Of a stretch of DNA of 64,000 nucleotides, positions 1 to 64,000 are shown piece by piece. Where the stretch lies: NCBI RefSeq assembly GCF_029433445.1, contig NZ_JAQTIC010000003.1, forward strand, positions 124,001 to 188,000, in the 5' to 3' direction. The stretch comes from Lactobacillus sp. ESL0701. GTDB taxonomy: Bacteria > Bacillota > Bacilli > Lactobacillales > Lactobacillaceae. The stretch's first letter is position 1, and each line of letters begins with the position of its first letter. Below the pieces are notes generated by a model, which was not told the origin of the DNA, searched no databases, and saw only the letters and a list, made by a program, of their open reading frames with translations. Both the position numbers and the translations under genes were made by a program.

Positions 1-885
1 TTTTGCTTGGTTGTGACAACTGTTTTATTAAGAAATAAGATAGTTAAGTCGGTTAATCTGTTTCATCAAGTTGGTGAAAAGATAGCTAAACGAAATTTGG
101 ATTTTAAAATACCACAATCTAATATTAAAGAATTTGAACATGCTTTGAATGCAATGGCAAAAATGCAGTCAGCTTTAAAAGAATCATTGATAAGCAAATG
201 GGCACAGGAACAAAGTCAGCAGCAAGAAGTCTCTGCTCTTAGTCATGACTTAAAAACTCCGCTCACTATTATTCATGGTAATAGTGAGTTGTTACTCGAA
301 GATAACAATTTGACTCAGCAGCAGCGAGAAAATTTACAAAGTATTATGCGTAATACTATTCAGGCTGATGAATATTTAGATTCACTCAGAGCAGCAACTA
401 ATGGCGACGTTGAACAGGCAGAAAATATTGATTTGAATATTTTGCAAAGTATAATTATTCAGCGTGCTCAAGAACTAGTTTATCCTAAAAAAATCAAGTT
501 AATACAAAGTGGCATTATGTCGGGTTATGCTTATTTACAAAAAAGTCATATTATTAGAGCAATAATTAATGTCATTGAAAATGCAGTTACCTTTACGTCT
601 ACAGGCGAAGAAATTAAGTTATCTTTTAAAAATCGAACAGGACAGGTGCAAATTGGTATTTATGATCAAGGCCCAGGCTTTTCTAAAAGTGCCTTATTGA
701 ATGCAACTAAGCGTTTTTGGAAAGAAGACCAAGCACGCAAAATTAATGGGCATAGTGGTCTAGGGCTATGGTTTGCTAATGATGTTGTTAGTAAAAATAA
801 GGGACAACTAATTATCAAAAATGGTTCTAGTGGTGGTATTGTTTTGATAAATTTAGTCAAGATTGACAATAAACATGAAAATTAA
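1..885 (+). CDS. Sensor histidine kinase, C-terminal part (5' end outside window)
   Basis: The reading frame is open from base 1, so the sensor and membrane N-terminus lie upstream of the window. After a HAMP-like linker the visible part has the H box SHDLKTPL (phospho-acceptor His encoded at 244-246), the N box (INVIENAV), the G1 box DQGPGF and the G2 box SGLGLWF, so both the dimerisation/phosphotransfer and ATPase domains are present and intact. It would autophosphorylate and pass phosphate to a response regulator, presumably encoded just upstream. The stimulus cannot be told from this fragment. It ends at a bidirectional terminator shared with the convergent lactonase gene. Confidence 0.9.
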   Translation, partial: FCLVVTTVLLRNKIVKSVNLFHQVGEKIAKRNLDFKIPQSNIKEFEHALNAMAKMQSALKESLISKWAQEQSQQQEVSALSHDLKTPLTIIHGNSELLLEDNNLTQQQRENLQSIMRNTIQADEYLDSLRAATNGDVEQAENIDLNILQSIIIQRAQELVYPKKIKLIQSGIMSGYAYLQKSHIIRAIINVIENAVTFTSTGEEIKLSFKNRTGQVQIGIYDQGPGFSKSALLNATKRFWKEDQARKINGHSGLGLWFANDVVSKNKGQLIIKNGSSGGIVLINLVKIDNKHEN

Positions 886-886
886 A

Positions 887-925
887 AGGAGTCCATTCTT
901 AATGAATGAACTCCTCGTTGTTTAT
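887..925. terminator. Bidirectional terminator between convergent genes
   Basis: Inverted repeat 887-898 / 904-915 (AGGAGT..CATTC with one mismatch), 5-nt loop, T-rich flank. It lies between the kinase stop and the convergent lactonase stop. Confidence 0.7.
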
Positions 926-934
926 TAAAACTAA

Positions 935-1960
935 TTATTCAAATAAGACACAAGTACCTTCTGGTACGGTAATACCTTTTTGAATTGGGGTTAGACAACC
1001 ATTCTCCGCGTCCCGAGTGTAAAGCGTGGCGTTATCTGTATTTTGGTTAGCGACCACCACGTATTGTTCTTTTTCGTCCCAATTAAAGTCACGTGGGAAC
1101 TCACCGAACGTGGAAATTCGTTGAGCCAGCTGCAAAGTATGGTCGGGCTTAATACCAAAGACAGTAATTGAATTGTGACCACGGTTAGAAACATAAAGAT
1201 ATTTGCCATCATCGCTCATCCGAATGGCTGCTGCGCCGTTATGTTCAGTGTAGTCTTCAGGAATGGTCGAATAAGTTGCAATATTTTCAAAAGTCCAGTT
1301 ATCTTCGTCAAATTTAACGACGTTGATTTTGCTGGACAATTCGCCGGCAACGTAAAAGTACTTGCCATCAGGACTGAAAACAATATGACGACTGCCAAAT
1401 CCCGGTTCGTTCTGGTAACTTGCTAAGTGTGCTAATTTTTGATTTTTGAAACTATAAAAGTCAACACGATCATTACCTAAATCACAACTAACTAAATTGC
1501 CATTAGGTGTTTCATCAAAAAAGTGGGGGTGTGGACCGTCGACTTGTTCAGGTTGTGGTCCTAGAGTGTCAGCCGTATGGGTTACTGAATCCAGCAGCGT
1601 CAATTTGCCGTCTGCAGTATAAGAAAAGACTGCCAATTGAGCTGTATGGTAATTGGCTGTATAGAGCCGTCTTTGCTCTTGATTGATGCCAATATAGGCA
1701 GGAGATGAACCGACTGTTAAATAAGAATCAGTTTCTTGGTATGAACCATTAATTAATTTATAGGCACTAATTCCGCCTTTATCACCCGCGTTATTAATTG
1801 TAAAAATTAGGTCATGATCTTGGACAAAATAAGTTGGTCCACCAACTTTGATAATTTCCTTTGCCTGACCTATTTTAGCTGTTGAATCCTTGATTTCAAG
1901 CGGTAATTCGTAAATTCCGGTGGCTGTATTTTTAGTGTAGCCGCCAATTAATAGCTTCAT
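935..1960 (-). CDS. pgl: Lactonase family protein (6-phosphogluconolactonase-like, seven-bladed propeller)
   Basis: 341 aa. The start at 1960 (MKLLIGGYT) is chosen over an upstream in-frame start at 2014 because a GGAGGT ribosome site lies just before it. The sequence matches the YbhE/Pgl beta-propeller type of 6-phosphogluconolactonase: N-terminal IGGYT, the HPHFFDETPNG segment carrying the conserved His, and repeated blade motifs such as SPDGKYFYVAGE and SDDGKYLYVSNR. The family hydrolyses 6-phosphogluconolactone in the oxidative pentose phosphate pathway; some members act on other lactones, so substrate is inferred. It is single-gene and divergent from the ATPase gene. No signal peptide, so cytoplasmic. 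Confidence 0.85.
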   Translation of the reverse strand: MKLLIGGYTKNTATGIYELPLEIKDSTAKIGQAKEIIKVGGPTYFVQDHDLIFTINNAGDKGGISAYKLINGSYQETDSYLTVGSSPAYIGINQEQRRLYTANYHTAQLAVFSYTADGKLTLLDSVTHTADTLGPQPEQVDGPHPHFFDETPNGNLVSCDLGNDRVDFYSFKNQKLAHLASYQNEPGFGSRHIVFSPDGKYFYVAGELSSKINVVKFDEDNWTFENIATYSTIPEDYTEHNGAAAIRMSDDGKYLYVSNRGHNSITVFGIKPDHTLQLAQRISTFGEFPRDFNWDEKEQYVVVANQNTDNATLYTRDAENGCLTPIQKGITVPEGTCVLFE

Positions 1961-2086
1961 TTTTGAACCTCCAGTTAAATTTTGTAATATAATTACTCTT
2001 AATAAGTATAGCACGAAGTGTTATATTTAAATTTGTGTAGTTAGCTTTATTAAAAGCAGAAAATTTTAGTTAAGAAGGTACCGTTA

Positions 2087-4852
2087 ATGGACGAAAATAA
2101 AATTCGTGAACTTTATGCAAAAAATGATGTTGCGGAAGTTTTTACTAATTTAAATTCTTCATCTGATGGTCTAAGTTCACAAGAAGCTGCCAAAAGATTG
2201 CAAAAATATGGTCCCAATGAGATTAAAAAATCCCAAGAAGAATCACAGTGGAAAGTTTTTTTCAAAAACTTTATTAGTATGATGGCAATTTTGTTGTGGA
2301 TTTCAGGTGCAATTGCAATGTTCAGTGGCACACTTGAGCTGGGAATTGCAATCTGGATGGTGAACATTATCAATGGTTTGTTTAGTTATTGGCAAGAACG
2401 TGCGGCTAAACGAGCAACAGATGCGTTAAATAATATGTTGCCGACCTATGTGCAGGTCATTCGTGATGGCAAAAAGGTGCAGATTGATTCTAAAGAGTTA
2501 GTCCCAGGGGATGTATTTGTCTTGCAGGCTGGGAATGCGATTCCTGCTGATGCTCGGCTGATCTCGGCAAGTTCAATGCAAGTTGATCAAAGTGCCTTAA
2601 ATGGTGAGTCAGTACCAGAATCGAAGACAACAAAGTATGATCCTGGTGAAGGCAGTTACGCCGAAACTAACTTGGTTTATTCTGGGACAACAGTTGGTGC
2701 CGGAACAGCCCGGGCAATTGCCTTTGCGACGGGAATGAATACCGAGTTTGGTCGAATTGCGAAATTAACGCAAAAGCAGGACGAGGTCGATAGTCCATTA
2801 ACGCGGGAACTTAATCGTTTGACCAAACAATTATCAGTTATTGCGGTTTCGATTGGGGTCTTGTTCCTAATTGCGGCCATTTTCTTTGTTAAGTATCCGT
2901 TCGCCAAAGCCTTTATCTTTGCGCTGGGAATGATTGTTGCCTTTATTCCGGAAGGATTATTACCAACAGTTACCTTGAGTTTGGCGCAAGGTGTTCGCCG
3001 GATGGCGAAAAAGCACGCCTTGGTTAAGGAATTAAATTCCGTGGAAACCTTAGGTGAAACGACGGTTATTTGTTCGGATAAGACGGGAACATTAACGCAA
3101 AACCAAATGACAATTCACTACATTTGGACTTTGAAAAATGAATACAAAGTTACAGGTAATGGATATGTTAATAATGGTCAAGTTGAATTAAACGGTAAGC
3201 AATTATGGTATGAAGAAAACCCAGACCTACATAAATTAATTCAGATTGCTTCTCTTGATAATGATACCGCGGTACAGCCAAGCAAGGTTAAGGGCGGCAA
3301 GCCGAAGATTTTAGGTACGCCAACTGAAGCTTCATTAATCATTATGGCGCAAAAAGCGGGCTTTGACCGGCAAAAAGTGCTGGTGAAATACCCAAGAATG
3401 CGGGAATTGCCGTTTGATTCTGATAGAAAACGGATGTCAACAATTCATCGCTGGAACGATCAGCAATATATAATTTTCACTAAAGGTTCCTTTAGTGACG
3501 TGATTAAGCAGTGTGACCAAGTACAAGTTGATGGTCAAGTTCGGTCAATGACACAAGATGATATTGATCGGGCTAATAAGGTTAATGCGCAGTATGCTGC
3601 TCAAGGCTTACGAAGTATGGCGATGGCTTACCGGATTGTTGACCGCGATGATACCGATGTTTCTAAGTTAACAATCGCTAACGCTGAAACACACTTGGTC
3701 TTTGTTGGGCTAACAACAATGAGTGACCCGCCACGACCAGAAATTTACAACGCTGTTAAACGGTGTCATGAAGCTAAGATTAAGATTATCATGGTTACTG
3801 GTGACTCTAAATTGACTGCCAAGTCAGTCGCAGTTCAGATTGGCTTGACTTCTGACAAGGCGCGCGTTATCTCTGGAACAGAGCTTGAAGAAATGAACGA
3901 TAACGATTTACGTGAGGCCTTGAAGGGCGAAGTTATTTTTGCTCGGGTTGCTCCAGAACAAAAGTACAAAGTTGTTAAGACTTTGCAAGAAAATGGTGAA
4001 ATTGTCGCTTCCACTGGTGATGGGGTTAATGATGCACCAGCCTTGAAGCAAGCTGATATTGGTATTGCAATGGGAATGACCGGTACGGACGTTGCTAAAG
4101 ACGCTGCCAACATTATTTTGACCGATGACAACTTTGCTTCAATTGTTGCCGCAATTGAAGAAGGACGGGCCGTTTATAGCAATATTCGGAAGTTCTTAAC
4201 GTATATTTTGACTTCCAATGTTCCTGAAGCCTTTCCATCAATTTTGTTCTTGTTCTCTGGTGGTTTAATTCCACTACCAATGACAGTTATGCAGATTTTA
4301 ACGGTTGACTTGGGAACGGATATGCTCCCAGCATTAGGGCTTGGTGGTGAAGCTGTTGACCCAGATGTCATGAAGCAGGCGCCAAGAAAGCGTAGTGAGC
4401 ATCTTCTTAACCGTAGTGTTATCCTTCATGCGTTCCTATGGTATGGCTTGATTTCAAGTATTATTTCAATTGGTGCCTACTTCTTTGTTAATGCTCAAAA
4501 CGGTTGGCCGCAAGCTGCTTTAGCTGCCAGTGGTTCTGTTTACATGCGGGCAACGACGATGGTCTTAGGCGCAATTGTCTTTACTCAAATTGCCAATGTT
4601 TTGAACTGCCGGACCAACAGAGTTTCGATTTTCAAGAAAGGATTATTCAGTAACCATAACATTTGGTACGGGATTATTTTTGAAATCTTACTGTTCTTTG
4701 TTTTAACGGTAACTCCTGGTCTACAACAATTATTCAACACAACGAGATTATTACCGACAGATTGGTTATTCCTCTTCTGTCTGCCAATTCCGCTAGTATT
4801 GATTGATGAATTACGTAAATGGCTCTTTTTCCACAAAAAAGTTAAAGAGTAA
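2087..4852 (+). CDS. P-type (P2) cation-transporting ATPase
   Basis: 921 aa, a normal length for P2 ATPases. It shows the N-terminal cation ATPase domain, TGES-like actuator loop (LNGES), M4 motif PEGLLPT near residue 289, the phosphorylation motif DKTGT with Asp331, a KGSF nucleotide-binding motif, the hinge TGDGVNDAPAL and about ten membrane spans including a C-terminal block. The PEGLL form of M4 is closer to Na,K-ATPase-like (P2C) enzymes than to the PEGLP of SERCA-type Ca pumps, so ion choice (Na/K versus Ca) is open. Monocistronic: own 5' region and a strong terminator directly after. Confidence 0.9.
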   Translation: MDENKIRELYAKNDVAEVFTNLNSSSDGLSSQEAAKRLQKYGPNEIKKSQEESQWKVFFKNFISMMAILLWISGAIAMFSGTLELGIAIWMVNIINGLFSYWQERAAKRATDALNNMLPTYVQVIRDGKKVQIDSKELVPGDVFVLQAGNAIPADARLISASSMQVDQSALNGESVPESKTTKYDPGEGSYAETNLVYSGTTVGAGTARAIAFATGMNTEFGRIAKLTQKQDEVDSPLTRELNRLTKQLSVIAVSIGVLFLIAAIFFVKYPFAKAFIFALGMIVAFIPEGLLPTVTLSLAQGVRRMAKKHALVKELNSVETLGETTVICSDKTGTLTQNQMTIHYIWTLKNEYKVTGNGYVNNGQVELNGKQLWYEENPDLHKLIQIASLDNDTAVQPSKVKGGKPKILGTPTEASLIIMAQKAGFDRQKVLVKYPRMRELPFDSDRKRMSTIHRWNDQQYIIFTKGSFSDVIKQCDQVQVDGQVRSMTQDDIDRANKVNAQYAAQGLRSMAMAYRIVDRDDTDVSKLTIANAETHLVFVGLTTMSDPPRPEIYNAVKRCHEAKIKIIMVTGDSKLTAKSVAVQIGLTSDKARVISGTELEEMNDNDLREALKGEVIFARVAPEQKYKVVKTLQENGEIVASTGDGVNDAPALKQADIGIAMGMTGTDVAKDAANIILTDDNFASIVAAIEEGRAVYSNIRKFLTYILTSNVPEAFPSILFLFSGGLIPLPMTVMQILTVDLGTDMLPALGLGGEAVDPDVMKQAPRKRSEHLLNRSVILHAFLWYGLISSIISIGAYFFVNAQNGWPQAALAASGSVYMRATTMVLGAIVFTQIANVLNCRTNRVSIFKKGLFSNHNIWYGIIFEILLFFVLTVTPGLQQLFNTTRLLPTDWLFLFCLPIPLVLIDELRKWLFFHKKVKE

Positions 4853-4856
4853 AAAT

Positions 4857-4890
4857 AAAAAGCCGCTTATATATTGGGTAAGCGGTTTTT
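4857..4890 (+). terminator. Rho-independent terminator after the ATPase gene
   Basis: Stem AAAAGCCGCTTA / TAAGCGGTTTTT with a ~9-nt loop followed by a T run. Confidence 0.85.
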
Positions 4891-4926
4891 ATTATGCTAA
4901 AATTAGTCATTAAGGAGCAGCAAAAA

Positions 4927-5307
4927 ATGAAATGGATATCTACAATAACGCAAATTGGTCAGCAAGCAATTGAACCTGAAGATAAGATGGTTATTTTGTT
5001 TGGTGAAAATGTTACTAAAGACCTAGTAGATGTGGCGGTCATACAAAAATTTAGTTCGCAGACACCTCCTAGTACGTTTGTTTTTAAAAAAGGTGATACA
5101 ATCACGATTGATGGTCAAACTTATGTTGCCGCTTTTGTCGGGAGTATGGTTGAAAGTAATATGCGGGTTTTGGGACATGCAACTTTATTTTTAGACCAGA
5201 TAAAGCCCCACAACCCACTAGCTAATGGTATTTACCTTGAATTAGGAACTAAACAAACGTTGCCGAGATTTAGGGTAGATGATGATATTGTTTATGAGCA
5301 TAGATAA
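4927..5307 (+). CDS. PTS glucitol/sorbitol IIA-like protein lacking the phospho-histidine
   Basis: 126 aa from ATG 4927, preceded by AAGGAG; the in-frame ATG at 4894 sits in the terminator tail and has no ribosome site. The body matches the PTS IIA-Gut family (MVILFGE..., VGSMVESNMRVLGHATLFLD). In E. coli GutB the active-site region reads FIHCHG; the aligned segment here is VIQKFS, with no histidine, so phosphotransfer from HPr is unlikely. No IIB or IIC genes lie nearby. I infer a stand-alone protein of unknown, perhaps regulatory, role. It is 13 bases upstream of the AI-2E family gene and probably cotranscribed with it. Confidence 0.75.
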   Translation: MKWISTITQIGQQAIEPEDKMVILFGENVTKDLVDVAVIQKFSSQTPPSTFVFKKGDTITIDGQTYVAAFVGSMVESNMRVLGHATLFLDQIKPHNPLANGIYLELGTKQTLPRFRVDDDIVYEHR

Positions 5308-5320
5308 TTAGGATGGTTTA

Positions 5321-6523
5321 ATGGAAAATCAACGAAAACACTTGAAGCGCAGTATTTTTGAAAAATGGTTTTTAAATAATCGCTTTAGTATTGTACTGCT
5401 TAATATCTTATTGTTCTTCCTTGTAATCTGGTTGTTCAATAAGATTTCTTTTGTTTTAAATCCAGCACGGCTATTTTTTAGTGCTATTTTGCCGCCACTT
5501 TTACTAGCAGTAATTCAATTTTATATTATGAATCCACTGGTAGATCTGCTTGAGCGGAAATTCAAAGTGCCGCGAGTTGTTACAATCGCTGGTCTATTTA
5601 TTTTAGTGGCCTTATTACTTATTTGGATTATCAATATTTTGTTGCCGATTGTTCAAACTCAGATTAATTCGCTAATTAAACATTGGCCGCGTATTTGGCA
5701 TGAAGCGACTGTTGTTGTGCAGGATAAGTTAAGTGATCCGCAGTTTCATAGTGTTAAAAATAATATTAATGATGCGATTAGTCGCGCGCAAAATATGTTA
5801 TTCAAGTCGAGCCAAACGGCAATTAACGCGGCACTAGACAATATTTCATCAGCAATTAGTATTATTACGATTGTTTTTATGACAGTCGTTACCGCACCGT
5901 TTATCTTGTTCTTCATGCTTAAAGATGGTCATAAATTACGACCTTATATTACGGAATTCGCGCCTAAACATTGGCAACAAAGTTTTAGTAAATTGTTATA
6001 TGAAATCAATGCTGCCTTAGCCTCATATATTCGTGGTCAGATTACCGTTGCTTTTTGGGTGGGCATTATGTTTGCAATTGGCTACACTATTATTGGGCAG
6101 CCGTATGCAATTGCCTTGGCAGTTTTAAGTGGCGTGTTAAACTTGATTCCATATTTTGGAACTTTTATTTCCTTTATACCTGCCTTGGTTATTGCAGTCA
6201 TGATTTCGGTGCCAATGGTAGTTAAGGTACTTATTGTGTTTGCTATTGAGCAGACAATTGAGTCGCGGGTAATTAGTCCGCTTGTATTAGGCAATAAGAT
6301 GGCAATGCACCCAGTTACCACGATTTTACTTTTAATCGGTGCCAGTTCCGTTTGGGGACTTTGGGGCGTAATTTTTGGGATTCCAATCTATGCAATCTTG
6401 AAAATTATTATCATGCGCGTGTACAATTATTATCGTAAGGTTTCGCAGGTCTTTGCGGAGGATAAGAATGTTGCTTTAACCACAGAAGCTGCAGCTAAGA
6501 AAGAAAAAATAACAAAAGAATAG
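5321..6523 (+). CDS. AI-2E family transporter (PerM/YtvI-like membrane protein)
   Basis: 400 aa with about eight hydrophobic segments, two near the N-terminus, a long central soluble stretch, then a C-terminal block with the family signature regions (LNLIPYFGTFISFIPA and a conserved ISPLVLG.KMAMHP motif). The family includes the autoinducer-2 exporter TqsA but also Na+/H+ antiporters and uncharacterised permeases, so the substrate is unknown. It follows the IIA-like gene at 13 bases and ends at a terminator. Confidence 0.85.
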   Translation: MENQRKHLKRSIFEKWFLNNRFSIVLLNILLFFLVIWLFNKISFVLNPARLFFSAILPPLLLAVIQFYIMNPLVDLLERKFKVPRVVTIAGLFILVALLLIWIINILLPIVQTQINSLIKHWPRIWHEATVVVQDKLSDPQFHSVKNNINDAISRAQNMLFKSSQTAINAALDNISSAISIITIVFMTVVTAPFILFFMLKDGHKLRPYITEFAPKHWQQSFSKLLYEINAALASYIRGQITVAFWVGIMFAIGYTIIGQPYAIALAVLSGVLNLIPYFGTFISFIPALVIAVMISVPMVVKVLIVFAIEQTIESRVISPLVLGNKMAMHPVTTILLLIGASSVWGLWGVIFGIPIYAILKIIIMRVYNYYRKVSQVFAEDKNVALTTEAAAKKEKITKE

Positions 6524-6524
6524 G

Positions 6525-6553
6525 AAAAGTGTGGTTGTAGGCCGCACTTTTTT
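6525..6553 (+). terminator. Rho-independent terminator
   Basis: Stem AAAAGTGTGG / CCGCACTTTT (one G-T pair), T run after it. It begins right after the AI-2E gene stop and precedes the trmL ribosome site. Confidence 0.75.
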
Positions 6554-6568
6554 ATTAAGGAGAAAATA

Positions 6569-7126
6569 ATGACAAACCATGTTGTATTGTATGAACCACT
6601 AATGCCGGCTAATACTGGTAATATTGCCCGGACTTGTGCGGGAACAAATACAGTGCTAGATTTGATTGAACCATTGGGCTTTCAAATTGATGATAAGAAG
6701 ATGAAGCGTGCGGGACTTGATTATTGGGATAAAGTAGATGTTCGCAGGCATGATGATCTTGAGGCTTTTTTGAAAACCTTGGGTCCGCAAGATGAAATGT
6801 ACTTAATTTCTAAGTTTTCAGCGAAAAATTACGCCGAAGTTGATTATACTGATGAAGATAAAGACTATTATTTCGTTTTCGGAAAAGAAACAACGGGTTT
6901 GCCGGAAACTTTTATGCGGGAATATTATGATCGCAACTTGCGTATTCCCATGTCAGATAATATTCGCTGTTATAATCTGTCTAATTCCGTGGCAATGGTT
7001 TTGCTTGAGGCGTTACGCCAACAAGGCTTTCCAAATATGGAAACAGCGCACCATTATGAAAATGACAAGTTAAAGGATGATTATAATCGGCCTGAACGTT
7101 ATGAGAGAAATTTAGGAGAAGAATAA
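6569..7126 (+). CDS. trmL: tRNA (cytidine/uridine-34 2'-O)-methyltransferase TrmL
   Basis: 185 aa SPOUT-class enzyme. N-terminal EPLMPANTGNIARTC, the knot motifs GKETTGLPE and IPMSDNIRCYNLSNSVA are typical of TrmL (YibK). It methylates the wobble ribose of tRNA-Leu isoacceptors using S-adenosylmethionine. Slightly longer than E. coli TrmL because of a charged C-terminal tail. Its stop overlaps the next ATG by one base (TAATG), so translation of the two is coupled. Confidence 0.93.
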   Translation: MTNHVVLYEPLMPANTGNIARTCAGTNTVLDLIEPLGFQIDDKKMKRAGLDYWDKVDVRRHDDLEAFLKTLGPQDEMYLISKFSAKNYAEVDYTDEDKDYYFVFGKETTGLPETFMREYYDRNLRIPMSDNIRCYNLSNSVAMVLLEALRQQGFPNMETAHHYENDKLKDDYNRPERYERNLGEE

Positions 7127-7518
7127 TGGATTTTGTTAAAGAAACACCAGTGATGGTTAAAAATTTTCACTATGACATTAATGAAGAACCAGAAACAAAG
7201 GATCAAGTTAATTTTGGCTTGAAAAAAGTTGAAAAACAAAACGATGACGGTACAACTGATGCTGGTCAAGATGGTAGTTACTTTGACGTGACGGTAATTT
7301 TTGATGTTGCGCCAGCTCCCGGAGAATTTTCTGTTAGTGGGATGATTAGCCAAATTGTGCAAATTAAAAATTATTTTGGTGATGGCAGCGATCTTGATAA
7401 GACTGACTATAAATTACTTAGTCGACCACTAGTTGAATATATTGAAACCTTAACTTATGAAGTTACGCAAATTACCTTAGATCAACCGGTTAATTTGAAC
7501 TTCCAAGCTAATTTTTAG
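7126..7518 (+). CDS. DUF1149 family protein
   Basis: 130 aa, acidic, cytoplasmic, no signal peptide or membrane segment. The start MDFVKETPVMVKNFHYD and the length agree with the DUF1149 family found across lactobacilli and streptococci; the beta-rich pattern (FDVTVIFDVAPAPGEFSVSGMISQIV) resembles SecB-like folds, but that is inference. It overlaps trmL by one base and is 19 bases before ftsK, so it is in an operon with both. Function not established. Confidence 0.8.
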   Translation: MDFVKETPVMVKNFHYDINEEPETKDQVNFGLKKVEKQNDDGTTDAGQDGSYFDVTVIFDVAPAPGEFSVSGMISQIVQIKNYFGDGSDLDKTDYKLLSRPLVEYIETLTYEVTQITLDQPVNLNFQANF

Positions 7519-7537
7519 CTCTTGATTAGGTGCAATT

Positions 7538-10027
7538 ATGCCTAAGAAAAAGAGAAAAACAACTAAAAAACGTAAGAAGACGCAAAATACTGGGATAACT
7601 TGGGCAGTTATTGGTCTGATTCAACTTATTATTGCTGTTTGGGCATTTGTGAAGTTTGGTATTTTGGGTAGACAAATTGCCAACTGTTTTCGTTTGTTTT
7701 TTGGCGATTCTTATTTACTGGCAGCGGGTCTGTTTGGTCTGTTTGGTCTGGTGATGCTAATTTATAACAAGCCGATGCACTTTAAGTTCAAGCGCAGTTG
7801 CGGCTTGTTTTTGGCAATTTTGGGAGTATTGGTAATTCAGAGTAGTATTTATTTTGAGCATGAGCTGGTTAATAATGCTTTTATGAATGCATTTTGGCAC
7901 GAGATGTCTGCAGAATTTGCTCGCGCGGCAGTAACACTGCCAGTTGGCGGCGGAATTATTGGTGCCATCTGCTATCAATTATTTTATCAACTCCTGGGTC
8001 ATATTGGCTTGCGTGTCATCGCAATTTTATTGATTCCGATTGGTCTGTTAATGTTTTTTGACGTTAAATTTAGAACAATTATTAAAAAATTTCAGTCTTT
8101 TAGTCAGCTGTTTATTGTTAAGAACCAAGAAGCAGGAACCAAAATCAAGGATAAATATGCGGACTTGCGCGAGAAGCAATTACAGAAAATAGCGGAGCAG
8201 CAGGCACATGATCTGAATGATCCGTTAAATTCGACGTCACCGATTTTTCCTAATGTTAATGATTTTGCTGTTAAAAAAGATGCCTCTAAAGAAGCACCTA
8301 CTTTACAAGAAGATAATCCTGAAACAGAAGCAGAGTTGCAAGTACCAGTTGAAGACGAGCAACAGGATGAGCCGCAAATTGAAATTGCTAGTCAAGAAGC
8401 GCCAGAAAAATCGGAACCAAGTGAACCAGCAGCAACTTTTGATCAACCAGTAGAACCTGAAGTTGACCAAAAAGAAGAAGCGGCTTTGCCAAAGTCACAT
8501 TCTTTTGCCGATCAAGACAAAAAGATGCTGCAGGAATTGGCAGATGTCGATCACGGCGAACTAGAAACTAAGCAAAAGCAAAAACCTAATCCTAAATACC
8601 GTAAGCCGCCGCTTTCGCTGCTTGATACAGTTAAGAATACAGATCAGAGTTCGGATAAAACGTTAATTCGGCAGAATACCCAAACCTTGCAGACAACTTT
8701 TAAGAGCTTTGGTGTTAATGTCATCATTAAGAAAGCAATTTTGGGGCCAACAATCACTCGTTACGAGGTTCAGCCCGCAGTTGGGGTCAAAGTCAGCCGC
8801 ATTGTTAATTTGGCTGATGATTTGGCCTTAGCGCTGGCTGCTAAAGATATTAGAATTGAAGCGCCAATTCCCGGTAAACCATTTATTGGGATTGAAGTGC
8901 CTAACCGAACAACTTCTGTTGTTGCGTTTAAGGATGTAATGCAAAATCAGGATGCCGAGGCGCAAAAGGAACCAATGGTTGTGCCTCTTGGTAAGGATGT
9001 CACAGGACAAACAATTTCGGCTAATTTAGCTAAGATGCCGCACTTGTTAATTGCTGGTTCGACTGGTTCTGGGAAGTCCGTGGCAATTAACACGATCCTA
9101 ACCAGTATTTTAATGAAAGCCATGCCCGACCAAGTTAAATTGATTTTAATTGATCCGAAGATGGTTGAATTATCGGTTTATAATGGAGTGCCGCATTTGT
9201 TAATTCCAGTTGTGACGGACGCAAAATTAGCAGCTAACGCGTTAAGCAAGGCCGTTAAGGAAATGGAACGGCGTTATAAATTGTTTGCGGCTAGTGGTGC
9301 CCGCAACATGGCTGAATTTAATGAAAAGGTTCGTCTAAACAATCAAGATAAAACTAAGCCGGCAATGAAGCCGTTACCTTATATTTTGGTTGTAGTTGAC
9401 GAATTGAGCGACTTAATGATGGTTGGCGGTCATGATGTTGAAGGTGCGATTGTCCGCTTAGGACAGATGGCACGTGCTGCCGGAATACACATGATCTTAG
9501 CAACGCAAAGACCAAGTGTCGATGTAATTACTGGTTTGATTAAGGCTAATGTGCCTTCGCGAATTTCTTTTGCCGTATCTAGTGGTGTTGATTCGCGCAC
9601 AATTTTGGATCAAACAGGAGCAGAAAAATTATTGGGTCGCGGCGACATGCTCTATATGCCGGTTGGCGCGTCAAAGCCGGAACGAATCCAAGGAGCTTAT
9701 GTTGCTTCTAGTGAAGTGGAAAGAGTTATCTCGTGGGTTAAGGACCAGCAGAAGCCAGTATATGATGAAGAAATGATTCCGCAAAAGGGCAGTGACAACG
9801 TGTCAAATGACGATGAGCCGGAAGATGAATTTTATTCTCAGGCAGTTGATCTGGTTAGACGTCAGCAGACGGCTAGTGTGTCAATGTTGCAACGCCGCTT
9901 CAGGATTGGTTATAATCGAGCTGCTAGAATTGTAGACGAAATGGAAGCTAAAGGTGTCGTTGGACCTTCTGAGGGTTCAAAGCCGCGCCAGGTTTTATTG
10001 TCGCCAGAAGATACAACTGAGAAGTAA
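7538..10027 (+). CDS. ftsK: DNA translocase FtsK/SpoIIIE
   Basis: 829 aa. Order of domains: basic N-terminus, four membrane spans (about residues 20-180), an acidic Glu/Gln/Pro-rich linker (about 220-330), FtsK alpha/beta motor with Walker A GSTGSGKS near residue 507 and the DELSDLMM Walker B, then a C-terminal winged-helix gamma domain (SMLQRRFRIGYNRAARIVD) that reads KOPS/SRS-type polarity sequences. It pumps chromosomal DNA through the division septum. Full length and intact. Downstream, the ymfF/ymfH peptidase pair often found next to this gene is absent. Confidence 0.95.
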   Translation: MPKKKRKTTKKRKKTQNTGITWAVIGLIQLIIAVWAFVKFGILGRQIANCFRLFFGDSYLLAAGLFGLFGLVMLIYNKPMHFKFKRSCGLFLAILGVLVIQSSIYFEHELVNNAFMNAFWHEMSAEFARAAVTLPVGGGIIGAICYQLFYQLLGHIGLRVIAILLIPIGLLMFFDVKFRTIIKKFQSFSQLFIVKNQEAGTKIKDKYADLREKQLQKIAEQQAHDLNDPLNSTSPIFPNVNDFAVKKDASKEAPTLQEDNPETEAELQVPVEDEQQDEPQIEIASQEAPEKSEPSEPAATFDQPVEPEVDQKEEAALPKSHSFADQDKKMLQELADVDHGELETKQKQKPNPKYRKPPLSLLDTVKNTDQSSDKTLIRQNTQTLQTTFKSFGVNVIIKKAILGPTITRYEVQPAVGVKVSRIVNLADDLALALAAKDIRIEAPIPGKPFIGIEVPNRTTSVVAFKDVMQNQDAEAQKEPMVVPLGKDVTGQTISANLAKMPHLLIAGSTGSGKSVAINTILTSILMKAMPDQVKLILIDPKMVELSVYNGVPHLLIPVVTDAKLAANALSKAVKEMERRYKLFAASGARNMAEFNEKVRLNNQDKTKPAMKPLPYILVVVDELSDLMMVGGHDVEGAIVRLGQMARAAGIHMILATQRPSVDVITGLIKANVPSRISFAVSSGVDSRTILDQTGAEKLLGRGDMLYMPVGASKPERIQGAYVASSEVERVISWVKDQQKPVYDEEMIPQKGSDNVSNDDEPEDEFYSQAVDLVRRQQTASVSMLQRRFRIGYNRAARIVDEMEAKGVVGPSEGSKPRQVLLSPEDTTEK

Positions 10028-10200
10028 TTTTTAAGAAAGTTTAGCATATGGCAATTTTAACTAATTTTACGGTTGAATAATGTTAAAATTAAGTCGAACA
10101 TTGTGATTGTAAAAGTGTAGAATTGGACAAGTAATTGTTATATAATTTGTAATGCTGTACAAATTAATGGCTCATCATCGGGCAGAAAAGGAATGTTATA
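10028..10200 (+). promoter_or_regulatory. Promoter region of ymfI with a perfect inverted repeat at the -10
   Basis: A TATAAT hexamer at 10141-10146 with a weak TAGAAT -35 at 17 bases. An 8+8 bp perfect inverted repeat (TAATTTGT, 8-nt spacer, ACAAATTA) spans 10143-10166 and overlaps the -10 and start site, so it could be an operator. No coding sequence seen in this stretch. Confidence 0.45.
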
Positions 10201-10929
10201 ATGCAGCGAGCAATTGTGTTTGGCGCTACTGGTGGAATTGGACAAGCTATTTGTGCGGATTTAGCACAAGATGGCTGGTCGCTTTATATTCATTGCAGTC
10301 AAAATTGGCAAGCGGCTTGCGAGTTAAGTGAAAACTTAACTAGGCAATATCCTCAACAAGATTTTATTCCAATTAAACTTAGTTTTTTGGTTGATAATAG
10401 TGAGTTACAAGCCTTTGTAACAGGATTATTGCCAGTTAATGCAGTTGTTTTTGCGCAAGGTATTACTGATTATAATTTTGTCAGTGGGCAAGACTTACAT
10501 AAGATTGACCAAATTATGCGGGTAAATCTAACAGTACCAATTAAGTTGACGAGCTTGCTTGAGCCGCTTTTGATTAAAAATGATTTTAGCCGGATTGTCT
10601 ATTTGGGTTCGGTTTATGGCGGGCAAGGTAGTGCAATGGAGTCTGTTTATAGCAGCTCAAAGGCTGGTTTGACGCGCTTTGCTCAAAGTTATGCGCGTGA
10701 AGTGGCCTCAGCAAATTTGACAGTTAACGTAATTGCTCCTGGTGCGGTTAATACACCAATGAACGCAATGTTTGCGCCGGAAACAATGGAGGAAGTTAAG
10801 GGTGAAATTCCTGCTGGTCGATTAGCTGAAGGCAGTGATATTTCATTTTGGGTCAAGACTTTGCTCAGTCTTCGTTCTGGCTATTTAACAGGTCAGACGA
10901 TTTATGTCAGCGGTGGCTGGCTTTTATAA
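10201..10929 (+). CDS. ymfI: SDR-family oxidoreductase YmfI (EF-P 5-aminopentanone reductase-type)
   Basis: 242 aa classical short-chain dehydrogenase: cofactor loop GATGGIGQA at residues 8-16, NAG-like region, and catalytic triad Ser137, Tyr150, Lys154 (YSSSK). By position before a rodZ-like gene and pgsA it corresponds to Bacillus ymfI, whose product reduces 5-aminopentanone on elongation factor P. That function is inferred from gene order; a general FabG-like reductase remains possible. It has its own promoter and operator-like repeat upstream. Confidence 0.75.
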   Translation: MQRAIVFGATGGIGQAICADLAQDGWSLYIHCSQNWQAACELSENLTRQYPQQDFIPIKLSFLVDNSELQAFVTGLLPVNAVVFAQGITDYNFVSGQDLHKIDQIMRVNLTVPIKLTSLLEPLLIKNDFSRIVYLGSVYGGQGSAMESVYSSSKAGLTRFAQSYAREVASANLTVNVIAPGAVNTPMNAMFAPETMEEVKGEIPAGRLAEGSDISFWVKTLLSLRSGYLTGQTIYVSGGWLL

Positions 10930-10995
10930 GTACAAAAAAAGTAGTAGTATATGTTATACTCGAGTTGTTAGTGGAGAATTTTTAAAGAGGTAACT

Positions 10996-12069
10996 ATGGC
11001 AGATATCGGAGATAAATTACGCAGTGCCAGAGAGGCAAAGGGACTTTCAATTGCAGATATTGAAAAAGCAACCAAAATTCAAGGTAGATATCTGACGGCA
11101 ATTGAACAAAATGATTTTGATAAACTCCCTGGTGATTTTTATGTACGGGCCTTTATTAGACAATATGCACAGATTGTTGGCTTGGATGGTAAAAAGCTGT
11201 TAAGTGAATACCATCAAGATGTACCTGCTGCTCAACCAGACGAATACGTTGAAGATTCGATTGATAATAAGAGCGAAGAAGTTCGTAAGACAACCAGCAA
11301 TAAAAAGAAGATATGGAAGAATTACTTACCACGGATTATTATCGGTCTGGGAGTAATTGTTGTAATTTTGGTTTGTTATGTGGTGTACGCCCATTTTTCA
11401 GCAAGTCATAATCAAACTGCTAATCCAGATAATGGGGTTTCGATTTCTTCAGAAAATACTAATAAGGCTAAGAAAAAGAAGCCAGTTGCAGTTAATCCAG
11501 TCAAGATTAAGGAATTAGCCGCTAACCAATTCCAAGTTACGGGTTTGAAGAATAATCGCAATTTAGTTGTGCGTGCTGGCGATCAAAGTATTACGGTTAC
11601 GATTTCTGTCAATGGTGTTAGACAAGCATCACAAACTTTGGCAGCGGGTCAAAAGCAGACGATAGCCATTCCTACTGATGCTCAAAATGTTGGTATTACG
11701 TTGAGCAATGCTTCAGGAACTAAGGTAACTGTCGGTGGTAAGAAGGTACCATATGATGCTCAAAATGGCAATTTGAGTTTGACCTTATTGATTGGTAAGC
11801 AACACAGTCAAACTACAAGTCAATCAAATTCAACTCAAAGTAACCGGACAAATACCAATAGCGGTACAACTGGTTCAAGTTCTAATTCTAGTCAATCTAC
11901 TAATAGTTCAAACAATCAGACTACACATAATGCGACTACTAACAATAGTGCAGAGCATAATCAAACTACCCAAAATAATGGTCAGAGCAATAATCAGACT
12001 AATACCACTAATAATGGCGGTCAGTCTGATAGTTCAACTCACTCTTCAACCACTAATAATGGCAGATAA
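10996..12069 (+). CDS. RodZ-like helix-turn-helix membrane protein
   Basis: 357 aa. Residues 1-75 are an Xre-type helix-turn-helix (GDKLRSAREAKGLSIADIEKAT), 85-110 a basic cytoplasmic linker, 113-133 a membrane span, about 165-265 an extracellular beta-rich DUF4115 domain, then ~90 residues composed almost only of Ser, Thr, Asn, Gln and Gly. This is the layout of RodZ/YmfM, which couples the MreB cytoskeleton to cell-wall synthesis, with an unusually long low-complexity tail outside the cell. Between ymfI and pgsA, as in Bacillus. Confidence 0.85.
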   Translation: MADIGDKLRSAREAKGLSIADIEKATKIQGRYLTAIEQNDFDKLPGDFYVRAFIRQYAQIVGLDGKKLLSEYHQDVPAAQPDEYVEDSIDNKSEEVRKTTSNKKKIWKNYLPRIIIGLGVIVVILVCYVVYAHFSASHNQTANPDNGVSISSENTNKAKKKKPVAVNPVKIKELAANQFQVTGLKNNRNLVVRAGDQSITVTISVNGVRQASQTLAAGQKQTIAIPTDAQNVGITLSNASGTKVTVGGKKVPYDAQNGNLSLTLLIGKQHSQTTSQSNSTQSNRTNTNSGTTGSSSNSSQSTNSSNNQTTHNATTNNSAEHNQTTQNNGQSNNQTNTTNNGGQSDSSTHSSTTNNGR

Positions 12070-12097
12070 TAATCGAATATAGGAGAAGTAGTAGAGA

Positions 12098-12658
12098 ATG
12101 AATTTACCCAATAAATTAACTGTTTTTAGAATATTTTTAATTCCAGTCTTTGTATTAATCGTCATGTTTGGCGGTGATGCAAGTGTCCAAGTTGCTGGCA
12201 GTACAGTCTATTGGCGGTTAGTAATCGCCGCAATCGTGTTTGCCATAGCTTCTGCAACTGATTGGTTTGATGGTCACATTGCCCGTTCACGCAATATGGT
12301 AACCAACTTTGGTAAGTTTGCCGATCCGTTAGCTGACAAAATGTTAACAATGACCGCCTTTATTATGCTGGTTGAATTAAAACTAGCACCAGCTTGGGTA
12401 GTTGTTATTATTGTTTGTCGTGAACTTGCAGTTACTGGTTTACGGTTGATTTTGGCAGAAAACAAGGGTCAGGTAATGGCTGCGGCAATGCCTGGTAAGA
12501 TTAAGACAACTTGCCAAATGTTGTCAGTTATTTTCTTACTAATTGGTGATTTTTACCACATTGGAACGATTTTGCTATACTTGGCATTAATCTTTACTAT
12601 TTATTCTGGTTGGGATTACTTCCACAGTTCATGGGGCGTTTTTAAGGGCTCAATGTAA
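12098..12658 (+). CDS. pgsA: CDP-diacylglycerol-glycerol-3-phosphate 3-phosphatidyltransferase
   Basis: 186 aa, four to five membrane spans. The CDP-alcohol phosphatidyltransferase motif DG-x2-AR-x8-G-x3-D-x3-D is complete (DGHIARSRNMVTNFGKFADPLAD). It makes phosphatidylglycerophosphate, the first committed step to phosphatidylglycerol and cardiolipin. Good ribosome site (GGAGAAG). Ends at a strong terminator, so it is separate from recA. Confidence 0.95.
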   Translation: MNLPNKLTVFRIFLIPVFVLIVMFGGDASVQVAGSTVYWRLVIAAIVFAIASATDWFDGHIARSRNMVTNFGKFADPLADKMLTMTAFIMLVELKLAPAWVVVIIVCRELAVTGLRLILAENKGQVMAAAMPGKIKTTCQMLSVIFLLIGDFYHIGTILLYLALIFTIYSGWDYFHSSWGVFKGSM

Positions 12659-12672
12659 TTGTAAATAAATTT

Positions 12673-12702
12673 AAAAGACGCTAACTTGGTTAGCGTCTTT
12701 TT
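12673..12702 (+). terminator. Rho-independent terminator of pgsA
   Basis: Stem AAAAGACGCTAAC / GTTAGCGTCTTTT with a 3-nt loop and a T run. Confidence 0.9.
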
Positions 12703-12868
12703 GTGTATATTTTTAAAATCATCTAAGAATACAATATTTTTGCTTAATCAATTCTTACTTGTTAGCATTAAATCAATAGAACTAGTAACAAGGAAAATTT
12801 GGATTAGTAAAGAAGTTTTATAGCTAACGTGATTACATATTAAAGAATTACGTTAGCAATTTTTTCGT
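12703..12868 (+). ncRNA. Non-coding pgsA-recA spacer with a second terminator (possible small RNA)
   Basis: No ORF on either strand. It holds an inverted repeat CTTGTTA ... TAACAAG (about 12758-12792) and then a hairpin GCTAACGT (12823-12830) / ACGTTAGC (12850-12857) followed by AATTTTTTC, a good terminator. A TACAAT -10-like hexamer at 12730-12735 has no clear -35. Either a small RNA of ~125 nt ends here, or this is a second insulating terminator before recA. Confidence 0.35.
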
Positions 12869-12913
12869 AAAAAAAGATAATTTTGGCGTATTTAATAATA
12901 CAGAATAAAATAA

Positions 12914-12964
12914 TAAACATTTGTTCGGTTTTCCTTGCAAATAAACAAGAAATCAAAGTATAAT
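12914..12964 (+). promoter_or_regulatory. recA promoter with LexA/SOS-box candidate
   Basis: Promoter TTGCAA (12935-12940), 18-base spacer, TATAAT (12959-12964). Just upstream, 12914-12927 reads TAAACATTTGTTCG, matching 11 of 14 positions of the Gram-positive SOS box CGAACATATGTTCG. Confidence 0.65.
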
Positions 12965-12995
12965 TAATGAGTATTAAATAGAGGAGGCAAATCGC

Positions 12996-14105
12996 TTGGC
13001 CAAAGACGAAAAACAAAAAGCACTGGAAAGTGCATTGAAAAAAATTGAAAAGAATTTTGGTAAAGGTGCCGTAATGCGGATGGGTGACAAGGCTGATACT
13101 GAAATTTCGACGGTTCCGTCTGGTTCGCTGGCACTTGATGCGGCTTTAGGTGTTGGCGGTTACCCACGAGGAAGAATTATTGAAATTTATGGACCTGAAT
13201 CTTCTGGTAAGACGACGGTTGCTTTGCATGCTGTTGCGGAAGTGCAAAAACGCGGCGGCACTGCTGCTTATATTGATGCTGAAAACGCAATGGATCCTGC
13301 TTATGCCCAAGCTTTGGGTGTTGACGTTGATGCGCTTATTTTGTCACAACCAAATACAGGTGAAGAAGGTTTACAGATTGCTGATACTTTAATCGCCAGT
13401 GGGGCAATTGATATTTTAATTGTCGATTCTGTTGCTGCGTTAGTACCACAAGCTGAAATTGATGGTGATATTGGTGATAGTCACGTGGGACTGCAAGCTC
13501 GATTAATGAGTCAGGCGTTGCGTAAGCTTTCCGGTAATATTAATAAGACCAAAACCATTGCGATTTTTATTAATCAAATTCGGGAAAAAGTTGGGATTAT
13601 GTTTGGTAATCCTGAAACTACTCCTGGTGGTCGTGCCCTGAAGTTTTATTCAACTATTCGCTTGGAAATTAGGCGGGCTGAAAAGATTAAGCAAAGCGGC
13701 GGCGACATTACTGGTAACCGAGTAAAAATTAAAGTGGTTAAGAATAAGGTTGCGCCACCATTCAAAGTTGCTGAAGTTGATATGATGTATGGTCAGGGAA
13801 TTTCTCAAAGTGGAGAATTGCTTGATATGGCAGCTGATAAAGATATTATTGCTAAGGCAGGCTCGTGGTATTCATACAATAATGAGCGGATTGGTCAAGG
13901 TCGAGAAAATGCCAAAAAATATCTTGAAGAACATCAAGATATTTATGATGACATTCAACATCAAGTTCGCGAAGCTTATGGTATCGATGAAAAATCAATT
14001 GCTGATCGTGAAGATCCAGAAAAAGTTAAGGCTGCAAAGCCAAAAGAAGAACCTGCAAAAGAAGAGGCTTCAAAATCAAAAGAAGCTGATAACAAAAGCA
14101 AATAA
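12996..14105 (+). CDS. recA: Recombinase RecA
   Basis: 369 aa. Start is TTG at 12996, set by GAGGAGG eight bases upstream. Walker [10 protein letters not shown] at residues 66-74, Walker [10 protein letters not shown], and loop L2 region ([26 protein letters not shown]) are intact; the C-terminus is a Lys/Glu-rich tail. It forms filaments on single-stranded DNA, drives strand exchange and triggers LexA self-cleavage. Own promoter with an SOS box; ends at its own terminator. The cinA gene that often precedes recA is not present. Confidence 0.97.
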
Positions 14106-14120
14106 AGTTGAAGAAATTGA

Positions 14121-14153
14121 CCTTGACCTCAGAATTTGAGGCAAGGTTTTTTT
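14121..14153 (+). terminator. Rho-independent terminator of recA
   Basis: Stem CCTTG-(A)-CCTCA / TGAGGCAAGG with one bulged A, followed by seven T. Confidence 0.85.
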
Positions 14154-14236
14154 CTTGTTCATTGACATGTGTGCCGCGGTTCTTTATCATTAATATTGTG
14201 TGAATAATCTAAAAAAATAAAAAGGCGATAGTAATC

Positions 14237-15868
14237 ATGACAAATATAATTTTGATTCCCGTCGCGGTTGCTATTATTTCAATTATAAGCGGTTTAGGAA
14301 TTGGTTATGCCATTCGCAAAAATATTTGGGAGAAAAATGCCCAAAATGCGCAAAATGATGCCGACCATATTTTAACCGATGCAAAAGCACAGGTTGCTGC
14401 TGCAAGAACCGAAGTTAATGCCCAAAAGCAGGCTACTGAAGCCTTAAAGCAGAGTGCTGAAAATGCTAAAAAAGAGAAAATTCTTGAAGCTCAAGAAAAG
14501 ATTCAGGATTATCGGCAAAAAGTGGAAGATGAATTAAATGTTAAGCGTGATGCGATTGCGCGTGACAATAATCGTCTGAGACAACGAGAAGATACCCTTG
14601 ATCACCGGAATTCTTTACTTAAAGAGCAAGAGGATGGACTCAACCAAAAAAAGGATCAATTGCAGAAGCGGCAGGAAGAACTTGATGTTAAAGTTAAGGC
14701 TGCTGCTGAATTAGTCGATCAAAGACAACAGAAGCTGTATGAAGTCGCTCACCTAGATAAACAGCAGGCTAAAAAGTTGGTTTTGGACCAATTGGCTGAT
14801 CAGCTGGTCAAAGAGCGGGCAACAATGATTAGGACCAGTAATGAGGAAGTGGCTGCTAAGGCTGACCATTATGCTCGTCAAGTAATCATTGATGCCATTC
14901 AAAGCAGTTCAGCGGATACAGTTGCCGAAACTACTGTATCTGTGGTTGATTTGCCTAATGAGGAGATGAAGGGACGAATTATCGGACGTGAAGGTCGGAA
15001 TATTCGTTCATTTGAAGCGCTAACAGGTATCGATTTAATTATTGATGATACACCAAAGGTTGTTACTCTTAGTGGCTTTGACGCGATTAGACGTGAGATT
15101 GCCAAGCGAGCAATGGAACGGCTGGTTAAAGACGGTCGGATTCACCCAGCTCGCATTGAGGAAACGGTTGATAAGGCGCGTAAAGAAGTCAATGACGATA
15201 TTTATGAGGCTGGTGAAAGCGCATTAATGGAACTTGGAATTCACAGAATGAATCCGGAGTTGGTTAAGACGCTTGGCCGCTTGAAGTATCGTACTTCATA
15301 CGGACAAAATGTACTGGGTCACTCAATTGAGGTAGCTAAGCTTGCCGGCACAATGGCAGCGGAATTGGGATTAAATGAAAAATTAGCGGTACGCGCGGGA
15401 TTATTACACGATATTGGAAAAGCCATCGATCATGATATTGAAGGTTCACACGTTGAAATTGGTGTGGAATTAGCCCGGAAATATCATGAATCAGATGTTG
15501 TTGTTAACGCAATTGCAGCCCACCACGGGGATGTACCGAAGTTGTCGTTTATTGCTGAACTAGTTGTTGCAGCAGATACGCTTTCTTCGGCAAGACCGGG
15601 TGCTAGAAGCGAAAGTTTGGAAAACTATATTAGACGGTTGACTGAACTTGAGCAGATTGCTAAACGGTACGATGGAGTCAAACAGGCTTATGCTATTCAA
15701 GCTGGACGTGAAGTTCGGGTCATGGTAGAGCCAGAGAAGATTTCAGATGATCGAATTACCGTTTTGGCACGTGATATTCGGAATCAAGTTGAAAAAGAAC
15801 TTGATTATCCTGGTAATATTAAAATTACTGTGATCCGTGAAAAACGGGTTGTAGCAGTTGCAAAATAA
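14237..15868 (+). CDS. rny: Ribonuclease Y
   Basis: 543 aa. One N-terminal membrane span (residues 5-25), a long charged coiled coil (about 30-210), KH RNA-binding domain ([15 protein letters not shown]), HD nuclease domain with the HDIGKAID metal motif and a conserved C-terminal domain. It is the main membrane-bound endoribonuclease starting mRNA decay in Firmicutes. The recA-rny neighbourhood is conserved in Bacillus and lactobacilli. Confidence 0.96.
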
Positions 15869-15872
15869 AGTT

Positions 15873-15904
15873 AAAAGCTAGGTTCGAAGGAACCTAGCTT
15901 TTTT
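15873..15904 (+). terminator. Rho-independent terminator of rny
   Basis: Perfect 13-bp stem AAAAGCTAGGTTC / GAACCTAGCTTTT with a 4-nt loop and T run. Confidence 0.92.
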
Positions 15905-15954
15905 CGTACTATTAATTATTTATTTGCTATTTTGCTAGACGAAAGTCGTAATTC

Positions 15955-15984
15955 TTGTTGATTAAAAAAAAAAAAGATTATTAT
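15955..15984 (+). promoter_or_regulatory. Putative promoter with a 12-A tract in its spacer
   Basis: TTGTTG at 15955-15960 and TATTAT at 15979-15984 are 18 bases apart (an alternative pair is TTGATT / TATTAA). The spacer contains 12 consecutive A (15964-15975). Slippage in this tract would change spacer length and so promoter strength. Confidence 0.45.
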
Positions 15985-16024
15985 TAAATATGTAGAAAAT
16001 AATTTAATATAGGAGGAACTTAAT

Positions 16025-17944
16025 ATGCATTTTAATAATAGAAAACGGTTAATTAAAGCTTTTTTGAAGAATAACAAAAAGTCGAGCCGCAAATTAATGG
16101 TTGGTGCGGCAGTAATTGCCGGCACGATTGGTGGTCTGACAACAATTAATCAGGTTCATGCAGCAGTACCAACAAGTACACAAGCAAGTACTAAAAAGGC
16201 TACAAGTTCGGTTCAAATTGCGAAAGTAACCAAGAAAACTTATCTTTACAATAAGTCGGGAAAGCGTACCAGTAAAAAAGCTTTAAAGAACGGTAAAACG
16301 GTTAAAATTTATGGGAATAAAACTATTAAAGGAAAAGCATATTATTCTTTAGGTCATGGCAAGTATGTACTAGCAAGTCATGTAAAAATAGCTAAGAATG
16401 CTAAAGTTGTAAAAGAGTCGTACTTGTATACTAAGAGTGGTAAACGTGCTGATAAAACAGTTTTAAAAGCTGGTAAGACTATTTATACTTATGGTGTAAA
16501 AACTATTAAGGGAAAGACCTATTATGCATTAGGAAATGGTAAGTATATTTTGACGGAGAATGTAGTATTAAATAATAGCAACACGTCTACACCAAATCCT
16601 GCTAAGACTGATTCTTCGAAGCCAAGTAGCAATACACCTAGCTCAAGTAGTTCCACTGGTTCAAACGTAGCAAATGGTGGTAGTTCAACAGGTACAGGTT
16701 CATCAACTAGTTCAGGTTCGTCAGATAATTCTAAGCCGCAACCACCAGTAAACAATGGCGGTTCAAGCAGTTCGAGCTCATCAAATAGTAGTAATTCAAC
16801 ATCTTCTAATATTAAAAAGGGTGTAAGTGGTCAATGTGATTTAACTTATGATCCAAGTACCAAGACATTGCATATTGCTGCTGGTAAAGCTGGTGATACT
16901 TTGTCTAATGAAGACACTATTGCAACTTCAGTAAGTAATATGAAAATTGATCCTAATGATATTCGAACAATAAGTATTGATTCAAAAGTTAGCTTTCCTT
17001 CAGATGCAAGTCAAATGTTTGAAGGTTTAGAAAATGTTACTGAAATCAAAGGTTTAAATAAAGTTGATACTAGTAAGGCAACGGACATGTCTTATATGTT
17101 TAATGATGATAGTAATTTAACTAGTTTAGATTTAAGTAGTTTTGATACTAGTAAGGTAACAGATATGTCTAATATGTTTGCTAATGCTAAAGGGTTAAAG
17201 AACTTAAATATAAGTAGCTTTAATACTGGTAAAGTAACAGATATGTCATATATGTTTTTCTTTGATGAGTCTTTAACAAAATTAGACGTAAGTAACTTTA
17301 ATACAAGTAATGTAACAAATATGGTATCTATGTTTGAAAAGAATGAACTGTTAACAAACCTAGATGTAAGTAATTTCGATACCAGCAAAGTAACAGATAT
17401 GTCAGTAATGTTTGGATATGATCCCAATCTGAAAGGTTTAGACTTAAGCAAATTTGATACTGCTAATGTGGAAAATATGTCAAGAATGTTTGCGGCTGAT
17501 GTTAGTGTAAAAAGTCTTGATTTAAGTAGTTTTAACACAAGTAAGGTAACAGATATGTCTGGTATGTTTAATATGTCGGGTCCTACTAACTTTATTCCTG
17601 CCTTAACTAATTTGGATCTGAGTAACTTTGACACTTCAAATGTAACTGATATGCATCAAATGTTTGCGTTTAATAAAAGTTTAACTAGTGTTAACGTAAG
17701 TAGTTTTAATACTAGCAAGGTTACTTCGATGGCAAGTATGTTCCATGATGACATTAGTTTAAGAAATCTTGATGTCAACAATTTTGATACACACAACGTT
17801 ACAAGTATGGTTGCAATGTTCCATAAGGTACCAGGTCCAATTTCTGGGATTGATCATTTTGACTTTAGTTCAATTAATGATGGTTTGAATGGTAATGCAA
17901 GTAACCATTACAACATGTTTAATACGGTAATAGCTAACGATTAG
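16025..17944 (+). CDS. Secreted SLAP-domain surface protein with BspA-type (DUF285) leucine-rich repeats
   Basis: 639 aa. A long basic N-terminus leads to a signal peptide (RKLMVGAAVIAG..., cleavage after VHA near residue 41). Residues about 60-180 are two SLAP-type repeats (YLYNKSGKR, GKAYYSLGHGKYV; YLYTKSGKR, GKTYYALGNGKYI) that bind cell-wall polymer in acidophilus-group S-layer proteins. Then a Ser/Thr/Asn/Gly/Pro-rich linker (about 185-265) and ten ~25-residue repeats of the DUF285 type (consensus DTSKVTDMSxMF...LxSLDLSSF), residues about 340-630. No LPXTG, so anchoring is non-covalent. Probably an adhesin; ligand unknown. GGAGG precedes ATG 16025. Confidence 0.9.
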   Translation: MHFNNRKRLIKAFLKNNKKSSRKLMVGAAVIAGTIGGLTTINQVHAAVPTSTQASTKKATSSVQIAKVTKKTYLYNKSGKRTSKKALKNGKTVKIYGNKTIKGKAYYSLGHGKYVLASHVKIAKNAKVVKESYLYTKSGKRADKTVLKAGKTIYTYGVKTIKGKTYYALGNGKYILTENVVLNNSNTSTPNPAKTDSSKPSSNTPSSSSSTGSNVANGGSSTGTGSSTSSGSSDNSKPQPPVNNGGSSSSSSSNSSNSTSSNIKKGVSGQCDLTYDPSTKTLHIAAGKAGDTLSNEDTIATSVSNMKIDPNDIRTISIDSKVSFPSDASQMFEGLENVTEIKGLNKVDTSKATDMSYMFNDDSNLTSLDLSSFDTSKVTDMSNMFANAKGLKNLNISSFNTGKVTDMSYMFFFDESLTKLDVSNFNTSNVTNMVSMFEKNELLTNLDVSNFDTSKVTDMSVMFGYDPNLKGLDLSKFDTANVENMSRMFAADVSVKSLDLSSFNTSKVTDMSGMFNMSGPTNFIPALTNLDLSNFDTSNVTDMHQMFAFNKSLTSVNVSSFNTSKVTSMASMFHDDISLRNLDVNNFDTHNVTSMVAMFHKVPGPISGIDHFDFSSINDGLNGNASNHYNMFNTVIAND

Positions 17945-17966
17945 TTTTTTGATCTTTAGACTAAAC

Positions 17967-18007
17967 AAAATGCTCCATTAGAAGATTTTTCTAATAGAGC
18001 ATTTTTT
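17967..18007 (+). terminator. Rho-independent terminator
   Basis: Stem AAAATGCTC-C-ATTAGAA / TTCTAAT-A-GAGCATTTT with one mismatch and a T run. Confidence 0.9.
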
Positions 18008-18022
18008 GCTTTTTCGCCTAAT

Positions 18023-18051
18023 TTGTGCATTTTTGCCCAAGCCTGTATAAT
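18023..18051 (+). promoter_or_regulatory. tagO promoter
   Basis: TTGTGC (18023-18028), 17-base spacer, TATAAT (18046-18051), 33 bases before the tagO ATG. Confidence 0.7.
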
Positions 18052-18084
18052 TAAAAGCAACTAAATTATGAAAGTAGCCAAATT

Positions 18085-19245
18085 ATGTTTAAAATTATTG
18101 TTGAATTATTCTTTTTGGTAATCATTCAGGCGGCCATTACTCCTTTTATCAGAAGATTGGCCTTTGTGCTTGGTGCGGTTGATAATCCCAATGCTAGACG
18201 TGTAAATAAAACGCCAATGCCAACTTTAGGCGGGCTCGGTATTTTTGTAACCTTTAATATTGGGGTTTTCGTTTTATTGCGGGAACAATTTCCCACTCAT
18301 GAATCATTTAGCATTTTGCTGGCATCAAGTGTTGTTGTATTAACTGGGATGATTGATGATATTTTAGAATTAAAACCCCGACAAAAAATGTTTGGTATTT
18401 TTGTTGGTGCGCTAGTGATTTACTTCTTGGGCGGCATTAAGATGAACGTTCTTAACGTGCCGTTTATCAATAAGCAAATTAATTTAGGCTGGTGGAGCCT
18501 GCCAATTACTATTTTTTGGATTTTGGCTTTGACTAATGCCGTCAATTTGATTGATGGCTTAGATGGTCTAGCCGATGGGGTTTCAATGATCTCCTTGTTC
18601 ACAATGGGAATTGTTGGCTACTTTTTCCTGCATACACGGCAATTATATATTCCAATTGCGTGCTTTATGCTTGCGGCGTGTTTATTAGGCTTTTTACCGT
18701 ATAACTTTCATCCGGCAAAAATATTTTTAGGTGATACGGGAGCGTTATATATTGGCTTTATGATTTCGGTTTTGTCACTTAAAGGGTTAAAAAATGTTAC
18801 CTTTATTTCTTTGTTAGTGCCAATTATTATTTTAGGAGTACCGATTACTGACACAATTTATGCAATGATTCGGCGCAAATTAAATAAGCGCCCAGTTTCT
18901 CAAGCTGATAAGCACCACTTGCACCATCAGTTAATGCGGATGGGACTGACGCACAGGCAAACAGTATTAACAATTTATGCTCTGTCGTTAATCTTTTCCT
19001 TTATTTCGCTGCTGTTTCTTCTGTCGCCGACTTGGGGCACGTGGCTGCTTATAGTTGGACTCTTGCTTGCCCTAGAATTGTTTGTGGAATCAATTGGACT
19101 ATTAGGCGAGAAGTATAAGCCATTCTTGCATTTAACGCAAAAGATAATTAGTGCGCGCAGTACTAAGGATCCGACGGTCGAGGTTTGGCATCTGGGACAG
19201 GATAAGCCGGAACAATTAAAACATCAAAACGACAAAAAAGACTAG
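18085..19245 (+). CDS. tagO: Undecaprenyl-phosphate N-acetylglucosaminyl 1-phosphate transferase
   Basis: 386 aa polyprenyl-phosphate sugar-1-phosphate transferase of the WecA/TagO branch, about eleven membrane spans. Conserved loops are visible: DNPNARRVNKTPMPTLGG, MIDDILELKPRQKM with the aspartate pair, NLIDGLDGLADG and HHLHHQLMRMG. It starts wall teichoic acid or related wall glycopolymer synthesis by linking GlcNAc-1-phosphate to undecaprenyl phosphate. Monocistronic with its own promoter; the stop lies inside the terminator hairpin. Confidence 0.92.
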   Translation: MFKIIVELFFLVIIQAAITPFIRRLAFVLGAVDNPNARRVNKTPMPTLGGLGIFVTFNIGVFVLLREQFPTHESFSILLASSVVVLTGMIDDILELKPRQKMFGIFVGALVIYFLGGIKMNVLNVPFINKQINLGWWSLPITIFWILALTNAVNLIDGLDGLADGVSMISLFTMGIVGYFFLHTRQLYIPIACFMLAACLLGFLPYNFHPAKIFLGDTGALYIGFMISVLSLKGLKNVTFISLLVPIIILGVPITDTIYAMIRRKLNKRPVSQADKHHLHHQLMRMGLTHRQTVLTIYALSLIFSFISLLFLLSPTWGTWLLIVGLLLALELFVESIGLLGEKYKPFLHLTQKIISARSTKDPTVEVWHLGQDKPEQLKHQNDKKD

Positions 19246-19265
19246 AATTGAAGCTAGTCTTTTTT
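19234..19265. terminator. Bidirectional terminator overlapping both stop codons
   Basis: Perfect stem AAAAAAGACTAG / CTAGTCTTTTTT, 8-nt loop. It covers the tagO stop and reaches the stop of the convergent yigZ gene. Confidence 0.9.
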
Positions 19266-19923
19266 ATTTTTCGTGATAATTATGTGTATTAATTAGCAGT
19301 TCATTGTAGCGCTTTTCGCCGTTAGTGAAGGTTACTTTGCCAGCAAGCAGATTAGTTAACACTTTTTCTAAAGCAGCTTGGTCGTGGTCATCAATAAAAA
19401 GATGCATGGCAATGTCAACACCATAGTCGATTTTAGCAACATAAATATCTTTTTGTTTTAAAAAATGGTCTACTTCATCAAAACGGTTGTAGGCAACGTG
19501 AAAAATCACTTCTTGCTGGCGAACGCGTTTCACCACTCCGATTGCTTGAGCACCTTCGCTAACGCTATTAGAATAAGCTCTGATTAAGCCGCCAGCACCA
19601 AGCTTGATACCGCCAAAGTAGCGCGTCACAACAACAGTTACGTTTTTTAAGTTCATTAGCTGGAGCACCTTTAATTCCGGCACTCCAGCGGTGCCAGAAG
19701 GCTCACCATTATCGCTGGCTTTAACGTGATCGTCATTTAGACCAATCGTGTAGGCAAAGGTATTGTGAGTGGCATCGTGGTATTTTTTGCTGGTTGCTGC
19801 AATGAATTCTTCGGCTTCACTAACTGATGTTGTTCTTGCCAAACTGGCGATAAAGCGGCTTTTCTTGATGATTATTTCATGGTCGCCGTTTTCTTTAATT
19901 GTTAAATAATTTTCGTTAGTCAA
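19264..19923 (-). CDS. yigZ: YigZ/IMPACT family protein
   Basis: 219 aa. TTG start at 19923, preceded by GAAGG at a normal distance; no ATG fits better. N-terminal UPF0029/IMPACT domain with the signature region DNGEPSGTAGVP...VVVTRYFGGIKLGAGGLIRAYS, and a C-terminal DUF1949 ferredoxin-like domain. Family members are linked to translation control and stress but the bacterial role is not settled. Divergent from comFA, an arrangement found in many Firmicutes. Confidence 0.9.
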   Translation of the reverse strand: MTNENYLTIKENGDHEIIIKKSRFIASLARTTSVSEAEEFIAATSKKYHDATHNTFAYTIGLNDDHVKASDNGEPSGTAGVPELKVLQLMNLKNVTVVVTRYFGGIKLGAGGLIRAYSNSVSEGAQAIGVVKRVRQQEVIFHVAYNRFDEVDHFLKQKDIYVAKIDYGVDIAMHLFIDDHDQAALEKVLTNLLAGKVTFTNGEKRYNELLINTHNYHEK

Positions 19924-19968
19924 AAAATTTTACCTTCTTTTTGCGTAGTTATTAATGGAGGCAGTGGA

Positions 19969-21252
19969 ATGGAAGACTTAACGCGCCTCGCAGGTCGCCA
20001 ATGGGTTGGCGGTCAAGAGGATTTTAGCACAAATATGGCACTGACGAAAATCGCCGCAATTACTAATGGTCAGTGTAATCGTTGCGGCGCAAAGGTGAAA
20101 GCGCAATTGCCCAACGGTAAAAAATACTGCCGTTCATGTTTAAATATTGGGCGAATAGTTGAAGGCGATTATTTGTGGCGCAACCAGATGAAAGTAAATT
20201 TTCCGATTTCTAAAACTGGCGGCTTAACTTGGGTTGGCAAGTTGACTAGTCTGCAGGCACAAATTTCACAGCAGTTAGTTAATAATTTTAATCAGCATCA
20301 AAATACCTTAGTTCACGCTGTAACAGGTGCAGGTAAAACAGAAATGCTATTTGCGCTGCTGGCGGAAAGTTTGAAGTTAGGGCAGCGAGTTTGTATTGCT
20401 ACACCGCGGATTGATGTGATAAATGAGCTGTATCCGCGAGTACGGGCAGCATTTGCTCAAGTTGAAATTGGTGTGTATCATGGCCGCAAGTATCAGGAAC
20501 CAGGATTAGAGCAGTTGACAATTTGTACGACGCACCAATTACTAAAGTTTTATCGCGCCTTTGATCTATTAGTGATTGATGAAGTTGATTCTTTTCCTTA
20601 TGCTGGTAACGACCAGCTTCATTTTGGCGCACAAAATGCGGTAAAGGAAAGCGGCGTGCGGGTTTATTTGACCGCAACACCGACCGCTGATTTATTGACA
20701 CAAGTAAAAGCAGGGCAGCTGCAAATTTTGAAATTAAACCAGCGTTTTCACGGTGGTAAACTTCCAGTCCCAAAAGAAAAATTATTTTTGCGCCAGTTTT
20801 TAAATCGGGGTAAGCTACATCCTAAATTGTTGGCGGCGATTTTGACGGCAATTGAAGAAGGACGTCCTTTGCTATTATTTGTTCCCAGAGTTGAGCAAAT
20901 TCCCGTGTATTTAGCGGCACTTAGGCGGGAAATGGAATTAGCTGATATTGCGATGGCAGGGGTTTATGCTGCTGATAAAAAGCGACTAGAGAAAGTAGAG
21001 CAATTTCGTAAACAGCAACTACAAGTTTTGGTAACCACAACAATTTTAGAGCGCGGGGTAACATTTAAACATGTTTGGGTGATTGTTCTTGCCGCTGATG
21101 ACCAAATTTACACTCCAGCTAGTCTTGTTCAAATAGCTGGTCGTGTTGGTCGAGCCCAAGATGATACTGATGGCTTAGTGCTATTTTGCTATCACAAATA
21201 TACGGCAAATTTGCGCAGTGCCGTGAAGCAAATTAAGGAAATGAATCGATGA
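19969..21252 (+). CDS. comFA: Competence helicase ComFA
   Basis: 427 aa DEAD/DEAH-type ATPase. An N-terminal four-cysteine zinc site (CNRCGAK...YCRSC), Walker A TGAGKTE near residue 119, Walker B VIDEVD, motif III TATPT, and motif VI QIAGRVGRAQ are all present. In competent bacteria it helps pull single-stranded DNA through ComEC. Overlaps comFC by four bases (ATGA), so the pair is translationally coupled. Intact, although the genus is not usually transformable. Confidence 0.94.
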   Translation: MEDLTRLAGRQWVGGQEDFSTNMALTKIAAITNGQCNRCGAKVKAQLPNGKKYCRSCLNIGRIVEGDYLWRNQMKVNFPISKTGGLTWVGKLTSLQAQISQQLVNNFNQHQNTLVHAVTGAGKTEMLFALLAESLKLGQRVCIATPRIDVINELYPRVRAAFAQVEIGVYHGRKYQEPGLEQLTICTTHQLLKFYRAFDLLVIDEVDSFPYAGNDQLHFGAQNAVKESGVRVYLTATPTADLLTQVKAGQLQILKLNQRFHGGKLPVPKEKLFLRQFLNRGKLHPKLLAAILTAIEEGRPLLLFVPRVEQIPVYLAALRREMELADIAMAGVYAADKKRLEKVEQFRKQQLQVLVTTTILERGVTFKHVWVIVLAADDQIYTPASLVQIAGRVGRAQDDTDGLVLFCYHKYTANLRSAVKQIKEMNR

Positions 21253-21947
21253 ACAGCTGCTTATTATGCGGGCAACAATTTGCCCCAGCTATTTCTTTAC
21301 GGCAGGTCTTTTCATGGCAAAAAGTGCACGTGCAACGTATTTGTCCGCGGTGTCGTGCCAAATTTCAATCTTTACCAGACCGTAAGTGTCCAGTTTGTGC
21401 TGGTGAATTAGCCCCCAATGGTGTATGTCTGAATTGCCGTACTTGGCGCAAAATTTATGGCTCTAAATTACTGCATCACTATGCTGTTTTGCGTTATAAC
21501 GATGCTGCTCATGACTTGATGGTTAATTATAAGCGTTATGGCGATTACGTCTTGCGGGCTGTACTTCAGGAATTGTGCGATCAAGAATTAAAGCAAGTTA
21601 AAGCAGATTATTACGTTCCGATTCCGACTTCTGTCGCACATCTTGAAAAGCGCCAATTTGATACAATTAGTGCAATCTATGACGAGATAGTTCCATTAAC
21701 ACCAATTTTGCTTAAAAGCGGTGATTATGGTGCCCAAGGGTCGAAAAATCGGACAGAGCGGTTAAAAAGTGGACAAACTTTTGGTGTCAATCATGATTTA
21801 GCGCTTGATTTTAATCAACTTAATCAACGTAAGATTTTACTTTTGGATGATATTTATACTACTGGGCGAACTTTGTATCATGCCCGGGATGCACTCTCAG
21901 CTGTATTTCCGGCAGCTAGGATTGAAAGTTTTTCAATTTACCGGTAG
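21249..21947 (+). CDS. comFC: ComFC phosphoribosyltransferase-like competence protein
   Basis: 232 aa. The N-terminal zinc ribbon has paired CxxC motifs (CLLCGQ, CPRC, CPVC, CLNC), followed by a type I phosphoribosyltransferase domain with the PRPP loop LLLDDIYTTGRT. The ComF/GntX family partners ComFA in DNA uptake. Complete length. Confidence 0.93.
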   Translation: MNSCLLCGQQFAPAISLRQVFSWQKVHVQRICPRCRAKFQSLPDRKCPVCAGELAPNGVCLNCRTWRKIYGSKLLHHYAVLRYNDAAHDLMVNYKRYGDYVLRAVLQELCDQELKQVKADYYVPIPTSVAHLEKRQFDTISAIYDEIVPLTPILLKSGDYGAQGSKNRTERLKSGQTFGVNHDLALDFNQLNQRKILLLDDIYTTGRTLYHARDALSAVFPAARIESFSIYR

Positions 21948-21955
21948 GTTATTCC

Positions 21956-21985
21956 TTGTTTAGCGCTTTCAAGTTTTGTTATAAT
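21956..21985 (+). promoter_or_regulatory. hpf promoter with cre-like site
   Basis: TTGTTT (21956-21961), 18-base spacer, extended -10 TGTTATAAT ending 21985. A cre-like sequence GTTTAGCGCTTTCA (21958-21971) overlaps the -35 and spacer, which would suit repression by CcpA while sugar is plentiful. Confidence 0.55.
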
Positions 21986-22031
21986 ATAAATAACAAAAGG
22001 CTGCTAAGCAGCTCGAAAGGAGAATCTCATT

Positions 22032-22580
22032 ATGTTAAAGTATAATGTTCGTGGTGAAAATATCGAGGTAACTGACGCTTTAAGAAGTTATGTTGAGAAG
22101 CGCCTAAAAAAATTAGAAAAATATTTTGAATTAAATCAAGACATGGTTGCTCATGTTAATCTAAAAGTTTATCGCGATCATACAGCTAAAGTTGAAGTTA
22201 CTATTCCACTGCCATACTTAGTATTGAGAGCTGAAGATACAACTGATGATATGTATCGAAGTATCGACTTTGTTTCTGAAAAATTAGAACGGCAAATTAG
22301 AAAATACAAGACACGGGTAAACCGTAAGAGTCGTGAAAAGGGAGTTAATGATTTTTTTGTAGAAACTCCAGAAGAAGAACAGAAAGAAAAAGTAGATAGT
22401 GAGTTTGATATTGTCCGTAATAAGCAAATTGGCTTAAAACCAATGAGTCCTGAAGAAGCAATTTTGCAAATGAACATGCTGGAACATGATTTCTTTGTCT
22501 TTCAAGATGCTGAAACTAACGGTGCCAGTGTTGTTTACCGCAGAAATGATGGTCGATACGGTTTAATTGAAACTAAATAA
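22032..22580 (+). CDS. hpf: Ribosome hibernation promoting factor, long form
   Basis: 182 aa. Residues 1-100 are the S30AE/YfiA domain that sits in the decoding site of the 30S subunit; after a charged linker, residues about 125-180 are the C-terminal dimerisation domain (ILQMNMLEHDFFVFQDAETN...YRRNDGRYGLIE) that joins two ribosomes into 100S particles. Preceded by an AAAGGAG site and a promoter with a cre-like sequence, consistent with induction on sugar exhaustion. Confidence 0.95.
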   Translation: MLKYNVRGENIEVTDALRSYVEKRLKKLEKYFELNQDMVAHVNLKVYRDHTAKVEVTIPLPYLVLRAEDTTDDMYRSIDFVSEKLERQIRKYKTRVNRKSREKGVNDFFVETPEEEQKEKVDSEFDIVRNKQIGLKPMSPEEAILQMNMLEHDFFVFQDAETNGASVVYRRNDGRYGLIETK

Positions 22581-22600
22581 AAATAATAATTTGTTGGCAG

Positions 22601-22633
22601 GGGCCCCACATTTAATGTGAGGTCTTTGTTTTG
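22601..22633 (+). terminator. Probable terminator of hpf
   Basis: Imperfect stem GGCCCCACATT / AATGTGAGGTC (G-T pair and one mismatch) followed by a T-rich stretch. Confidence 0.6.
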
Positions 22634-22711
22634 TTTATTTTTCATTTTGCGTTAATCATGGTAAAATTATCATGTGTTTTTATACTTAAGTACAATTTAA
22701 GGATCGATTTA

Positions 22712-25111
22712 ATGGTAAACATTTTAAAGAAACTATATAACAATGATAAACGAGAACTAAAAAAGTTCGAAAAGATAGCAAGTCAAGTTGAAAGTCATGC
22801 TGATGAATACGGCAAACTTTCTGATGAGCAATTAAAGGCTAAGACACCAGAATTTCAAGAACGGCTGAAGAAGGGTGAAGACCTAGATGCAATTTTGCCA
22901 GAAGCTTTTGCGGTTGCCAGAGAAGGTGCTAAGAGAGTCTTAGGCTTATATCCGTTCCACGTTCAAATTTTGGGTGGGATTGCCTTACACTTTGGTAATA
23001 TTGCTGAAATGATGACTGGTGAAGGTAAGACTTTGACAGCCACCATGCCAGTTTATCTGAATGCTTTGACTGGTAAGGGCGTTCATGTGGTTACGGTTAA
23101 CGAATACTTGTCAAGCCGTGACGAAGAAGAAATGGGTCAACTGTACAAGTGGCTTGGTCTGACAGTAGGATTGAATCTGAACTCAATGGCCCCAGATGAA
23201 AAGCGGGCTGCTTATAATTGTGATGTTACTTATTCAACTAACTCTGAACTCGGTTTTGATTACTTGCGCGACAACATGGTTGTTTACAAGGAACAAATGG
23301 TTCAAAGACCGCTTAATTACGCGATTATTGATGAGGTCGATTCAATTTTAATTGATGAGGCCAGAACGCCACTGATTATTTCCGGTGAGGCTGAACAAGC
23401 TAATGGTGACTATATTCGCGCTGATAGGTTTGTTAAGAAGCTTCAAGAAGATAAAAGTGATGACGATGTTGATGATGACAAAGATTACGGCGATTACAAG
23501 ATTGATTGGCCGACTAAGACAATTTCACTGACACGGACAGGAATTGAAAAGGCTTGTGAGCATTTCGGGTTAAAGAACCTGTATGATGTCGAAAACCAAA
23601 AACTGGTTCACCACCTTGATCAAGCGTTAAGAGCTAACTATATCATGCTCAAGGATATTGACTATGTTGTTCAAGATGGCGAAGTTTTGATCGTTGACTC
23701 ATTTACTGGTCGGGTAATGCAGGGTCGGCGTTATTCTGATGGCCTGCATCAAGCAATTGAAGCCAAGGAAGGCGTGAAGATTCAAGAAGAATCAAAGACG
23801 CAGGCAACGATTACTTACCAGAACTTTTTCAGAATGTACAAAAAGCTGTCAGGAATGACTGGTACTGCTAAGACCGAAGAAGAAGAATTTCGTGAAATCT
23901 ACAACATGCAGGTAATCACGATTCCAACCAACCGACCAATTGCCAGAATTGATAAGTCTGATATTTTGTATCCGACTTTAGATTCAAAGTTCAGCGCCGT
24001 TGTTACTGATATTCAGCAACGTCATGAAAAGGGTCAGCCTGTTTTAGTTGGTACGGTGGCTGTCGAAAGTTCAGAACGATTGAGTAACCTTCTTAATCGT
24101 GCTGGTATCCCGCATGCGGTGTTAAATGCGAAGAACCATGCTAAGGAAGCCCAAATTATCATGAATGCCGGTCAACGTGGTGCCGTGACAATTGCGACGA
24201 ACATGGCTGGTCGTGGTACTGATATTAAGTTAGGGCCTGGTGTAAAAGAATTAGGTGGTCTTGCAGTTATCGGAACTGAGCGGCATGAATCACGAAGAAT
24301 TGATAACCAGCTTCGTGGTCGTTCGGGTCGTCAAGGTGACCCAGGCATGACGAGATTTTATCTATCACTTGAAGATGACTTGATGAAGCGCTTTGGTGGT
24401 GACCGAGTTAAGGACTTCTTGGATCGCTTATCAGATAATGATGATGATAAGGTAATCGAAAGCCGCCTGATTACACGGCAAGTTGAGTCTGCGCAAAAGC
24501 GGGTTGAAGGTAATAATTATGATACTCGTAAGCAAACACTGCAATATGATGACGTCATGCGGATTCAGCGTGAAATTATTTACGGTGAACGGATGCAGGT
24601 AATTGGTGAAGAAAAGTCCCTGAAGGATGTTTTGGTGCCAATGATTCAGCGGACAATTAGCAGTCAGGTTGATATGTTCACGCAAGGCGATCGCAAGAAG
24701 TGGCGGCTGGATTCATTACGTGACTTTATTGTTTCTAGCATCACCAGTGAAGAAGTCGCTGATAAGTTTGACTTTAAGACTATTACCGTGCCGGAATTAA
24801 AGCAAAAGCTCTATGATATTGTTGAAGCTAACTTTGAAGAAAAAGAACGTGCTTTAGCTGATCCATCAGAAATGCTTGAATTTGAAAAGGTTGTTATTCT
24901 GCGAGTTGTTGATGATCGTTGGACTGACCACATTGATGCGATGGATCAATTGCGGCAATCAATTAGTCTGCGTGGGTATGGTCAACTTAACCCGTTAGTT
25001 GAATATCAAGATTCAGGGTACAACATGTTTGAAGAAATGATTTCAAATATTGAATTTGACGTAACTCGGTTGTTCTTGAAAGCTGAAATCAGACAAAATC
25101 TTAGCCGGTAA
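22712..25111 (+). CDS. secA: Preprotein translocase ATPase SecA
   Basis: 799 aa from ATG 22712 ([12 protein letters not shown]), chosen because TAAGGA lies 8 bases upstream; in-frame starts further up have none and add a non-homologous leader. Motifs: Walker A region [38 protein letters not shown] and [13 protein letters not shown]. The Cys-rich SecB/zinc tail of the E. coli protein is absent, as usual in lactobacilli. It drives post-translational export through SecYEG. Directly upstream of prfB, the common Firmicutes order. Confidence 0.97.
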
Positions 25112-25121
25112 TAACGGGTTT

Positions 25122-25152
25122 AAGGGAAAGCAAGGGTGCTTTCTCTTTTTTG
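25122..25152 (+). terminator. Probable terminator after secA
   Basis: Stem AAGGGAAAGCA / TGCTTTCTCTT with one G-T pair and a short loop, then a T run. Confidence 0.7.
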
Positions 25153-25180
25153 CTGGTAAACAAAAGAAAAGGACTAGATA

Positions 25181-26297
25181 ATGGAAATTAGCGAAATTCA
25201 AAGTGCGCTAGACGAATTAAAAAAGCGGCTAGATCACTTTAGGGGGTCTCTTTGACCTTGAATCAATTGATGAAAGTATTGCCGTAAATGAAGGTAAGAT
25301 GCAGGAGCCGGGTTTTTGGGATAATCAAGAAAAGGCCCAACAGTTAATCGCTGACAATAATTTACTCAAGGAAAAGCGTGATTCCTTTGTTCATTTACAA
25401 GAAAATTATCAAAATGAAACAACTGCTTTGGAATTATTGCGGCTTGAGCCCGATCAGGATTTGCAAGAAGAAGTGGAAACTGACTTAGTTAAACTGCAGG
25501 ATGAATTTCATGATTATGAAATGGATCTGCTCTTATCGGGCAAATATGATAATCACAATGCTTTATTAGAAATTCATCCGGGTGCTGGTGGTACGGAAGC
25601 AATGGATTGGGCGGCAATGCTGCTCAGAATGTATCAACGGTATGCCGATTCACGCGATTTTAAATTTGAAATCAATAATTATGAACCAGGTGAAGAAGCT
25701 GGTGTCAAAAGTGTCAGTGTTCGAGTAACAGGAAAGAACGCGTATGGCTTATTGAAGTCTGAAAATGGTGTTCATCGTTTAGTACGGATTTCGCCATTTG
25801 ACTCTGCTAAGCGCCGCCACACTTCGTTTGCTTCAGTTGAGGTTATTCCTGAAATTGATGATAGTATTAAAATCGACATTAATCCTAAAGATTTACGAAT
25901 TGATGTTTACCGTTCAAGTGGTGCTGGTGGTCAGCATATCAATAAAACCTCTAGTGCTGTTCGGATTACGCACCTGCCAACGGGCTTTGTGACGACTTCA
26001 CAAGCACAGCGCTCGCAGCTGCAAAACCGTGAAACCGCGATGAACGAACTACGTGCCAAGCTCTTTCACCTAGAAGAAGAAAAAAAGCGTCAGCACAAAC
26101 AAGAGCTCAAGGGTGACCAAAAAGAAATTGGTTGGGGCTCACAAATCCGCTCCTATGTTTTTCATCCTTATAATTTAGTTAAGGATTTGCGTACTAGCTA
26201 TGAAACTGCGGATACTAGTGGTGTAATGGATGGAAAGCTGCAGCCATTTGTCTACGCATATTTGCAGTGGCTGCTTAGTCAAGACAATCCAGAATAG
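25181..26297 (+). CDS. prfB: Peptide chain release factor 2, with programmed +1 frameshift
   Basis: Translation starts at ATG 25181 (GGA upstream), reads 24 codons to an in-frame TGA at 25253, then shifts +1 at CTT and continues from GAC 25254 to 26297, giving 371 aa. The SPF tripeptide that reads UGA/UAA (RISPFDSAK) and the GGQ hydrolysis motif (SGAGGQHIN) are intact. Low RF2 favours frameshifting, so the gene self-regulates. The apparent break is therefore not a mutation. Confidence 0.95.
25241..25255 (+). promoter_or_regulatory. prfB programmed frameshift site
   Basis: AGGGGG (internal Shine-Dalgarno) three bases before CTT TGA, followed by C: the classic RF2 slip site. The spacer is TCT where many species have TAT. 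Confidence 0.95.
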
Positions 26298-26305
26298 GTG
26301 AAAAA

Positions 26306-26554
26306 ATGAGTTTTTGGGGAATAGTTGGTTTAGTATTAGGTGCAGCAATCATCTTGATTTTGCTATTTGGATTCTTTCATATTTTATTTATGCTCCTGCC
26401 GGCGATTATTGTGATTGCGCTGATTATTTGGCTGATTAATCATTTTTCTAAAAAAGATGACAAGAGCAGCAATAATTGGACAGACAGGCATAATAGTGAT
26501 CAGCCTAAGCGAAAAAAAGCGCGTAATGTTAAGACCAAGGATGTTGATCAGTAA
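26306..26554 (+). CDS. Small membrane protein of unknown function
   Basis: 82 aa. Two hydrophobic segments (about residues 5-25 and 28-46), then a strongly charged Lys/Asp/Asn tail. Starts 9 bases after prfB with a GGTGA site and ends 19 bases before hprK, so it is part of the prfB-hprK operon. I recognise no family; the tail would face the cytoplasm by the positive-inside rule. Confidence 0.7.
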   Translation: MSFWGIVGLVLGAAIILILLFGFFHILFMLLPAIIVIALIIWLINHFSKKDDKSSNNWTDRHNSDQPKRKKARNVKTKDVDQ

Positions 26555-26572
26555 AATATCGAGGCAGTTAAA

Positions 26573-27535
26573 ATGGTAAATGCTGTTAAATTAGAAAAGT
26601 TAATTCGGGATAATAAGATTATTCATGTTGCTCATGGTAAGCAGTATGTTGCAAATACAGAAATTACTGTGTCGGATATTTACCGACCAGGATTAGAGTT
26701 AACAGGTTATTTTGACTTCTATCCTAAGCAACGGATTCAGCTCTTAGGGCGAACAGAGATTTCTTATTCAGCAAGGCTGGATCATGAGAGTCTTGTGCGG
26801 GTTTTTACTAAAATGTGTACGCCGCAAACGCCCTGCTTTTTCATTTCCCGGTCGCTGCGGATTCCGCAGGAGCTGGTTGAAGCTGCAGACAAGGCACAGA
26901 TTCCCATTTTGACATCGCCAGAGTCAACGACGTATGTCTCAAGCATTTTGACTGAATATTTGCGTGAGCGACTAGCTATTCGTGATACAATCCATGGCGT
27001 GTTAGTTGAAGTTAAGGGCTTAGGTGTCTTATTGACTGGCGATTCCGGTGTTGGTAAGTCGGAAACTGCCTTAGGCTTAATTCATCGCGGACACCGACTG
27101 ATTGCTGATGACCGAGTTGACGTTTACCAAAGAGACGTTGAAACTGTAATGGGTGAGGCGCCAAAAATTTTGAAGCATTTAATGGAAATTCGCGGCATCG
27201 GGATTATTGACGTGATGGATCTGTTTGGTGTCGGTGCCGTGAAACGGCGCTCCAGCATTAGCTTGGTAATTAAATTAGTCAATTGGGACAACAACGAGAA
27301 CTATGACCGTCTTGGCTTTGAGGAGAGCAAGCGCGAGATTTGTAATGTGGAAATCCCTCAAATTACCATTCCAGTTAAAGTTGGTCGGAACATGGAAGAT
27401 ATTATTGAAATCGCGACCATGAACTTCCGTGCCAAAAAATGGGGTCATGATGCCACGCAAACTTTTGATAATAATTTAACAGCCCTAATTGCCGAAAATT
27501 CCCAAAAGAATATGGCAGGAGATAAAGATAAATGA
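26573..27535 (+). CDS. hprK: HPr kinase/phosphorylase
   Basis: 320 aa. Walker A GDSGVGKS at residues 156-163, His141 in the catalytic RDTIHG segment, and the family signature [11 protein letters not shown]. It phosphorylates HPr on Ser46 when fructose-1,6-bisphosphate is high and removes the phosphate when sugar is short, controlling CcpA-dependent repression. Overlaps lgt by four bases (ATGA). Confidence 0.97.
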
Positions 27536-28368
27536 CATTAACAATTAATCCAGTTGCCCTTCAATTGGGTGGGATTAGTATTAAGTGGTACGGCGTTATC
27601 ATGGCGGTTGCAATTGTGCTTGCAGCTTCAATGGCGATAATTGAAGGTAAGCGTCGACAAATTGCAAGCGATGACTTTATTGATCTGCTGTTATGGGGCG
27701 TGCCGCTAGGGTATGTTGGTGCCCGCATTTACTATGTGATTTTTGAATGGGGCTATTATTCGCAACACCCAGATCAGATTATTGCCATTTGGAACGGCGG
27801 GATTGCGATCTATGGCGGTTTAATTGCAGGGGCAATTGTCCTGTTGATTTTTTGTCATAAGCGAAATTTACCACCGTTTTTGATGCTTGATGTAATTACC
27901 CCAGGGGTACTTGCTGCTCAAATTTTGGGTCGGTGGGGGAACTTCATGAACCAAGAAGCTCATGGCGGCCCAACAACTTTGGCCTTTTTACAAAGCCTCC
28001 ATTTGCCGCAATTTATTATTTCGCAAATGAAAATTAATGGCGTGTATTACCAGCCGACTTTTTTGTATGAATCATTTTTCAACTTAGTTGGTCTGGTAAT
28101 CCTTTTAAGCCTGCGTCATCGCAAGCATCTCTTTAAACAGGGTGAAGTTTTTATGTTTTATCTTGGTTGGTATGCAATTGTCCGCTTTTTTGTTGAGGGA
28201 CTGCGCACTGATAGCTTGTATTTGGCAGGCGGGATTCGCGTTTCGCAATTATTAAGCTTAGTGCTATTTTTAGTGGTAGTGGCATTGTTTATTTATCGCC
28301 GAGTAAAAGTTAAGCCCAAATGGTATCTTGACGGCAGTGGTCTGAAGTACCCGTATTCACGAGATTAA
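27532..28368 (+). CDS. lgt: Prolipoprotein diacylglyceryl transferase
   Basis: 278 aa, seven membrane spans. Conserved elements: [25 protein letters not shown] and the Lgt signature [15 protein letters not shown]. It transfers diacylglycerol from phosphatidylglycerol to the lipobox cysteine of lipoprotein precursors. Coupled to hprK, as in many Firmicutes. Confidence 0.96.
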
Positions 28369-28399
28369 AAGTTATTATTAAAGAAAGTTAGGAATAAAA

Positions 28400-29419
28400 A
28401 TGACAAAAGTTGCAGTTTTAGGAGCAGGTTCATGGGGAACCGTTTTGGGTTCAATGCTTGCTGATAAAGGAAATGAAGTTGTTCTATTTGGCAATAATGA
28501 ACAGGTCATCCGCGAAATTAATGAGCAGCACACTAACTTGCATTACATGAAGAATTGGCAAGTTAATGAAACAGCTACGGCAACTAGTGATCTTGAAGCA
28601 GCTTTGGCTGGCGCTGAAGTTGTTTTGTTTGTTTTGCCAACTAGTGCAATTCGCAGTGTTGCCAAAAATGTGCACCAAGTTTTGGCGGCAACTGGCAATA
28701 AACCGTTATTAGTTACTGCAACTAAGGGAATTGAACCAGGTACCAAAAAATTAATTTCAGAAATTTTAACTGAAGAAATTTATCCAAATGATACCGATAA
28801 AATAGTTGCGATTTCTGGTCCTAGTCATGCTGAAAGTGTTGCGCAGAAGGACTTAACAGCAATCTCTTGTGCTTCGACTAGTATGGAAAATGCCCAAAAA
28901 GTGCAAAAGATGATGTCTAATGATTATGTCCGTTTTTACACTAATGATGATCTAGTCGGTGTTGAAGTCGCGGGTGCCGTTAAGAACGTCATCGCCATTG
29001 CCGCTGGGATTTTAGTCGGTAAGCATTACGGTGATGATGCCAAAGCTGCTTTGATGACAAGAGGTTTAGCAGAAATCACGCGACTTGGAGTTAATTATTT
29101 TGGCGCTAAACCGTTAACTTTTAGTGGGTTGGCTGGTATTGGCGACTTGATTGTTACTTGTACTTCTGTTAATTCTCGTAATTGGCGCTGTGGTAAGCAA
29201 ATTGGCGAGGGTAAGAGTCTAGACTACATTCTTGAAAATATGGGACAAGTAGTTGAAGGAGCAACGACGGTTAAGGCAGTCCACGAATTATGTGCGGAAA
29301 AGCAAATTGATATGCCAATTAGTGAGGCAATTTACCGGGTTTTATATGAAAATACCAATGTGGATGATGAAATTACCAAGATGATGGGTCGAAGTCCAAA
29401 GCAGGAAATTAGACTTTAA
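28400..29419 (+). CDS. gpsA: NAD(P)-dependent glycerol-3-phosphate dehydrogenase
   Basis: 339 aa. N-terminal Rossmann motif GAGSWGT, SGPSHAESV, catalytic lysine in GAVKNVIAIAAG, and C-terminal GLAGIGDLIVTC. It reduces dihydroxyacetone phosphate to glycerol-3-phosphate for phospholipid synthesis. Fourth gene of the hprK-lgt-gpsA-trxB run. Confidence 0.96.
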   Translation: MTKVAVLGAGSWGTVLGSMLADKGNEVVLFGNNEQVIREINEQHTNLHYMKNWQVNETATATSDLEAALAGAEVVLFVLPTSAIRSVAKNVHQVLAATGNKPLLVTATKGIEPGTKKLISEILTEEIYPNDTDKIVAISGPSHAESVAQKDLTAISCASTSMENAQKVQKMMSNDYVRFYTNDDLVGVEVAGAVKNVIAIAAGILVGKHYGDDAKAALMTRGLAEITRLGVNYFGAKPLTFSGLAGIGDLIVTCTSVNSRNWRCGKQIGEGKSLDYILENMGQVVEGATTVKAVHELCAEKQIDMPISEAIYRVLYENTNVDDEITKMMGRSPKQEIRL

Positions 29420-29476
29420 GCGGTTTCCATTGTATAATTTACTTACTAAAAATAAGAAACTACTTGAGGTGAAATC

Positions 29477-30403
29477 ATGGCAAAGAATTATGATGTAATT
29501 ATTATTGGTGCTGGTCCCGGCGGCATGACTGCTGCGCTCTATGCTTCACGTGCCAATTTATCAGTGTTGCTACTTGATCGCGGACTTTATGGCGGTCAAA
29601 TGAACAATACTGACGCGATTGATAACTATCCTGGCTTCAGTGACGTTAAGGGTCCTGAATTAGGTGAAAAAATGTATAATTCAATTATGCGTTTTGGTAC
29701 TGAATTTGAATATGGTGACGTGCAGTCAGTTGAACTTGATGGTAATACCAAGGTTGTTAAAACTGATGCTGGCGAATATACCACTCAAGCTTTAATCATT
29801 GCAACTGGTGCTGATCACCGCCATTTAGGTGTTCCGGGTGAAGAAGAATATTCGGGTAAAGGTGTTTCTTATTGTGCTGTTTGTGATGCTGCATTCTTTA
29901 AAGATGAGGATATTGCAGTCATTGGTGGGGGCGACTCCGCGATTGAAGAAGGGATTTACCTTGCTCAATCTGCAAAATCGGTAACAGTTATTCACCGCCG
30001 CGACCAATTGCGGGCACAAGCTACTTTACAAAAACGTGCTTTTGCCAATGATAAGATGCATTTTATTTGGAATGCTGATACTGAATCAATCGTTGGTGAC
30101 GGTCAGAAGGTCACTGGTGTAACTTATAAGGATAAGGAAACTGGTGAACAAAAGGAGCTAGCTACTCGCGGCGTATTTATTTATGTTGGAATGCTGCCGC
30201 AAACTGCAGCGTTTAAAGACTTAGGTGTTTTAGATGACAAGGGTTGGATTCCAACTGATGAGCATATGCGGACCAAGGTTCCTGGAGTGTTTGCTTTAGG
30301 TGATGTTCGGGCAAAGGACCTGCGCCAGATTGCTAATGCAGTTGGTGAAGGTAGCGTAGCCGGACAGGAAGCATATAACTACTTACAAAATTTAAATGAT
30401 TAA
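29477..30403 (+). CDS. trxB: Thioredoxin reductase
   Basis: 308 aa, low-molecular-weight type. FAD motif GAGPGG near residue 11, redox pair Cys133/Cys136 (CAVC), NADPH motif GGGDSA, and C-terminal FALGDVR. It keeps thioredoxin reduced using NADPH. A TATAAT hexamer at 29433 suggests an extra promoter between gpsA and trxB. Ends at a strong terminator. Confidence 0.95.
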   Translation: MAKNYDVIIIGAGPGGMTAALYASRANLSVLLLDRGLYGGQMNNTDAIDNYPGFSDVKGPELGEKMYNSIMRFGTEFEYGDVQSVELDGNTKVVKTDAGEYTTQALIIATGADHRHLGVPGEEEYSGKGVSYCAVCDAAFFKDEDIAVIGGGDSAIEEGIYLAQSAKSVTVIHRRDQLRAQATLQKRAFANDKMHFIWNADTESIVGDGQKVTGVTYKDKETGEQKELATRGVFIYVGMLPQTAAFKDLGVLDDKGWIPTDEHMRTKVPGVFALGDVRAKDLRQIANAVGEGSVAGQEAYNYLQNLND

Positions 30404-30407
30404 TCTT

Positions 30408-30437
30408 AAGAATTCATCGGAAGATGAATTCTTTTTA
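30408..30437 (+). terminator. Rho-independent terminator of trxB
   Basis: Perfect stem AAGAATTCATC / GATGAATTCTT with 4-nt loop and T run. Confidence 0.92.
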
Positions 30438-30515
30438 TTTACTAATGACAATAAATGCTAAAATAGATTAGATAAAAACGAATTTATTGTGTGGGAATTG
30501 AGGTACATGACGGTA

Positions 30516-32240
30516 ATGAATGCAGAGCAGACTTTTAAGGATTGGCAACAAGTTCAGAATATGCCGGATTATTTAAAACAGCAGCTGACAGTTTTAGGTC
30601 AGGATTCGAAATGGGTTGAAGATGCTTTTGGTCAAGAGATTAATTTTGGTACCGCGGGGATGCGGGGAAGACTTGAGCCAGGTACCAACCGAATAAATTT
30701 GTTTACAATTGAGCGGGTTACTGAGGGCTTGGCGCGGTTAATTGATGAAAATGGTTTTGAAGCGCAAAAACGCGGCGTAGCTATTTCATTTGATTCCCGG
30801 TATCATTCCCGGGAGTTTGCGGAAATTGCTGCGCGCGTTTTAGGGGCACACGGCATTCACGTTTACTTGTTTGATGACTTGCGGCCGACACCGGAACTTT
30901 CATTTGCTGTACGTTATTTGCATACTTTTGCTGGAATTAACATCACGGCTTCCCATAATGCCAAACAATATAACGGCTACAAGGTTTATGGCGCTGATGG
31001 TGCTCAGATGGGACCAGAGAATGCGGCGCGAGTATTTGCTCATGCACAGCAAGTTAACGATATGTTTGCAATTAAGGCAGCACCAGTAGCACAATTACGG
31101 GCACAAGGCTTGTTGCAATTAATTGGTGAAGACCTTGATGAAGCATATCTGGCAGAATTAAAAACCGTTAATGTTAATCCGCAAATGATTAAGGAAAATG
31201 CTTCTAAGTTAACAATTATTTATTCACCGCTGCACGGCACGGGGAAAATGATTTACGACCGAGCATTTCGTCAGGGCGGGTTTACCAATATTATTCCCGT
31301 TCCCAGTCAGTCGATTATTGATCCAGAGTTCCCAACTACTAAGAAGCCTAATCCAGAATATCGGGATGTGTTTGATCCCGGTGTGGTTTTAGCCAACCAA
31401 AAGCAGGCAGATTTGATTATTGCGACTGATCCTGATGCCGACCGGATGGGGGCATGTGTGCGTGATGAAAATGGTGCTTTTCAGGTTCTGACAGGTAACC
31501 AAATTGCCACCTTGATGGCGTATTATTTGCTGGTTAATTTGAAAAACAGCGGCAAGTTGACTAGTGATTATGAATTGATTACCTCAATTGTTTCCAGTCA
31601 AATGCCGTTGAAGATTGCTCGTGACTTTGGCATTAAAACAAAATCAGTTTTGACTGGTTTTAAGTTTATTGGTGAAGAAGTCGACCGGATGAACAAAGAA
31701 CATGACGGGCAATTCCTGATGGGCTTTGAAGAGAGCTATGGCTATCTGTTTAAGCCATTTGCTCGTGATAAGGATGCCATGCAGGGCGCGTTGATGTTTG
31801 CGGAAGTTGCATCATATTATGCTTCGCGCGGGATGACTGTTTTAGATGGCTTAAAAGAAATTTGGCAAAAATATGGTACGTCTTATGAAATTACGCGTGC
31901 AATTGAAATGCCGGGAATTGGCGGTCAGAAGAAGATGGCATTGCTGATGAGCAAATTGCGTGACGAACACCTAACTGCGATTAATGGGGTGCCAGTAATT
32001 AAAACGCAGGACTTTTTATTGCAGGAAGAAACGGTTAATGGGCAAACGCAGGTTATGACGGACTTGCCGAAGTCAAATGTTCTAAAATACTTCTTGGCCG
32101 ATGAAACTTGGCTTGCTTTAAGACCATCCGGTACTGAACCAGTCATTAAAGCCTATGTTGGGGTGAACAAACCGGATATTACGACCGCTGAAAGTGCTGC
32201 AGAGGATTATCAGACGGCTTTAGCAGAACTGTTAAAATAA
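30516..32240 (+). CDS. pgm: Phosphoglucomutase / phospho-sugar mutase
   Basis: 574 aa from ATG 30516 (MNAEQTF). In-frame starts at 30489 (GTG) and 30507 (ATG) exist; GAGGT at 30498 is too close to 30507 and acceptably placed for 30516. Phospho-serine Ser146 in TASHNAKQYNG, metal loop DPDADRMG and sugar-binding GFEESYGY, RPSGTEP motifs are present. It interconverts glucose-6- and glucose-1-phosphate, feeding UDP-glucose and wall polysaccharide synthesis. Confidence 0.93.
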   Translation: MNAEQTFKDWQQVQNMPDYLKQQLTVLGQDSKWVEDAFGQEINFGTAGMRGRLEPGTNRINLFTIERVTEGLARLIDENGFEAQKRGVAISFDSRYHSREFAEIAARVLGAHGIHVYLFDDLRPTPELSFAVRYLHTFAGINITASHNAKQYNGYKVYGADGAQMGPENAARVFAHAQQVNDMFAIKAAPVAQLRAQGLLQLIGEDLDEAYLAELKTVNVNPQMIKENASKLTIIYSPLHGTGKMIYDRAFRQGGFTNIIPVPSQSIIDPEFPTTKKPNPEYRDVFDPGVVLANQKQADLIIATDPDADRMGACVRDENGAFQVLTGNQIATLMAYYLLVNLKNSGKLTSDYELITSIVSSQMPLKIARDFGIKTKSVLTGFKFIGEEVDRMNKEHDGQFLMGFEESYGYLFKPFARDKDAMQGALMFAEVASYYASRGMTVLDGLKEIWQKYGTSYEITRAIEMPGIGGQKKMALLMSKLRDEHLTAINGVPVIKTQDFLLQEETVNGQTQVMTDLPKSNVLKYFLADETWLALRPSGTEPVIKAYVGVNKPDITTAESAAEDYQTALAELLK

Positions 32241-32253
32241 GTTAAATAACGTG

Positions 32254-32267
32254 CGAAAATATGTTCG
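32254..32267 (+). promoter_or_regulatory. LexA/SOS box upstream of uvrBA
   Basis: CGAAAATATGTTCG matches the SOS box CGAACATATGTTCG at 13 of 14 positions. It lies 70 bases before the uvrB start; TAAAAT or TAGAAT at 32274-32284 could be the -10. Confidence 0.8.
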
Positions 32268-32292
32268 CAGTAGTAAAATAGAATACATTAAT

Positions 32293-32321
32293 AAAAGTTG
32301 GGCTTTTTGTCCAACTTTTTT
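32293..32321 (+). terminator. Terminator hairpin in the uvrB leader
   Basis: Stem AAAAGTTGG / CCAACTTTT with 9-nt loop and T run. It may end pgm transcripts, yet it lies downstream of the SOS box and so also in the uvrB leader. Confidence 0.75.
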
Positions 32322-32336
32322 ACGAGGAGTCTTTTT

Positions 32337-34379
32337 ATGATTAAGCGACAAGAAAAGCGTAAATTTGAACTTGTATCTAAATTTCAGCCTGCTGGTGACC
32401 AAGAACAGGCGATCCAACAGCTAACTAAAGGCTTTAATGCTGGCAATAAAGAACAAATTCTTGAAGGAGCAACTGGTACGGGGAAGACCTTTACCATGGC
32501 TAACATTATTGCTAATTTAAATAAACCGACTTTAGTTATTTCTCACAATAAAACATTAGTGGGTCAGCTTTATGGCGAATTTAAAGAATTTTTCCCGCAT
32601 AATGCCGTTGACTACTTCGTGTCCTATTATGATTATTACCAGCCTGAAGCCTACGTGCCGCAATCTGACACTTATATTGAAAAGGATTCAGCGATTAATG
32701 ACGAGATTGATCAGTTGCGCCACCAAGCTACTAGTGACTTGATGGAACGCAATGATGTGATTGTTGTCGCCTCGGTTTCTTGTATTTATGGATTGGGTGA
32801 CCCGCATGAGTATGCGGCAAGTGTGATTACCGTGCATGAGGGTGAAGAATACGACCGCAATACTTTACTGCGTGACTTAGTCAATATTCAGTATGACCGC
32901 AATGATATTGACTTTCAGCGTGGGCGTTTTCGTGTACGCGGCGATAGTGTGGAGGTTTTTCCAGCGGGGAATTCCAACCATGCTTATCGAATTGAATTTT
33001 TCGGTGATGAAATTGATCGGATTGTGGAAGTTGATTCGCTAACCGGCGAGGTAATTGGTGAGCGTGAGAGTATTTCACTGTTTCCCGCTACCCACTTTAT
33101 GACTAATGATGAGCAGATGCGACGGGCATTGAAATTAATTTCTCAAGAAATGAAATTACAGATCAAGGAATTTGAAGGTGAAGGCAAATTACTGGAGGCT
33201 GAACGGATTAAGCAGCGTACGACCTATGACATGGAAATGATGGGTGAAGTTGGTTACACTAACGGCATTGAAAACTATTCGCGTCACATGGAAGGACGCA
33301 AGGAAGGTGAGCCACCATATACGCTGCTTGATTTCTTCCCCGATGATTTTTTAATTCTGATTGATGAGTCACACGCCACAATGCCGGAAATTCGCGCAAT
33401 GTACAATGGTGACCGTAATCGGAAAAAGACGCTGATTGACTATGGCTTTCGTCTGCCATCAGCCTTAGATAACCGACCGTTAAAATTGCAGGAATTCGAA
33501 AAGCACGTTAATCAAATTTTATATGTATCAGCTACTCCTGGTGATTATGAATTGGCACGCACCGATCATCAGGTTGAGCAAATTATCAGACCGACAGGTC
33601 TGCTTGATCCGAAGATTGAAGTCCGACCAATTGAGGGCCAGATTGATGATTTAGTAGCAGAAATTAACAAGCGGATAGATCAGAATGAACGAGTTTTTGT
33701 GACCACGTTAACCAAAAAGATGGCGGAAGACTTAACTGATTACCTTAAAGACCTGGGAATTAAAGTTCAGTACCTGCATTCGGATGTTAAAACGCTGGAA
33801 CGAATGCAGATTTTGCGGGATTTACGCTTAGGCAAATATGATGTGTTGATTGGTATTAACCTCTTGCGGGAGGGAATTGATGTGCCGGAAGTTTCTTTGG
33901 TAGCAATTCTGGATGCGGACAAGGAAGGCTTTTTGCGGGCATACCGACCGCTAGTGCAGACGATGGGGCGAGCTTCACGTAATCAAAATGGTGAGGTGAT
34001 CATGTATGCGGATTCGATTACTGATTCAATGCGAGAAGCAATCGAAGCGACGCAGCGCAGACGTAAGTTGCAGATTGCCTTTAACGAAGAACACGGGATA
34101 ACACCAACAACAATTGTCAAACCAATTCGGGATGTAATTTCGGCAACTAAAACGGCTGATGATGTACCTGACAATGATAGTTTTGCGGACCTTAACTTTG
34201 ATGAGTTGACTGCTAAGCAGAAGAAGACGATGATTTCTGATTTGCGTGAGCAGATGCAGGATGCCGCTAAGAAATTGGACTTTGAAGGGGCAGCTACCTT
34301 GCGGGATGCAATTATGGAATTAGAAAATTCAACGAGAAAACCGATTAAGAAAAAGGGACAAACACTAAATGGCAAATGA
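32337..34379 (+). CDS. uvrB: Excinuclease ABC subunit B
   Basis: 680 aa from ATG 32337, set by GAGGAG; an in-frame start at 32298 lies within the hairpin. Walker A GATGTGKT (residues 44-51), the beta-hairpin [12 protein letters not shown] that pries open DNA, helicase motifs ending in QTMGRASRN, and the C-terminal UVR motif ([22 protein letters not shown]) that binds UvrC. Acts in nucleotide excision repair. Overlaps uvrA by 11 bases. Confidence 0.96.
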
Positions 34380-37221
34380 TAAAATCGTTATTCGGGGCGC
34401 GCGTGAGCACAACCTCAAGGATATTAATTTAACAATTCCAAAAGACGAAATGGTGGTCATTACTGGCCTATCAGGTTCCGGTAAGAGCTCATTAGCCTTT
34501 GATACTCTCTATGCCGAGGGGCGCAGACGTTATGTGCAGTCATTGTCCAGTTATGCCCGGCAATTTTTGGGACAAATGGATAAACCTGATGTTGATTCGA
34601 TTGATGGGCTAAATCCAGCGATTTCGATTGATCAAAAAACGACGTCGCATAATCCGCGCTCAACTGTCGGAACAGTTACGGAAATTAATGATTACTTGCG
34701 CTTATTGTGGGCGCGTGTTGGTCACCCAATCTGCCCTAATGATGGGACGTTGATTGAGCGCCAATCGGCACAGCAGATGGTTGACCGTATTTTGGCATTA
34801 CCTGAGCGGACTAAAATTCAATTATTGGCACCAGTTATCAGGGCAAAACGTGGTGAACATAAGGAAGTGTTCAAGCGTGTTCAACGAGCTGGTTATGTGC
34901 GGGTGATTGTTGATGGTGAGATGCACGAAATTAGCGAGGACTTCAAGTTAGCTAAGAATAAGCGCCACACGATTGATATTGTGGTCGACCGGCTAATTGT
35001 CAAAGAGGGCATTCGCTCACGATTGTTTGACTCTGTTGAGGCAGCTCTTAGGCTGTCAGACGGCTACATGAATGTTGATGTCATTGGGGCTGAGATGTTA
35101 AACTTTTCGGAATATTACGCTTGTCCCAAGTGCGGTTTTACGGTTGGCGAAATGGAGCCGCGGCTCTTTTCCTTTAATGCACCGTTTGGTGCCTGTCCTG
35201 ATTGTGATGGCTTAGGCGTGAAGCTGTCAGTTGATGAGGATTTGGTTATTCCCGATAAAAGTAAAACCTTGGTCGAAGGTGCGGTTGCACCATGGAAAAA
35301 TTCCAAATATTACGGTGAAATGCTGGCGCAAGCCTGTGAAGTATTAAAAATCCCGCTAGACAAGCCATTTGCTAAATTAACTAAAAAGCAGCAAGCAACG
35401 ATTTTACATGGTTCAACGAAAGAAATTAAGTTTCACGTTACTGGTGACTTTGGTGTTAACGATACTACCGCACCATTTGAAGGCGCAATGGAGAATGTTG
35501 AGCGGCGCTACAAACACCCGATGTCCAAATTTATGCGTGATGTGATGGGCAAATACATGACCGAACTAACCTGTTCGACCTGTCATGGTAAGCGGCTTAA
35601 TGAAAAGGCACTTGCTGTTAAAGTAATGGGCAAGGATATTGCTGAGGCTTCGGAACTAGCAATTAATAAGGCCTTAGACTTTTTTAACGGGGTTAAGCTG
35701 GATGAGCAAGAAGCCATAATTGCCAAACCAATTTTAAAAGAAGTCCGTGATCGGCTGAATTTCTTAAATAGTGTTGGCTTAGATTATTTAACTTTATCGC
35801 GATCGGCTAATACGTTATCCGGTGGGGAAGCACAGCGAATTCGGTTGGCAACCCAGATTGGCTCAAACTTATCGGGTGTTATGTATGTCCTAGATGAACC
35901 GTCAATTGGCTTGCACCAGCGTGATAATGACCGTTTAATTGCCGCCTTAAAACGGATGCGGGACTTAGGCAATTCATTAATTGTGGTTGAGCACGACGAT
36001 GAAACAATGCGGCAGGCTGATTATCTAATTGACATGGGACCTGGAGCTGGTACTTATGGCGGCGAGGTAATGGCTGCTGGTACGCCAAAAGAGGTTGAGG
36101 CTAACCCTAAATCACTGACGGGTCAATATTTAGCTGGTAAAAAGTTTGTTCCAGTTCCGTTAAAGCGGCGTAAGGGCAATGGTAAAAAAATCACGGTTAC
36201 GGGAGCTAGCGAAAATAATCTTAAAAATATCAAGGTTGATTTTCCGTTGGGCAAGTTCATCGTGGTTAGCGGCGTGTCAGGTTCGGGTAAATCTACTCTG
36301 ATCAATATGATTTTGAAACGGGTACTGGCACAAAAATTAAATCGTAATCAAACAAAACCGGGCAAGTACAAGAGTATTAGCGGCTATCAGAATATTGAAA
36401 AAGTGATTGATATTGACCAAAGTCCAATTGGACGCACGCCGCGCAGTAACCCAGCAACTTATACCAGTGTCTTTGACGATATTCGGACATTGTTTGCCCA
36501 AACAAATGAGGCAAAATTGCGTGGTTATACTAAGGCGCGCTTCTCGTTTAATGTTAAAGGTGGTCGCTGCGAAGCTTGTCATGGTGATGGAATTATTAAG
36601 ATTGAAATGAACTTTTTGCCGGATGTTTATGTTCCGTGTGAAGTTTGTCATGGCAGTCGTTATAATTCGGAAACTTTAGAAGTTACTTACCGCAAGAAGA
36701 ATATTGCCCAAGTATTAGATATGACGATTAGTGAAGCCTGTGACTTTTTTAAGAATATTCCTAAGATTGCCCGCAAATTGCAAACAATTGTTGATGTGGG
36801 CTTAGGCTATGTTAAATTGGGTCAGTCGGCGACAACCCTGTCGGGTGGTGAAGCCCAAAGAATGAAGCTAGCAGCTGAATTACAGAAATTGTCGACAGGC
36901 AAGAACTTCTATATTCTTGATGAACCGACAACGGGTCTGCATACGGATGATATTAAAAGACTGCTTGAAGTGTTACAACGGTTAGTTGATGAGGGCAACA
37001 CGGTTTTGATTATTGAGCACAATCTTGATGTAATTAAAAATGCCGATTGGCTGATTGATCTTGGACCTGAAGGCGGCGAAGGCGGCGGCAATATTGTTGC
37101 CACGGGAACTCCTGAACAGGTTGCTGAAGTTAAAGCTAGTTATACTGGGCAATATCTCAAGCCGGTTTTGGTTCGCGACACAGAATTGACAAAATTAGCG
37201 GCTAAAAAGAAAGCTAAATAA
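34369..37221 (+). CDS. uvrA: Excinuclease ABC subunit A
   Basis: 950 aa, two ABC ATPase modules. First Walker [10 protein letters not shown], second GVSGSGKST; zinc modules CPKC..CPDC and CEAC..CEVC; signatures [12 protein letters not shown] and [12 protein letters not shown]. It recognises damage with UvrB. Its start overlaps the uvrB end, so the two are coupled under the SOS box upstream of uvrB. Confidence 0.97.
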
Positions 37222-37272
37222 CATTTAATTATTTATTTAGAAGTGTACAATAAAGCACAAGGAGGACTGAAA

Positions 37273-37815
37273 ATGGATAATTTTTCTAGTTACAGAGAAC
37301 ATCGCGGCTTTGATTGGGCTGCATTTCTTGCAGGTGTTTTAATGATTATAGCGGGGTTATTCCTGCTGCGTCATCCGGACAGGGCATTGCATGCCTTTGT
37401 TTTATTGTTTGCCATTTTGTCGATTGTCCAAGGATTTGTGTGGCTGGCTTTTTATAGTCATTTTCATTATTATATTTCCATTAGCTGGATGTCGATTGTT
37501 TCAGGGGTATTAGATATCTTAGTCGGTATTTTATTCCTATATTCGTATGATGCTGGTGGGTTGACGCTTGCTTACTTGTTCGCAATTTGGTTTTTATTTG
37601 ATTCCATTTCGGGCATTATTGTTTCGTGGCACATGCGCCGCCTCTCGAGCTTTTATTTCTGGTTTACTCTAATTTTAAATATTTTTGGTTTACTAATCGC
37701 GGTAAGTCTAATGTTTAACCCAGCTTTATCAGCGCTAACTTTAATTTGGCTGATTTCATTGTGGTTGCTTATTTTTGGAATTAACGAAATTGTAGCCGCA
37801 TTTGCCCGTAGATAA
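37273..37815 (+). CDS. HdeD-like (DUF308) membrane protein
   Basis: 180 aa from ATG 37273, preceded by AAGGAGG; the in-frame start at 37243 has no ribosome site. Six hydrophobic segments of HdeD/DUF308 type. E. coli HdeD is linked to acid resistance; the role here is unknown. Own transcription unit between uvrA and rapZ. Confidence 0.8.
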   Translation: MDNFSSYREHRGFDWAAFLAGVLMIIAGLFLLRHPDRALHAFVLLFAILSIVQGFVWLAFYSHFHYYISISWMSIVSGVLDILVGILFLYSYDAGGLTLAYLFAIWFLFDSISGIIVSWHMRRLSSFYFWFTLILNIFGLLIAVSLMFNPALSALTLIWLISLWLLIFGINEIVAAFARR

Positions 37816-37826
37816 TTAATAATGAT

Positions 37827-37857
37827 TAAAAAAGGTCCGTTAAGGGCTTTTTTTATT
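37827..37857 (+). terminator. Probable terminator
   Basis: AAAAAAGGTCC / GGGCTTTTTTT, an imperfect stem with T run after the DUF308 gene. Confidence 0.6.
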
Positions 37858-37918
37858 ACTAAAAAGGGTTACGGAACACCCGGTATGTTATAATTTAGAT
37901 GATAGGAGGCTGGCAAAA

Positions 37919-38797
37919 ATGGCTGACAAGAAAAAGCAATTATTAATTGTCACGGGGATGAGTGGGGCTGGTAAAACAGTAACAGCACATGCCTTAGAGG
38001 ATATGGGCTATTTTGTGGTCGATAATTTGCCGCCAACACTTCTGGGGAGTTTTTGGGATTTGATTGTGAGTTCCGATGATTTCACAAAAGTTGCGGTTGT
38101 GATTGATTTGCGGGTGAAAAATTTTTACCGGGACCTACTTGATGAGGTTAATTCGCTGGAAGATAACGGTACCGTGCAGACGACGATTGTCTTTTTGGAT
38201 GCATCAAACGATACCTTGGTGGCACGGTATAAGGAAACGCGCCGCCTGCCGCCACTTGCCAGCAGCGGTCGACTGCTTGACGGAATTGAGGAAGAGAGAC
38301 AGATTTTGACAGGCATCCGCAATCGGGCCAATTACATTATTGATACTTCTGAATTAACAACTAAGCAATTAAAGCAAAAGCTGCTTGAAGAATTTAGCGA
38401 TCGACAAAAGCAGCCGTTTTCAATTGAGGTGATGTCATTTGGCTTTAAGTACGGAATGCCAATTGATGCCGATATTGTGATGGATGTGCGTTTCTTGCCG
38501 AATCCATTTTATTTGCCGGAATTGCGACCGTTTACTGGTTTGGACAAGCGGGTGTTTGATTACGTGATGGAGAAGAAGGAAACACAAACCTTTTATGCGA
38601 AATTGCTTGATCTATTAAAAATTGCCTTGCCTGGTTATATCAAAGAGGGTAAGGAAAAACTGACAATTGCAATTGGCTGTACGGGTGGACAACATCGCAG
38701 TGTGGCAATTGCTCAGCAGTTAGCTCGTGATTTAGCTAAAAATGATTATCAAGTAGATATTACACATCGTGAAATCAGCCGCTACACTAGAAAATAG
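37919..38797 (+). CDS. rapZ: RNase adapter / nucleotide-binding protein RapZ (YvcJ)
   Basis: 292 aa. Walker A GMSGAGKT at residues 13-20, MGYFVVDNLPP, and the C-terminal IGCTGGQHRSV motif. In E. coli RapZ controls GlcN6P synthase through small RNAs; in Bacillus YvcJ affects competence. It starts the rapZ-yvcK-whiA run typical of Gram-positives. Confidence 0.95.
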   Translation: MADKKKQLLIVTGMSGAGKTVTAHALEDMGYFVVDNLPPTLLGSFWDLIVSSDDFTKVAVVIDLRVKNFYRDLLDEVNSLEDNGTVQTTIVFLDASNDTLVARYKETRRLPPLASSGRLLDGIEEERQILTGIRNRANYIIDTSELTTKQLKQKLLEEFSDRQKQPFSIEVMSFGFKYGMPIDADIVMDVRFLPNPFYLPELRPFTGLDKRVFDYVMEKKETQTFYAKLLDLLKIALPGYIKEGKEKLTIAIGCTGGQHRSVAIAQQLARDLAKNDYQVDITHREISRYTRK

Positions 38798-38806
38798 GTG
38801 AATTGA

Positions 38807-39844
38807 ATGGCGTATGGAGAAGGAAAGATTATTCGGGTAATTAAAAACAGACGTCCCAAGGTCGTCGTTATCGGCGGCGGAACTGGCTTGCCCGTTATTT
38901 TAAACGCGTTAAAAGACCAGAATGCGGAAATTACGGCAATTGTGACCGTTTCAGATGATGGTGGGTCATCCGGCTCAATTCGTAACTTTATTAACGTTGT
39001 GCCACCTGGTGATATTCGTAATGTATTAGTGGCCTTAAGTGATATTCCGCAAGAGGAGAAGAATATTTTTCAATATCGGTTTGATTCATCAGATTCGTTC
39101 TTTTCCGGACACGCAATTGGCAATTTGATTATTGCGGCTTTAAATGAAATGCACGGTAATATTTTTGATGCCGTGCAGTCTTTATCCAAAATGATGCACG
39201 TTGACGGGCATGTCTTTCCAGCATCTAATGAACCATTGACTTTAAATGCGGAATTTGTTGATGGGACAACGCAAGCTGGCGAAAAAGAAATTACGGATAA
39301 GGATAAGCAGATTAAGCGCATTTGGGTGACAGATACTAATTCAGATGATGAACCAGAAGCCGTGCTGCCGGTTGTAGCTGCGGTGATGCAGGCTGATGCG
39401 GTAGTACTGGGTCCCGGCAGCTTGTTTACTTCGATTTTACCTAACTTAATGATTCCAAATCTTGGTCAAGCGGTACGTGAAACCAGCGCGGAAGTAATTT
39501 ATATTTGTAATATCATGACCCAACTGGGAGAGACTGACCATTTCTCTGATAGCGAGCACGTTGCGGTAATTAATAACCATCTTGGTGGTCATTATGTTGA
39601 TACAACGTTAGTTAATGGTGCCAAAATTGATATGAGTAAGTTTAATCCGGCAGATTATGATGCTTATTTGGAACCGGTTAGAAATGATTTTGCTGGACTA
39701 AGGGCTCAGGGCAGCCGCGTGATTACTGATGATTTTATTGATCAGCGCAGTGGGTTAGTTTTTCATGATGGTAAAAAGGTGGCGCGTGAGATTATCAGTT
39801 TGGCGTATGAAGCGATGTCCCGCAGAAAGAGGACCAATAAGTAA
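38807..39844 (+). CDS. yvcK: YvcK/CofD-like gluconeogenesis factor
   Basis: 345 aa. N-terminal [14 protein letters not shown] nucleotide-binding loop and [12 protein letters not shown] are family signatures. YvcK binds UDP-sugars and is needed for normal cell shape on gluconeogenic carbon. Nine bases after rapZ; stop overlaps the whiA start by one base (TAATG). Confidence 0.94.
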
Positions 39845-40779
39845 TGGCGAGTTATGCTAGTAATGTTAAAAAGGAACTGACAGCCTTACCAATTCATCCA
39901 GAACATGCTAAGGCGGAGCTGGCGGCATTCTTGCGGATGAACGGGGTGCTGAACTTTCACGATCACCAATTTAGTTTGGATATTACAACGGAAAATCCGG
40001 CGATTGCGCGACGGATTTTTTCCTTGATTAAGACTGCTTATCGAGTTGAGCCGCTGCTCATTGTGTCGCGTAAAATGAAATTGAAGAAGAACAACCAATA
40101 CCTTGTTCGCCTGCAAAATCATGTGCGCGACATTTTGACTAATTTAGAGATTTTATCGCCAGAATCTGGCTTAATCACGCGTATTCCCAAGCGGATTATT
40201 ACCTCTAAGGAAGGGGCAATGTCTTATTTGCGCGGCGCTTTTTTGGCTAGCGGCAGTGTTAATAATCCGGAAACCAGCCGCTATCATTTGGAGATTTACT
40301 CAGCCTATGAGGATCATAACGATGATTTGTTGGAATTAATGAACCATTATTTTTTCCTAAATGCTAAAACAACTAAGCGGCGGCGTGGATTTATTGTTTA
40401 TTTAAAAGAAGCAGAAAAAATCGGCGATTTTCTTCATATTGTTGGCGCTTTGAACGCGATGCTCGCTTTTGAAGATTTACGGATTATGCGGGACATGCGT
40501 AATTCAGTTAATCGGTTGGTCAATTGTGATACGGCCAATTTGAAAAAAACAGCAACGGCAGCGGCTAAACAGGTTGATGATATCGAATTAATTAAACAAA
40601 AAAAGGGTTTGGATTCTTTACCGGAAAAGTTGCGGGACCTAGCGCAACTGCGCTTAACTAATCCGGAGCTATCGCTAAAAGAATTGGCAGAGCAAGTACC
40701 CGATGGTCCGATTTCTAAGTCTGGTGTTAATCATCGACTTAAAAAATTACATGAGTTAGCAGAAAAATTAAGACAATAA
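39844..40779 (+). CDS. whiA: DNA-binding protein WhiA
   Basis: 311 aa. N-terminal LAGLIDADG-like homing-endonuclease fold without nuclease activity (ELAAFLRMNGVLNF, YLRGAFLASGSVNNPE) and a C-terminal helix-turn-helix (LSLKELAEQVPDGPISKSGVNHRLKKL). Linked to cell division and chromosome segregation in Firmicutes. Last gene of its operon. Confidence 0.95.
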   Translation: MASYASNVKKELTALPIHPEHAKAELAAFLRMNGVLNFHDHQFSLDITTENPAIARRIFSLIKTAYRVEPLLIVSRKMKLKKNNQYLVRLQNHVRDILTNLEILSPESGLITRIPKRIITSKEGAMSYLRGAFLASGSVNNPETSRYHLEIYSAYEDHNDDLLELMNHYFFLNAKTTKRRRGFIVYLKEAEKIGDFLHIVGALNAMLAFEDLRIMRDMRNSVNRLVNCDTANLKKTATAAAKQVDDIELIKQKKGLDSLPEKLRDLAQLRLTNPELSLKELAEQVPDGPISKSGVNHRLKKLHELAEKLRQ

Positions 40780-40810
40780 AAAAGAGCTCATTTTAAATGA
40801 ACTCTTTTTT
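40778..40810. terminator. Bidirectional terminator, whiA/clpP
   Basis: Stem AAAAAAGAG-C-TCAT / ATGA-A-CTCTTTTTT with T runs on both strands, between convergent genes. Confidence 0.88.
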
Positions 40811-40822
40811 GGTAGTAACTAA

Positions 40823-41407
40823 CTACTTCTTCTTGTTGACCATAATTTCGTCAATCAAGCCGTAATCCTTGGCTTCTTGCGCGGTCATGTAGTTGTCGCG
40901 TTCGGTATCCTTGAGGATCTTGTCTAATGGTTGACCAGTGGTCTCATGAATAATGTTGTTAATCTTTTCGCGGCTCTTCAAAATTTCAGTAGCAGCGATT
41001 TGAATATCAGTTTGCTGACCTTGAGCACCACCTAAAGGTTGGTGAATTAAGACTGTTGAGTTTGGCAATGCAAAACGTTTACCCTTAGCGCCACTAGTAA
41101 GCAAGATTGAAGCCATTGATGCGGCCATTCCAATAGCGATTGTGGAAACATCGGACTTGATAAAGTTCATTGTGTCCATAATTGCCAAGCCAGAAGTGAT
41201 TACACCACCAGGTGAGTTGATGTAAAGCGAAATATCTTTGGTGTTGTCTTGAGCATCAAGGAAGAGTAGTTGCGCAATAATAGTGTTTGCCATATCGTCG
41301 TTAATTTCACCGCTTAACATGATGATTCGGTCTTTTAATAAACGAGAATAAATATCGTATGCACGTTCACCACGAGCAGTTTGTTCAATAACTGTAGGTA
41401 CAAGCAT
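40823..41407 (-). CDS. clpP: ATP-dependent Clp protease proteolytic subunit
   Basis: 194 aa. Catalytic triad Ser97 (GMAASMAS), His122 (LIHQPLGG) and Asp171. It assembles as a tetradecamer with ClpX/ClpC/ClpE to degrade misfolded and regulatory proteins. GGAGGC site before ATG 41407. The CIRCE element upstream points to HrcA control. Confidence 0.97.
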
Positions 41408-41438
41408 GTTTCTGCCTCCTAAATTTAAGTTCTAATTA

Positions 41439-41465
41439 TTAGCACTCTAATAAGTACAGTGCTAA
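41439..41465 (-). promoter_or_regulatory. CIRCE operator (HrcA) upstream of clpP
   Basis: TTAGCACTC, 9 bases, CAGTGCTAA: 17 of 18 arm positions match the CIRCE consensus TTAGCACTC-N9-GAGTGCTAA. It is 32 bases upstream of the clpP start codon. I see no clear CtsR box beside it. Confidence 0.85.
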
Positions 41466-41578
41466 TTAAATCACTTACATGAGAGGCTGTCAATGAAAGT
41501 GTATCAATTTTGTATTTTTTGTAATGCCCATCTTATATTACAATATAAGGAGTATATTAAATTTTGGAGGAAAGATTT

Positions 41579-43312
41579 TTGAAGCATTTTACTAAAATAG
41601 CAACAATTATGACGACATTAATGATGGGCGTTTCAGTCGTAACCAGCTCATCTGCGGCAGTAGTTGCGGCCGCTACAACTGACTCTGATGCACCTGCTTC
41701 AGATACTACCAATTCGGCGACTAAGCCTGACGATACGCAAAATACAAATACCGCTACAACTGATGATAATCAGACAGATAATCCTGCTAAGCCTGATGCT
41801 GCACAGGACATGGCTAATGCTGATAAGGACAAAAAGCCGAAGGCTAAACCAAAGCAAAAGGTAATTGGTTATTCAATGATGACCAAGGTTGCCGGCAATA
41901 AGAACTACAAGGTTTGGAAAACAGTAACTGATGGTAAGGTTCATACTAAGGTTGCCGATGGTAAAATTTACCAATATAACCACATTCAGTCAGATCAATT
42001 GATTGAAACTAAAAATGCTCGCTATTGGCGAATTTATGTTGATGGTCGTGAAGTTGGTTATGTTAACGAAAATTATTTTGCTAAGAATCAAATTTCAGTA
42101 CCTAAGACAATTTCTTTAGTCCGTAATGATAATTATGATTTCTTCTCATCAGATGCAATTTCTTATGTAACTAACAACATGGGGACAGTAATTGACAACG
42201 ATAGTGTCAAAATTTCTAAACCGGATATTTCTTGTAGTAAGGCCAAGACTTATAATGTTAAGTATAGTTATGGTTCAGCTAAAGCCACAGTTAAGGTAAC
42301 GGTGAGAAAAAGTACCAGTGAGGGGGTTGTTGATCCAACTGACTTTGCTGCTGTAACTGGCGAACCTGGTACTAATGATTATCAGACTTGGAAAAAGCAT
42401 TACGGCTCATCAGTTAATTATATTAGTCCAACTGAGTACACACCGGAAACTGAATCTCACACTTTAACTAGTGGTGATTTGACGTTGAAGACTAAGTTTT
42501 ATCAGCCAGTGCTTTTGAGTGTTAAAGATCCGTCAGACAATAATATTAATCGTGTCGGTCATATCCCAGAAGGGATGACAGTTTCTGACGGGTGGGCTTA
42601 TACAAGTTTGTTGAGCCACACTAATTTAATGTCTGGTCACATTGTTGGTTATGATTTGAATAAGTTAAAGGATCCATATAACGCGCAACATTTGCTTGAT
42701 ATGTCGCAAACTGATTTTAATAATTATGTGAAGCATATTAAGGTTAGTCAATATATCCCGATTGGTCATGGTCAAGCAATGGGTGCAAGTGAAAAATATA
42801 TTTATGTAATTAATAATGATCATACACAAAAGAAGAGTACTGACTCAGTTGAATTGATGCAGATTCGTAAGAGTGACATGCAAATTAACAAGATTTGGAC
42901 TTTTAAGACTTGGATTGGTGATGATACCCAAACACGTTATTTCCAAAATGGTGTTGTAATGTCAGATTATGATATGTACACGGTTTATCACGATACTAAG
43001 AATAATTGTTATGAATATTGGGAATTACAGCGTAAGGGCGATAACTGGTACCCAACGCTTGTAGGTAAGACTAACGGCAATTTTGTCAATAATGGTGCCC
43101 CTGTTCAGGGCTTTGCCTATGATCCTACTAATCAGAAGTTTTACCTAGGCTTTAACGATTTGATTTTTAAGATGAATCGCAATGGTGCAATTAAAGAGGC
43201 TTACAAGTTTGACACTGGTCGCGAGATTGAGGGGATGTCAGTCAGCGATAATCAATTATACGTTAACTTGGCCCAACGTGCAGAATTGTTGGTCAGTCTG
43301 AAGATTAATTAA
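41579..43312 (+). CDS. Secreted GW-like/propeller protein, paralogue A
   Basis: 577 aa. TTG start at 41579, 8 bases after GGAGG; the in-frame TTG at 41564 overlaps that site. Signal peptide to about residue 30, then an Asp/Thr/Ala/Lys-rich linker (30-105), an SH3/GW-like module (MTKVAGNKNYKVWKTV ... YWRIYVDGREVGYVNENYFAKN), a beta-sandwich domain and a C-terminal ~330-residue region with propeller-like repeats (HGQAMGASEKYIYVI, QIRKSDMQINKIW, APVQGFAYD). It aligns along most of its length with the protein at 45373-46899. No LPXTG. Probably wall-associated; substrate unknown. Confidence 0.75.
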   Translation: MKHFTKIATIMTTLMMGVSVVTSSSAAVVAAATTDSDAPASDTTNSATKPDDTQNTNTATTDDNQTDNPAKPDAAQDMANADKDKKPKAKPKQKVIGYSMMTKVAGNKNYKVWKTVTDGKVHTKVADGKIYQYNHIQSDQLIETKNARYWRIYVDGREVGYVNENYFAKNQISVPKTISLVRNDNYDFFSSDAISYVTNNMGTVIDNDSVKISKPDISCSKAKTYNVKYSYGSAKATVKVTVRKSTSEGVVDPTDFAAVTGEPGTNDYQTWKKHYGSSVNYISPTEYTPETESHTLTSGDLTLKTKFYQPVLLSVKDPSDNNINRVGHIPEGMTVSDGWAYTSLLSHTNLMSGHIVGYDLNKLKDPYNAQHLLDMSQTDFNNYVKHIKVSQYIPIGHGQAMGASEKYIYVINNDHTQKKSTDSVELMQIRKSDMQINKIWTFKTWIGDDTQTRYFQNGVVMSDYDMYTVYHDTKNNCYEYWELQRKGDNWYPTLVGKTNGNFVNNGAPVQGFAYDPTNQKFYLGFNDLIFKMNRNGAIKEAYKFDTGREIEGMSVSDNQLYVNLAQRAELLVSLKIN

Positions 43313-43315
43313 AAG

Positions 43316-43347
43316 AAAAAATAAGAGCTAACAGCTCTTATTTTTTT
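43316..43347 (+). terminator. Rho-independent terminator of paralogue A
   Basis: Perfect stem AATAAGAGCT / AGCTCTTATT, short loop, seven T. Confidence 0.92.
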
Positions 43348-43356
43348 GTTTTTACA

Positions 43357-43365
43357 TGTTATAGT
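43357..43365 (+). promoter_or_regulatory. Extended -10 promoter of the putative antitoxin RNA
   Basis: TGTTATAGT: TG motif one base before TATAGT (43360-43365). The -35 is weak. Predicted start near 43372, the first base of the hairpin. Confidence 0.5.
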
Positions 43366-43372
43366 ATTAAAA

Positions 43373-43401
43373 AAGAAGTCCTGTTGGTATCAGGACTTCT
43401 T
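43373..43401 (-). terminator. Terminator of the minus-strand small ORF
   Basis: The same 11-bp stem read on the minus strand, followed there by TTTT. It would end the small-ORF mRNA about 75-105 bases past its stop. Confidence 0.65.
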
Positions 43402-43445
43402 ACATGAGTTTCCGCATAAAAGCGGTGACTTAACTATTAGTTAAT

Positions 43446-43486
43446 AATAACCGTTAGTGTGTCAAGACTAGAGCGGTTATTTTTTC
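43446..43486 (+). terminator. Terminator of the plus-strand RNA
   Basis: AATAACCG / CGGTTATT with a 20-nt loop, then TTTTT. Confidence 0.65.
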
Positions 43487-43692
43487 GCTTTAAAATTCTT
43501 TAAAGCAGCTCTTAGTTCATTAAATGCGCTAACTAATTTGGTGGCATTATCAGTTAATTTAATTAAACTACTGATAATTTCTGCCAGTATCCAAATAGTT
43601 GCGGCAAATGATAAATCAAAAGCAATAACAATATCCAAGGCGGCTACCTGATTAATCAACCTTTTTAATTTAGTATTCAATTTTTGCGGCAA
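43477..43692 (-). CDS. Small hydrophobic protein, candidate type I toxin
   Basis: Up to 71 aa from TTG 43692; a 53-aa form from TTG 43638 (MDIVIAFDL...) has an AGG 8 bases upstream and is the likelier start, though neither site is strong. One hydrophobic helix (IVIAFDLSFAATIWILAEII) is followed by a basic end (LKNFKAKK), the usual shape of membrane-acting type I toxins. It follows the permease terminator on the same strand and converges on the putative RNA at 43372-43486. I recognise no named family; it could also be a gene remnant. Confidence 0.45.
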   Translation of the reverse strand: MPQKLNTKLKRLINQVAALDIVIAFDLSFAATIWILAEIISSLIKLTDNATKLVSAFNELRAALKNFKAKK

Positions 43693-43693
43693 T

Positions 43694-43720
43694 AAAAAAC
43701 CGCCCCTAAAGGGCGGTTAA
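43694..43720 (-). terminator. Terminator of the APC permease gene (or 5' hairpin of the small ORF mRNA)
   Basis: On the minus strand AACCGCCC / GGGCGGTT followed by TTTTTT. It lies 10 bases after the permease stop and just ahead of the small ORF. Confidence 0.85.
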
Positions 43721-43729
43721 ATAATATAA

Positions 43730-45169
43730 TTAATTCATTTTAGCTTCTTGATGATGCTTGATAGCCGGTAAGATTAAACCAAGAAGGAATAAAATAATTG
43801 GCGTTGCAACATTCAGTGCTAATGTAAACGGATCAGGAGAATACATTCCCATGATACAACAAGCAGCAGTAACGGCAAAGCACCAGATACCAGCCGTAAA
43901 TGCCAGACCTTGATGAGTTGTCATTTGGTAAGTGTTGTCGGTAACGAATTTCTTACATTGCTTACGTAATGCAATGTAAGCTGCGAAAACCCAGAAGTAA
44001 CGGATTGGCATAACAATTGAGTTTAATTTAACCAGTTGAGCCATAACTGCTTGAGCGTTTGGCATAACAGCTTGAAGAAGAATTAAACCACCAGATAAGG
44101 CGACAATTAACCAGATACCATTGATGTATGCACCGTGCTTATTTAACTTAAGCAGTTTCTTAGGGATGAAGTCTTTAGCTTCCTTGCTACCTAAGAGCAT
44201 TCTTAGTGGCGCATCAATACTGATAACTAAAGTTGAGAACTGACCGATAACATTACACCAAGAATAGATATACATAAACAAACCACCAACGTGGTAGTAT
44301 TGACCTAATTTATTGAAGGCCATGTAAGGACCGTTTGAAATATATTCATTTAGATTGCTGCTGACAACTTTAGGATCAAACATCATTGCCATCGCAACGG
44401 TACCTAAAATCGCTGAAATCATAACCATAACTGCTAGACCAATCATTGCTTTCGGGAAGTTCTTGGTTGGGTCCTTTAACTTGTTAACATATGGTGAAAT
44501 CTTTTCAGCACCGCCGACAGCAAAGACTAGGATTGACAATGAAGTGAAATACTTCATATTAAAAGTCGGCATAAAGTTCTTCCAGTTCCAACTAATATTG
44601 AAGTAGCTGGCATGTGGGTTAATCAAAGGTGCCGCAAACATCATGATGATGAATAAAATTGACATCACAAACATTGAAGTACCAGCGATTGTTGATAAGG
44701 TCTTGATAACCTGAACACCGCGGCTGGCAACCCAGCAGAAGAATAGGAAAACTACAAGAGTGGCAAGTTGTGTCCAAGCAGTTGGCAAGCCGTCGTACCA
44801 ATTGGTATTACCAAAGATGCCCCAAGCCATTCCTCTTAGTCCACCCGTTCCTTTACTGGAAATATAAACGATATGAACAGCCCAGAAGGTCCAACCAGCG
44901 TAATAAGCCCATTTTGGTCCCATTGTTGCGTTGACCCAGGAGGCAACACCACCTTCGGAATCTTTGAAGACAGAACCAAGTTCACCAACCATTAAGGCGT
45001 AAGGGATAAAGAATAGCAGGAAGATCATAATCCAGCTAAAGATAACGTGGGTCCCATCGAAATAAACAAATCCGTTAACAACATTACCAAAACTCCAAAC
45101 GATAGAGAAGGCCATTGTTGCCAAGGTTGTCCACAACATTTTCTTAGAATTGTCGTGTGTTTCAATCAT
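43730..45169 (-). CDS. APC-superfamily amino acid permease (YjeM/glutamate-GABA antiporter group)
   Basis: 479 aa from ATG 45169 (MIETHDNSKK) with AAGGAG upstream; the in-frame start at 45214 lacks a ribosome site. Twelve membrane spans and the GGA-group features FFIPYALMVGELGSVFKDSEGGVASWV and AVGGAEKISPYVNKLKDPTKNFPKAM. It probably exchanges or imports an amino acid; which one is not visible. Flanked by the two secreted paralogues and convergent with A. Confidence 0.88.
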   Translation of the reverse strand: MIETHDNSKKMLWTTLATMAFSIVWSFGNVVNGFVYFDGTHVIFSWIMIFLLFFIPYALMVGELGSVFKDSEGGVASWVNATMGPKWAYYAGWTFWAVHIVYISSKGTGGLRGMAWGIFGNTNWYDGLPTAWTQLATLVVFLFFCWVASRGVQVIKTLSTIAGTSMFVMSILFIIMMFAAPLINPHASYFNISWNWKNFMPTFNMKYFTSLSILVFAVGGAEKISPYVNKLKDPTKNFPKAMIGLAVMVMISAILGTVAMAMMFDPKVVSSNLNEYISNGPYMAFNKLGQYYHVGGLFMYIYSWCNVIGQFSTLVISIDAPLRMLLGSKEAKDFIPKKLLKLNKHGAYINGIWLIVALSGGLILLQAVMPNAQAVMAQLVKLNSIVMPIRYFWVFAAYIALRKQCKKFVTDNTYQMTTHQGLAFTAGIWCFAVTAACCIMGMYSPDPFTLALNVATPIILFLLGLILPAIKHHQEAKMN

Positions 45170-45225
45170 GAAATAATATTCTCCTTTCAGATAATAATAA
45201 TTAATATTGTACACTAGGATGACTT

Positions 45226-45273
45226 AAAAATCTCTTGTTTTTCGCAAGTTGTTAGTCATATAGAGATTTTTTG
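45226..45273. other. Hairpin between permease and paralogue B
   Basis: AAAAATCTCT / AGAGATTTTT with a 26-nt loop and T run on the plus strand. No gene upstream on the plus strand needs a terminator here. It lies in the divergent spacer, which otherwise holds only AT-rich promoter-like sequence. Confidence 0.4.
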
Positions 45274-45372
45274 GTGAGAAAATTATGAATTATATAACAC
45301 TGGTAATTATTGAATGCAACTTATAATTGTGCAAAACTGTAATTATGCTGTTAATTAGAGAGTAGGAAAATT

Positions 45373-46899
45373 ATGAAGAAAATACAGATTGGGAAGCGTC
45401 TACTAGTTGGTGCAATAGCTGCAACTAGCTTATTTGCGTGTAGTAATTATCATGTGGCTAATGCCAAGAGTTACAGTAAGGCTATAACAAAAGTAGCTGG
45501 CACTGGCAATTACGCAATTTATCATCATGTTTCATCTAAAGGACCAACTGGTGCATTTACGTCAACTAAGTATTTTAAGCATGCTAATTTGCAGGCAAAG
45601 CGGTCATTGACAACTAAAAAGGGTAAGTTTTGGCAAATTATTGTTGATGGTCGAATTGTCGGTTGGGTTAACCAGAACTTTTTTGCCAAGAATAAAATTG
45701 AGGTAGCCAAAAGAGTTAGTCTAGTTGAAAACAGCAATTACGAGTTCCCAACAAGGGATGCCATTAGCGTGGCTGCAAATAGTCAAGGAACAGCAATCAA
45801 TCCCAGTGATATTAAAGCCTCACCGGCTAAAATCGATACAAGTAAACCGGGAACAACCACGGTTAATTTTCAGTATGGCAGTGCTAAGGCGAGCATTGAA
45901 GTAACTGTGCGTGGCAATCAAGGTGAGGGCATTACCCGAGCTGATCAAACACCAAAGAATGGTCCGACACCCGTTTCTACATGGAAGGGTAGTTCTAAAT
46001 CATCATCACGCAATTGGAATGCCAAACATCATTATGGCTTTGAAACTAAAACTAATACTTTTAAAGCTGGTGATTTAACACTGAAAACCAAACTTTATCA
46101 GCCACGCTTTGTTAGTTTGGACTACAATCAAGCCGCTGATAAGATGGGCCAAGTTGGTGTAATTCCAGAAGGAATTACGGTAAACGGCAATAATTTTACA
46201 GTTGCGGTTTTCAATAATAGTAGTGATGACAAGGGGCACCTAGTTTCTTATGACTTAGCCCATATTAATAAGTATCGTGCTCAAAATTTATCGGGCTTAA
46301 GTTGGTCAACATTTAAAAATTATGCTGCTCATATTAAGGTGAGTCCTTACATTAAGTTGGGTCATGGCCAGTCACTTGGATCTTCTAGTAAGTATCTTTA
46401 TGTTATGGCTAATAACAATAAGCTTCATAATTCCAGTGCTTCTGAAGAAATCTTACAAATCCGTAAGTCTGATATGCAAATTAATCAGATTTGGTCATTT
46501 AAGATTGCAAATGGTAATTCGCCGCGCTACATCCACAATGCAACCTTTAGTGGTGATAACACGATGTATTGCTTATTCCATAATGGCAGCAACGGACGCT
46601 ACGAATATTGGAAAGTTACTAGAGATGGTGATACCTGGACGCCAGTTGAAGTTGGTTCTACCCAAAGCAACTTTATTGGGAATGGCTCGCCAGTTCAGGG
46701 CTTTACCTACGATGCAAGTCACAACCAATTTTATATTGGCTTTAATGACTATTTGTTCCGTGTTAGTCAAGATGGTACTTATAAAGGAAGAAATAAATTA
46801 CACGTTAAACGAGAAATTGAAGGTTTAGCAGTTTCTGGCAGTAAACTTTACGTTGAATTTGCTCAACGTGGTGAATTAACGGTAGGAAAAATAAAATAG
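45373..46899 (+). CDS. Secreted GW-like/propeller protein, paralogue B
   Basis: 508 aa. Signal peptide with two readings: a lipobox-like LFAC at residues 20-23, or signal peptidase I cleavage after VANA at residue 31. It lacks the long linker of paralogue A but shares the GW-like module (ITKVAGTGNYAIYHHV, FWQIIVDGRIVGWVNQNFFAKN), the middle domain and the C-terminal repeats (HGQSLGSSSKYLYVM, QIRKSDMQINQIW, SPVQGFTYD). Tandem-type duplication with the permease gene between the copies. Function unknown; probable cell-surface binding protein. Confidence 0.75.
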   Translation: MKKIQIGKRLLVGAIAATSLFACSNYHVANAKSYSKAITKVAGTGNYAIYHHVSSKGPTGAFTSTKYFKHANLQAKRSLTTKKGKFWQIIVDGRIVGWVNQNFFAKNKIEVAKRVSLVENSNYEFPTRDAISVAANSQGTAINPSDIKASPAKIDTSKPGTTTVNFQYGSAKASIEVTVRGNQGEGITRADQTPKNGPTPVSTWKGSSKSSSRNWNAKHHYGFETKTNTFKAGDLTLKTKLYQPRFVSLDYNQAADKMGQVGVIPEGITVNGNNFTVAVFNNSSDDKGHLVSYDLAHINKYRAQNLSGLSWSTFKNYAAHIKVSPYIKLGHGQSLGSSSKYLYVMANNNKLHNSSASEEILQIRKSDMQINQIWSFKIANGNSPRYIHNATFSGDNTMYCLFHNGSNGRYEYWKVTRDGDTWTPVEVGSTQSNFIGNGSPVQGFTYDASHNQFYIGFNDYLFRVSQDGTYKGRNKLHVKREIEGLAVSGSKLYVEFAQRGELTVGKIK

Positions 46900-46905
46900 A
46901 AAAAT

Positions 46906-46936
46906 AAAAAGCAGCTTCTCGCGAAGCTGCTTTTTT
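46906..46936 (+). terminator. Rho-independent terminator of paralogue B
   Basis: Perfect stem AAAAAGCAGCTTC / GAAGCTGCTTTTT, 4-nt loop, T run. Confidence 0.93.
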
Positions 46937-46941
46937 AATAT

Positions 46942-47012
46942 GGGTCCCCTGAGAGTCGAACTCAGATTTTAAGAACCGGAATCTTACGTGCGATCCATTA
47001 CACTAAGGACCC
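46942..47012 (-). tRNA. tRNA-Arg (anticodon CCG)
   Basis: 71 nt on the minus strand with the full cloverleaf: acceptor GGGTCCT / GGGACCC (one G-T), anticodon arm TAAGA-TTCCGGT-TCTTA giving anticodon CCG, and T arm CTGAG-TTCGACT-CTCAG. CCA is not encoded. A TATACT -10 on the minus strand lies at 47030-47035. Confidence 0.95.
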
Positions 47013-47141
47013 AATTAAGCACATCAACAAGTATACCAGAAAGAAGGGAAAAATAAAAACTTTTTTGTAAAATTCGCTAAAAAATTATTTTGTCACTAAA
47101 AATGCTTATATTTTATGCCATTTTAATAATTGATATTTCAC

Positions 47142-47170
47142 TTGAATTATTTGCAAAGCATTGTTATACT
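47142..47170 (+). promoter_or_regulatory. Promoter of the cggR-gap operon
   Basis: TTGAAT (47142-47147), 17-base spacer, TATACT (47165-47170). The 47013-47301 spacer otherwise holds the tRNA promoter on the minus strand and the CggR operator. Confidence 0.8.
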
Positions 47171-47242
47171 GTAAGTGTCGATAGGGAAATAGCAGATTTA
47201 AGGTATAACAAGTCTATATTTCTCTTATATTTTTAGACAATC

Positions 47243-47284
47243 TGGGACAGTAAGTGACACATAGTGGGTCATAATTGTCCCAGC
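47243..47284 (+). promoter_or_regulatory. CggR operator
   Basis: Inverted arms CTGGGACA (47243-47250) and TGTCCCAG (47276-47283) with an inner GTGACA .. GGGTCA pair, resembling the tandem CggR operator of Bacillus (CGGGAC ... CGGGACA ... TGTCC). It lies downstream of the promoter, so CggR would block elongation and release when fructose-1,6-bisphosphate is high. Confidence 0.8.
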
Positions 47285-47301
47285 AGGGAGGAGAAAAGAT
47301 T

Positions 47302-48333
47302 ATGTACTCGGAATTCCCCGTGCTAGAAGCTCTCGTTCCTGATATCTTAAAAGTGTTTCGACAGAGGTATCTTGTTCTTGAGCAGATTTCACTTAATGCA
47401 CCAATTGGTCGCAGAAGTGTAGCACAGGCTTTAGGGCTTTCTGAAAGAAACGTGCGAACGGAGACGGAATATCTTCGCGATCTCGGCTTGATTGAGATCA
47501 AGAGTTTTGGCATGTTTATGACGGAAAAGGGTAAGAAAGCCTTACAGGACGTGGCTCCTTTGATTGACCGGCACTTTAATGCCCGGCAAACAGAGATTGA
47601 GTTGGCTCAGAAGCTAGGGATTGACCGGACAATTATTGTTCCGGGTGATAGCGACTTGCAAGAACGAGTTTATGAGCGAATGGGCGAAGAACTAAGTTCG
47701 GCTTTGAATTTATTTTTGCCGCTGGGTAAGTCAATTATTACCGTTTTAGGTGGAGTTGCTCTTGCTAAATCTGCAAAGTATTTGTCCAAGAACTTGAGTG
47801 ATAACCGGCAGTTGGAATTTGTTCCGGGACGTGGTGCACTGGGCGAGAATGTCGCGATTCAAAGTAACACTATTGTTCAAGAAATGGCCGCAAAAACTGG
47901 TAGTAAATATAAGACTTTATATTTACCTGAACAAATTTCAGAGCAAACGTATAGATCTCTCATTAGAGAGTCAACTTTTGCGGATGTTTTGGAAGATATC
48001 GCTAAAAGTGATGTTGTTATCCATGGCATTGGTTTAGCTCATGATATGGCTCGGCGCAGAGGATATGATTCAATTCGTTTATCTGAATTGCGCGAGAAGA
48101 AAGTGGTCACCGAATGTTTCGGGTGTTTCTTCGATGACCAAGGAAAGATTGTCGACCGCGTGCAACAGGTTGGCTTGCAGTTCGAAAATCTAAACAAAAT
48201 CCCGCACATATTTGCCTTTGCTTGCGGCAGCCGTAAGGCTCAAGCAATTAAGGCTTATATGCCTAATGCTCCTCATCAAACCTGGTTAATTACTGATGAG
48301 GGAGCCTCAAATAAGATTTTAAAGGAGATTTAA
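47302..48333 (+). CDS. cggR: Central glycolytic genes regulator CggR (SorC/DeoR family)
   Basis: 343 aa from ATG 47302 (MYSEFPVLEAL), fixed by GGAGGAG; the earlier in-frame TTG at 47275 is inside the operator. N-terminal winged helix (RRSVAQALGLSERNVRTETEYLRDLGLI) and a C-terminal sugar-binding domain (TVLGGVALA, GRGALGENVAIQSNTIVQEMA). It represses itself and gap-pgk-tpiA. Confidence 0.95.
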   Translation: MYSEFPVLEALVPDILKVFRQRYLVLEQISLNAPIGRRSVAQALGLSERNVRTETEYLRDLGLIEIKSFGMFMTEKGKKALQDVAPLIDRHFNARQTEIELAQKLGIDRTIIVPGDSDLQERVYERMGEELSSALNLFLPLGKSIITVLGGVALAKSAKYLSKNLSDNRQLEFVPGRGALGENVAIQSNTIVQEMAAKTGSKYKTLYLPEQISEQTYRSLIRESTFADVLEDIAKSDVVIHGIGLAHDMARRRGYDSIRLSELREKKVVTECFGCFFDDQGKIVDRVQQVGLQFENLNKIPHIFAFACGSRKAQAIKAYMPNAPHQTWLITDEGASNKILKEI

Positions 48334-48396
48334 GTCTCATTTAAAATAAATTGGTGTTTACAATTCTTACATAGTTCTTAAGGAGGACTTTAGAAT

Positions 48397-49413
48397 ATGA
48401 CAGTTAAAATTGGTATTAACGGCTTTGGCCGTATTGGTCGTTTAGCATTCCGTCGGATCATGGATTTGGGCGAAAAGTCAAAGGATATTGAAGTTGTTGC
48501 TATTAACGACTTGACCACCCCTGCACTTTTGGCACACTTATTGAAGTATGACTCAACTCATGGTACTTTCAACCACGAAGTTTCAGCAACTGAAGACTCA
48601 ATCGTTGTTGATGGTAAGAAATATCGCGTATATGCTGAACCACAAGCACAAAACATTCCTTGGGTTAAGAATGACGGCGTTGACTTCGTTCTTGAATGTA
48701 CTGGTTTCTACACTAGCAAGGCTAAGTCACAAGCTCACCTTGACGCTGGTGCTAAGAGAGTCTTGATTTCAGCTCCTGCTGGCAACGACTTGAAGACTAT
48801 TGTTTACTCAGTAAACGATGACACTTTAGATGCAAACGACAAGATCGTTTCAGCTGGTTCATGTACTACTAACTCATTGGCTCCAATGGTTGACGCTTTG
48901 CAAAAAGAATTCGGCATCAAGGTAGCTACAATGACTACTATCCACGCTTACACTTCAACTCAAATGATTTTGGATGGACCTGTTCGTGGTGGTAACATGC
49001 GTGCTGCTCGTGCTGCCGCAGCTAACATTATTCCTCACTCAACTGGTGCTGCTAAGGCTATTGGTCTTGTTGTTCCAGAATTGAACGGTAAAGTTAACGG
49101 TCACGCACAACGTGTTCCAGTTGTTGATGGTTCATTGACTGAATTAGTTTCAATCCTTGACAAGAAAGTTACTGCTGACGAAGTTAACGCTGCAGTTAAG
49201 AAGTATGAAAGTCCTTCATTTGCTTACAACGATGACGAAATCGTTTCAAGCGATGTTATCGGTATGACTGCTGGTGCCATCTATGACCCAACTCAAACTA
49301 TGGTAACTACTGCTGGCGACAGCCAATTAGTTAAGACTGTTTCATGGTATGACAATGAATACTCATTCACTTGCCAAATGATTCGTACTTTGTTGAAATT
49401 TGCTACTCTTTAG
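48397..49413 (+). CDS. gap: Glyceraldehyde-3-phosphate dehydrogenase, type I
   Basis: 338 aa. NAD motif [10 protein letters not shown], catalytic Cys156 in [12 protein letters not shown], and [10 protein letters not shown]. Strong AAGGAGG site and marked use of preferred codons, as expected for a very abundant protein. Followed by a terminator before pgk. Confidence 0.98.
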
Positions 49414-49448
49414 TCATTAATTTTTGATTACTGCTGATAGTAAAAGAG

Positions 49449-49483
49449 AAGGCGGAGGGAAATTCTTCCTTCCGCCTTTTTTT
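49449..49483 (+). terminator. Terminator between gap and pgk
   Basis: GGCGGAGGGAA / TTCCTTCCGCC (one G-T) and seven T. Partial read-through would supply pgk-tpiA. Confidence 0.88.
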
Positions 49484-49517
49484 GAAAGAAAAATAATTGA
49501 GTTATCGGAGGATATAG

Positions 49518-50729
49518 ATGGCTAAATTAATTGTTTCAGATTTAGATGTTAAGGATAAAAAAGTTTTAGTTCGGGTTGACTTTAATGTCCCGATTAAAGA
49601 TGGCGTAATTGGCGATGATAATAGAATTGTTGCCGCATTGCCAACAATTAAATACATTATTGAAAATGGCGGTAAAGCAATTTTGCTTAGTCACTTGGGT
49701 CGGGTTAAGTCAGACGACGATAAAAAAGAATTGTCACTTAAGCCAGTTGCTGAACGTTTAAGCGAACTCTTGAAGAAGCCTGTAACTTTTGTACCTGCAA
49801 ACGAAGGTCAAGAAGTTGAAGATGCCATCAACAAGATGCAAGATGGTGATGTTATTGTTCTTGAAAATACTCGTTTCCAAGATATCGACAACGACTTTGG
49901 TAAGCGTGAATCTAAGAATGATCCTAAGCTTGGTGAATACTGGGCAAGTCTAGGCGACATGTACGTTAATGATGCCTTTGGTACCGCGCACAGAAGTCAT
50001 GCTTCTAATGTGGGAATTGCTGAAGCAATGAAGAAGGCTGATAAGCCTGCAGCAGCTGGTTACCTGATGGAAAAGGAAATTAAGTTCTTGGGTGACGCTG
50101 TTGCTAACCCAGTTCACCCATTTGTTACCATTTTGGGTGGTGCTAAAGTTTCTGACAAGATTGATGTTATTACCAACCTGATTCCTAAGTCAGACCACAT
50201 TTTAATTGGTGGTGGAATGGCTTATACATTCTTAGCTGCTCAAGGACACAACATTGGTAAGTCATTGTTTGAACCAGATAAGGTTGACCTTGCTAAGCAA
50301 TTGCTCAAAGAAGCTGATGGTAAGATTGTTTTGCCAGTAGATAATTTGGCAGCAACTGAATTTTCAAATGATGCTTCTCGTGAAGTTGTTGGTGACGATA
50401 TTCCTGACAATATGATGGGTCTAGATATTGGTCCTAAGACTGTTGAGAAGTTCAAGGAAATCTTGAAAGATGCTAAGACAGTTGTTTGGAACGGTCCAAT
50501 GGGTGCCTTTGAAATGTCCAACTTTGCTAATGGTACTTTGGAAGTTGGTAAGGCCTTGGCAGAACTTAAAGATGCCACAACTATCATTGGTGGTGGTGAT
50601 TCAACTGCCGCTGCTAAGCAATTAGGAATTGCACCTAAGATTACCCACATTTCAACTGGTGGTGGTGCTAGTTTGCAATACCTTGAAGGTAAGGAATTAC
50701 CAGGAATTGCCTGCATTTCAGACAAGTAA
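49518..50729 (+). CDS. pgk: Phosphoglycerate kinase
   Basis: 403 aa. Substrate motifs [12 protein letters not shown] and [12 protein letters not shown], nucleotide-binding GGAKVSDKI and C-terminal GGGDSTAAA are complete. Makes ATP and 3-phosphoglycerate. 20 bases before tpiA. Confidence 0.98.
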
Positions 50730-50749
50730 ATTAAGGAGGGAACGTTATT

Positions 50750-51505
50750 ATGCGTACACCAATTATTGCTGGTAACTGGAAATTGCACATGAATCCAGAA
50801 CAAACAACTGAATTTGTTGATGCCGTTAAAGGTAAGTTGCCAGAATCTACTAAAGTTGAAGCCTTGATCTGTGCTCCAGCTGTTGACCTTGAAAATCTAG
50901 CACAAGCTGCTAAGGGTTCTAACCTAAAAGTCGGTGCAGAAAATGCCTATTTTGAAGATGAAGGTGCCTTCACTGGTGAAACTTCACCTAAAGTTTTAAA
51001 AGAAATGGGTATGGATTACTGCATTATCGGTCACTCAGAACGGCGCGGTTACTTCCACGAAACTGACGAAGACATTAACAAGAAGGCTAAGGCTTTGCTG
51101 GCTAATGGCATTACACCAATCATCTGCTGTGGTGAATCACTACAAAGACGTGAAGCTAACCAGCAAGAAGAATGGGTAGTTGGTCAAATTGAGGAAGCTT
51201 TAAAAGGCTTATCAGCTGAACAAGTTGCTAGTTTAGTAATTGCCTATGAACCAATCTGGGCAATCGGTACTGGTAAGACTGCTAGTTCAGACCAAGCCGA
51301 AGAGATGTGTAAGACAATTCGCGACACTGTTAAGAACCTTTATAATGAAGAAACTGCCGCAAATGTTCGCATTCAATATGGTGGTTCCGTTAACCCTGAC
51401 AATGTTAAGGAACTAATGGCTAAACCTGATATTGATGGTGGTTTAGTCGGTGGTGCTAGCCTCAAGCCAGATTCATTCTTGGCTTTGGTTAATTACCAAG
51501 ACTAA
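50750..51505 (+). CDS. tpiA: Triosephosphate isomerase
   Basis: 251 aa. Lys11 in GNWKLH, His95 in GHSERR, Glu167 in [11 protein letters not shown] and the phosphate loop [17 protein letters not shown] ribosome site. Last gene of the glycolytic cluster; no enolase gene follows. Confidence 0.98.
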
Positions 51506-51513
51506 TAATATTT

Positions 51514-51551
51514 AAAAACCAGCTACTGCAAATAAGCAGTGGCTGGTTTTT
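51514..51551. terminator. Bidirectional terminator, tpiA/rgg-like gene
   Basis: AAAAACCAGC-T-ACTGC / GCAGT-G-GCTGGTTTTT between convergent genes. Confidence 0.9.
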
Positions 51552-51563
51552 AGTTTGGAATAT

Positions 51564-52397
51564 TTAATTATGTAATTTTTGTTTATTGTTAATTTCCTCT
51601 TTTAGTGGTTGAGCAACAGTACTGGCGCCAATTTTATTAAGTAAGTCGGCATAGTATAAAGCTTGTTTATAGTCTTGATCGCAGAGAGCAATTTCAGAAC
51701 GACAAAGAAGTGACTTATCATATTGACCAACTTCTTGTGCTAATTTATCAGCCTGAGTTAAAGTATCTTTTGCTTTTTGATAATTTTCTTCATCAATGTG
51801 TAAATTGCTTAGATTAATTAGAACGCTACATTTTAATGATTTTAAAAAAGGATAATAGTTATTGATTGTATATAAAATCTTATTAATGATTTGCTTGTTA
51901 GTTTCATAGTCAAAAGCATAGGCAATCATATTTAATAGGCAAATATCGGTAATTGTTAGAATCTTAATCTTGCTTAAATAGTCATTCCAAATAGGTTGAA
52001 CCAGTTTTTTCGCCGGCTCTAGACCATCTTTTTCATTTAGTAATAAAAGTGCTTTTAATACTAAGGATATTCGTTTGAGATCGTCATCATTAGTAGCAGA
52101 ACAGTCTACGATGATTTTTTTAATTTTGTCGGTTTCAGTACTAGTTTGTAAATTGAGCAGTTCATACAAAATTTTACTCTTTTTTGTCGGCAAATATCCC
52201 TTTTGAACATATTCAAATTCATTTAGACCTAAACTAAGTCGAAAAATCATTTCGTTAGCATTTTCTCGTGAAGGGTATACTTTGTCAGATTCAATCTTAG
52301 ATAAGGTACTGCGATCAAATAGTCCTTCAGCTAAATCTTCCTGACTAATTGAGCGTGATAAACGTAATTGTCGGATAGTTTCCCCAAATGTGTTCAT
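51564..52397 (-). CDS. Rgg/MutR-like transcriptional regulator
   Basis: 277 aa. Xre-type helix-turn-helix at residues 1-60 (IRQLRLSRSISQEDLAEGLFDRSTLSKIESDKVYPS), then ~215 residues of all-helical TPR-like repeats, the Rgg/GadR/MutR build that binds short signal peptides. It is divergent from the secreted-protein gene at 52650, with a palindrome in the shared spacer, so it is the probable local regulator. AT-rich codon use like the island that follows. The signal is unknown. Confidence 0.85.
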   Translation of the reverse strand: MNTFGETIRQLRLSRSISQEDLAEGLFDRSTLSKIESDKVYPSRENANEMIFRLSLGLNEFEYVQKGYLPTKKSKILYELLNLQTSTETDKIKKIIVDCSATNDDDLKRISLVLKALLLLNEKDGLEPAKKLVQPIWNDYLSKIKILTITDICLLNMIAYAFDYETNKQIINKILYTINNYYPFLKSLKCSVLINLSNLHIDEENYQKAKDTLTQADKLAQEVGQYDKSLLCRSEIALCDQDYKQALYYADLLNKIGASTVAQPLKEEINNKQKLHN

Positions 52398-52649
52398 AAA
52401 TATATATCATCCTTTTAATTGTTAATATATAATAATTATACTAAATAATTTTATAATTTTAAATATGTGCAAATTTTGCACAGACTTTTAAAAATAGTTG
52501 AGATATGATAAGTATCGGATATATAAAAGCTTTATAGATAATTGTTATTTATTATATAAAAATAATATTTCTATGAATTAATTATTGAAGAAGCTTGTAT
52601 AGATTATCCATAGATAAATCAAATATAGATATTAGAAAGAAGAAACGTT
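52398..52649. promoter_or_regulatory. Divergent promoters with shared palindrome GTGCAAATTTTGCAC
   Basis: Perfect 7-1-7 palindrome at 52467-52481. Plus-strand promoter TTGAGA (52498-52503), 18 bases, TATAAA (52522-52527), leaving a ~116-nt leader before ATG 52650. Minus-strand promoter for the regulator: TTTAAA (52458-52463), 17 bases, TATAAT (52435-52440). The palindrome sits about 60 bases upstream of the plus start, an activator position, and about 46 upstream of the minus start. Confidence 0.6.
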
Positions 52650-53033
52650 ATGAAAAATAAATTTGTTAAAGCCTTAACTGCTATTTTTATTGCTGCTTCA
52701 CTAATAGCACCAGTTACAGTATCAGCTTCTCATACGTGGTATGGTACAAATATAACTTTACCTAGAGCAGGGAGAACTTGGTGGTCAACAAAAAAGCGTA
52801 AAGCTACTAGCAATACACAGGGCTTGAAAGCTAGTAAAAATAAATATCAGATTGTAGGTAATGTTGCTAATACAGGCAATAAATTAATTGGGAGTTGGAA
52901 AACTTTTAAAGCTAGAAATAAATATGCTCAATATGTAGAAACTGATGCTAAAGGATCAAAAATTAAGGCAGTATTTCAAACTAATCGATATAATCTACGC
53001 ACTACCACAGGTTATTTAGAATGGCGTCCATGA
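52650..53033 (+). CDS. Small secreted strongly basic protein, candidate bacteriocin-like or signalling product
   Basis: 127 aa. Clear Sec signal peptide (MKNKFVKAL, hydrophobic core 8-22, cleavage after VSA at residue 26). The mature 101 residues have 20 Lys/Arg against 3 Asp/Glu, no cysteine, many Thr/Asn/Gly, and aromatic ends (HTWYG..., GYLEWRP), suggesting a small beta-sandwich. Size and context resemble lactococcin 972-type and DUF2712-type secreted proteins, but I cannot confirm either family. It is first in an island with an Rgg-like regulator and an ABC transporter, behind an internal terminator that would favour its expression. Confidence 0.7.
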   Translation: MKNKFVKALTAIFIAASLIAPVTVSASHTWYGTNITLPRAGRTWWSTKKRKATSNTQGLKASKNKYQIVGNVANTGNKLIGSWKTFKARNKYAQYVETDAKGSKIKAVFQTNRYNLRTTTGYLEWRP

Positions 53034-53042
53034 TCCAGTTCT

Positions 53043-53077
53043 AACGGTTCTCATATTAGAGAATCGTTGTTTTTTTA
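53043..53077 (+). terminator. Internal terminator between the secreted-protein gene and the ABC operon
   Basis: AACGGTTCTC / GAGAATCGTT (one G-T pair), 6-nt loop, then G and eight T. The next gene starts 20 bases later without an obvious promoter, so read-through is likely. Confidence 0.8.
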
Positions 53078-53096
53078 AGAATGAGGGAGCGCAATT

Positions 53097-53849
53097 ATGA
53101 GCAAAATTAATCAATATCGTGGTGTAAATAAGATTAGTTGGCTGATTTTTACAAGTGCTATCATTATTTATGTCGCACTTGTTTTGATTGTGAATAATAA
53201 GATTGCTGTTGGCTATCCGTTATATTATCGGGCATTAGAAGGAAATTTTTCGCCAATTTATTTTGAATATAACTTTATTCCCGTGATCATTATCTTTCTT
53301 GGCTACCAAATAGCAACGCCGTATTGGTTTACTAGTTTTAGAGAATGGTCATTATTGCGGAGTAAACATAATATTATTTTTGAGCAAATAAAAAGTAGCT
53401 TTGTAATTACCGTTAGTTTTGTATTTATTAGTTGGTTAGTATCATATATTCTGTTGCTGCTAACCAATGGCAGTAATCCAAGGCTACCTATCAAAACTGG
53501 ATTAATTGGCTTTAGTGGAAGTTTTTTAGGGACCATCGGTTTTTTGCTAGTAACGATTGTAGTAGATTTTGGCATAATTCTGTTACCACTAATTTGCAAT
53601 TTATTTTTGAAGAAAAAGTGGCAGGTCTTTGCGTTAGCAATATTACTTAATTTCTTTTTGCCGATTTTTTTATTTATGCTAAAAATTCTGCCTGAAGCTG
53701 ACATGCCAATTAATCTGTTAAATATATTTACTACTGCTACAAAGCCAAATCAATTGTTACAGCCAGTTATTTTAATAATTGCGACGGTTATTTGTGAAAT
53801 TGTAATTATTTATGGATTGAATAAATTTCATGAAAGGACAGAGTATTAA
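53097..53849 (+). CDS. Membrane protein, ABC-2-type permease-like
   Basis: 250 aa, six hydrophobic segments (about residues 15-35, 60-76, 100-125, 140-180, 190-210, 222-243) with short loops. No motif beyond the ABC-2 permease pattern. GAGGGAGC site. Overlaps the ATPase gene by one base (TAATG), so it is a subunit of the same transporter. Probably exports, or protects against, the basic protein encoded upstream. Confidence 0.7.
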   Translation: MSKINQYRGVNKISWLIFTSAIIIYVALVLIVNNKIAVGYPLYYRALEGNFSPIYFEYNFIPVIIIFLGYQIATPYWFTSFREWSLLRSKHNIIFEQIKSSFVITVSFVFISWLVSYILLLLTNGSNPRLPIKTGLIGFSGSFLGTIGFLLVTIVVDFGIILLPLICNLFLKKKWQVFALAILLNFFLPIFLFMLKILPEADMPINLLNIFTTATKPNQLLQPVILIIATVICEIVIIYGLNKFHERTEY

Positions 53850-54490
53850 TGATGAAGGTAGTTACTCTTGAAAATGTTGAAGTACAATTTCGCAAAAATG
53901 TTCTTTTAACTAATGTCAACTTAACTGTTAATGCTGGTGATTTGATTTTATTAAACGGTGATAATGGTACAGGTAAATCTACTTTGTTAAAAGTAATTTG
54001 TGGGTTACTGCGACCTAATAATGGGAAAGTAAGTGTTTTTAATCAGGAATTATCAAAGGGCAAGTTTGCTTCTGATACTGCAGTAATGATTAATGCACCC
54101 CAATTTATCGGAAATTATAGTGGCTTAGAGAATTTATGTGCATTAGCTAGAATAAAGCATAAGATTGATGCGTCGACAGTCAAGCACTACATGAAGTTAG
54201 TCGGCTTAGATCCAGAAAATAAAACAAAAGTTAAAAAGTATTCTTTGGGAATGAATCAAAAATTAGGTCTTGCTCAAGCATTGATGGAAGATGAAAAACT
54301 TATTTTGCTTGATGAACCACTTAATGGTCTTGATAAGACTTCAAAAATAAAGCTTATTGATTTAATAGCTAAAATACATCAAGAAAAGCCCGATAAAACA
54401 TGGATTATTGTTTCTCATGATGATAGTTTTAATGAAATTTGTAATCGAAAATGGCAAATTCAAGATAAAGAGTTGAGCGTGAGTGAATAA
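53849..54490 (+). CDS. ABC transporter ATP-binding protein
   Basis: 213 aa. Walker A GDNGTGKST at residues 37-45, signature YSLGMNQK (131-138, the MNQK form common in ABC-2 exporters), Walker B LILLDEP (151-157) and switch His in VSHDD. No fused membrane or peptidase domain, so it is not a leader-cleaving bacteriocin exporter. Overlaps both neighbours. Confidence 0.92.
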   Translation: MMKVVTLENVEVQFRKNVLLTNVNLTVNAGDLILLNGDNGTGKSTLLKVICGLLRPNNGKVSVFNQELSKGKFASDTAVMINAPQFIGNYSGLENLCALARIKHKIDASTVKHYMKLVGLDPENKTKVKKYSLGMNQKLGLAQALMEDEKLILLDEPLNGLDKTSKIKLIDLIAKIHQEKPDKTWIIVSHDDSFNEICNRKWQIQDKELSVSE

Positions 54491-55193
54491 ATTTATTATT
54501 CAAACAAGTTACAGAAATTTGTTAAAGCTGACATTAGCAACTATCTTGCTGGCAGCGTTTGTCTATTCGTTTTTAAGTAATTATACTCTTCCTGCCAAAA
54601 TGAACATGATGTTGATTTTTGGTAATGTAGCGGTTAGTCCCGAGCTATCTTTATTTGTCCTTCCAGTGATTACATTATTTGTTGGTTTTGATATCACTAG
54701 AGTTATTGGCACGGGATTTGGTGATGTATTACAAATAAGACTAGGCAACAAAAAATCTTTGCTTGATGGTTATCTTTTTGGTGAATTTGTTTTTGCTTTA
54801 ATTTTAGAGTTGGCCTTTTTCTTAGCATCAGTTTTTGCGGCAATTTTTTTAGGAATCAAGCCAACTTTTGTAATTACAATCAAGGATTTAATGCTTATAT
54901 GGCTGCAAGTCTTAGATATCTATTCTTGGCTGGTATTATTCACATTGTTTCAATTATATTTTAAAAAGCAAATCATGACATTTGTAGGCGGATTAATTTT
55001 CTGCTGTTGCCTGTTTGCAATTCTGAAGGTAAATTTGCCATTGCTTCATCATTTTGCTTTTTTGCCGGGAACAGAATTATTTTTAAATTCTAATTCATTA
55101 ATTTCATTACTTAATAACTATATTAGTGTGGTATGGATTATTGTTGAATTTTTAATGATTCATGTACTGCTGCTGCGAGGGGACTATGATTAA
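54483..55193 (+). CDS. Membrane protein of the ABC operon (second permease-like)
   Basis: 236 aa. GTG start at 54483 overlapping the ATPase stop by 8 bases. About six hydrophobic segments, few charges in loops. No recognised family; together with the genes at 53097 and 55186 it makes three membrane partners for one ATPase, an unusual number. Confidence 0.7.
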   Translation: MNKFIIQTSYRNLLKLTLATILLAAFVYSFLSNYTLPAKMNMMLIFGNVAVSPELSLFVLPVITLFVGFDITRVIGTGFGDVLQIRLGNKKSLLDGYLFGEFVFALILELAFFLASVFAAIFLGIKPTFVITIKDLMLIWLQVLDIYSWLVLFTLFQLYFKKQIMTFVGGLIFCCCLFAILKVNLPLLHHFAFLPGTELFLNSNSLISLLNNYISVVWIIVEFLMIHVLLLRGDYD

Positions 55194-55650
55194 GAGAATT
55201 AGCAAAAGCCTATTATTAATTTTAATTGTAACAATTGTTTGGGGGGTCACTATACGGGAAGTAGGTAATACTAGTCAGCCGCTAGTATCAGCAACTAAGA
55301 CAATTGGTGTATTTGCTACAAATTTATTTTATTGGTTTTCAATTTTATTTGTGTATGACCAAATATTTGATGATTTTTTGGAACAGAGTTTTGTCCGCAT
55401 CAGATTCAAAAGTTTGGGTCAATTATGTTTTGTCATTGGGCTCAAAATATTAATTTTTACCGTTGTAAGTATCAGCTTTTTATTCGTAGTAACACTTATT
55501 TTGCTAGGAAAGTATTGTTTGCCAACTGCATTATTGTTTATCACTTTATTTATGATAATCATGCTGGTGATGGATGAACTATGGCATTTTTACCAATTAA
55601 ATCAAAAATCACTATTAATTATAATTTTTGTTTTGCTTGTATTATTTTAA
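55186..55650 (+). CDS. Small membrane protein of the ABC operon
   Basis: 154 aa from ATG 55186, with GAGGGG just upstream; the in-frame ATG at 55162 has none. Four hydrophobic segments. Its start overlaps the previous stop by 8 bases. Could be an immunity protein or a half-permease; I recognise no family. Confidence 0.65.
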   Translation: MIKRISKSLLLILIVTIVWGVTIREVGNTSQPLVSATKTIGVFATNLFYWFSILFVYDQIFDDFLEQSFVRIRFKSLGQLCFVIGLKILIFTVVSISFLFVVTLILLGKYCLPTALLFITLFMIIMLVMDELWHFYQLNQKSLLIIIFVLLVLF

Positions 55651-55692
55651 TAAATAAAACGATAGGACACCAAATTTTACTCATACTAGTTA

Positions 55693-55721
55693 TTGACAAT
55701 ATATGATAGACATGCTATTTT
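55693..55721 (+). promoter_or_regulatory. Promoter of the yxeA-like gene
   Basis: Consensus TTGACA (55693-55698), 17-base spacer, TATTTT (55716-55721), giving the last gene of the island its own promoter. Confidence 0.75.
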
Positions 55722-55780
55722 GTTTATATTCAATACTGTATTATTTATGCATAACACTAAGATCTTTGACGGAGACGAAA

Positions 55781-56119
55781 ATGAAGCATATTGAAAAATT
55801 TTTCTTAAATAGTGTGATTGTCATCGTAGCCCTAATTGCATTTATCATGATAAGTCATATACCGATTGTGGATGAAGTCATTGATTACTTTAATCCGTTT
55901 ATTTCAATGAGAACTGATTATGCTGAAGTGCCTCAGGGTACGCAAGATTACCGTAACATTCAGGCAGTTGATAAAGATGGGAATAAGTTACGGTATAAGC
56001 TTGAAAACTTTGGTGGTTATGATCCCAATCAAAAATATGTTGTTATTAAGCATAAGGGACAATTTGTAAAGCATATTGACTACATCCCAAAAAGTAAAAT
56101 GCTAGTTACTGAAAACTAA
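55781..56119 (+). CDS. YxeA family (DUF1093) protein
   Basis: 112 aa from ATG 55781 (GGAGA upstream); an in-frame ATG at 55703 lies in the promoter. One N-terminal membrane anchor or signal (about 10-27), then the YxeA beta domain (YRNIQAVDKDGNKLRYKLENFGGYDPNQKYVVIKHKGQFV, IPKSKM). In Bacillus, yxeA is in the yxdLM-yxeA ABC transporter operon that responds to cationic peptides such as LL-37, which agrees with a place beside a basic secreted protein and an ABC transporter. Confidence 0.8.
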   Translation: MKHIEKFFLNSVIVIVALIAFIMISHIPIVDEVIDYFNPFISMRTDYAEVPQGTQDYRNIQAVDKDGNKLRYKLENFGGYDPNQKYVVIKHKGQFVKHIDYIPKSKMLVTEN

Positions 56120-56123
56120 ATAT

Positions 56124-56163
56124 AAAAATACCAGATAGGCTTTAAAGCTTATCTGGTATTTTT
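56124..56163. terminator. Bidirectional terminator, yxeA/lysR
   Basis: AAAAATACCAGATA-G-GC / GC-T-TATCTGGTATTTTT between convergent genes. Confidence 0.93.
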
Positions 56164-56184
56164 AGTTGCTTGTCGAATAGCACT

Positions 56185-57039
56185 TTATCTAACTAAGCTA
56201 TTAGTTAAAATTTTATCAATAGTCGGGTCTTTATAAATTGCTACAACGTCATATTGTAAACTTGGAATATTTGGTAAATAGCAAACTTCTTTAGCATAAT
56301 CTTTGGGGATGGTTAGTTCTTTAGGATAGAGTGCCATACCATGATTTAACATAATATTTGCTAGTGCTGCATCAAAACTATCTAGGTAGATAACAGGATC
56401 ATAGTCAATATTCATCTTTTTTAGGATAATCCTAATCTTAGTTTGAACATCATTGTTGTCCGTTGCTGACCATTTTTGCAAAAATAATGATTGGCTGGTA
56501 CTACTAGTTTCTTGAAAGTTATTGTTGACTAAAACTCCGAAATTAGCAGTACCGATACTTTTAAGATGAATATCTTTAATTTTACTGACAGCAGTAGCAA
56601 AGCCAATCAAAATATCGTAATCATTAGCGTCTAGCTTGGGAATACTGCCAGAAAAGTTTTCCGTATCTAATTGTAGTTGAATATCTGGAATTGTTTCTTT
56701 CAGGCTTTGTGCTAAATAAATAGCCCAGTGTCTAAAGCCGCGTAAATAATGGATCCGCAGTGTACTATATGAGTTATTAAGCTGGCTGACTTTTTCGCTA
56801 AAGTTATAGTAATGCTTAAGCAAGGCCACAGAATAGTGATAAAAGTTAACCCCTGCAGAAGTAACTTTAAAATGTGAAGTGGAACGATCAATCAGTTTAA
56901 GATTAATTTCTTTTTCTAAATTTTTGACAGCATTACTGATAGCAGTTTGTGAAACAAAATTTCTTTTGGCAGCTGGTGTAAAACCTTGAGTTTCAACTAC
57001 ATCAACAAAATATTTAATTGCCATCAAATTATATTTCAT
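56185..57039 (-). CDS. LysR family transcriptional regulator
   Basis: 284 aa from ATG 57039 (MKYNLMAIKYF) with GAGG upstream; the ATG at 57057 has none. Winged helix-turn-helix at residues 1-60 (FTPAAKRNFVSQTAISNAVKNLEKEINLKLIDRS) and a periplasmic-binding-like effector domain. Divergent from glpK-glpO, so it may control glycerol use, but it might also serve the island on its other side. Effector unknown. Confidence 0.85.
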   Translation of the reverse strand: MKYNLMAIKYFVDVVETQGFTPAAKRNFVSQTAISNAVKNLEKEINLKLIDRSTSHFKVTSAGVNFYHYSVALLKHYYNFSEKVSQLNNSYSTLRIHYLRGFRHWAIYLAQSLKETIPDIQLQLDTENFSGSIPKLDANDYDILIGFATAVSKIKDIHLKSIGTANFGVLVNNNFQETSSTSQSLFLQKWSATDNNDVQTKIRIILKKMNIDYDPVIYLDSFDAALANIMLNHGMALYPKELTIPKDYAKEVCYLPNIPSLQYDVVAIYKDPTIDKILTNSLVR

Positions 57040-57076
57040 TAGTTTTCCTCGATTCATAACTTCAACTAATAAGTTA

Positions 57077-57106
57077 TTACTATTATATGTTAGCGCTTCA
57101 TATAAT
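57077..57106 (+). promoter_or_regulatory. glpK promoter with cre-like site
   Basis: TTACTA (57077-57082), 18 bases, TATAAT (57101-57106). A cre-like TGTTAGCGCTTCAT (57088-57101) fills the spacer and reaches the -10; RNA polymerase and CcpA would exclude each other. Confidence 0.6.
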
Positions 57107-57168
57107 GACAGAGTAGAATTTTTAGTGTAACGAATAATACTTTTACTTTAAATTATTTTTAGTAGTAA

Positions 57169-58701
<1,533 letters not shown>

Positions 58702-58721
58702 AAATTAGGAGATTGAATAAA

Positions 58722-60458
58722 ATGACATTTTCGTTAACAACAAGAAAAGAAGAAATTGAACGTTTAAAAAATGAAAAATTAGACTTGCTAGTTATCGGCG
58801 GCGGTATTACTGGAGCTGGGGTCGCTTTGCAAGCAGCCGCAGCTAAGATGAAAACTGGTCTGATTGATATGCAGGATTTTGGTGGCGGCACATCTTCTCG
58901 CTCAACTAGACTGGTACATGGCGGGATTCGTTATTTAAAAACATTCGACGTTCAAGTAGTTTCGGACACGGTTAAGGAACGTGCCGTAATTCAGCATATT
59001 GCACCACATATGACGCAACCTGATCCCATGATTTTGCCAATTTATGATGAACCAGGAACAACTTTTACAATGTTTTCTGTTAAGGTGGCAATGGACTTAT
59101 ATGATCATTTAGCGGGCATTGAAGGTGATTCACCATTAATGAAATATGCCAACTATACCATCAATAAGGAAGAAACGTTAAAGCGTGAGCCACAGTTGAA
59201 TCCAGTTAACTTGCAGGGAGCAGGGGTCTATCTTGACTATCAAAACAATGATTCACGTTTAGTATTAGAAAATGTTAAAAAGGCTCATGATTTAGGCTGT
59301 CTTGCTGTTAGCCGACTGAAGTGCATTGATATTTTACATGATGATCAAGGTCGCGTTAATGCTGTGAAAGTTGAAGATCAATTAACAAACGAAGAATTTG
59401 TTATTCATTCTAATGTGGTAATTAATACTTCTGGACCGTGGTCTGATACTGTAAGACAAGAGGATGAGCAGAATTACAAGAAGCCGCGTTTACGTCCAAC
59501 TAAAGGTGTGCACTTAGTAGTTGATCAATCACGTTTGAAGGTATCACAACCAACCTACTTTGGTTCAGGAACTGCTGATGGTCGCATGATTTTTGCAATT
59601 CCAAGAGAAAACAAAACATACTTCGGTACGACCGATACTGACTTTGCTGGTGATTATGCTCATCCAACAGTTGAACAAAATGATATTGATTATCTACTAG
59701 ATATTATTAATCGAAAATATCCGACTGCTCACTTAACAGTCGATGATATTGAAGCCAGCTGGGCAGGTATTCGACCTTTAATTGAAGCTGAAATTAGTCC
59801 AACTGAAGCTGCTGATGCTGTTAGTGGTGCTAGTGTGTCAGATAGTACGTCAGCACCATCTGCTGTTTCGCGTGGTAGTTCACTGACAGAAGCTGAGGAT
59901 GGACTGATTACTTTAGCTGGTGGTAAGTTGACAGATTATCGGATTATGGCTAATGGTGCTTTGGCTAAAATTAAGCAGAAGCAACATGATGATTTTGGTA
60001 AAGACTTTATTTTGCAAGATTCAGCTGAAATTAAGGTAGCGGGTGGCGACTTTGATTCAGATAATGCTGAAGCAGAATTGGCGGCAATTGCTCAGGACGG
60101 TGTTGAAAGTGGAATTAGCTCAGAAGATGCTAAAGAAATAGCTAATCTTTTTGGTTCAGAAGCAGAGCAAATTTTTGAGCATGCACAAGAAATTGAACCA
60201 GCAGCTGGCTTAACATTAGGACAGACCGCTGCTCTTGATTATTCGCTCAATGAAGAAATGACGTTGACGCCAGTCGATTACTTGCTGCGTCGGACGTACC
60301 ATGTCTTATTTAAAAATGATACTTTAGATAAGATTAAAGTAGGCGTTATCAAGTATATGTCAGATTACTATAATTGGGATCGGGGACAAATTAGTCGCTA
60401 TGAGCAAGAATTAAATGACGAAATTGTAGAATCAAGGTTAGAAAAATTTAAGAACTAG
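58722..60458 (+). CDS. glpO: Alpha-glycerophosphate oxidase
   Basis: 578 aa from ATG 58722; the in-frame TTG at 58713 overlaps the ribosome site AGGAG. FAD motif GGGITGAGV and RSTRLVHGGIRYL are shared with GlpD, but the Ser/Ala-rich insertion around residues 365-395 (SGASVSDSTSAPSAVSRGSS) marks the oxygen-dependent GlpO form, which converts glycerol-3-phosphate to dihydroxyacetone phosphate and releases hydrogen peroxide. 20 bases after glpK; same operon. Confidence 0.93.
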   Translation: MTFSLTTRKEEIERLKNEKLDLLVIGGGITGAGVALQAAAAKMKTGLIDMQDFGGGTSSRSTRLVHGGIRYLKTFDVQVVSDTVKERAVIQHIAPHMTQPDPMILPIYDEPGTTFTMFSVKVAMDLYDHLAGIEGDSPLMKYANYTINKEETLKREPQLNPVNLQGAGVYLDYQNNDSRLVLENVKKAHDLGCLAVSRLKCIDILHDDQGRVNAVKVEDQLTNEEFVIHSNVVINTSGPWSDTVRQEDEQNYKKPRLRPTKGVHLVVDQSRLKVSQPTYFGSGTADGRMIFAIPRENKTYFGTTDTDFAGDYAHPTVEQNDIDYLLDIINRKYPTAHLTVDDIEASWAGIRPLIEAEISPTEAADAVSGASVSDSTSAPSAVSRGSSLTEAEDGLITLAGGKLTDYRIMANGALAKIKQKQHDDFGKDFILQDSAEIKVAGGDFDSDNAEAELAAIAQDGVESGISSEDAKEIANLFGSEAEQIFEHAQEIEPAAGLTLGQTAALDYSLNEEMTLTPVDYLLRRTYHVLFKNDTLDKIKVGVIKYMSDYYNWDRGQISRYEQELNDEIVESRLEKFKN

Positions 60459-60510
60459 TATTTAATTAATGATTTGTTTAGTTGGTTTAAGATATAATTA
60501 ATACAAAAGT

Positions 60511-60550
60511 AGCCCCATAATTGTTAGCTTATCAATTATGGGGCTATTCT
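60511..60550. terminator. Bidirectional terminator
   Basis: Perfect 13-bp stem AGCCCCATAATTG / CAATTATGGGGCT, 9-nt loop, between convergent glpO and the LURP-like gene; the T run is weak. Confidence 0.8.
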
Positions 60551-60561
60551 TGATATGAGTT

Positions 60562-61083
60562 TTAATTTAAATTAATGTTGACCTTGCGACCAATTGGCGG
60601 GAAGGTCGGCAATCTTAACGGTGTCGTGTGCCATTGCGTAAAGAGTGTGGCACTTAGTAAGATAAAGGGGACATCTTCTGGACGGGTAATATCACAAGTT
60701 AAGGTGACGCCAGTTTTACCGACTTTAGTTTTGACGGTGGCCACTTTTTTAATGCCAAAGAGAAATTTGTAGCTGCCGTTTTTAATGCTGCCAGTAACAA
60801 GGTAATTAAGCCGTGTCAGGTAAAATAAGTTGGTCATGCGGCTGTTGAGGCGCTTAACTTTAACTAGTGAATGGTTGACGACATCAATAGTAAATGAAGA
60901 AATAAGACCATTGCCATCAGCGTATAGCCGACCAATTTCTTCATGGTTGCGCGTCTTTAAATATAAAGTATGGTTAGGATTATCTAAATTTCCCTGAATA
61001 ATATACTGAATTTGTCCGTTTTCGTCAGCGACAGGAATTTGTCCGTATTCGGATTCTTGACTTAACTCTAATAAGTAGCGCAT
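60562..61083 (-). CDS. LURP-one/YxjI-like protein
   Basis: 173 aa, no signal peptide or membrane span. Beta-strand rich with a pattern of the Tubby/LURP-one fold (YIIQGNLDNPNHTLYLKTRNHEEIGRLYADGNGLISSFTI, SYKFLFGIKKVATV). Members are widespread in lactobacilli with unknown function, perhaps membrane-lipid binding. 11 bases downstream of the HAD gene, same operon. Confidence 0.6.
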   Translation of the reverse strand: MRYLLELSQESEYGQIPVADENGQIQYIIQGNLDNPNHTLYLKTRNHEEIGRLYADGNGLISSFTIDVVNHSLVKVKRLNSRMTNLFYLTRLNYLVTGSIKNGSYKFLFGIKKVATVKTKVGKTGVTLTCDITRPEDVPFILLSATLFTQWHTTPLRLPTFPPIGRKVNINLN

Positions 61084-61094
61084 CTATAATACCT

Positions 61095-61970
61095 CTATTC
61101 TTTAGCATTATCTTTGATAAACTTCCTTAAAATATAGCCGACACCGTCTTCGTTGTTAGTTTTAGTTTCGATTTGTGCAAGTTCTTTAATTTTGGGGACG
61201 GCATTACCCATTGCCACGCCAACTCCAGCATCGCGAATCATGCTTTCATCATTTAAATTATCGCCGATTGCGGCAACTTCGTCACGCTTAATGCCTTTTT
61301 TCTTGGCATAATCGAGTAAGGCAGTTCCTTTTTTGGCATGGCTGTCATTGATTTCAATGTTGATGGCAGAACTAGAGGTAATTGCAAGATCACTGATAAG
61401 TGCCAGTTCTTGTTTAATTTTGGTTAATAAGGCAGGTCCGCGACTGTCGAACCCGATTATTTTCATAACTTCAATCTCGGGATCACGTAAAAGTTGTTCA
61501 AAATTGTTAACCCATGTCATATTTAACATTGCATTACTGCCGCCGGAAATTGCAACTGCCTGTTTAAAAGACAATTTGGGATTAAGGGTAATTAATGAGT
61601 GGGCCAAGTTGAAGACACGTTTGCTAATATCTTCAGAATAAATATGGTCAGCAGTCACGATTTCAAAATAAATATTGTGCTTACGCAAAATATTAGCAGC
61701 AGCAATCACTTTTTGCTTAGGTAAAGCGTGTTTGACTTGCAAAGTGTCATTTTCATCGTAAACCAAGGCACCATTAATGTTGATAAAACCCGTTCGCAGT
61801 CCATAATTACGAATAACTGCGCGTGATTGTTTAGGTGCCCGACCTGTTGCAATTAGGAACTCAATGCCATTGTCTTGGGCAGCACGAATGGCCGCAATAT
61901 TTTCGTCAGAAATGGTTACTTTGCTGTTAAATAGCGTGCCATCAAGGTCGCAAGCTACTAATTTAATCAA
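61095..61970 (-). CDS. Cof-type HAD hydrolase
   Basis: 291 aa. Start uncertain: GGGAGG lies one base before TTG 61982 (too close) and 13 before TTG 61970, which gives the usual family start MIKLVACDLDGTL. HAD motifs: nucleophile DLDGTLF, ATGRAP (motif II), a lysine in the HAKKG segment and IGDNLNDESMI. Type IIB cap. Dephosphorylates sugar phosphates or flavin/pyridoxal phosphates; substrate unknown. Confidence 0.88.
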   Translation of the reverse strand: MIKLVACDLDGTLFNSKVTISDENIAAIRAAQDNGIEFLIATGRAPKQSRAVIRNYGLRTGFININGALVYDENDTLQVKHALPKQKVIAAANILRKHNIYFEIVTADHIYSEDISKRVFNLAHSLITLNPKLSFKQAVAISGGSNAMLNMTWVNNFEQLLRDPEIEVMKIIGFDSRGPALLTKIKQELALISDLAITSSSAINIEINDSHAKKGTALLDYAKKKGIKRDEVAAIGDNLNDESMIRDAGVGVAMGNAVPKIKELAQIETKTNNEDGVGYILRKFIKDNAKE

Positions 61971-62102
61971 GGTAAAATTCAATCCTCCCTTAGTTAGACT
62001 AACTAATTACTTCTTTAAATTAATATTAACATATCATAAAAATATTAACCCTACTTTTTAAGTAGAATGACATTAAGATTATTGCTAATTTAGCTAATTT
62101 TG

Positions 62103-62131
62103 TTGCCATTAGCGCTTGGTTTCATGATAAT
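62103..62131 (+). promoter_or_regulatory. Promoter of ung-pta with weak cre-like core
   Basis: TTGCCA (62103-62108), 17 bases, GATAAT (62126-62131). The spacer contains TTAGCGCTTGG, sharing the TAGCGCTT core with the hpf and glpK sites but with a poorer right arm. Confidence 0.5.
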
Positions 62132-62164
62132 ATTGAAGTTAACGGAAGAGAGGCTACATGGATA

Positions 62165-62833
62165 ATGAAACGGTTTATTGGTAATGATTGGGATGAGGTT
62201 TTAGCACCGGTATTTGCAAGTGATGGCTACCAGCAACTGCACGATTTTTTAAAGAAGGAATATGCAACTAAGCAAATCTTTCCAGATATGTATCATATTT
62301 TTACGGCTTTTAAGTTAACTTCGTATAAGCAGACCAAGGTAGTTATTTTGGGACAAGACCCGTATCATAATCCTGGTCAGGCAACAGGGATGAGCTTTGC
62401 GGTGATGCCAGGAATTAATCTGCCGCCTTCATTACAAAATATTTATCGTGAATTGTACGATGATGTGGGTTGTCAACCAGTTAATCATGGCTACTTAAAA
62501 AAGTGGGCGGACCAAGGTGTATTATTGCTAAATGCCGTTTTGACAGTTCCGTATGGTCATGCTAATGGTCATCAAGGCAAGGGCTGGGAGCAAGTGACGG
62601 ATGCAGCGATTAAGGCTTTGAGTGATCGGGGTCAGGTTGTTTTTATTCTGTGGGGTAGATTCGCGCAAAATAAAATCCCATTAATTGACCAAGAGAAGAA
62701 TTTTGTGATTAAATCAGCTCATCCAAGTCCATTTTCAGCTGATCGTGGCTTTTTTGGGTCACGACCGTTTTCACGGTGTAATACCGCATTGAAAAAGTTT
62801 GGTGAAACGCCAATAGATTGGCAATTGCCTTAG
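62165..62833 (+). CDS. ung: Uracil-DNA glycosylase
   Basis: 222 aa. Catalytic Asp65 in [26 protein letters not shown] and the leucine-loop HPSPFSA. Removes uracil from DNA. A short overlapping frame begins at ATG 62158 and stops after 8 codons; the ribosome site fits either start. Followed after 36 bases by pta. Confidence 0.96.
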
Positions 62834-62869
62834 ACAGTTGCCCAAGCAGATTTAGCATAGGTGAAGATA

Positions 62870-63856
62870 ATGAGTGTTTTTGAATTATTAAAAGATAAGG
62901 TACAGGCAAGTCATAAGAATTATCGGATTGTTTTTCCAGAAGGAACCGATAAGCGTGTGATTGCAGCGGCTAGCCGGTTAGCACAAGAAAAAATAATTGA
63001 ACCAATTTTGTTGGGGGATTCGCAAGAGATTGCTCAAGTAGCTCAAGCTGATGAACGCGACCTTAGTACAGTAACTGTAATTGATATTGCGGCTTATACG
63101 CACTTAGATGAGATGATAACGGCATTTGCTGCTGCTCGAAGTAAAAGTTTTACGCCGCAAGAAATTGCTAAACAGCTGCAAGACCCTAATTATTTTGGCA
63201 CAATGCTTGTGAAAATGGGTAAGGCTGACGGAATGGTATCAGGTGCGGCACATTCAACAGCTGATACTGTGCGTCCAGCTTTACAATTAATTCATGCAGC
63301 TGACGGGATGCACCGAGTTTCTGGAAGTTTTATTATGGAGCGCGGCACCGAAAAGTATGTTTTTGCTGATTGTGCAATTAACATTGAACCTGACAGCAGC
63401 ACGTTAGCGGAAATTGCCTACCAATCTGTGCAAACAGCACGACTAATTGATATTGATCCTAAGGTGGCATTCTTGAGTTTTTCAACTAAAGGCTCTGCTA
63501 AGGGTGAAATGGTCGACAAGGTGCAAGAAGCTAACGAGTTATTCCACAAGCAACATCCTGAGATTATTGCCGATGGTGAATTGCAGTTTGACGCGGCCTA
63601 TGTACCAGAAGTTGCCGCAACTAAGGCCCCGAACTCCGCACTCAAGGGTCAAGCGAATATTTTTGTTTTTCCAGAGTTGCAGTCAGGGAATTTAGCTTAT
63701 AAAATAACCCAGCGCCTGGGTAACTTTACGGCAATTGGTCCGATTTTGCAGGGACTTGCCGCACCAGTCAATGACTTATCACGTGGTGCCAGCAGTCAAG
63801 ATATTTACAATATGGCAATTTTAACAGCTGCCCAAGCGCTTTTGGGGGCTGAATAA
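62870..63856 (+). CDS. pta: Phosphate acetyltransferase
   Basis: 328 aa from ATG 62870 with AGGTGA upstream; the in-frame GTG at 62861 overlaps that site. Short Gram-positive Pta type: FPEGTDKRV, LVKMGKADGMVSGAAHSTADTVRPALQ and NIFVFPELQSGNLAYK. Converts acetyl-CoA and phosphate to acetyl phosphate, leading to ATP through acetate kinase. The ung-pta-tsaE order is common in lactobacilli. Confidence 0.96.
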   Translation: MSVFELLKDKVQASHKNYRIVFPEGTDKRVIAAASRLAQEKIIEPILLGDSQEIAQVAQADERDLSTVTVIDIAAYTHLDEMITAFAAARSKSFTPQEIAKQLQDPNYFGTMLVKMGKADGMVSGAAHSTADTVRPALQLIHAADGMHRVSGSFIMERGTEKYVFADCAINIEPDSSTLAEIAYQSVQTARLIDIDPKVAFLSFSTKGSAKGEMVDKVQEANELFHKQHPEIIADGELQFDAAYVPEVAATKAPNSALKGQANIFVFPELQSGNLAYKITQRLGNFTAIGPILQGLAAPVNDLSRGASSQDIYNMAILTAAQALLGAE

Positions 63857-63861
63857 AAATA

Positions 63862-64000
63862 ATGAAATTAGAAGTTAATTCCGCTGCGGAAATGCAGCAA
63901 ATCGGAACAGCAATTGCTCAAACGGCGCAGCCGCACGACTTATTGCTGTTGAATGGTGACTTAGGTGCAGGGAAAACAACGTTAACGCAAGGGATTGGTC
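63862..64000 (+). CDS. tsaE: tRNA threonylcarbamoyladenosine biosynthesis ATPase TsaE (3' end outside window)
   Basis: First 46 codons only. MKLEVNSAAEM leads to the Walker A LNGDLGAGKTTLTQGIG typical of TsaE (YdiB/YjeE), the ATPase of the t6A37 tRNA modification complex. Starts 5 bases after the pta stop, so cotranscribed. Confidence 0.9.
   Translation, partial: MKLEVNSAAEMQQIGTAIAQTAQPHDLLLLNGDLGAGKTTLTQGIG

Follow-up and report, generated by a model that had tools for sequence, protein, structure and literature searches.

A probable half-decayed type I toxin-antitoxin locus in Lactobacillus sp. ESL0701, with a toxin lineage carried on a bsrE/bsrH-RatA-like chassis

Is a small minus-strand ORF that faces a structured plus-strand RNA in a Lactobacillus chromosome one half of a type I toxin-antitoxin (TA) pair, is that pair of a new kind, and is it still complete? 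The locus lies at 43357-43720 of a 64,000-nt stretch of Lactobacillus sp. ESL0701 (the window). An earlier note on this DNA had read it as a possible new type I pair with transcripts overlapping 3′ to 3′. The locus is here called the window copy; C17 refers to another contig of the same genome and to the copy that it carries. The explanation proposed below is a likely one: a half-decayed chromosomal type I TA module on a bsrE/bsrH-RatA (rli28) chassis, with a toxin lineage outside the family libraries searched.

A small ORF converging on a structured RNA

The features of the locus are collected in Table 1. Sequence, fold and alignments show in the window the layout of a type I TA locus, with an antisense RNA gene that overlaps the ORF of a small hydrophobic toxin.

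Table 1. Features of the locus (positions of the window; features are sorted by position). R1, model of the antisense RNA; R2, model of the toxin family's leaders.
Feature	Position	Strand	Basis
Extended -10 element of the antisense RNA, TGTTATAGT	43357..43365	+	Read from the sequence; TGnTATAAT-like elements at the same place in many aligned copies
Antisense (antitoxin) RNA: 5′ hairpin, second hairpin GAGTTTCCGC..GCGGTGACTT, terminator hairpin	about 43372..43486	+	Fold, covariation, R1
Terminator of the toxin transcript; its stem is the 5′ hairpin of the antisense RNA	43401-43373	-	Fold and terminator scan
Toxin ORF, 53 aa; TTG start 43638, stop codon 43477-43479	43480..43638	-	Start placed by homologues
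Decayed remnant of the leader 3′ end; SD AGAAAGGA and start-codon hairpin lost	43639..43660	-	Alignments, R2
Terminator of the permease gene, occupying the expected site of the toxin leader and promoter	43698..43718	-	Terminator scan, alignments

The longest minus-strand ORF runs from a TTG at 43692 to the stop at 43477 (71 aa). The shorter 53-aa peptide is hydrophobic at its N-terminus and basic at its C-terminus. The C17 homologue is modelled by AlphaFold as one helix (residues 2-52; mean pLDDT 86.1; pTM 0.45). The membrane is the likely target of the toxin, given the hydrophobic N-terminus and basic C-terminus of this predicted one-helix peptide.

The plus-strand stretch 43372-43486 has a folding energy of -42.3 kcal/mol, compared with -20.8 +/- 3.2 for shuffled sequences (z -6.74; 0 of 200 shuffles as good). 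R1 was built from 29 copies of the toxin family alone, the window copy being one row, and gives 111 bits on the window RNA, which is thus included in the model. The fold and this score confirm the convergence of the ORF on a structured RNA that the earlier note had described. The note was also right about the extended -10 element and the terminator of that RNA, which are both present, and about the stem shared by the ORF terminator and the RNA 5′ hairpin, which the fold and the terminator scan recover. The consensus promoter scan of the locus listed no plus-strand promoter with a -35. Covariation among related genomes, which the note had suggested as a check, is found: double changes occur at 9 of the 15 consensus pairs over 29 copies, the 5′ hairpin lying outside that consensus. 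Terminator-like sites number five in 43200-43900 (0.5 expected); the stem 43315-43347 accounts for two of them, one per strand, and the permease gene for another. Six other genomes carry long DNA matches to the region, at 68-94% identity; together with the R1 score, they make the locus more than a chance arrangement.

It could be supposed that the locus is no TA system, the ORF encoding a small membrane protein that overlaps an unrelated sRNA or attenuator. The toxicity of the peptide is indeed presumed, but kinship with Hol_Tox loci at the RNA level and the one-sided loss of genes, both given below, argue against this explanation, which is regarded as very unlikely.

On either side of the locus and the permease gene lies a secreted protein; the two are paralogues and have GW and Big_3-like domains (41564-43312, where the Big_3 match is below cut-off, and 45373-46899).

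An unrecognised toxin lineage on a known chassis

The DNA search found the second copy, C17 (87% identity), in the same genome. Matches occur in 19 of 150 relatives, many of them short; those of >150 bases are found in seven genomes, all Lactobacillus, the window genome included. With the toxin protein profile, 34 places are recovered across 9 of 75 Lactobacillus genomes, the weakest being distant. The 25 places that have a leader and an antisense region were aligned, 9 being excluded, among them the window copy. These 25 copies align throughout; one (L054) has a stop inside the ORF. All share a TATAAT-like element, a leader of about 120 nt, the SD AGAAAGGA or a close variant, a start-codon hairpin, the ORF and a 3′UTR. 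The start-codon hairpin is GTATCC/GGATAC in most family copies. A leader SD-ATG is conserved: the ATG is found in 24 of 24 aligned leaders and is followed in 22 by GTG TAA, which gives an ORF of two codons.

Twelve family members were compared with Pfam and NCBIfam at E 0.1. The toxin is unmatched by any family, neither Fst/Ldr nor Hol_Tox (PF16935) being found, which upholds the remark that the protein looks unlike Fst, TxpA, BsrG or holin-like toxins. Alignment of the toxin family with Hol_Tox by hhalign (probability 7.8 over 8 columns) found no protein relation. Viral contigs gave no confirmed match for the toxin family; phages and plasmids, searched with one query protein each, gave no match. 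Weak matches to phrog_5620 are seen in 12 of 12 members (best 7.4e-6) and in some distant toxins of the chassis; this is kept as a lead only, because phrog_5620 also has matches in one control genome.

Type I systems reported in Lactobacillus include Lpt (Fst family; L. rhamnosus) and bsrE/bsrH-like systems (PMC8309996, PMC6562991). The portions of the literature consulted, including PMC6562991, PMC7430163, PMC6563280, PMC8309996, PMC10903887, PMC3531473, PMC9484302 and PMC11228461, hold no description of the toxin lineage. The Lactobacillus Hol_Tox ORFs are taken here as bsrE/bsrH-like, according to our reading of part of PMC6562991 and of the sequences.

Hol_Tox matches are found in 61 of 100 relatives. 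The layout was compared at 12 of 13 Hol_Tox loci (L122 excluded): a leader ATG lies behind an SD-like stretch in all 12, and a CGGTnG element is present in 11 (absent from L113). The leader ORF is longer in some Hol_Tox loci and overlaps the toxin frame. A similar layout is found at distant toxins of G058, G073, G046 and G206, the last from another genus (L074 was excluded from this comparison), and a search with the leader pattern found further loci with it.

The RNA models relate the leader and the antisense RNA to the Hol_Tox chassis. At every one of the 16 Hol_Tox loci, R1 matches the antisense place; 10 of them score 26.2-48.4 bits and 6 score 20.6-25.3, these six being lower than the best false positive seen (25.6 bits). 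That false positive (51476-51582) is a terminator hairpin behind a gene read as triosephosphate-isomerase. In whole genomes, eight R1 matches of 66.6-84.9 bits adjoin Hol_Tox matches, two of which are below the Pfam cut-off. R2 recognises 3 of the 16 Hol_Tox leaders (43.5-60.9 bits), with 45.1 for the Hol_Tox locus of G028; the other 13 are at chance level (<25.8 bits, the score of an off-place match).

Hol_Tox loci pass the cut-offs of the Rfam models RatA (79.3) and rli28 (56.2-66.5). The antisense layout of txpA/RatA is like that of the toxin family; RatA (RF01776, cut-off 49) scores below its cut-off on the window RNA (27.3, E 0.24) and on three copies in two other sources (L038, 40.2 and 33.5; L039, 35.5), and, for 14 further family sources, gives no match to their own antisense RNA at E 5. 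For rli28 (RF01492, cut-off 45), 7 of 17 family sources score 31.0-41.1 bits at their own copy, under the cut-off; matches over it in L057 and L104 sit on neighbouring loci and not on family copies. At the Rfam gathering cut-off, the whole window yields one tRNA and nothing else. A match of the rimP leader model to the minus strand of the window (28.5 bits, cut-off 47, E 0.018) is taken as chance.

The chassis is therefore known and only the toxin lineage is new, being unrecognised by Pfam and NCBIfam and not recognisably Hol_Tox. The novelty claimed for the pair stands for the toxin; 'new type' is too strong, since the leader and the antisense RNA are related at the RNA level to Hol_Tox (bsrE/bsrH-like) loci. 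What is added is a multicopy toxin lineage missed by both protein libraries, whose control region is, by RNA comparison, common with that of holin-like toxins.

A chimera in G033 (L188, G033:C1:18200-21000) has a family leader (20424-20562) fused to the last Hol_Tox codons, leaving a 16-aa ORF and no antisense match in place. Family and Hol_Tox loci thus appear to recombine.

Pairing within the putative toxin mRNA

The fuller copies suggest how the module would work. The promoter would give a toxin mRNA of about 390 nt comprising the leader, the 53-aa peptide and a 3′UTR complementary to the antisense RNA (about 115 nt) from the opposite strand. The 5′ end of the mRNA, ACATGAG..GCGGTGACTAATTT, would have two alternative partners, its own 3′UTR and the SD region (GGATTAGTCA). 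Carrying the same ACATGAG..GCGGTGACT, the antisense RNA would pair with the 3′UTR and so lead to decay by RNase III. Occupation of the 3′UTR by the antisense RNA would also free the leader, and the SD would be held closed, by analogy with SR4 on bsrG.

Both partners of the leader, the SD region and the 3′UTR, can be paired through the same GGTGACT. For the leader-SD and start-hairpin pairs, 94.7% of cells are paired (slid controls, 22-48%) and double changes occur at 3 of 16 pairs, a count reached by 4 of 500 shuffles. For the leader-3′UTR pairs, 96.2% of cells are paired (slid controls, 25-46%) and double changes occur at 3 of 17 pairs (reached by 19 of 500 shuffles). Energy models favour closure of the leader on the 3′UTR, the outer helix exceeding 0.9 in 18 and the inner helix 0.8 in 17 of the 25 copies. 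When the 3′UTR is blocked in the model, the leader-SD helix is >0.5 in 14 of 25 copies versus 7 of 25 unblocked, but in 24 of the 25 the predicted accessibility of the SD shifts by at most 0.11.

Leader-3′UTR duplexes were also compared across the chassis at 26 loci, hand-picked as representatives from those prepared (HT_L117 was dropped). Matched duplexes average -33.4 kcal/mol versus -25.7 for permuted ones, a difference equalled by 0 of 20,000 permutations. By group, the number is 0 for Hol_Tox alone, 6 for the distant toxins and 384 for the window toxin family, within which the signal is weak. Of the 26 rows, 9 have the own 3′UTR partner as the strict best, as do 8 of the 26 columns. Complementarity between the mRNA 5′ end and the 3′UTR that is kept across the chassis while the sequence changes suggests a switch. 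The leader-like sequence of the antisense RNA and the leader-3′UTR complementarity are one and the same observation, so that the pairing could have another cause, for example a shared binding site.

The closest known systems are bsrE/SR5, bsrH, other Hol_Tox loci and rli28-bsrH-ratA of Listeria, which have the same convergent 3′-3′ overlap, leader SD-ATG, SD and leader-3′UTR complementarity. Listeria plasmids are described as carrying rli28, a BsrH-like ORF and RatA together (PMC9484302). The window family differs from Hol_Tox by a 53-aa toxin whose C-terminus is long, basic and helical, and by the start-codon hairpin of most copies. RatA, SR4 and SR5 are described as pairing with the target 3′UTR over 100-140 bp (PMC6562991). 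Binding of SR4 lengthens the helix that closes the SD of bsrG according to the same source, as is proposed here for the window family, whereas SR5 and RatA are said there to leave the SD region of their targets unchanged, which counts against the step in which the SD is locked (PMC6562991). The BsrG RNA model gives 22.1 bits (E 0.0043) on the toxin strand of the window, under its cut-off of 55 bits.

The mRNAs of hok/Sok-type systems are closed 5′ to 3′, as those of the window family are predicted to be. These processed mRNAs carry a leader ORF to which the toxin is coupled (PMC6562991), a likeness to the window family; in contrast to them, the antisense RNA of the family covers the 3′ end of the mRNA and not the leader. 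Fst/Ldr (par) systems and Lpt of L. rhamnosus share with the locus a small hydrophobic toxin and convergent RNAs (PMC8309996), but no Fst/Ldr model matches the family toxin. Of the systems to which the locus had been likened in the earlier note, txpA/ratA and bsrG/SR4 are retained; par/Fst is less apt than bsrE/bsrH-RatA.

A wider proposal is tentative and more doubtful than not. It holds that an undescribed toxin lineage sits on a conserved RNA chassis with an exchangeable toxin; that the chassis would be a three-state switch (leader on 3′UTR, leader on SD, open), the antisense RNA mimicking the leader, displacing it from the 3′UTR and so closing the SD; that the two-codon leader ORF (ATG GTG TAA) would load ribosomes upstream; and that surplus solitary antisense genes, that of the window included, would form a shared pool of trans antitoxin. 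Leader-3′UTR complementarity, a leader SD-ATG and an antisense RNA together provide a comparative signature by which type I modules with unrecognisable toxins can be found.

A probably silenced toxin, a kept antisense RNA and solitary antisense genes

The window copy lacks the toxin promoter, the leader of about 120 nt, the SD and the start-codon hairpin that the 25 fuller copies have, so that promoters for both genes are not found there. The window copy can be aligned to its relatives up to about 43657 only, beyond which lies the permease terminator. R2 gives 30.3 bits on the window copy versus 150.1 on C17, which by sequence has a TATCAT -10 and a full leader. The toxin start is about 90 bp from the permease end in the window versus 899 bp in the orthologue of G049, where the 5′ end of the leader is also lost. 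Homologues had been expected to tell whether the ORF is a decayed fragment: the protein is as long as its relatives, and what is truncated, at the 5′ end, is the gene. The proposed pair with a 3′-3′ overlap thus holds for its architecture, which is that of txpA/RatA and bsrG/SR4, and fails as a complete pair, the toxin leader, promoter and SD being missing.

The deletion of leader, promoter and SD means that the window toxin is probably silent. The simplest reading of the sequence is a silenced toxin with a kept antisense RNA, i.e. a relic of a type I TA locus whose antisense RNA is probably live. A complete working pair, with the toxin transcribed from an internal promoter or by read-through from the permease gene, would agree with an ORF open over 53 codons, with intact hairpins and terminators and with one weak minus-strand promoter-like site, though this lies inside the ORF (43637-43608). 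It is improbable in view of the missing upstream elements, the difference in R2 scores and the 9-pair terminator that closes the permease transcript.

Comparison with the G049 orthologue bears on what is left. All 93 bases compared in the antisense body are identical, as are all 45 in the terminator stretch next to it; identity is 148 of 155 for the toxin ORF and 1296 of 1413 (91.7%) for the flanking CDS. Nonsynonymous and synonymous changes in the window ORF number 6 and 2 relative to L007, 7 and 1 relative to L038 and 7 and 4 relative to L039; the counts are 2 and 5 for L007 versus L038, and 3 and 6 for L038 versus L039. This sign of relaxed constraint is weak because the counts are small and because every copy, intact ones included, has about twice as many nonsynonymous as synonymous changes versus the more distant L049. 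That the locus is a dead relic, with both halves decaying and an antisense RNA without a role, is a possibility of some weight, held at less than even. TATAAT has become TATAGT and there are gaps near the RNA start relative to the orthologue, but the RNA body is unchanged and its hairpins are intact.

The kept antisense RNA could instead act in trans on the C17 copy. A role in trans only, as a spare antitoxin against C17 and perhaps against Hol_Tox copies, would explain the retention of solitary antisense genes and is entertained as a possible reading, short of an even chance. The window RNA and the C17 3′UTR are predicted to form a duplex of -129.7 kcal/mol (-215.4 for C17 with its own RNA), and a duplex of -67.3 kcal/mol is predicted with the 3′UTR of the Hol_Tox locus of C14. 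The 93 kept antisense bases agree with such a role, but their identity may reflect a recent gene conversion, the adjacent 45 bp being also 100% identical.

The numbers of antisense genes and leaders are unequal. Among the best 53 R1 matches (66.4 bits and up; >90 weaker ones were excluded), 28 have a family leader where it is expected, 2 are parted from theirs by about 1.5 kb of inserted DNA, 8 are beside a Hol_Tox match and 15 have neither leader nor Hol_Tox in place. The 15 were established by inspection of the sequence (11) or by the leader search (4); 7 are extra copies near the leader of another copy and 8, the window copy included, have no leader within 2.5 kb. Conversely, 31 leaders of 84 bits and up comprise 28 paired, 2 split and 1 with a broken chimeric ORF. 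Such a one-sided loss is the pattern expected if the toxin is harmful without its antisense RNA; tandem copies are not independent in this count. The 15 matches also fit a role in trans, but solitary copies may be harmless leftovers, and antisense matches are no proof of expression. As antisense genes outnumber toxins, the question of a trans-acting antitoxin is directly testable in Lactobacillus.

The window genome has 8 antisense matches; leader and toxin are intact only at C17 (family type) and at C14:140057 (Hol_Tox-like). Four loci of this genome (L176, L179, L180, L181) have antisense matches with no toxin gene or only its end. Elsewhere, two antisense genes lie in tandem beside a single toxin (L089-L091), and the arrays L087 and L088 have four antisense matches for three leaders in G010:C2 and six for four in G033. 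In G052 (L189, L190), insertions of about 1.5 kb separate the toxin from the antisense gene; that of L189 carries a 464-aa ORF, transposase-like by eye.
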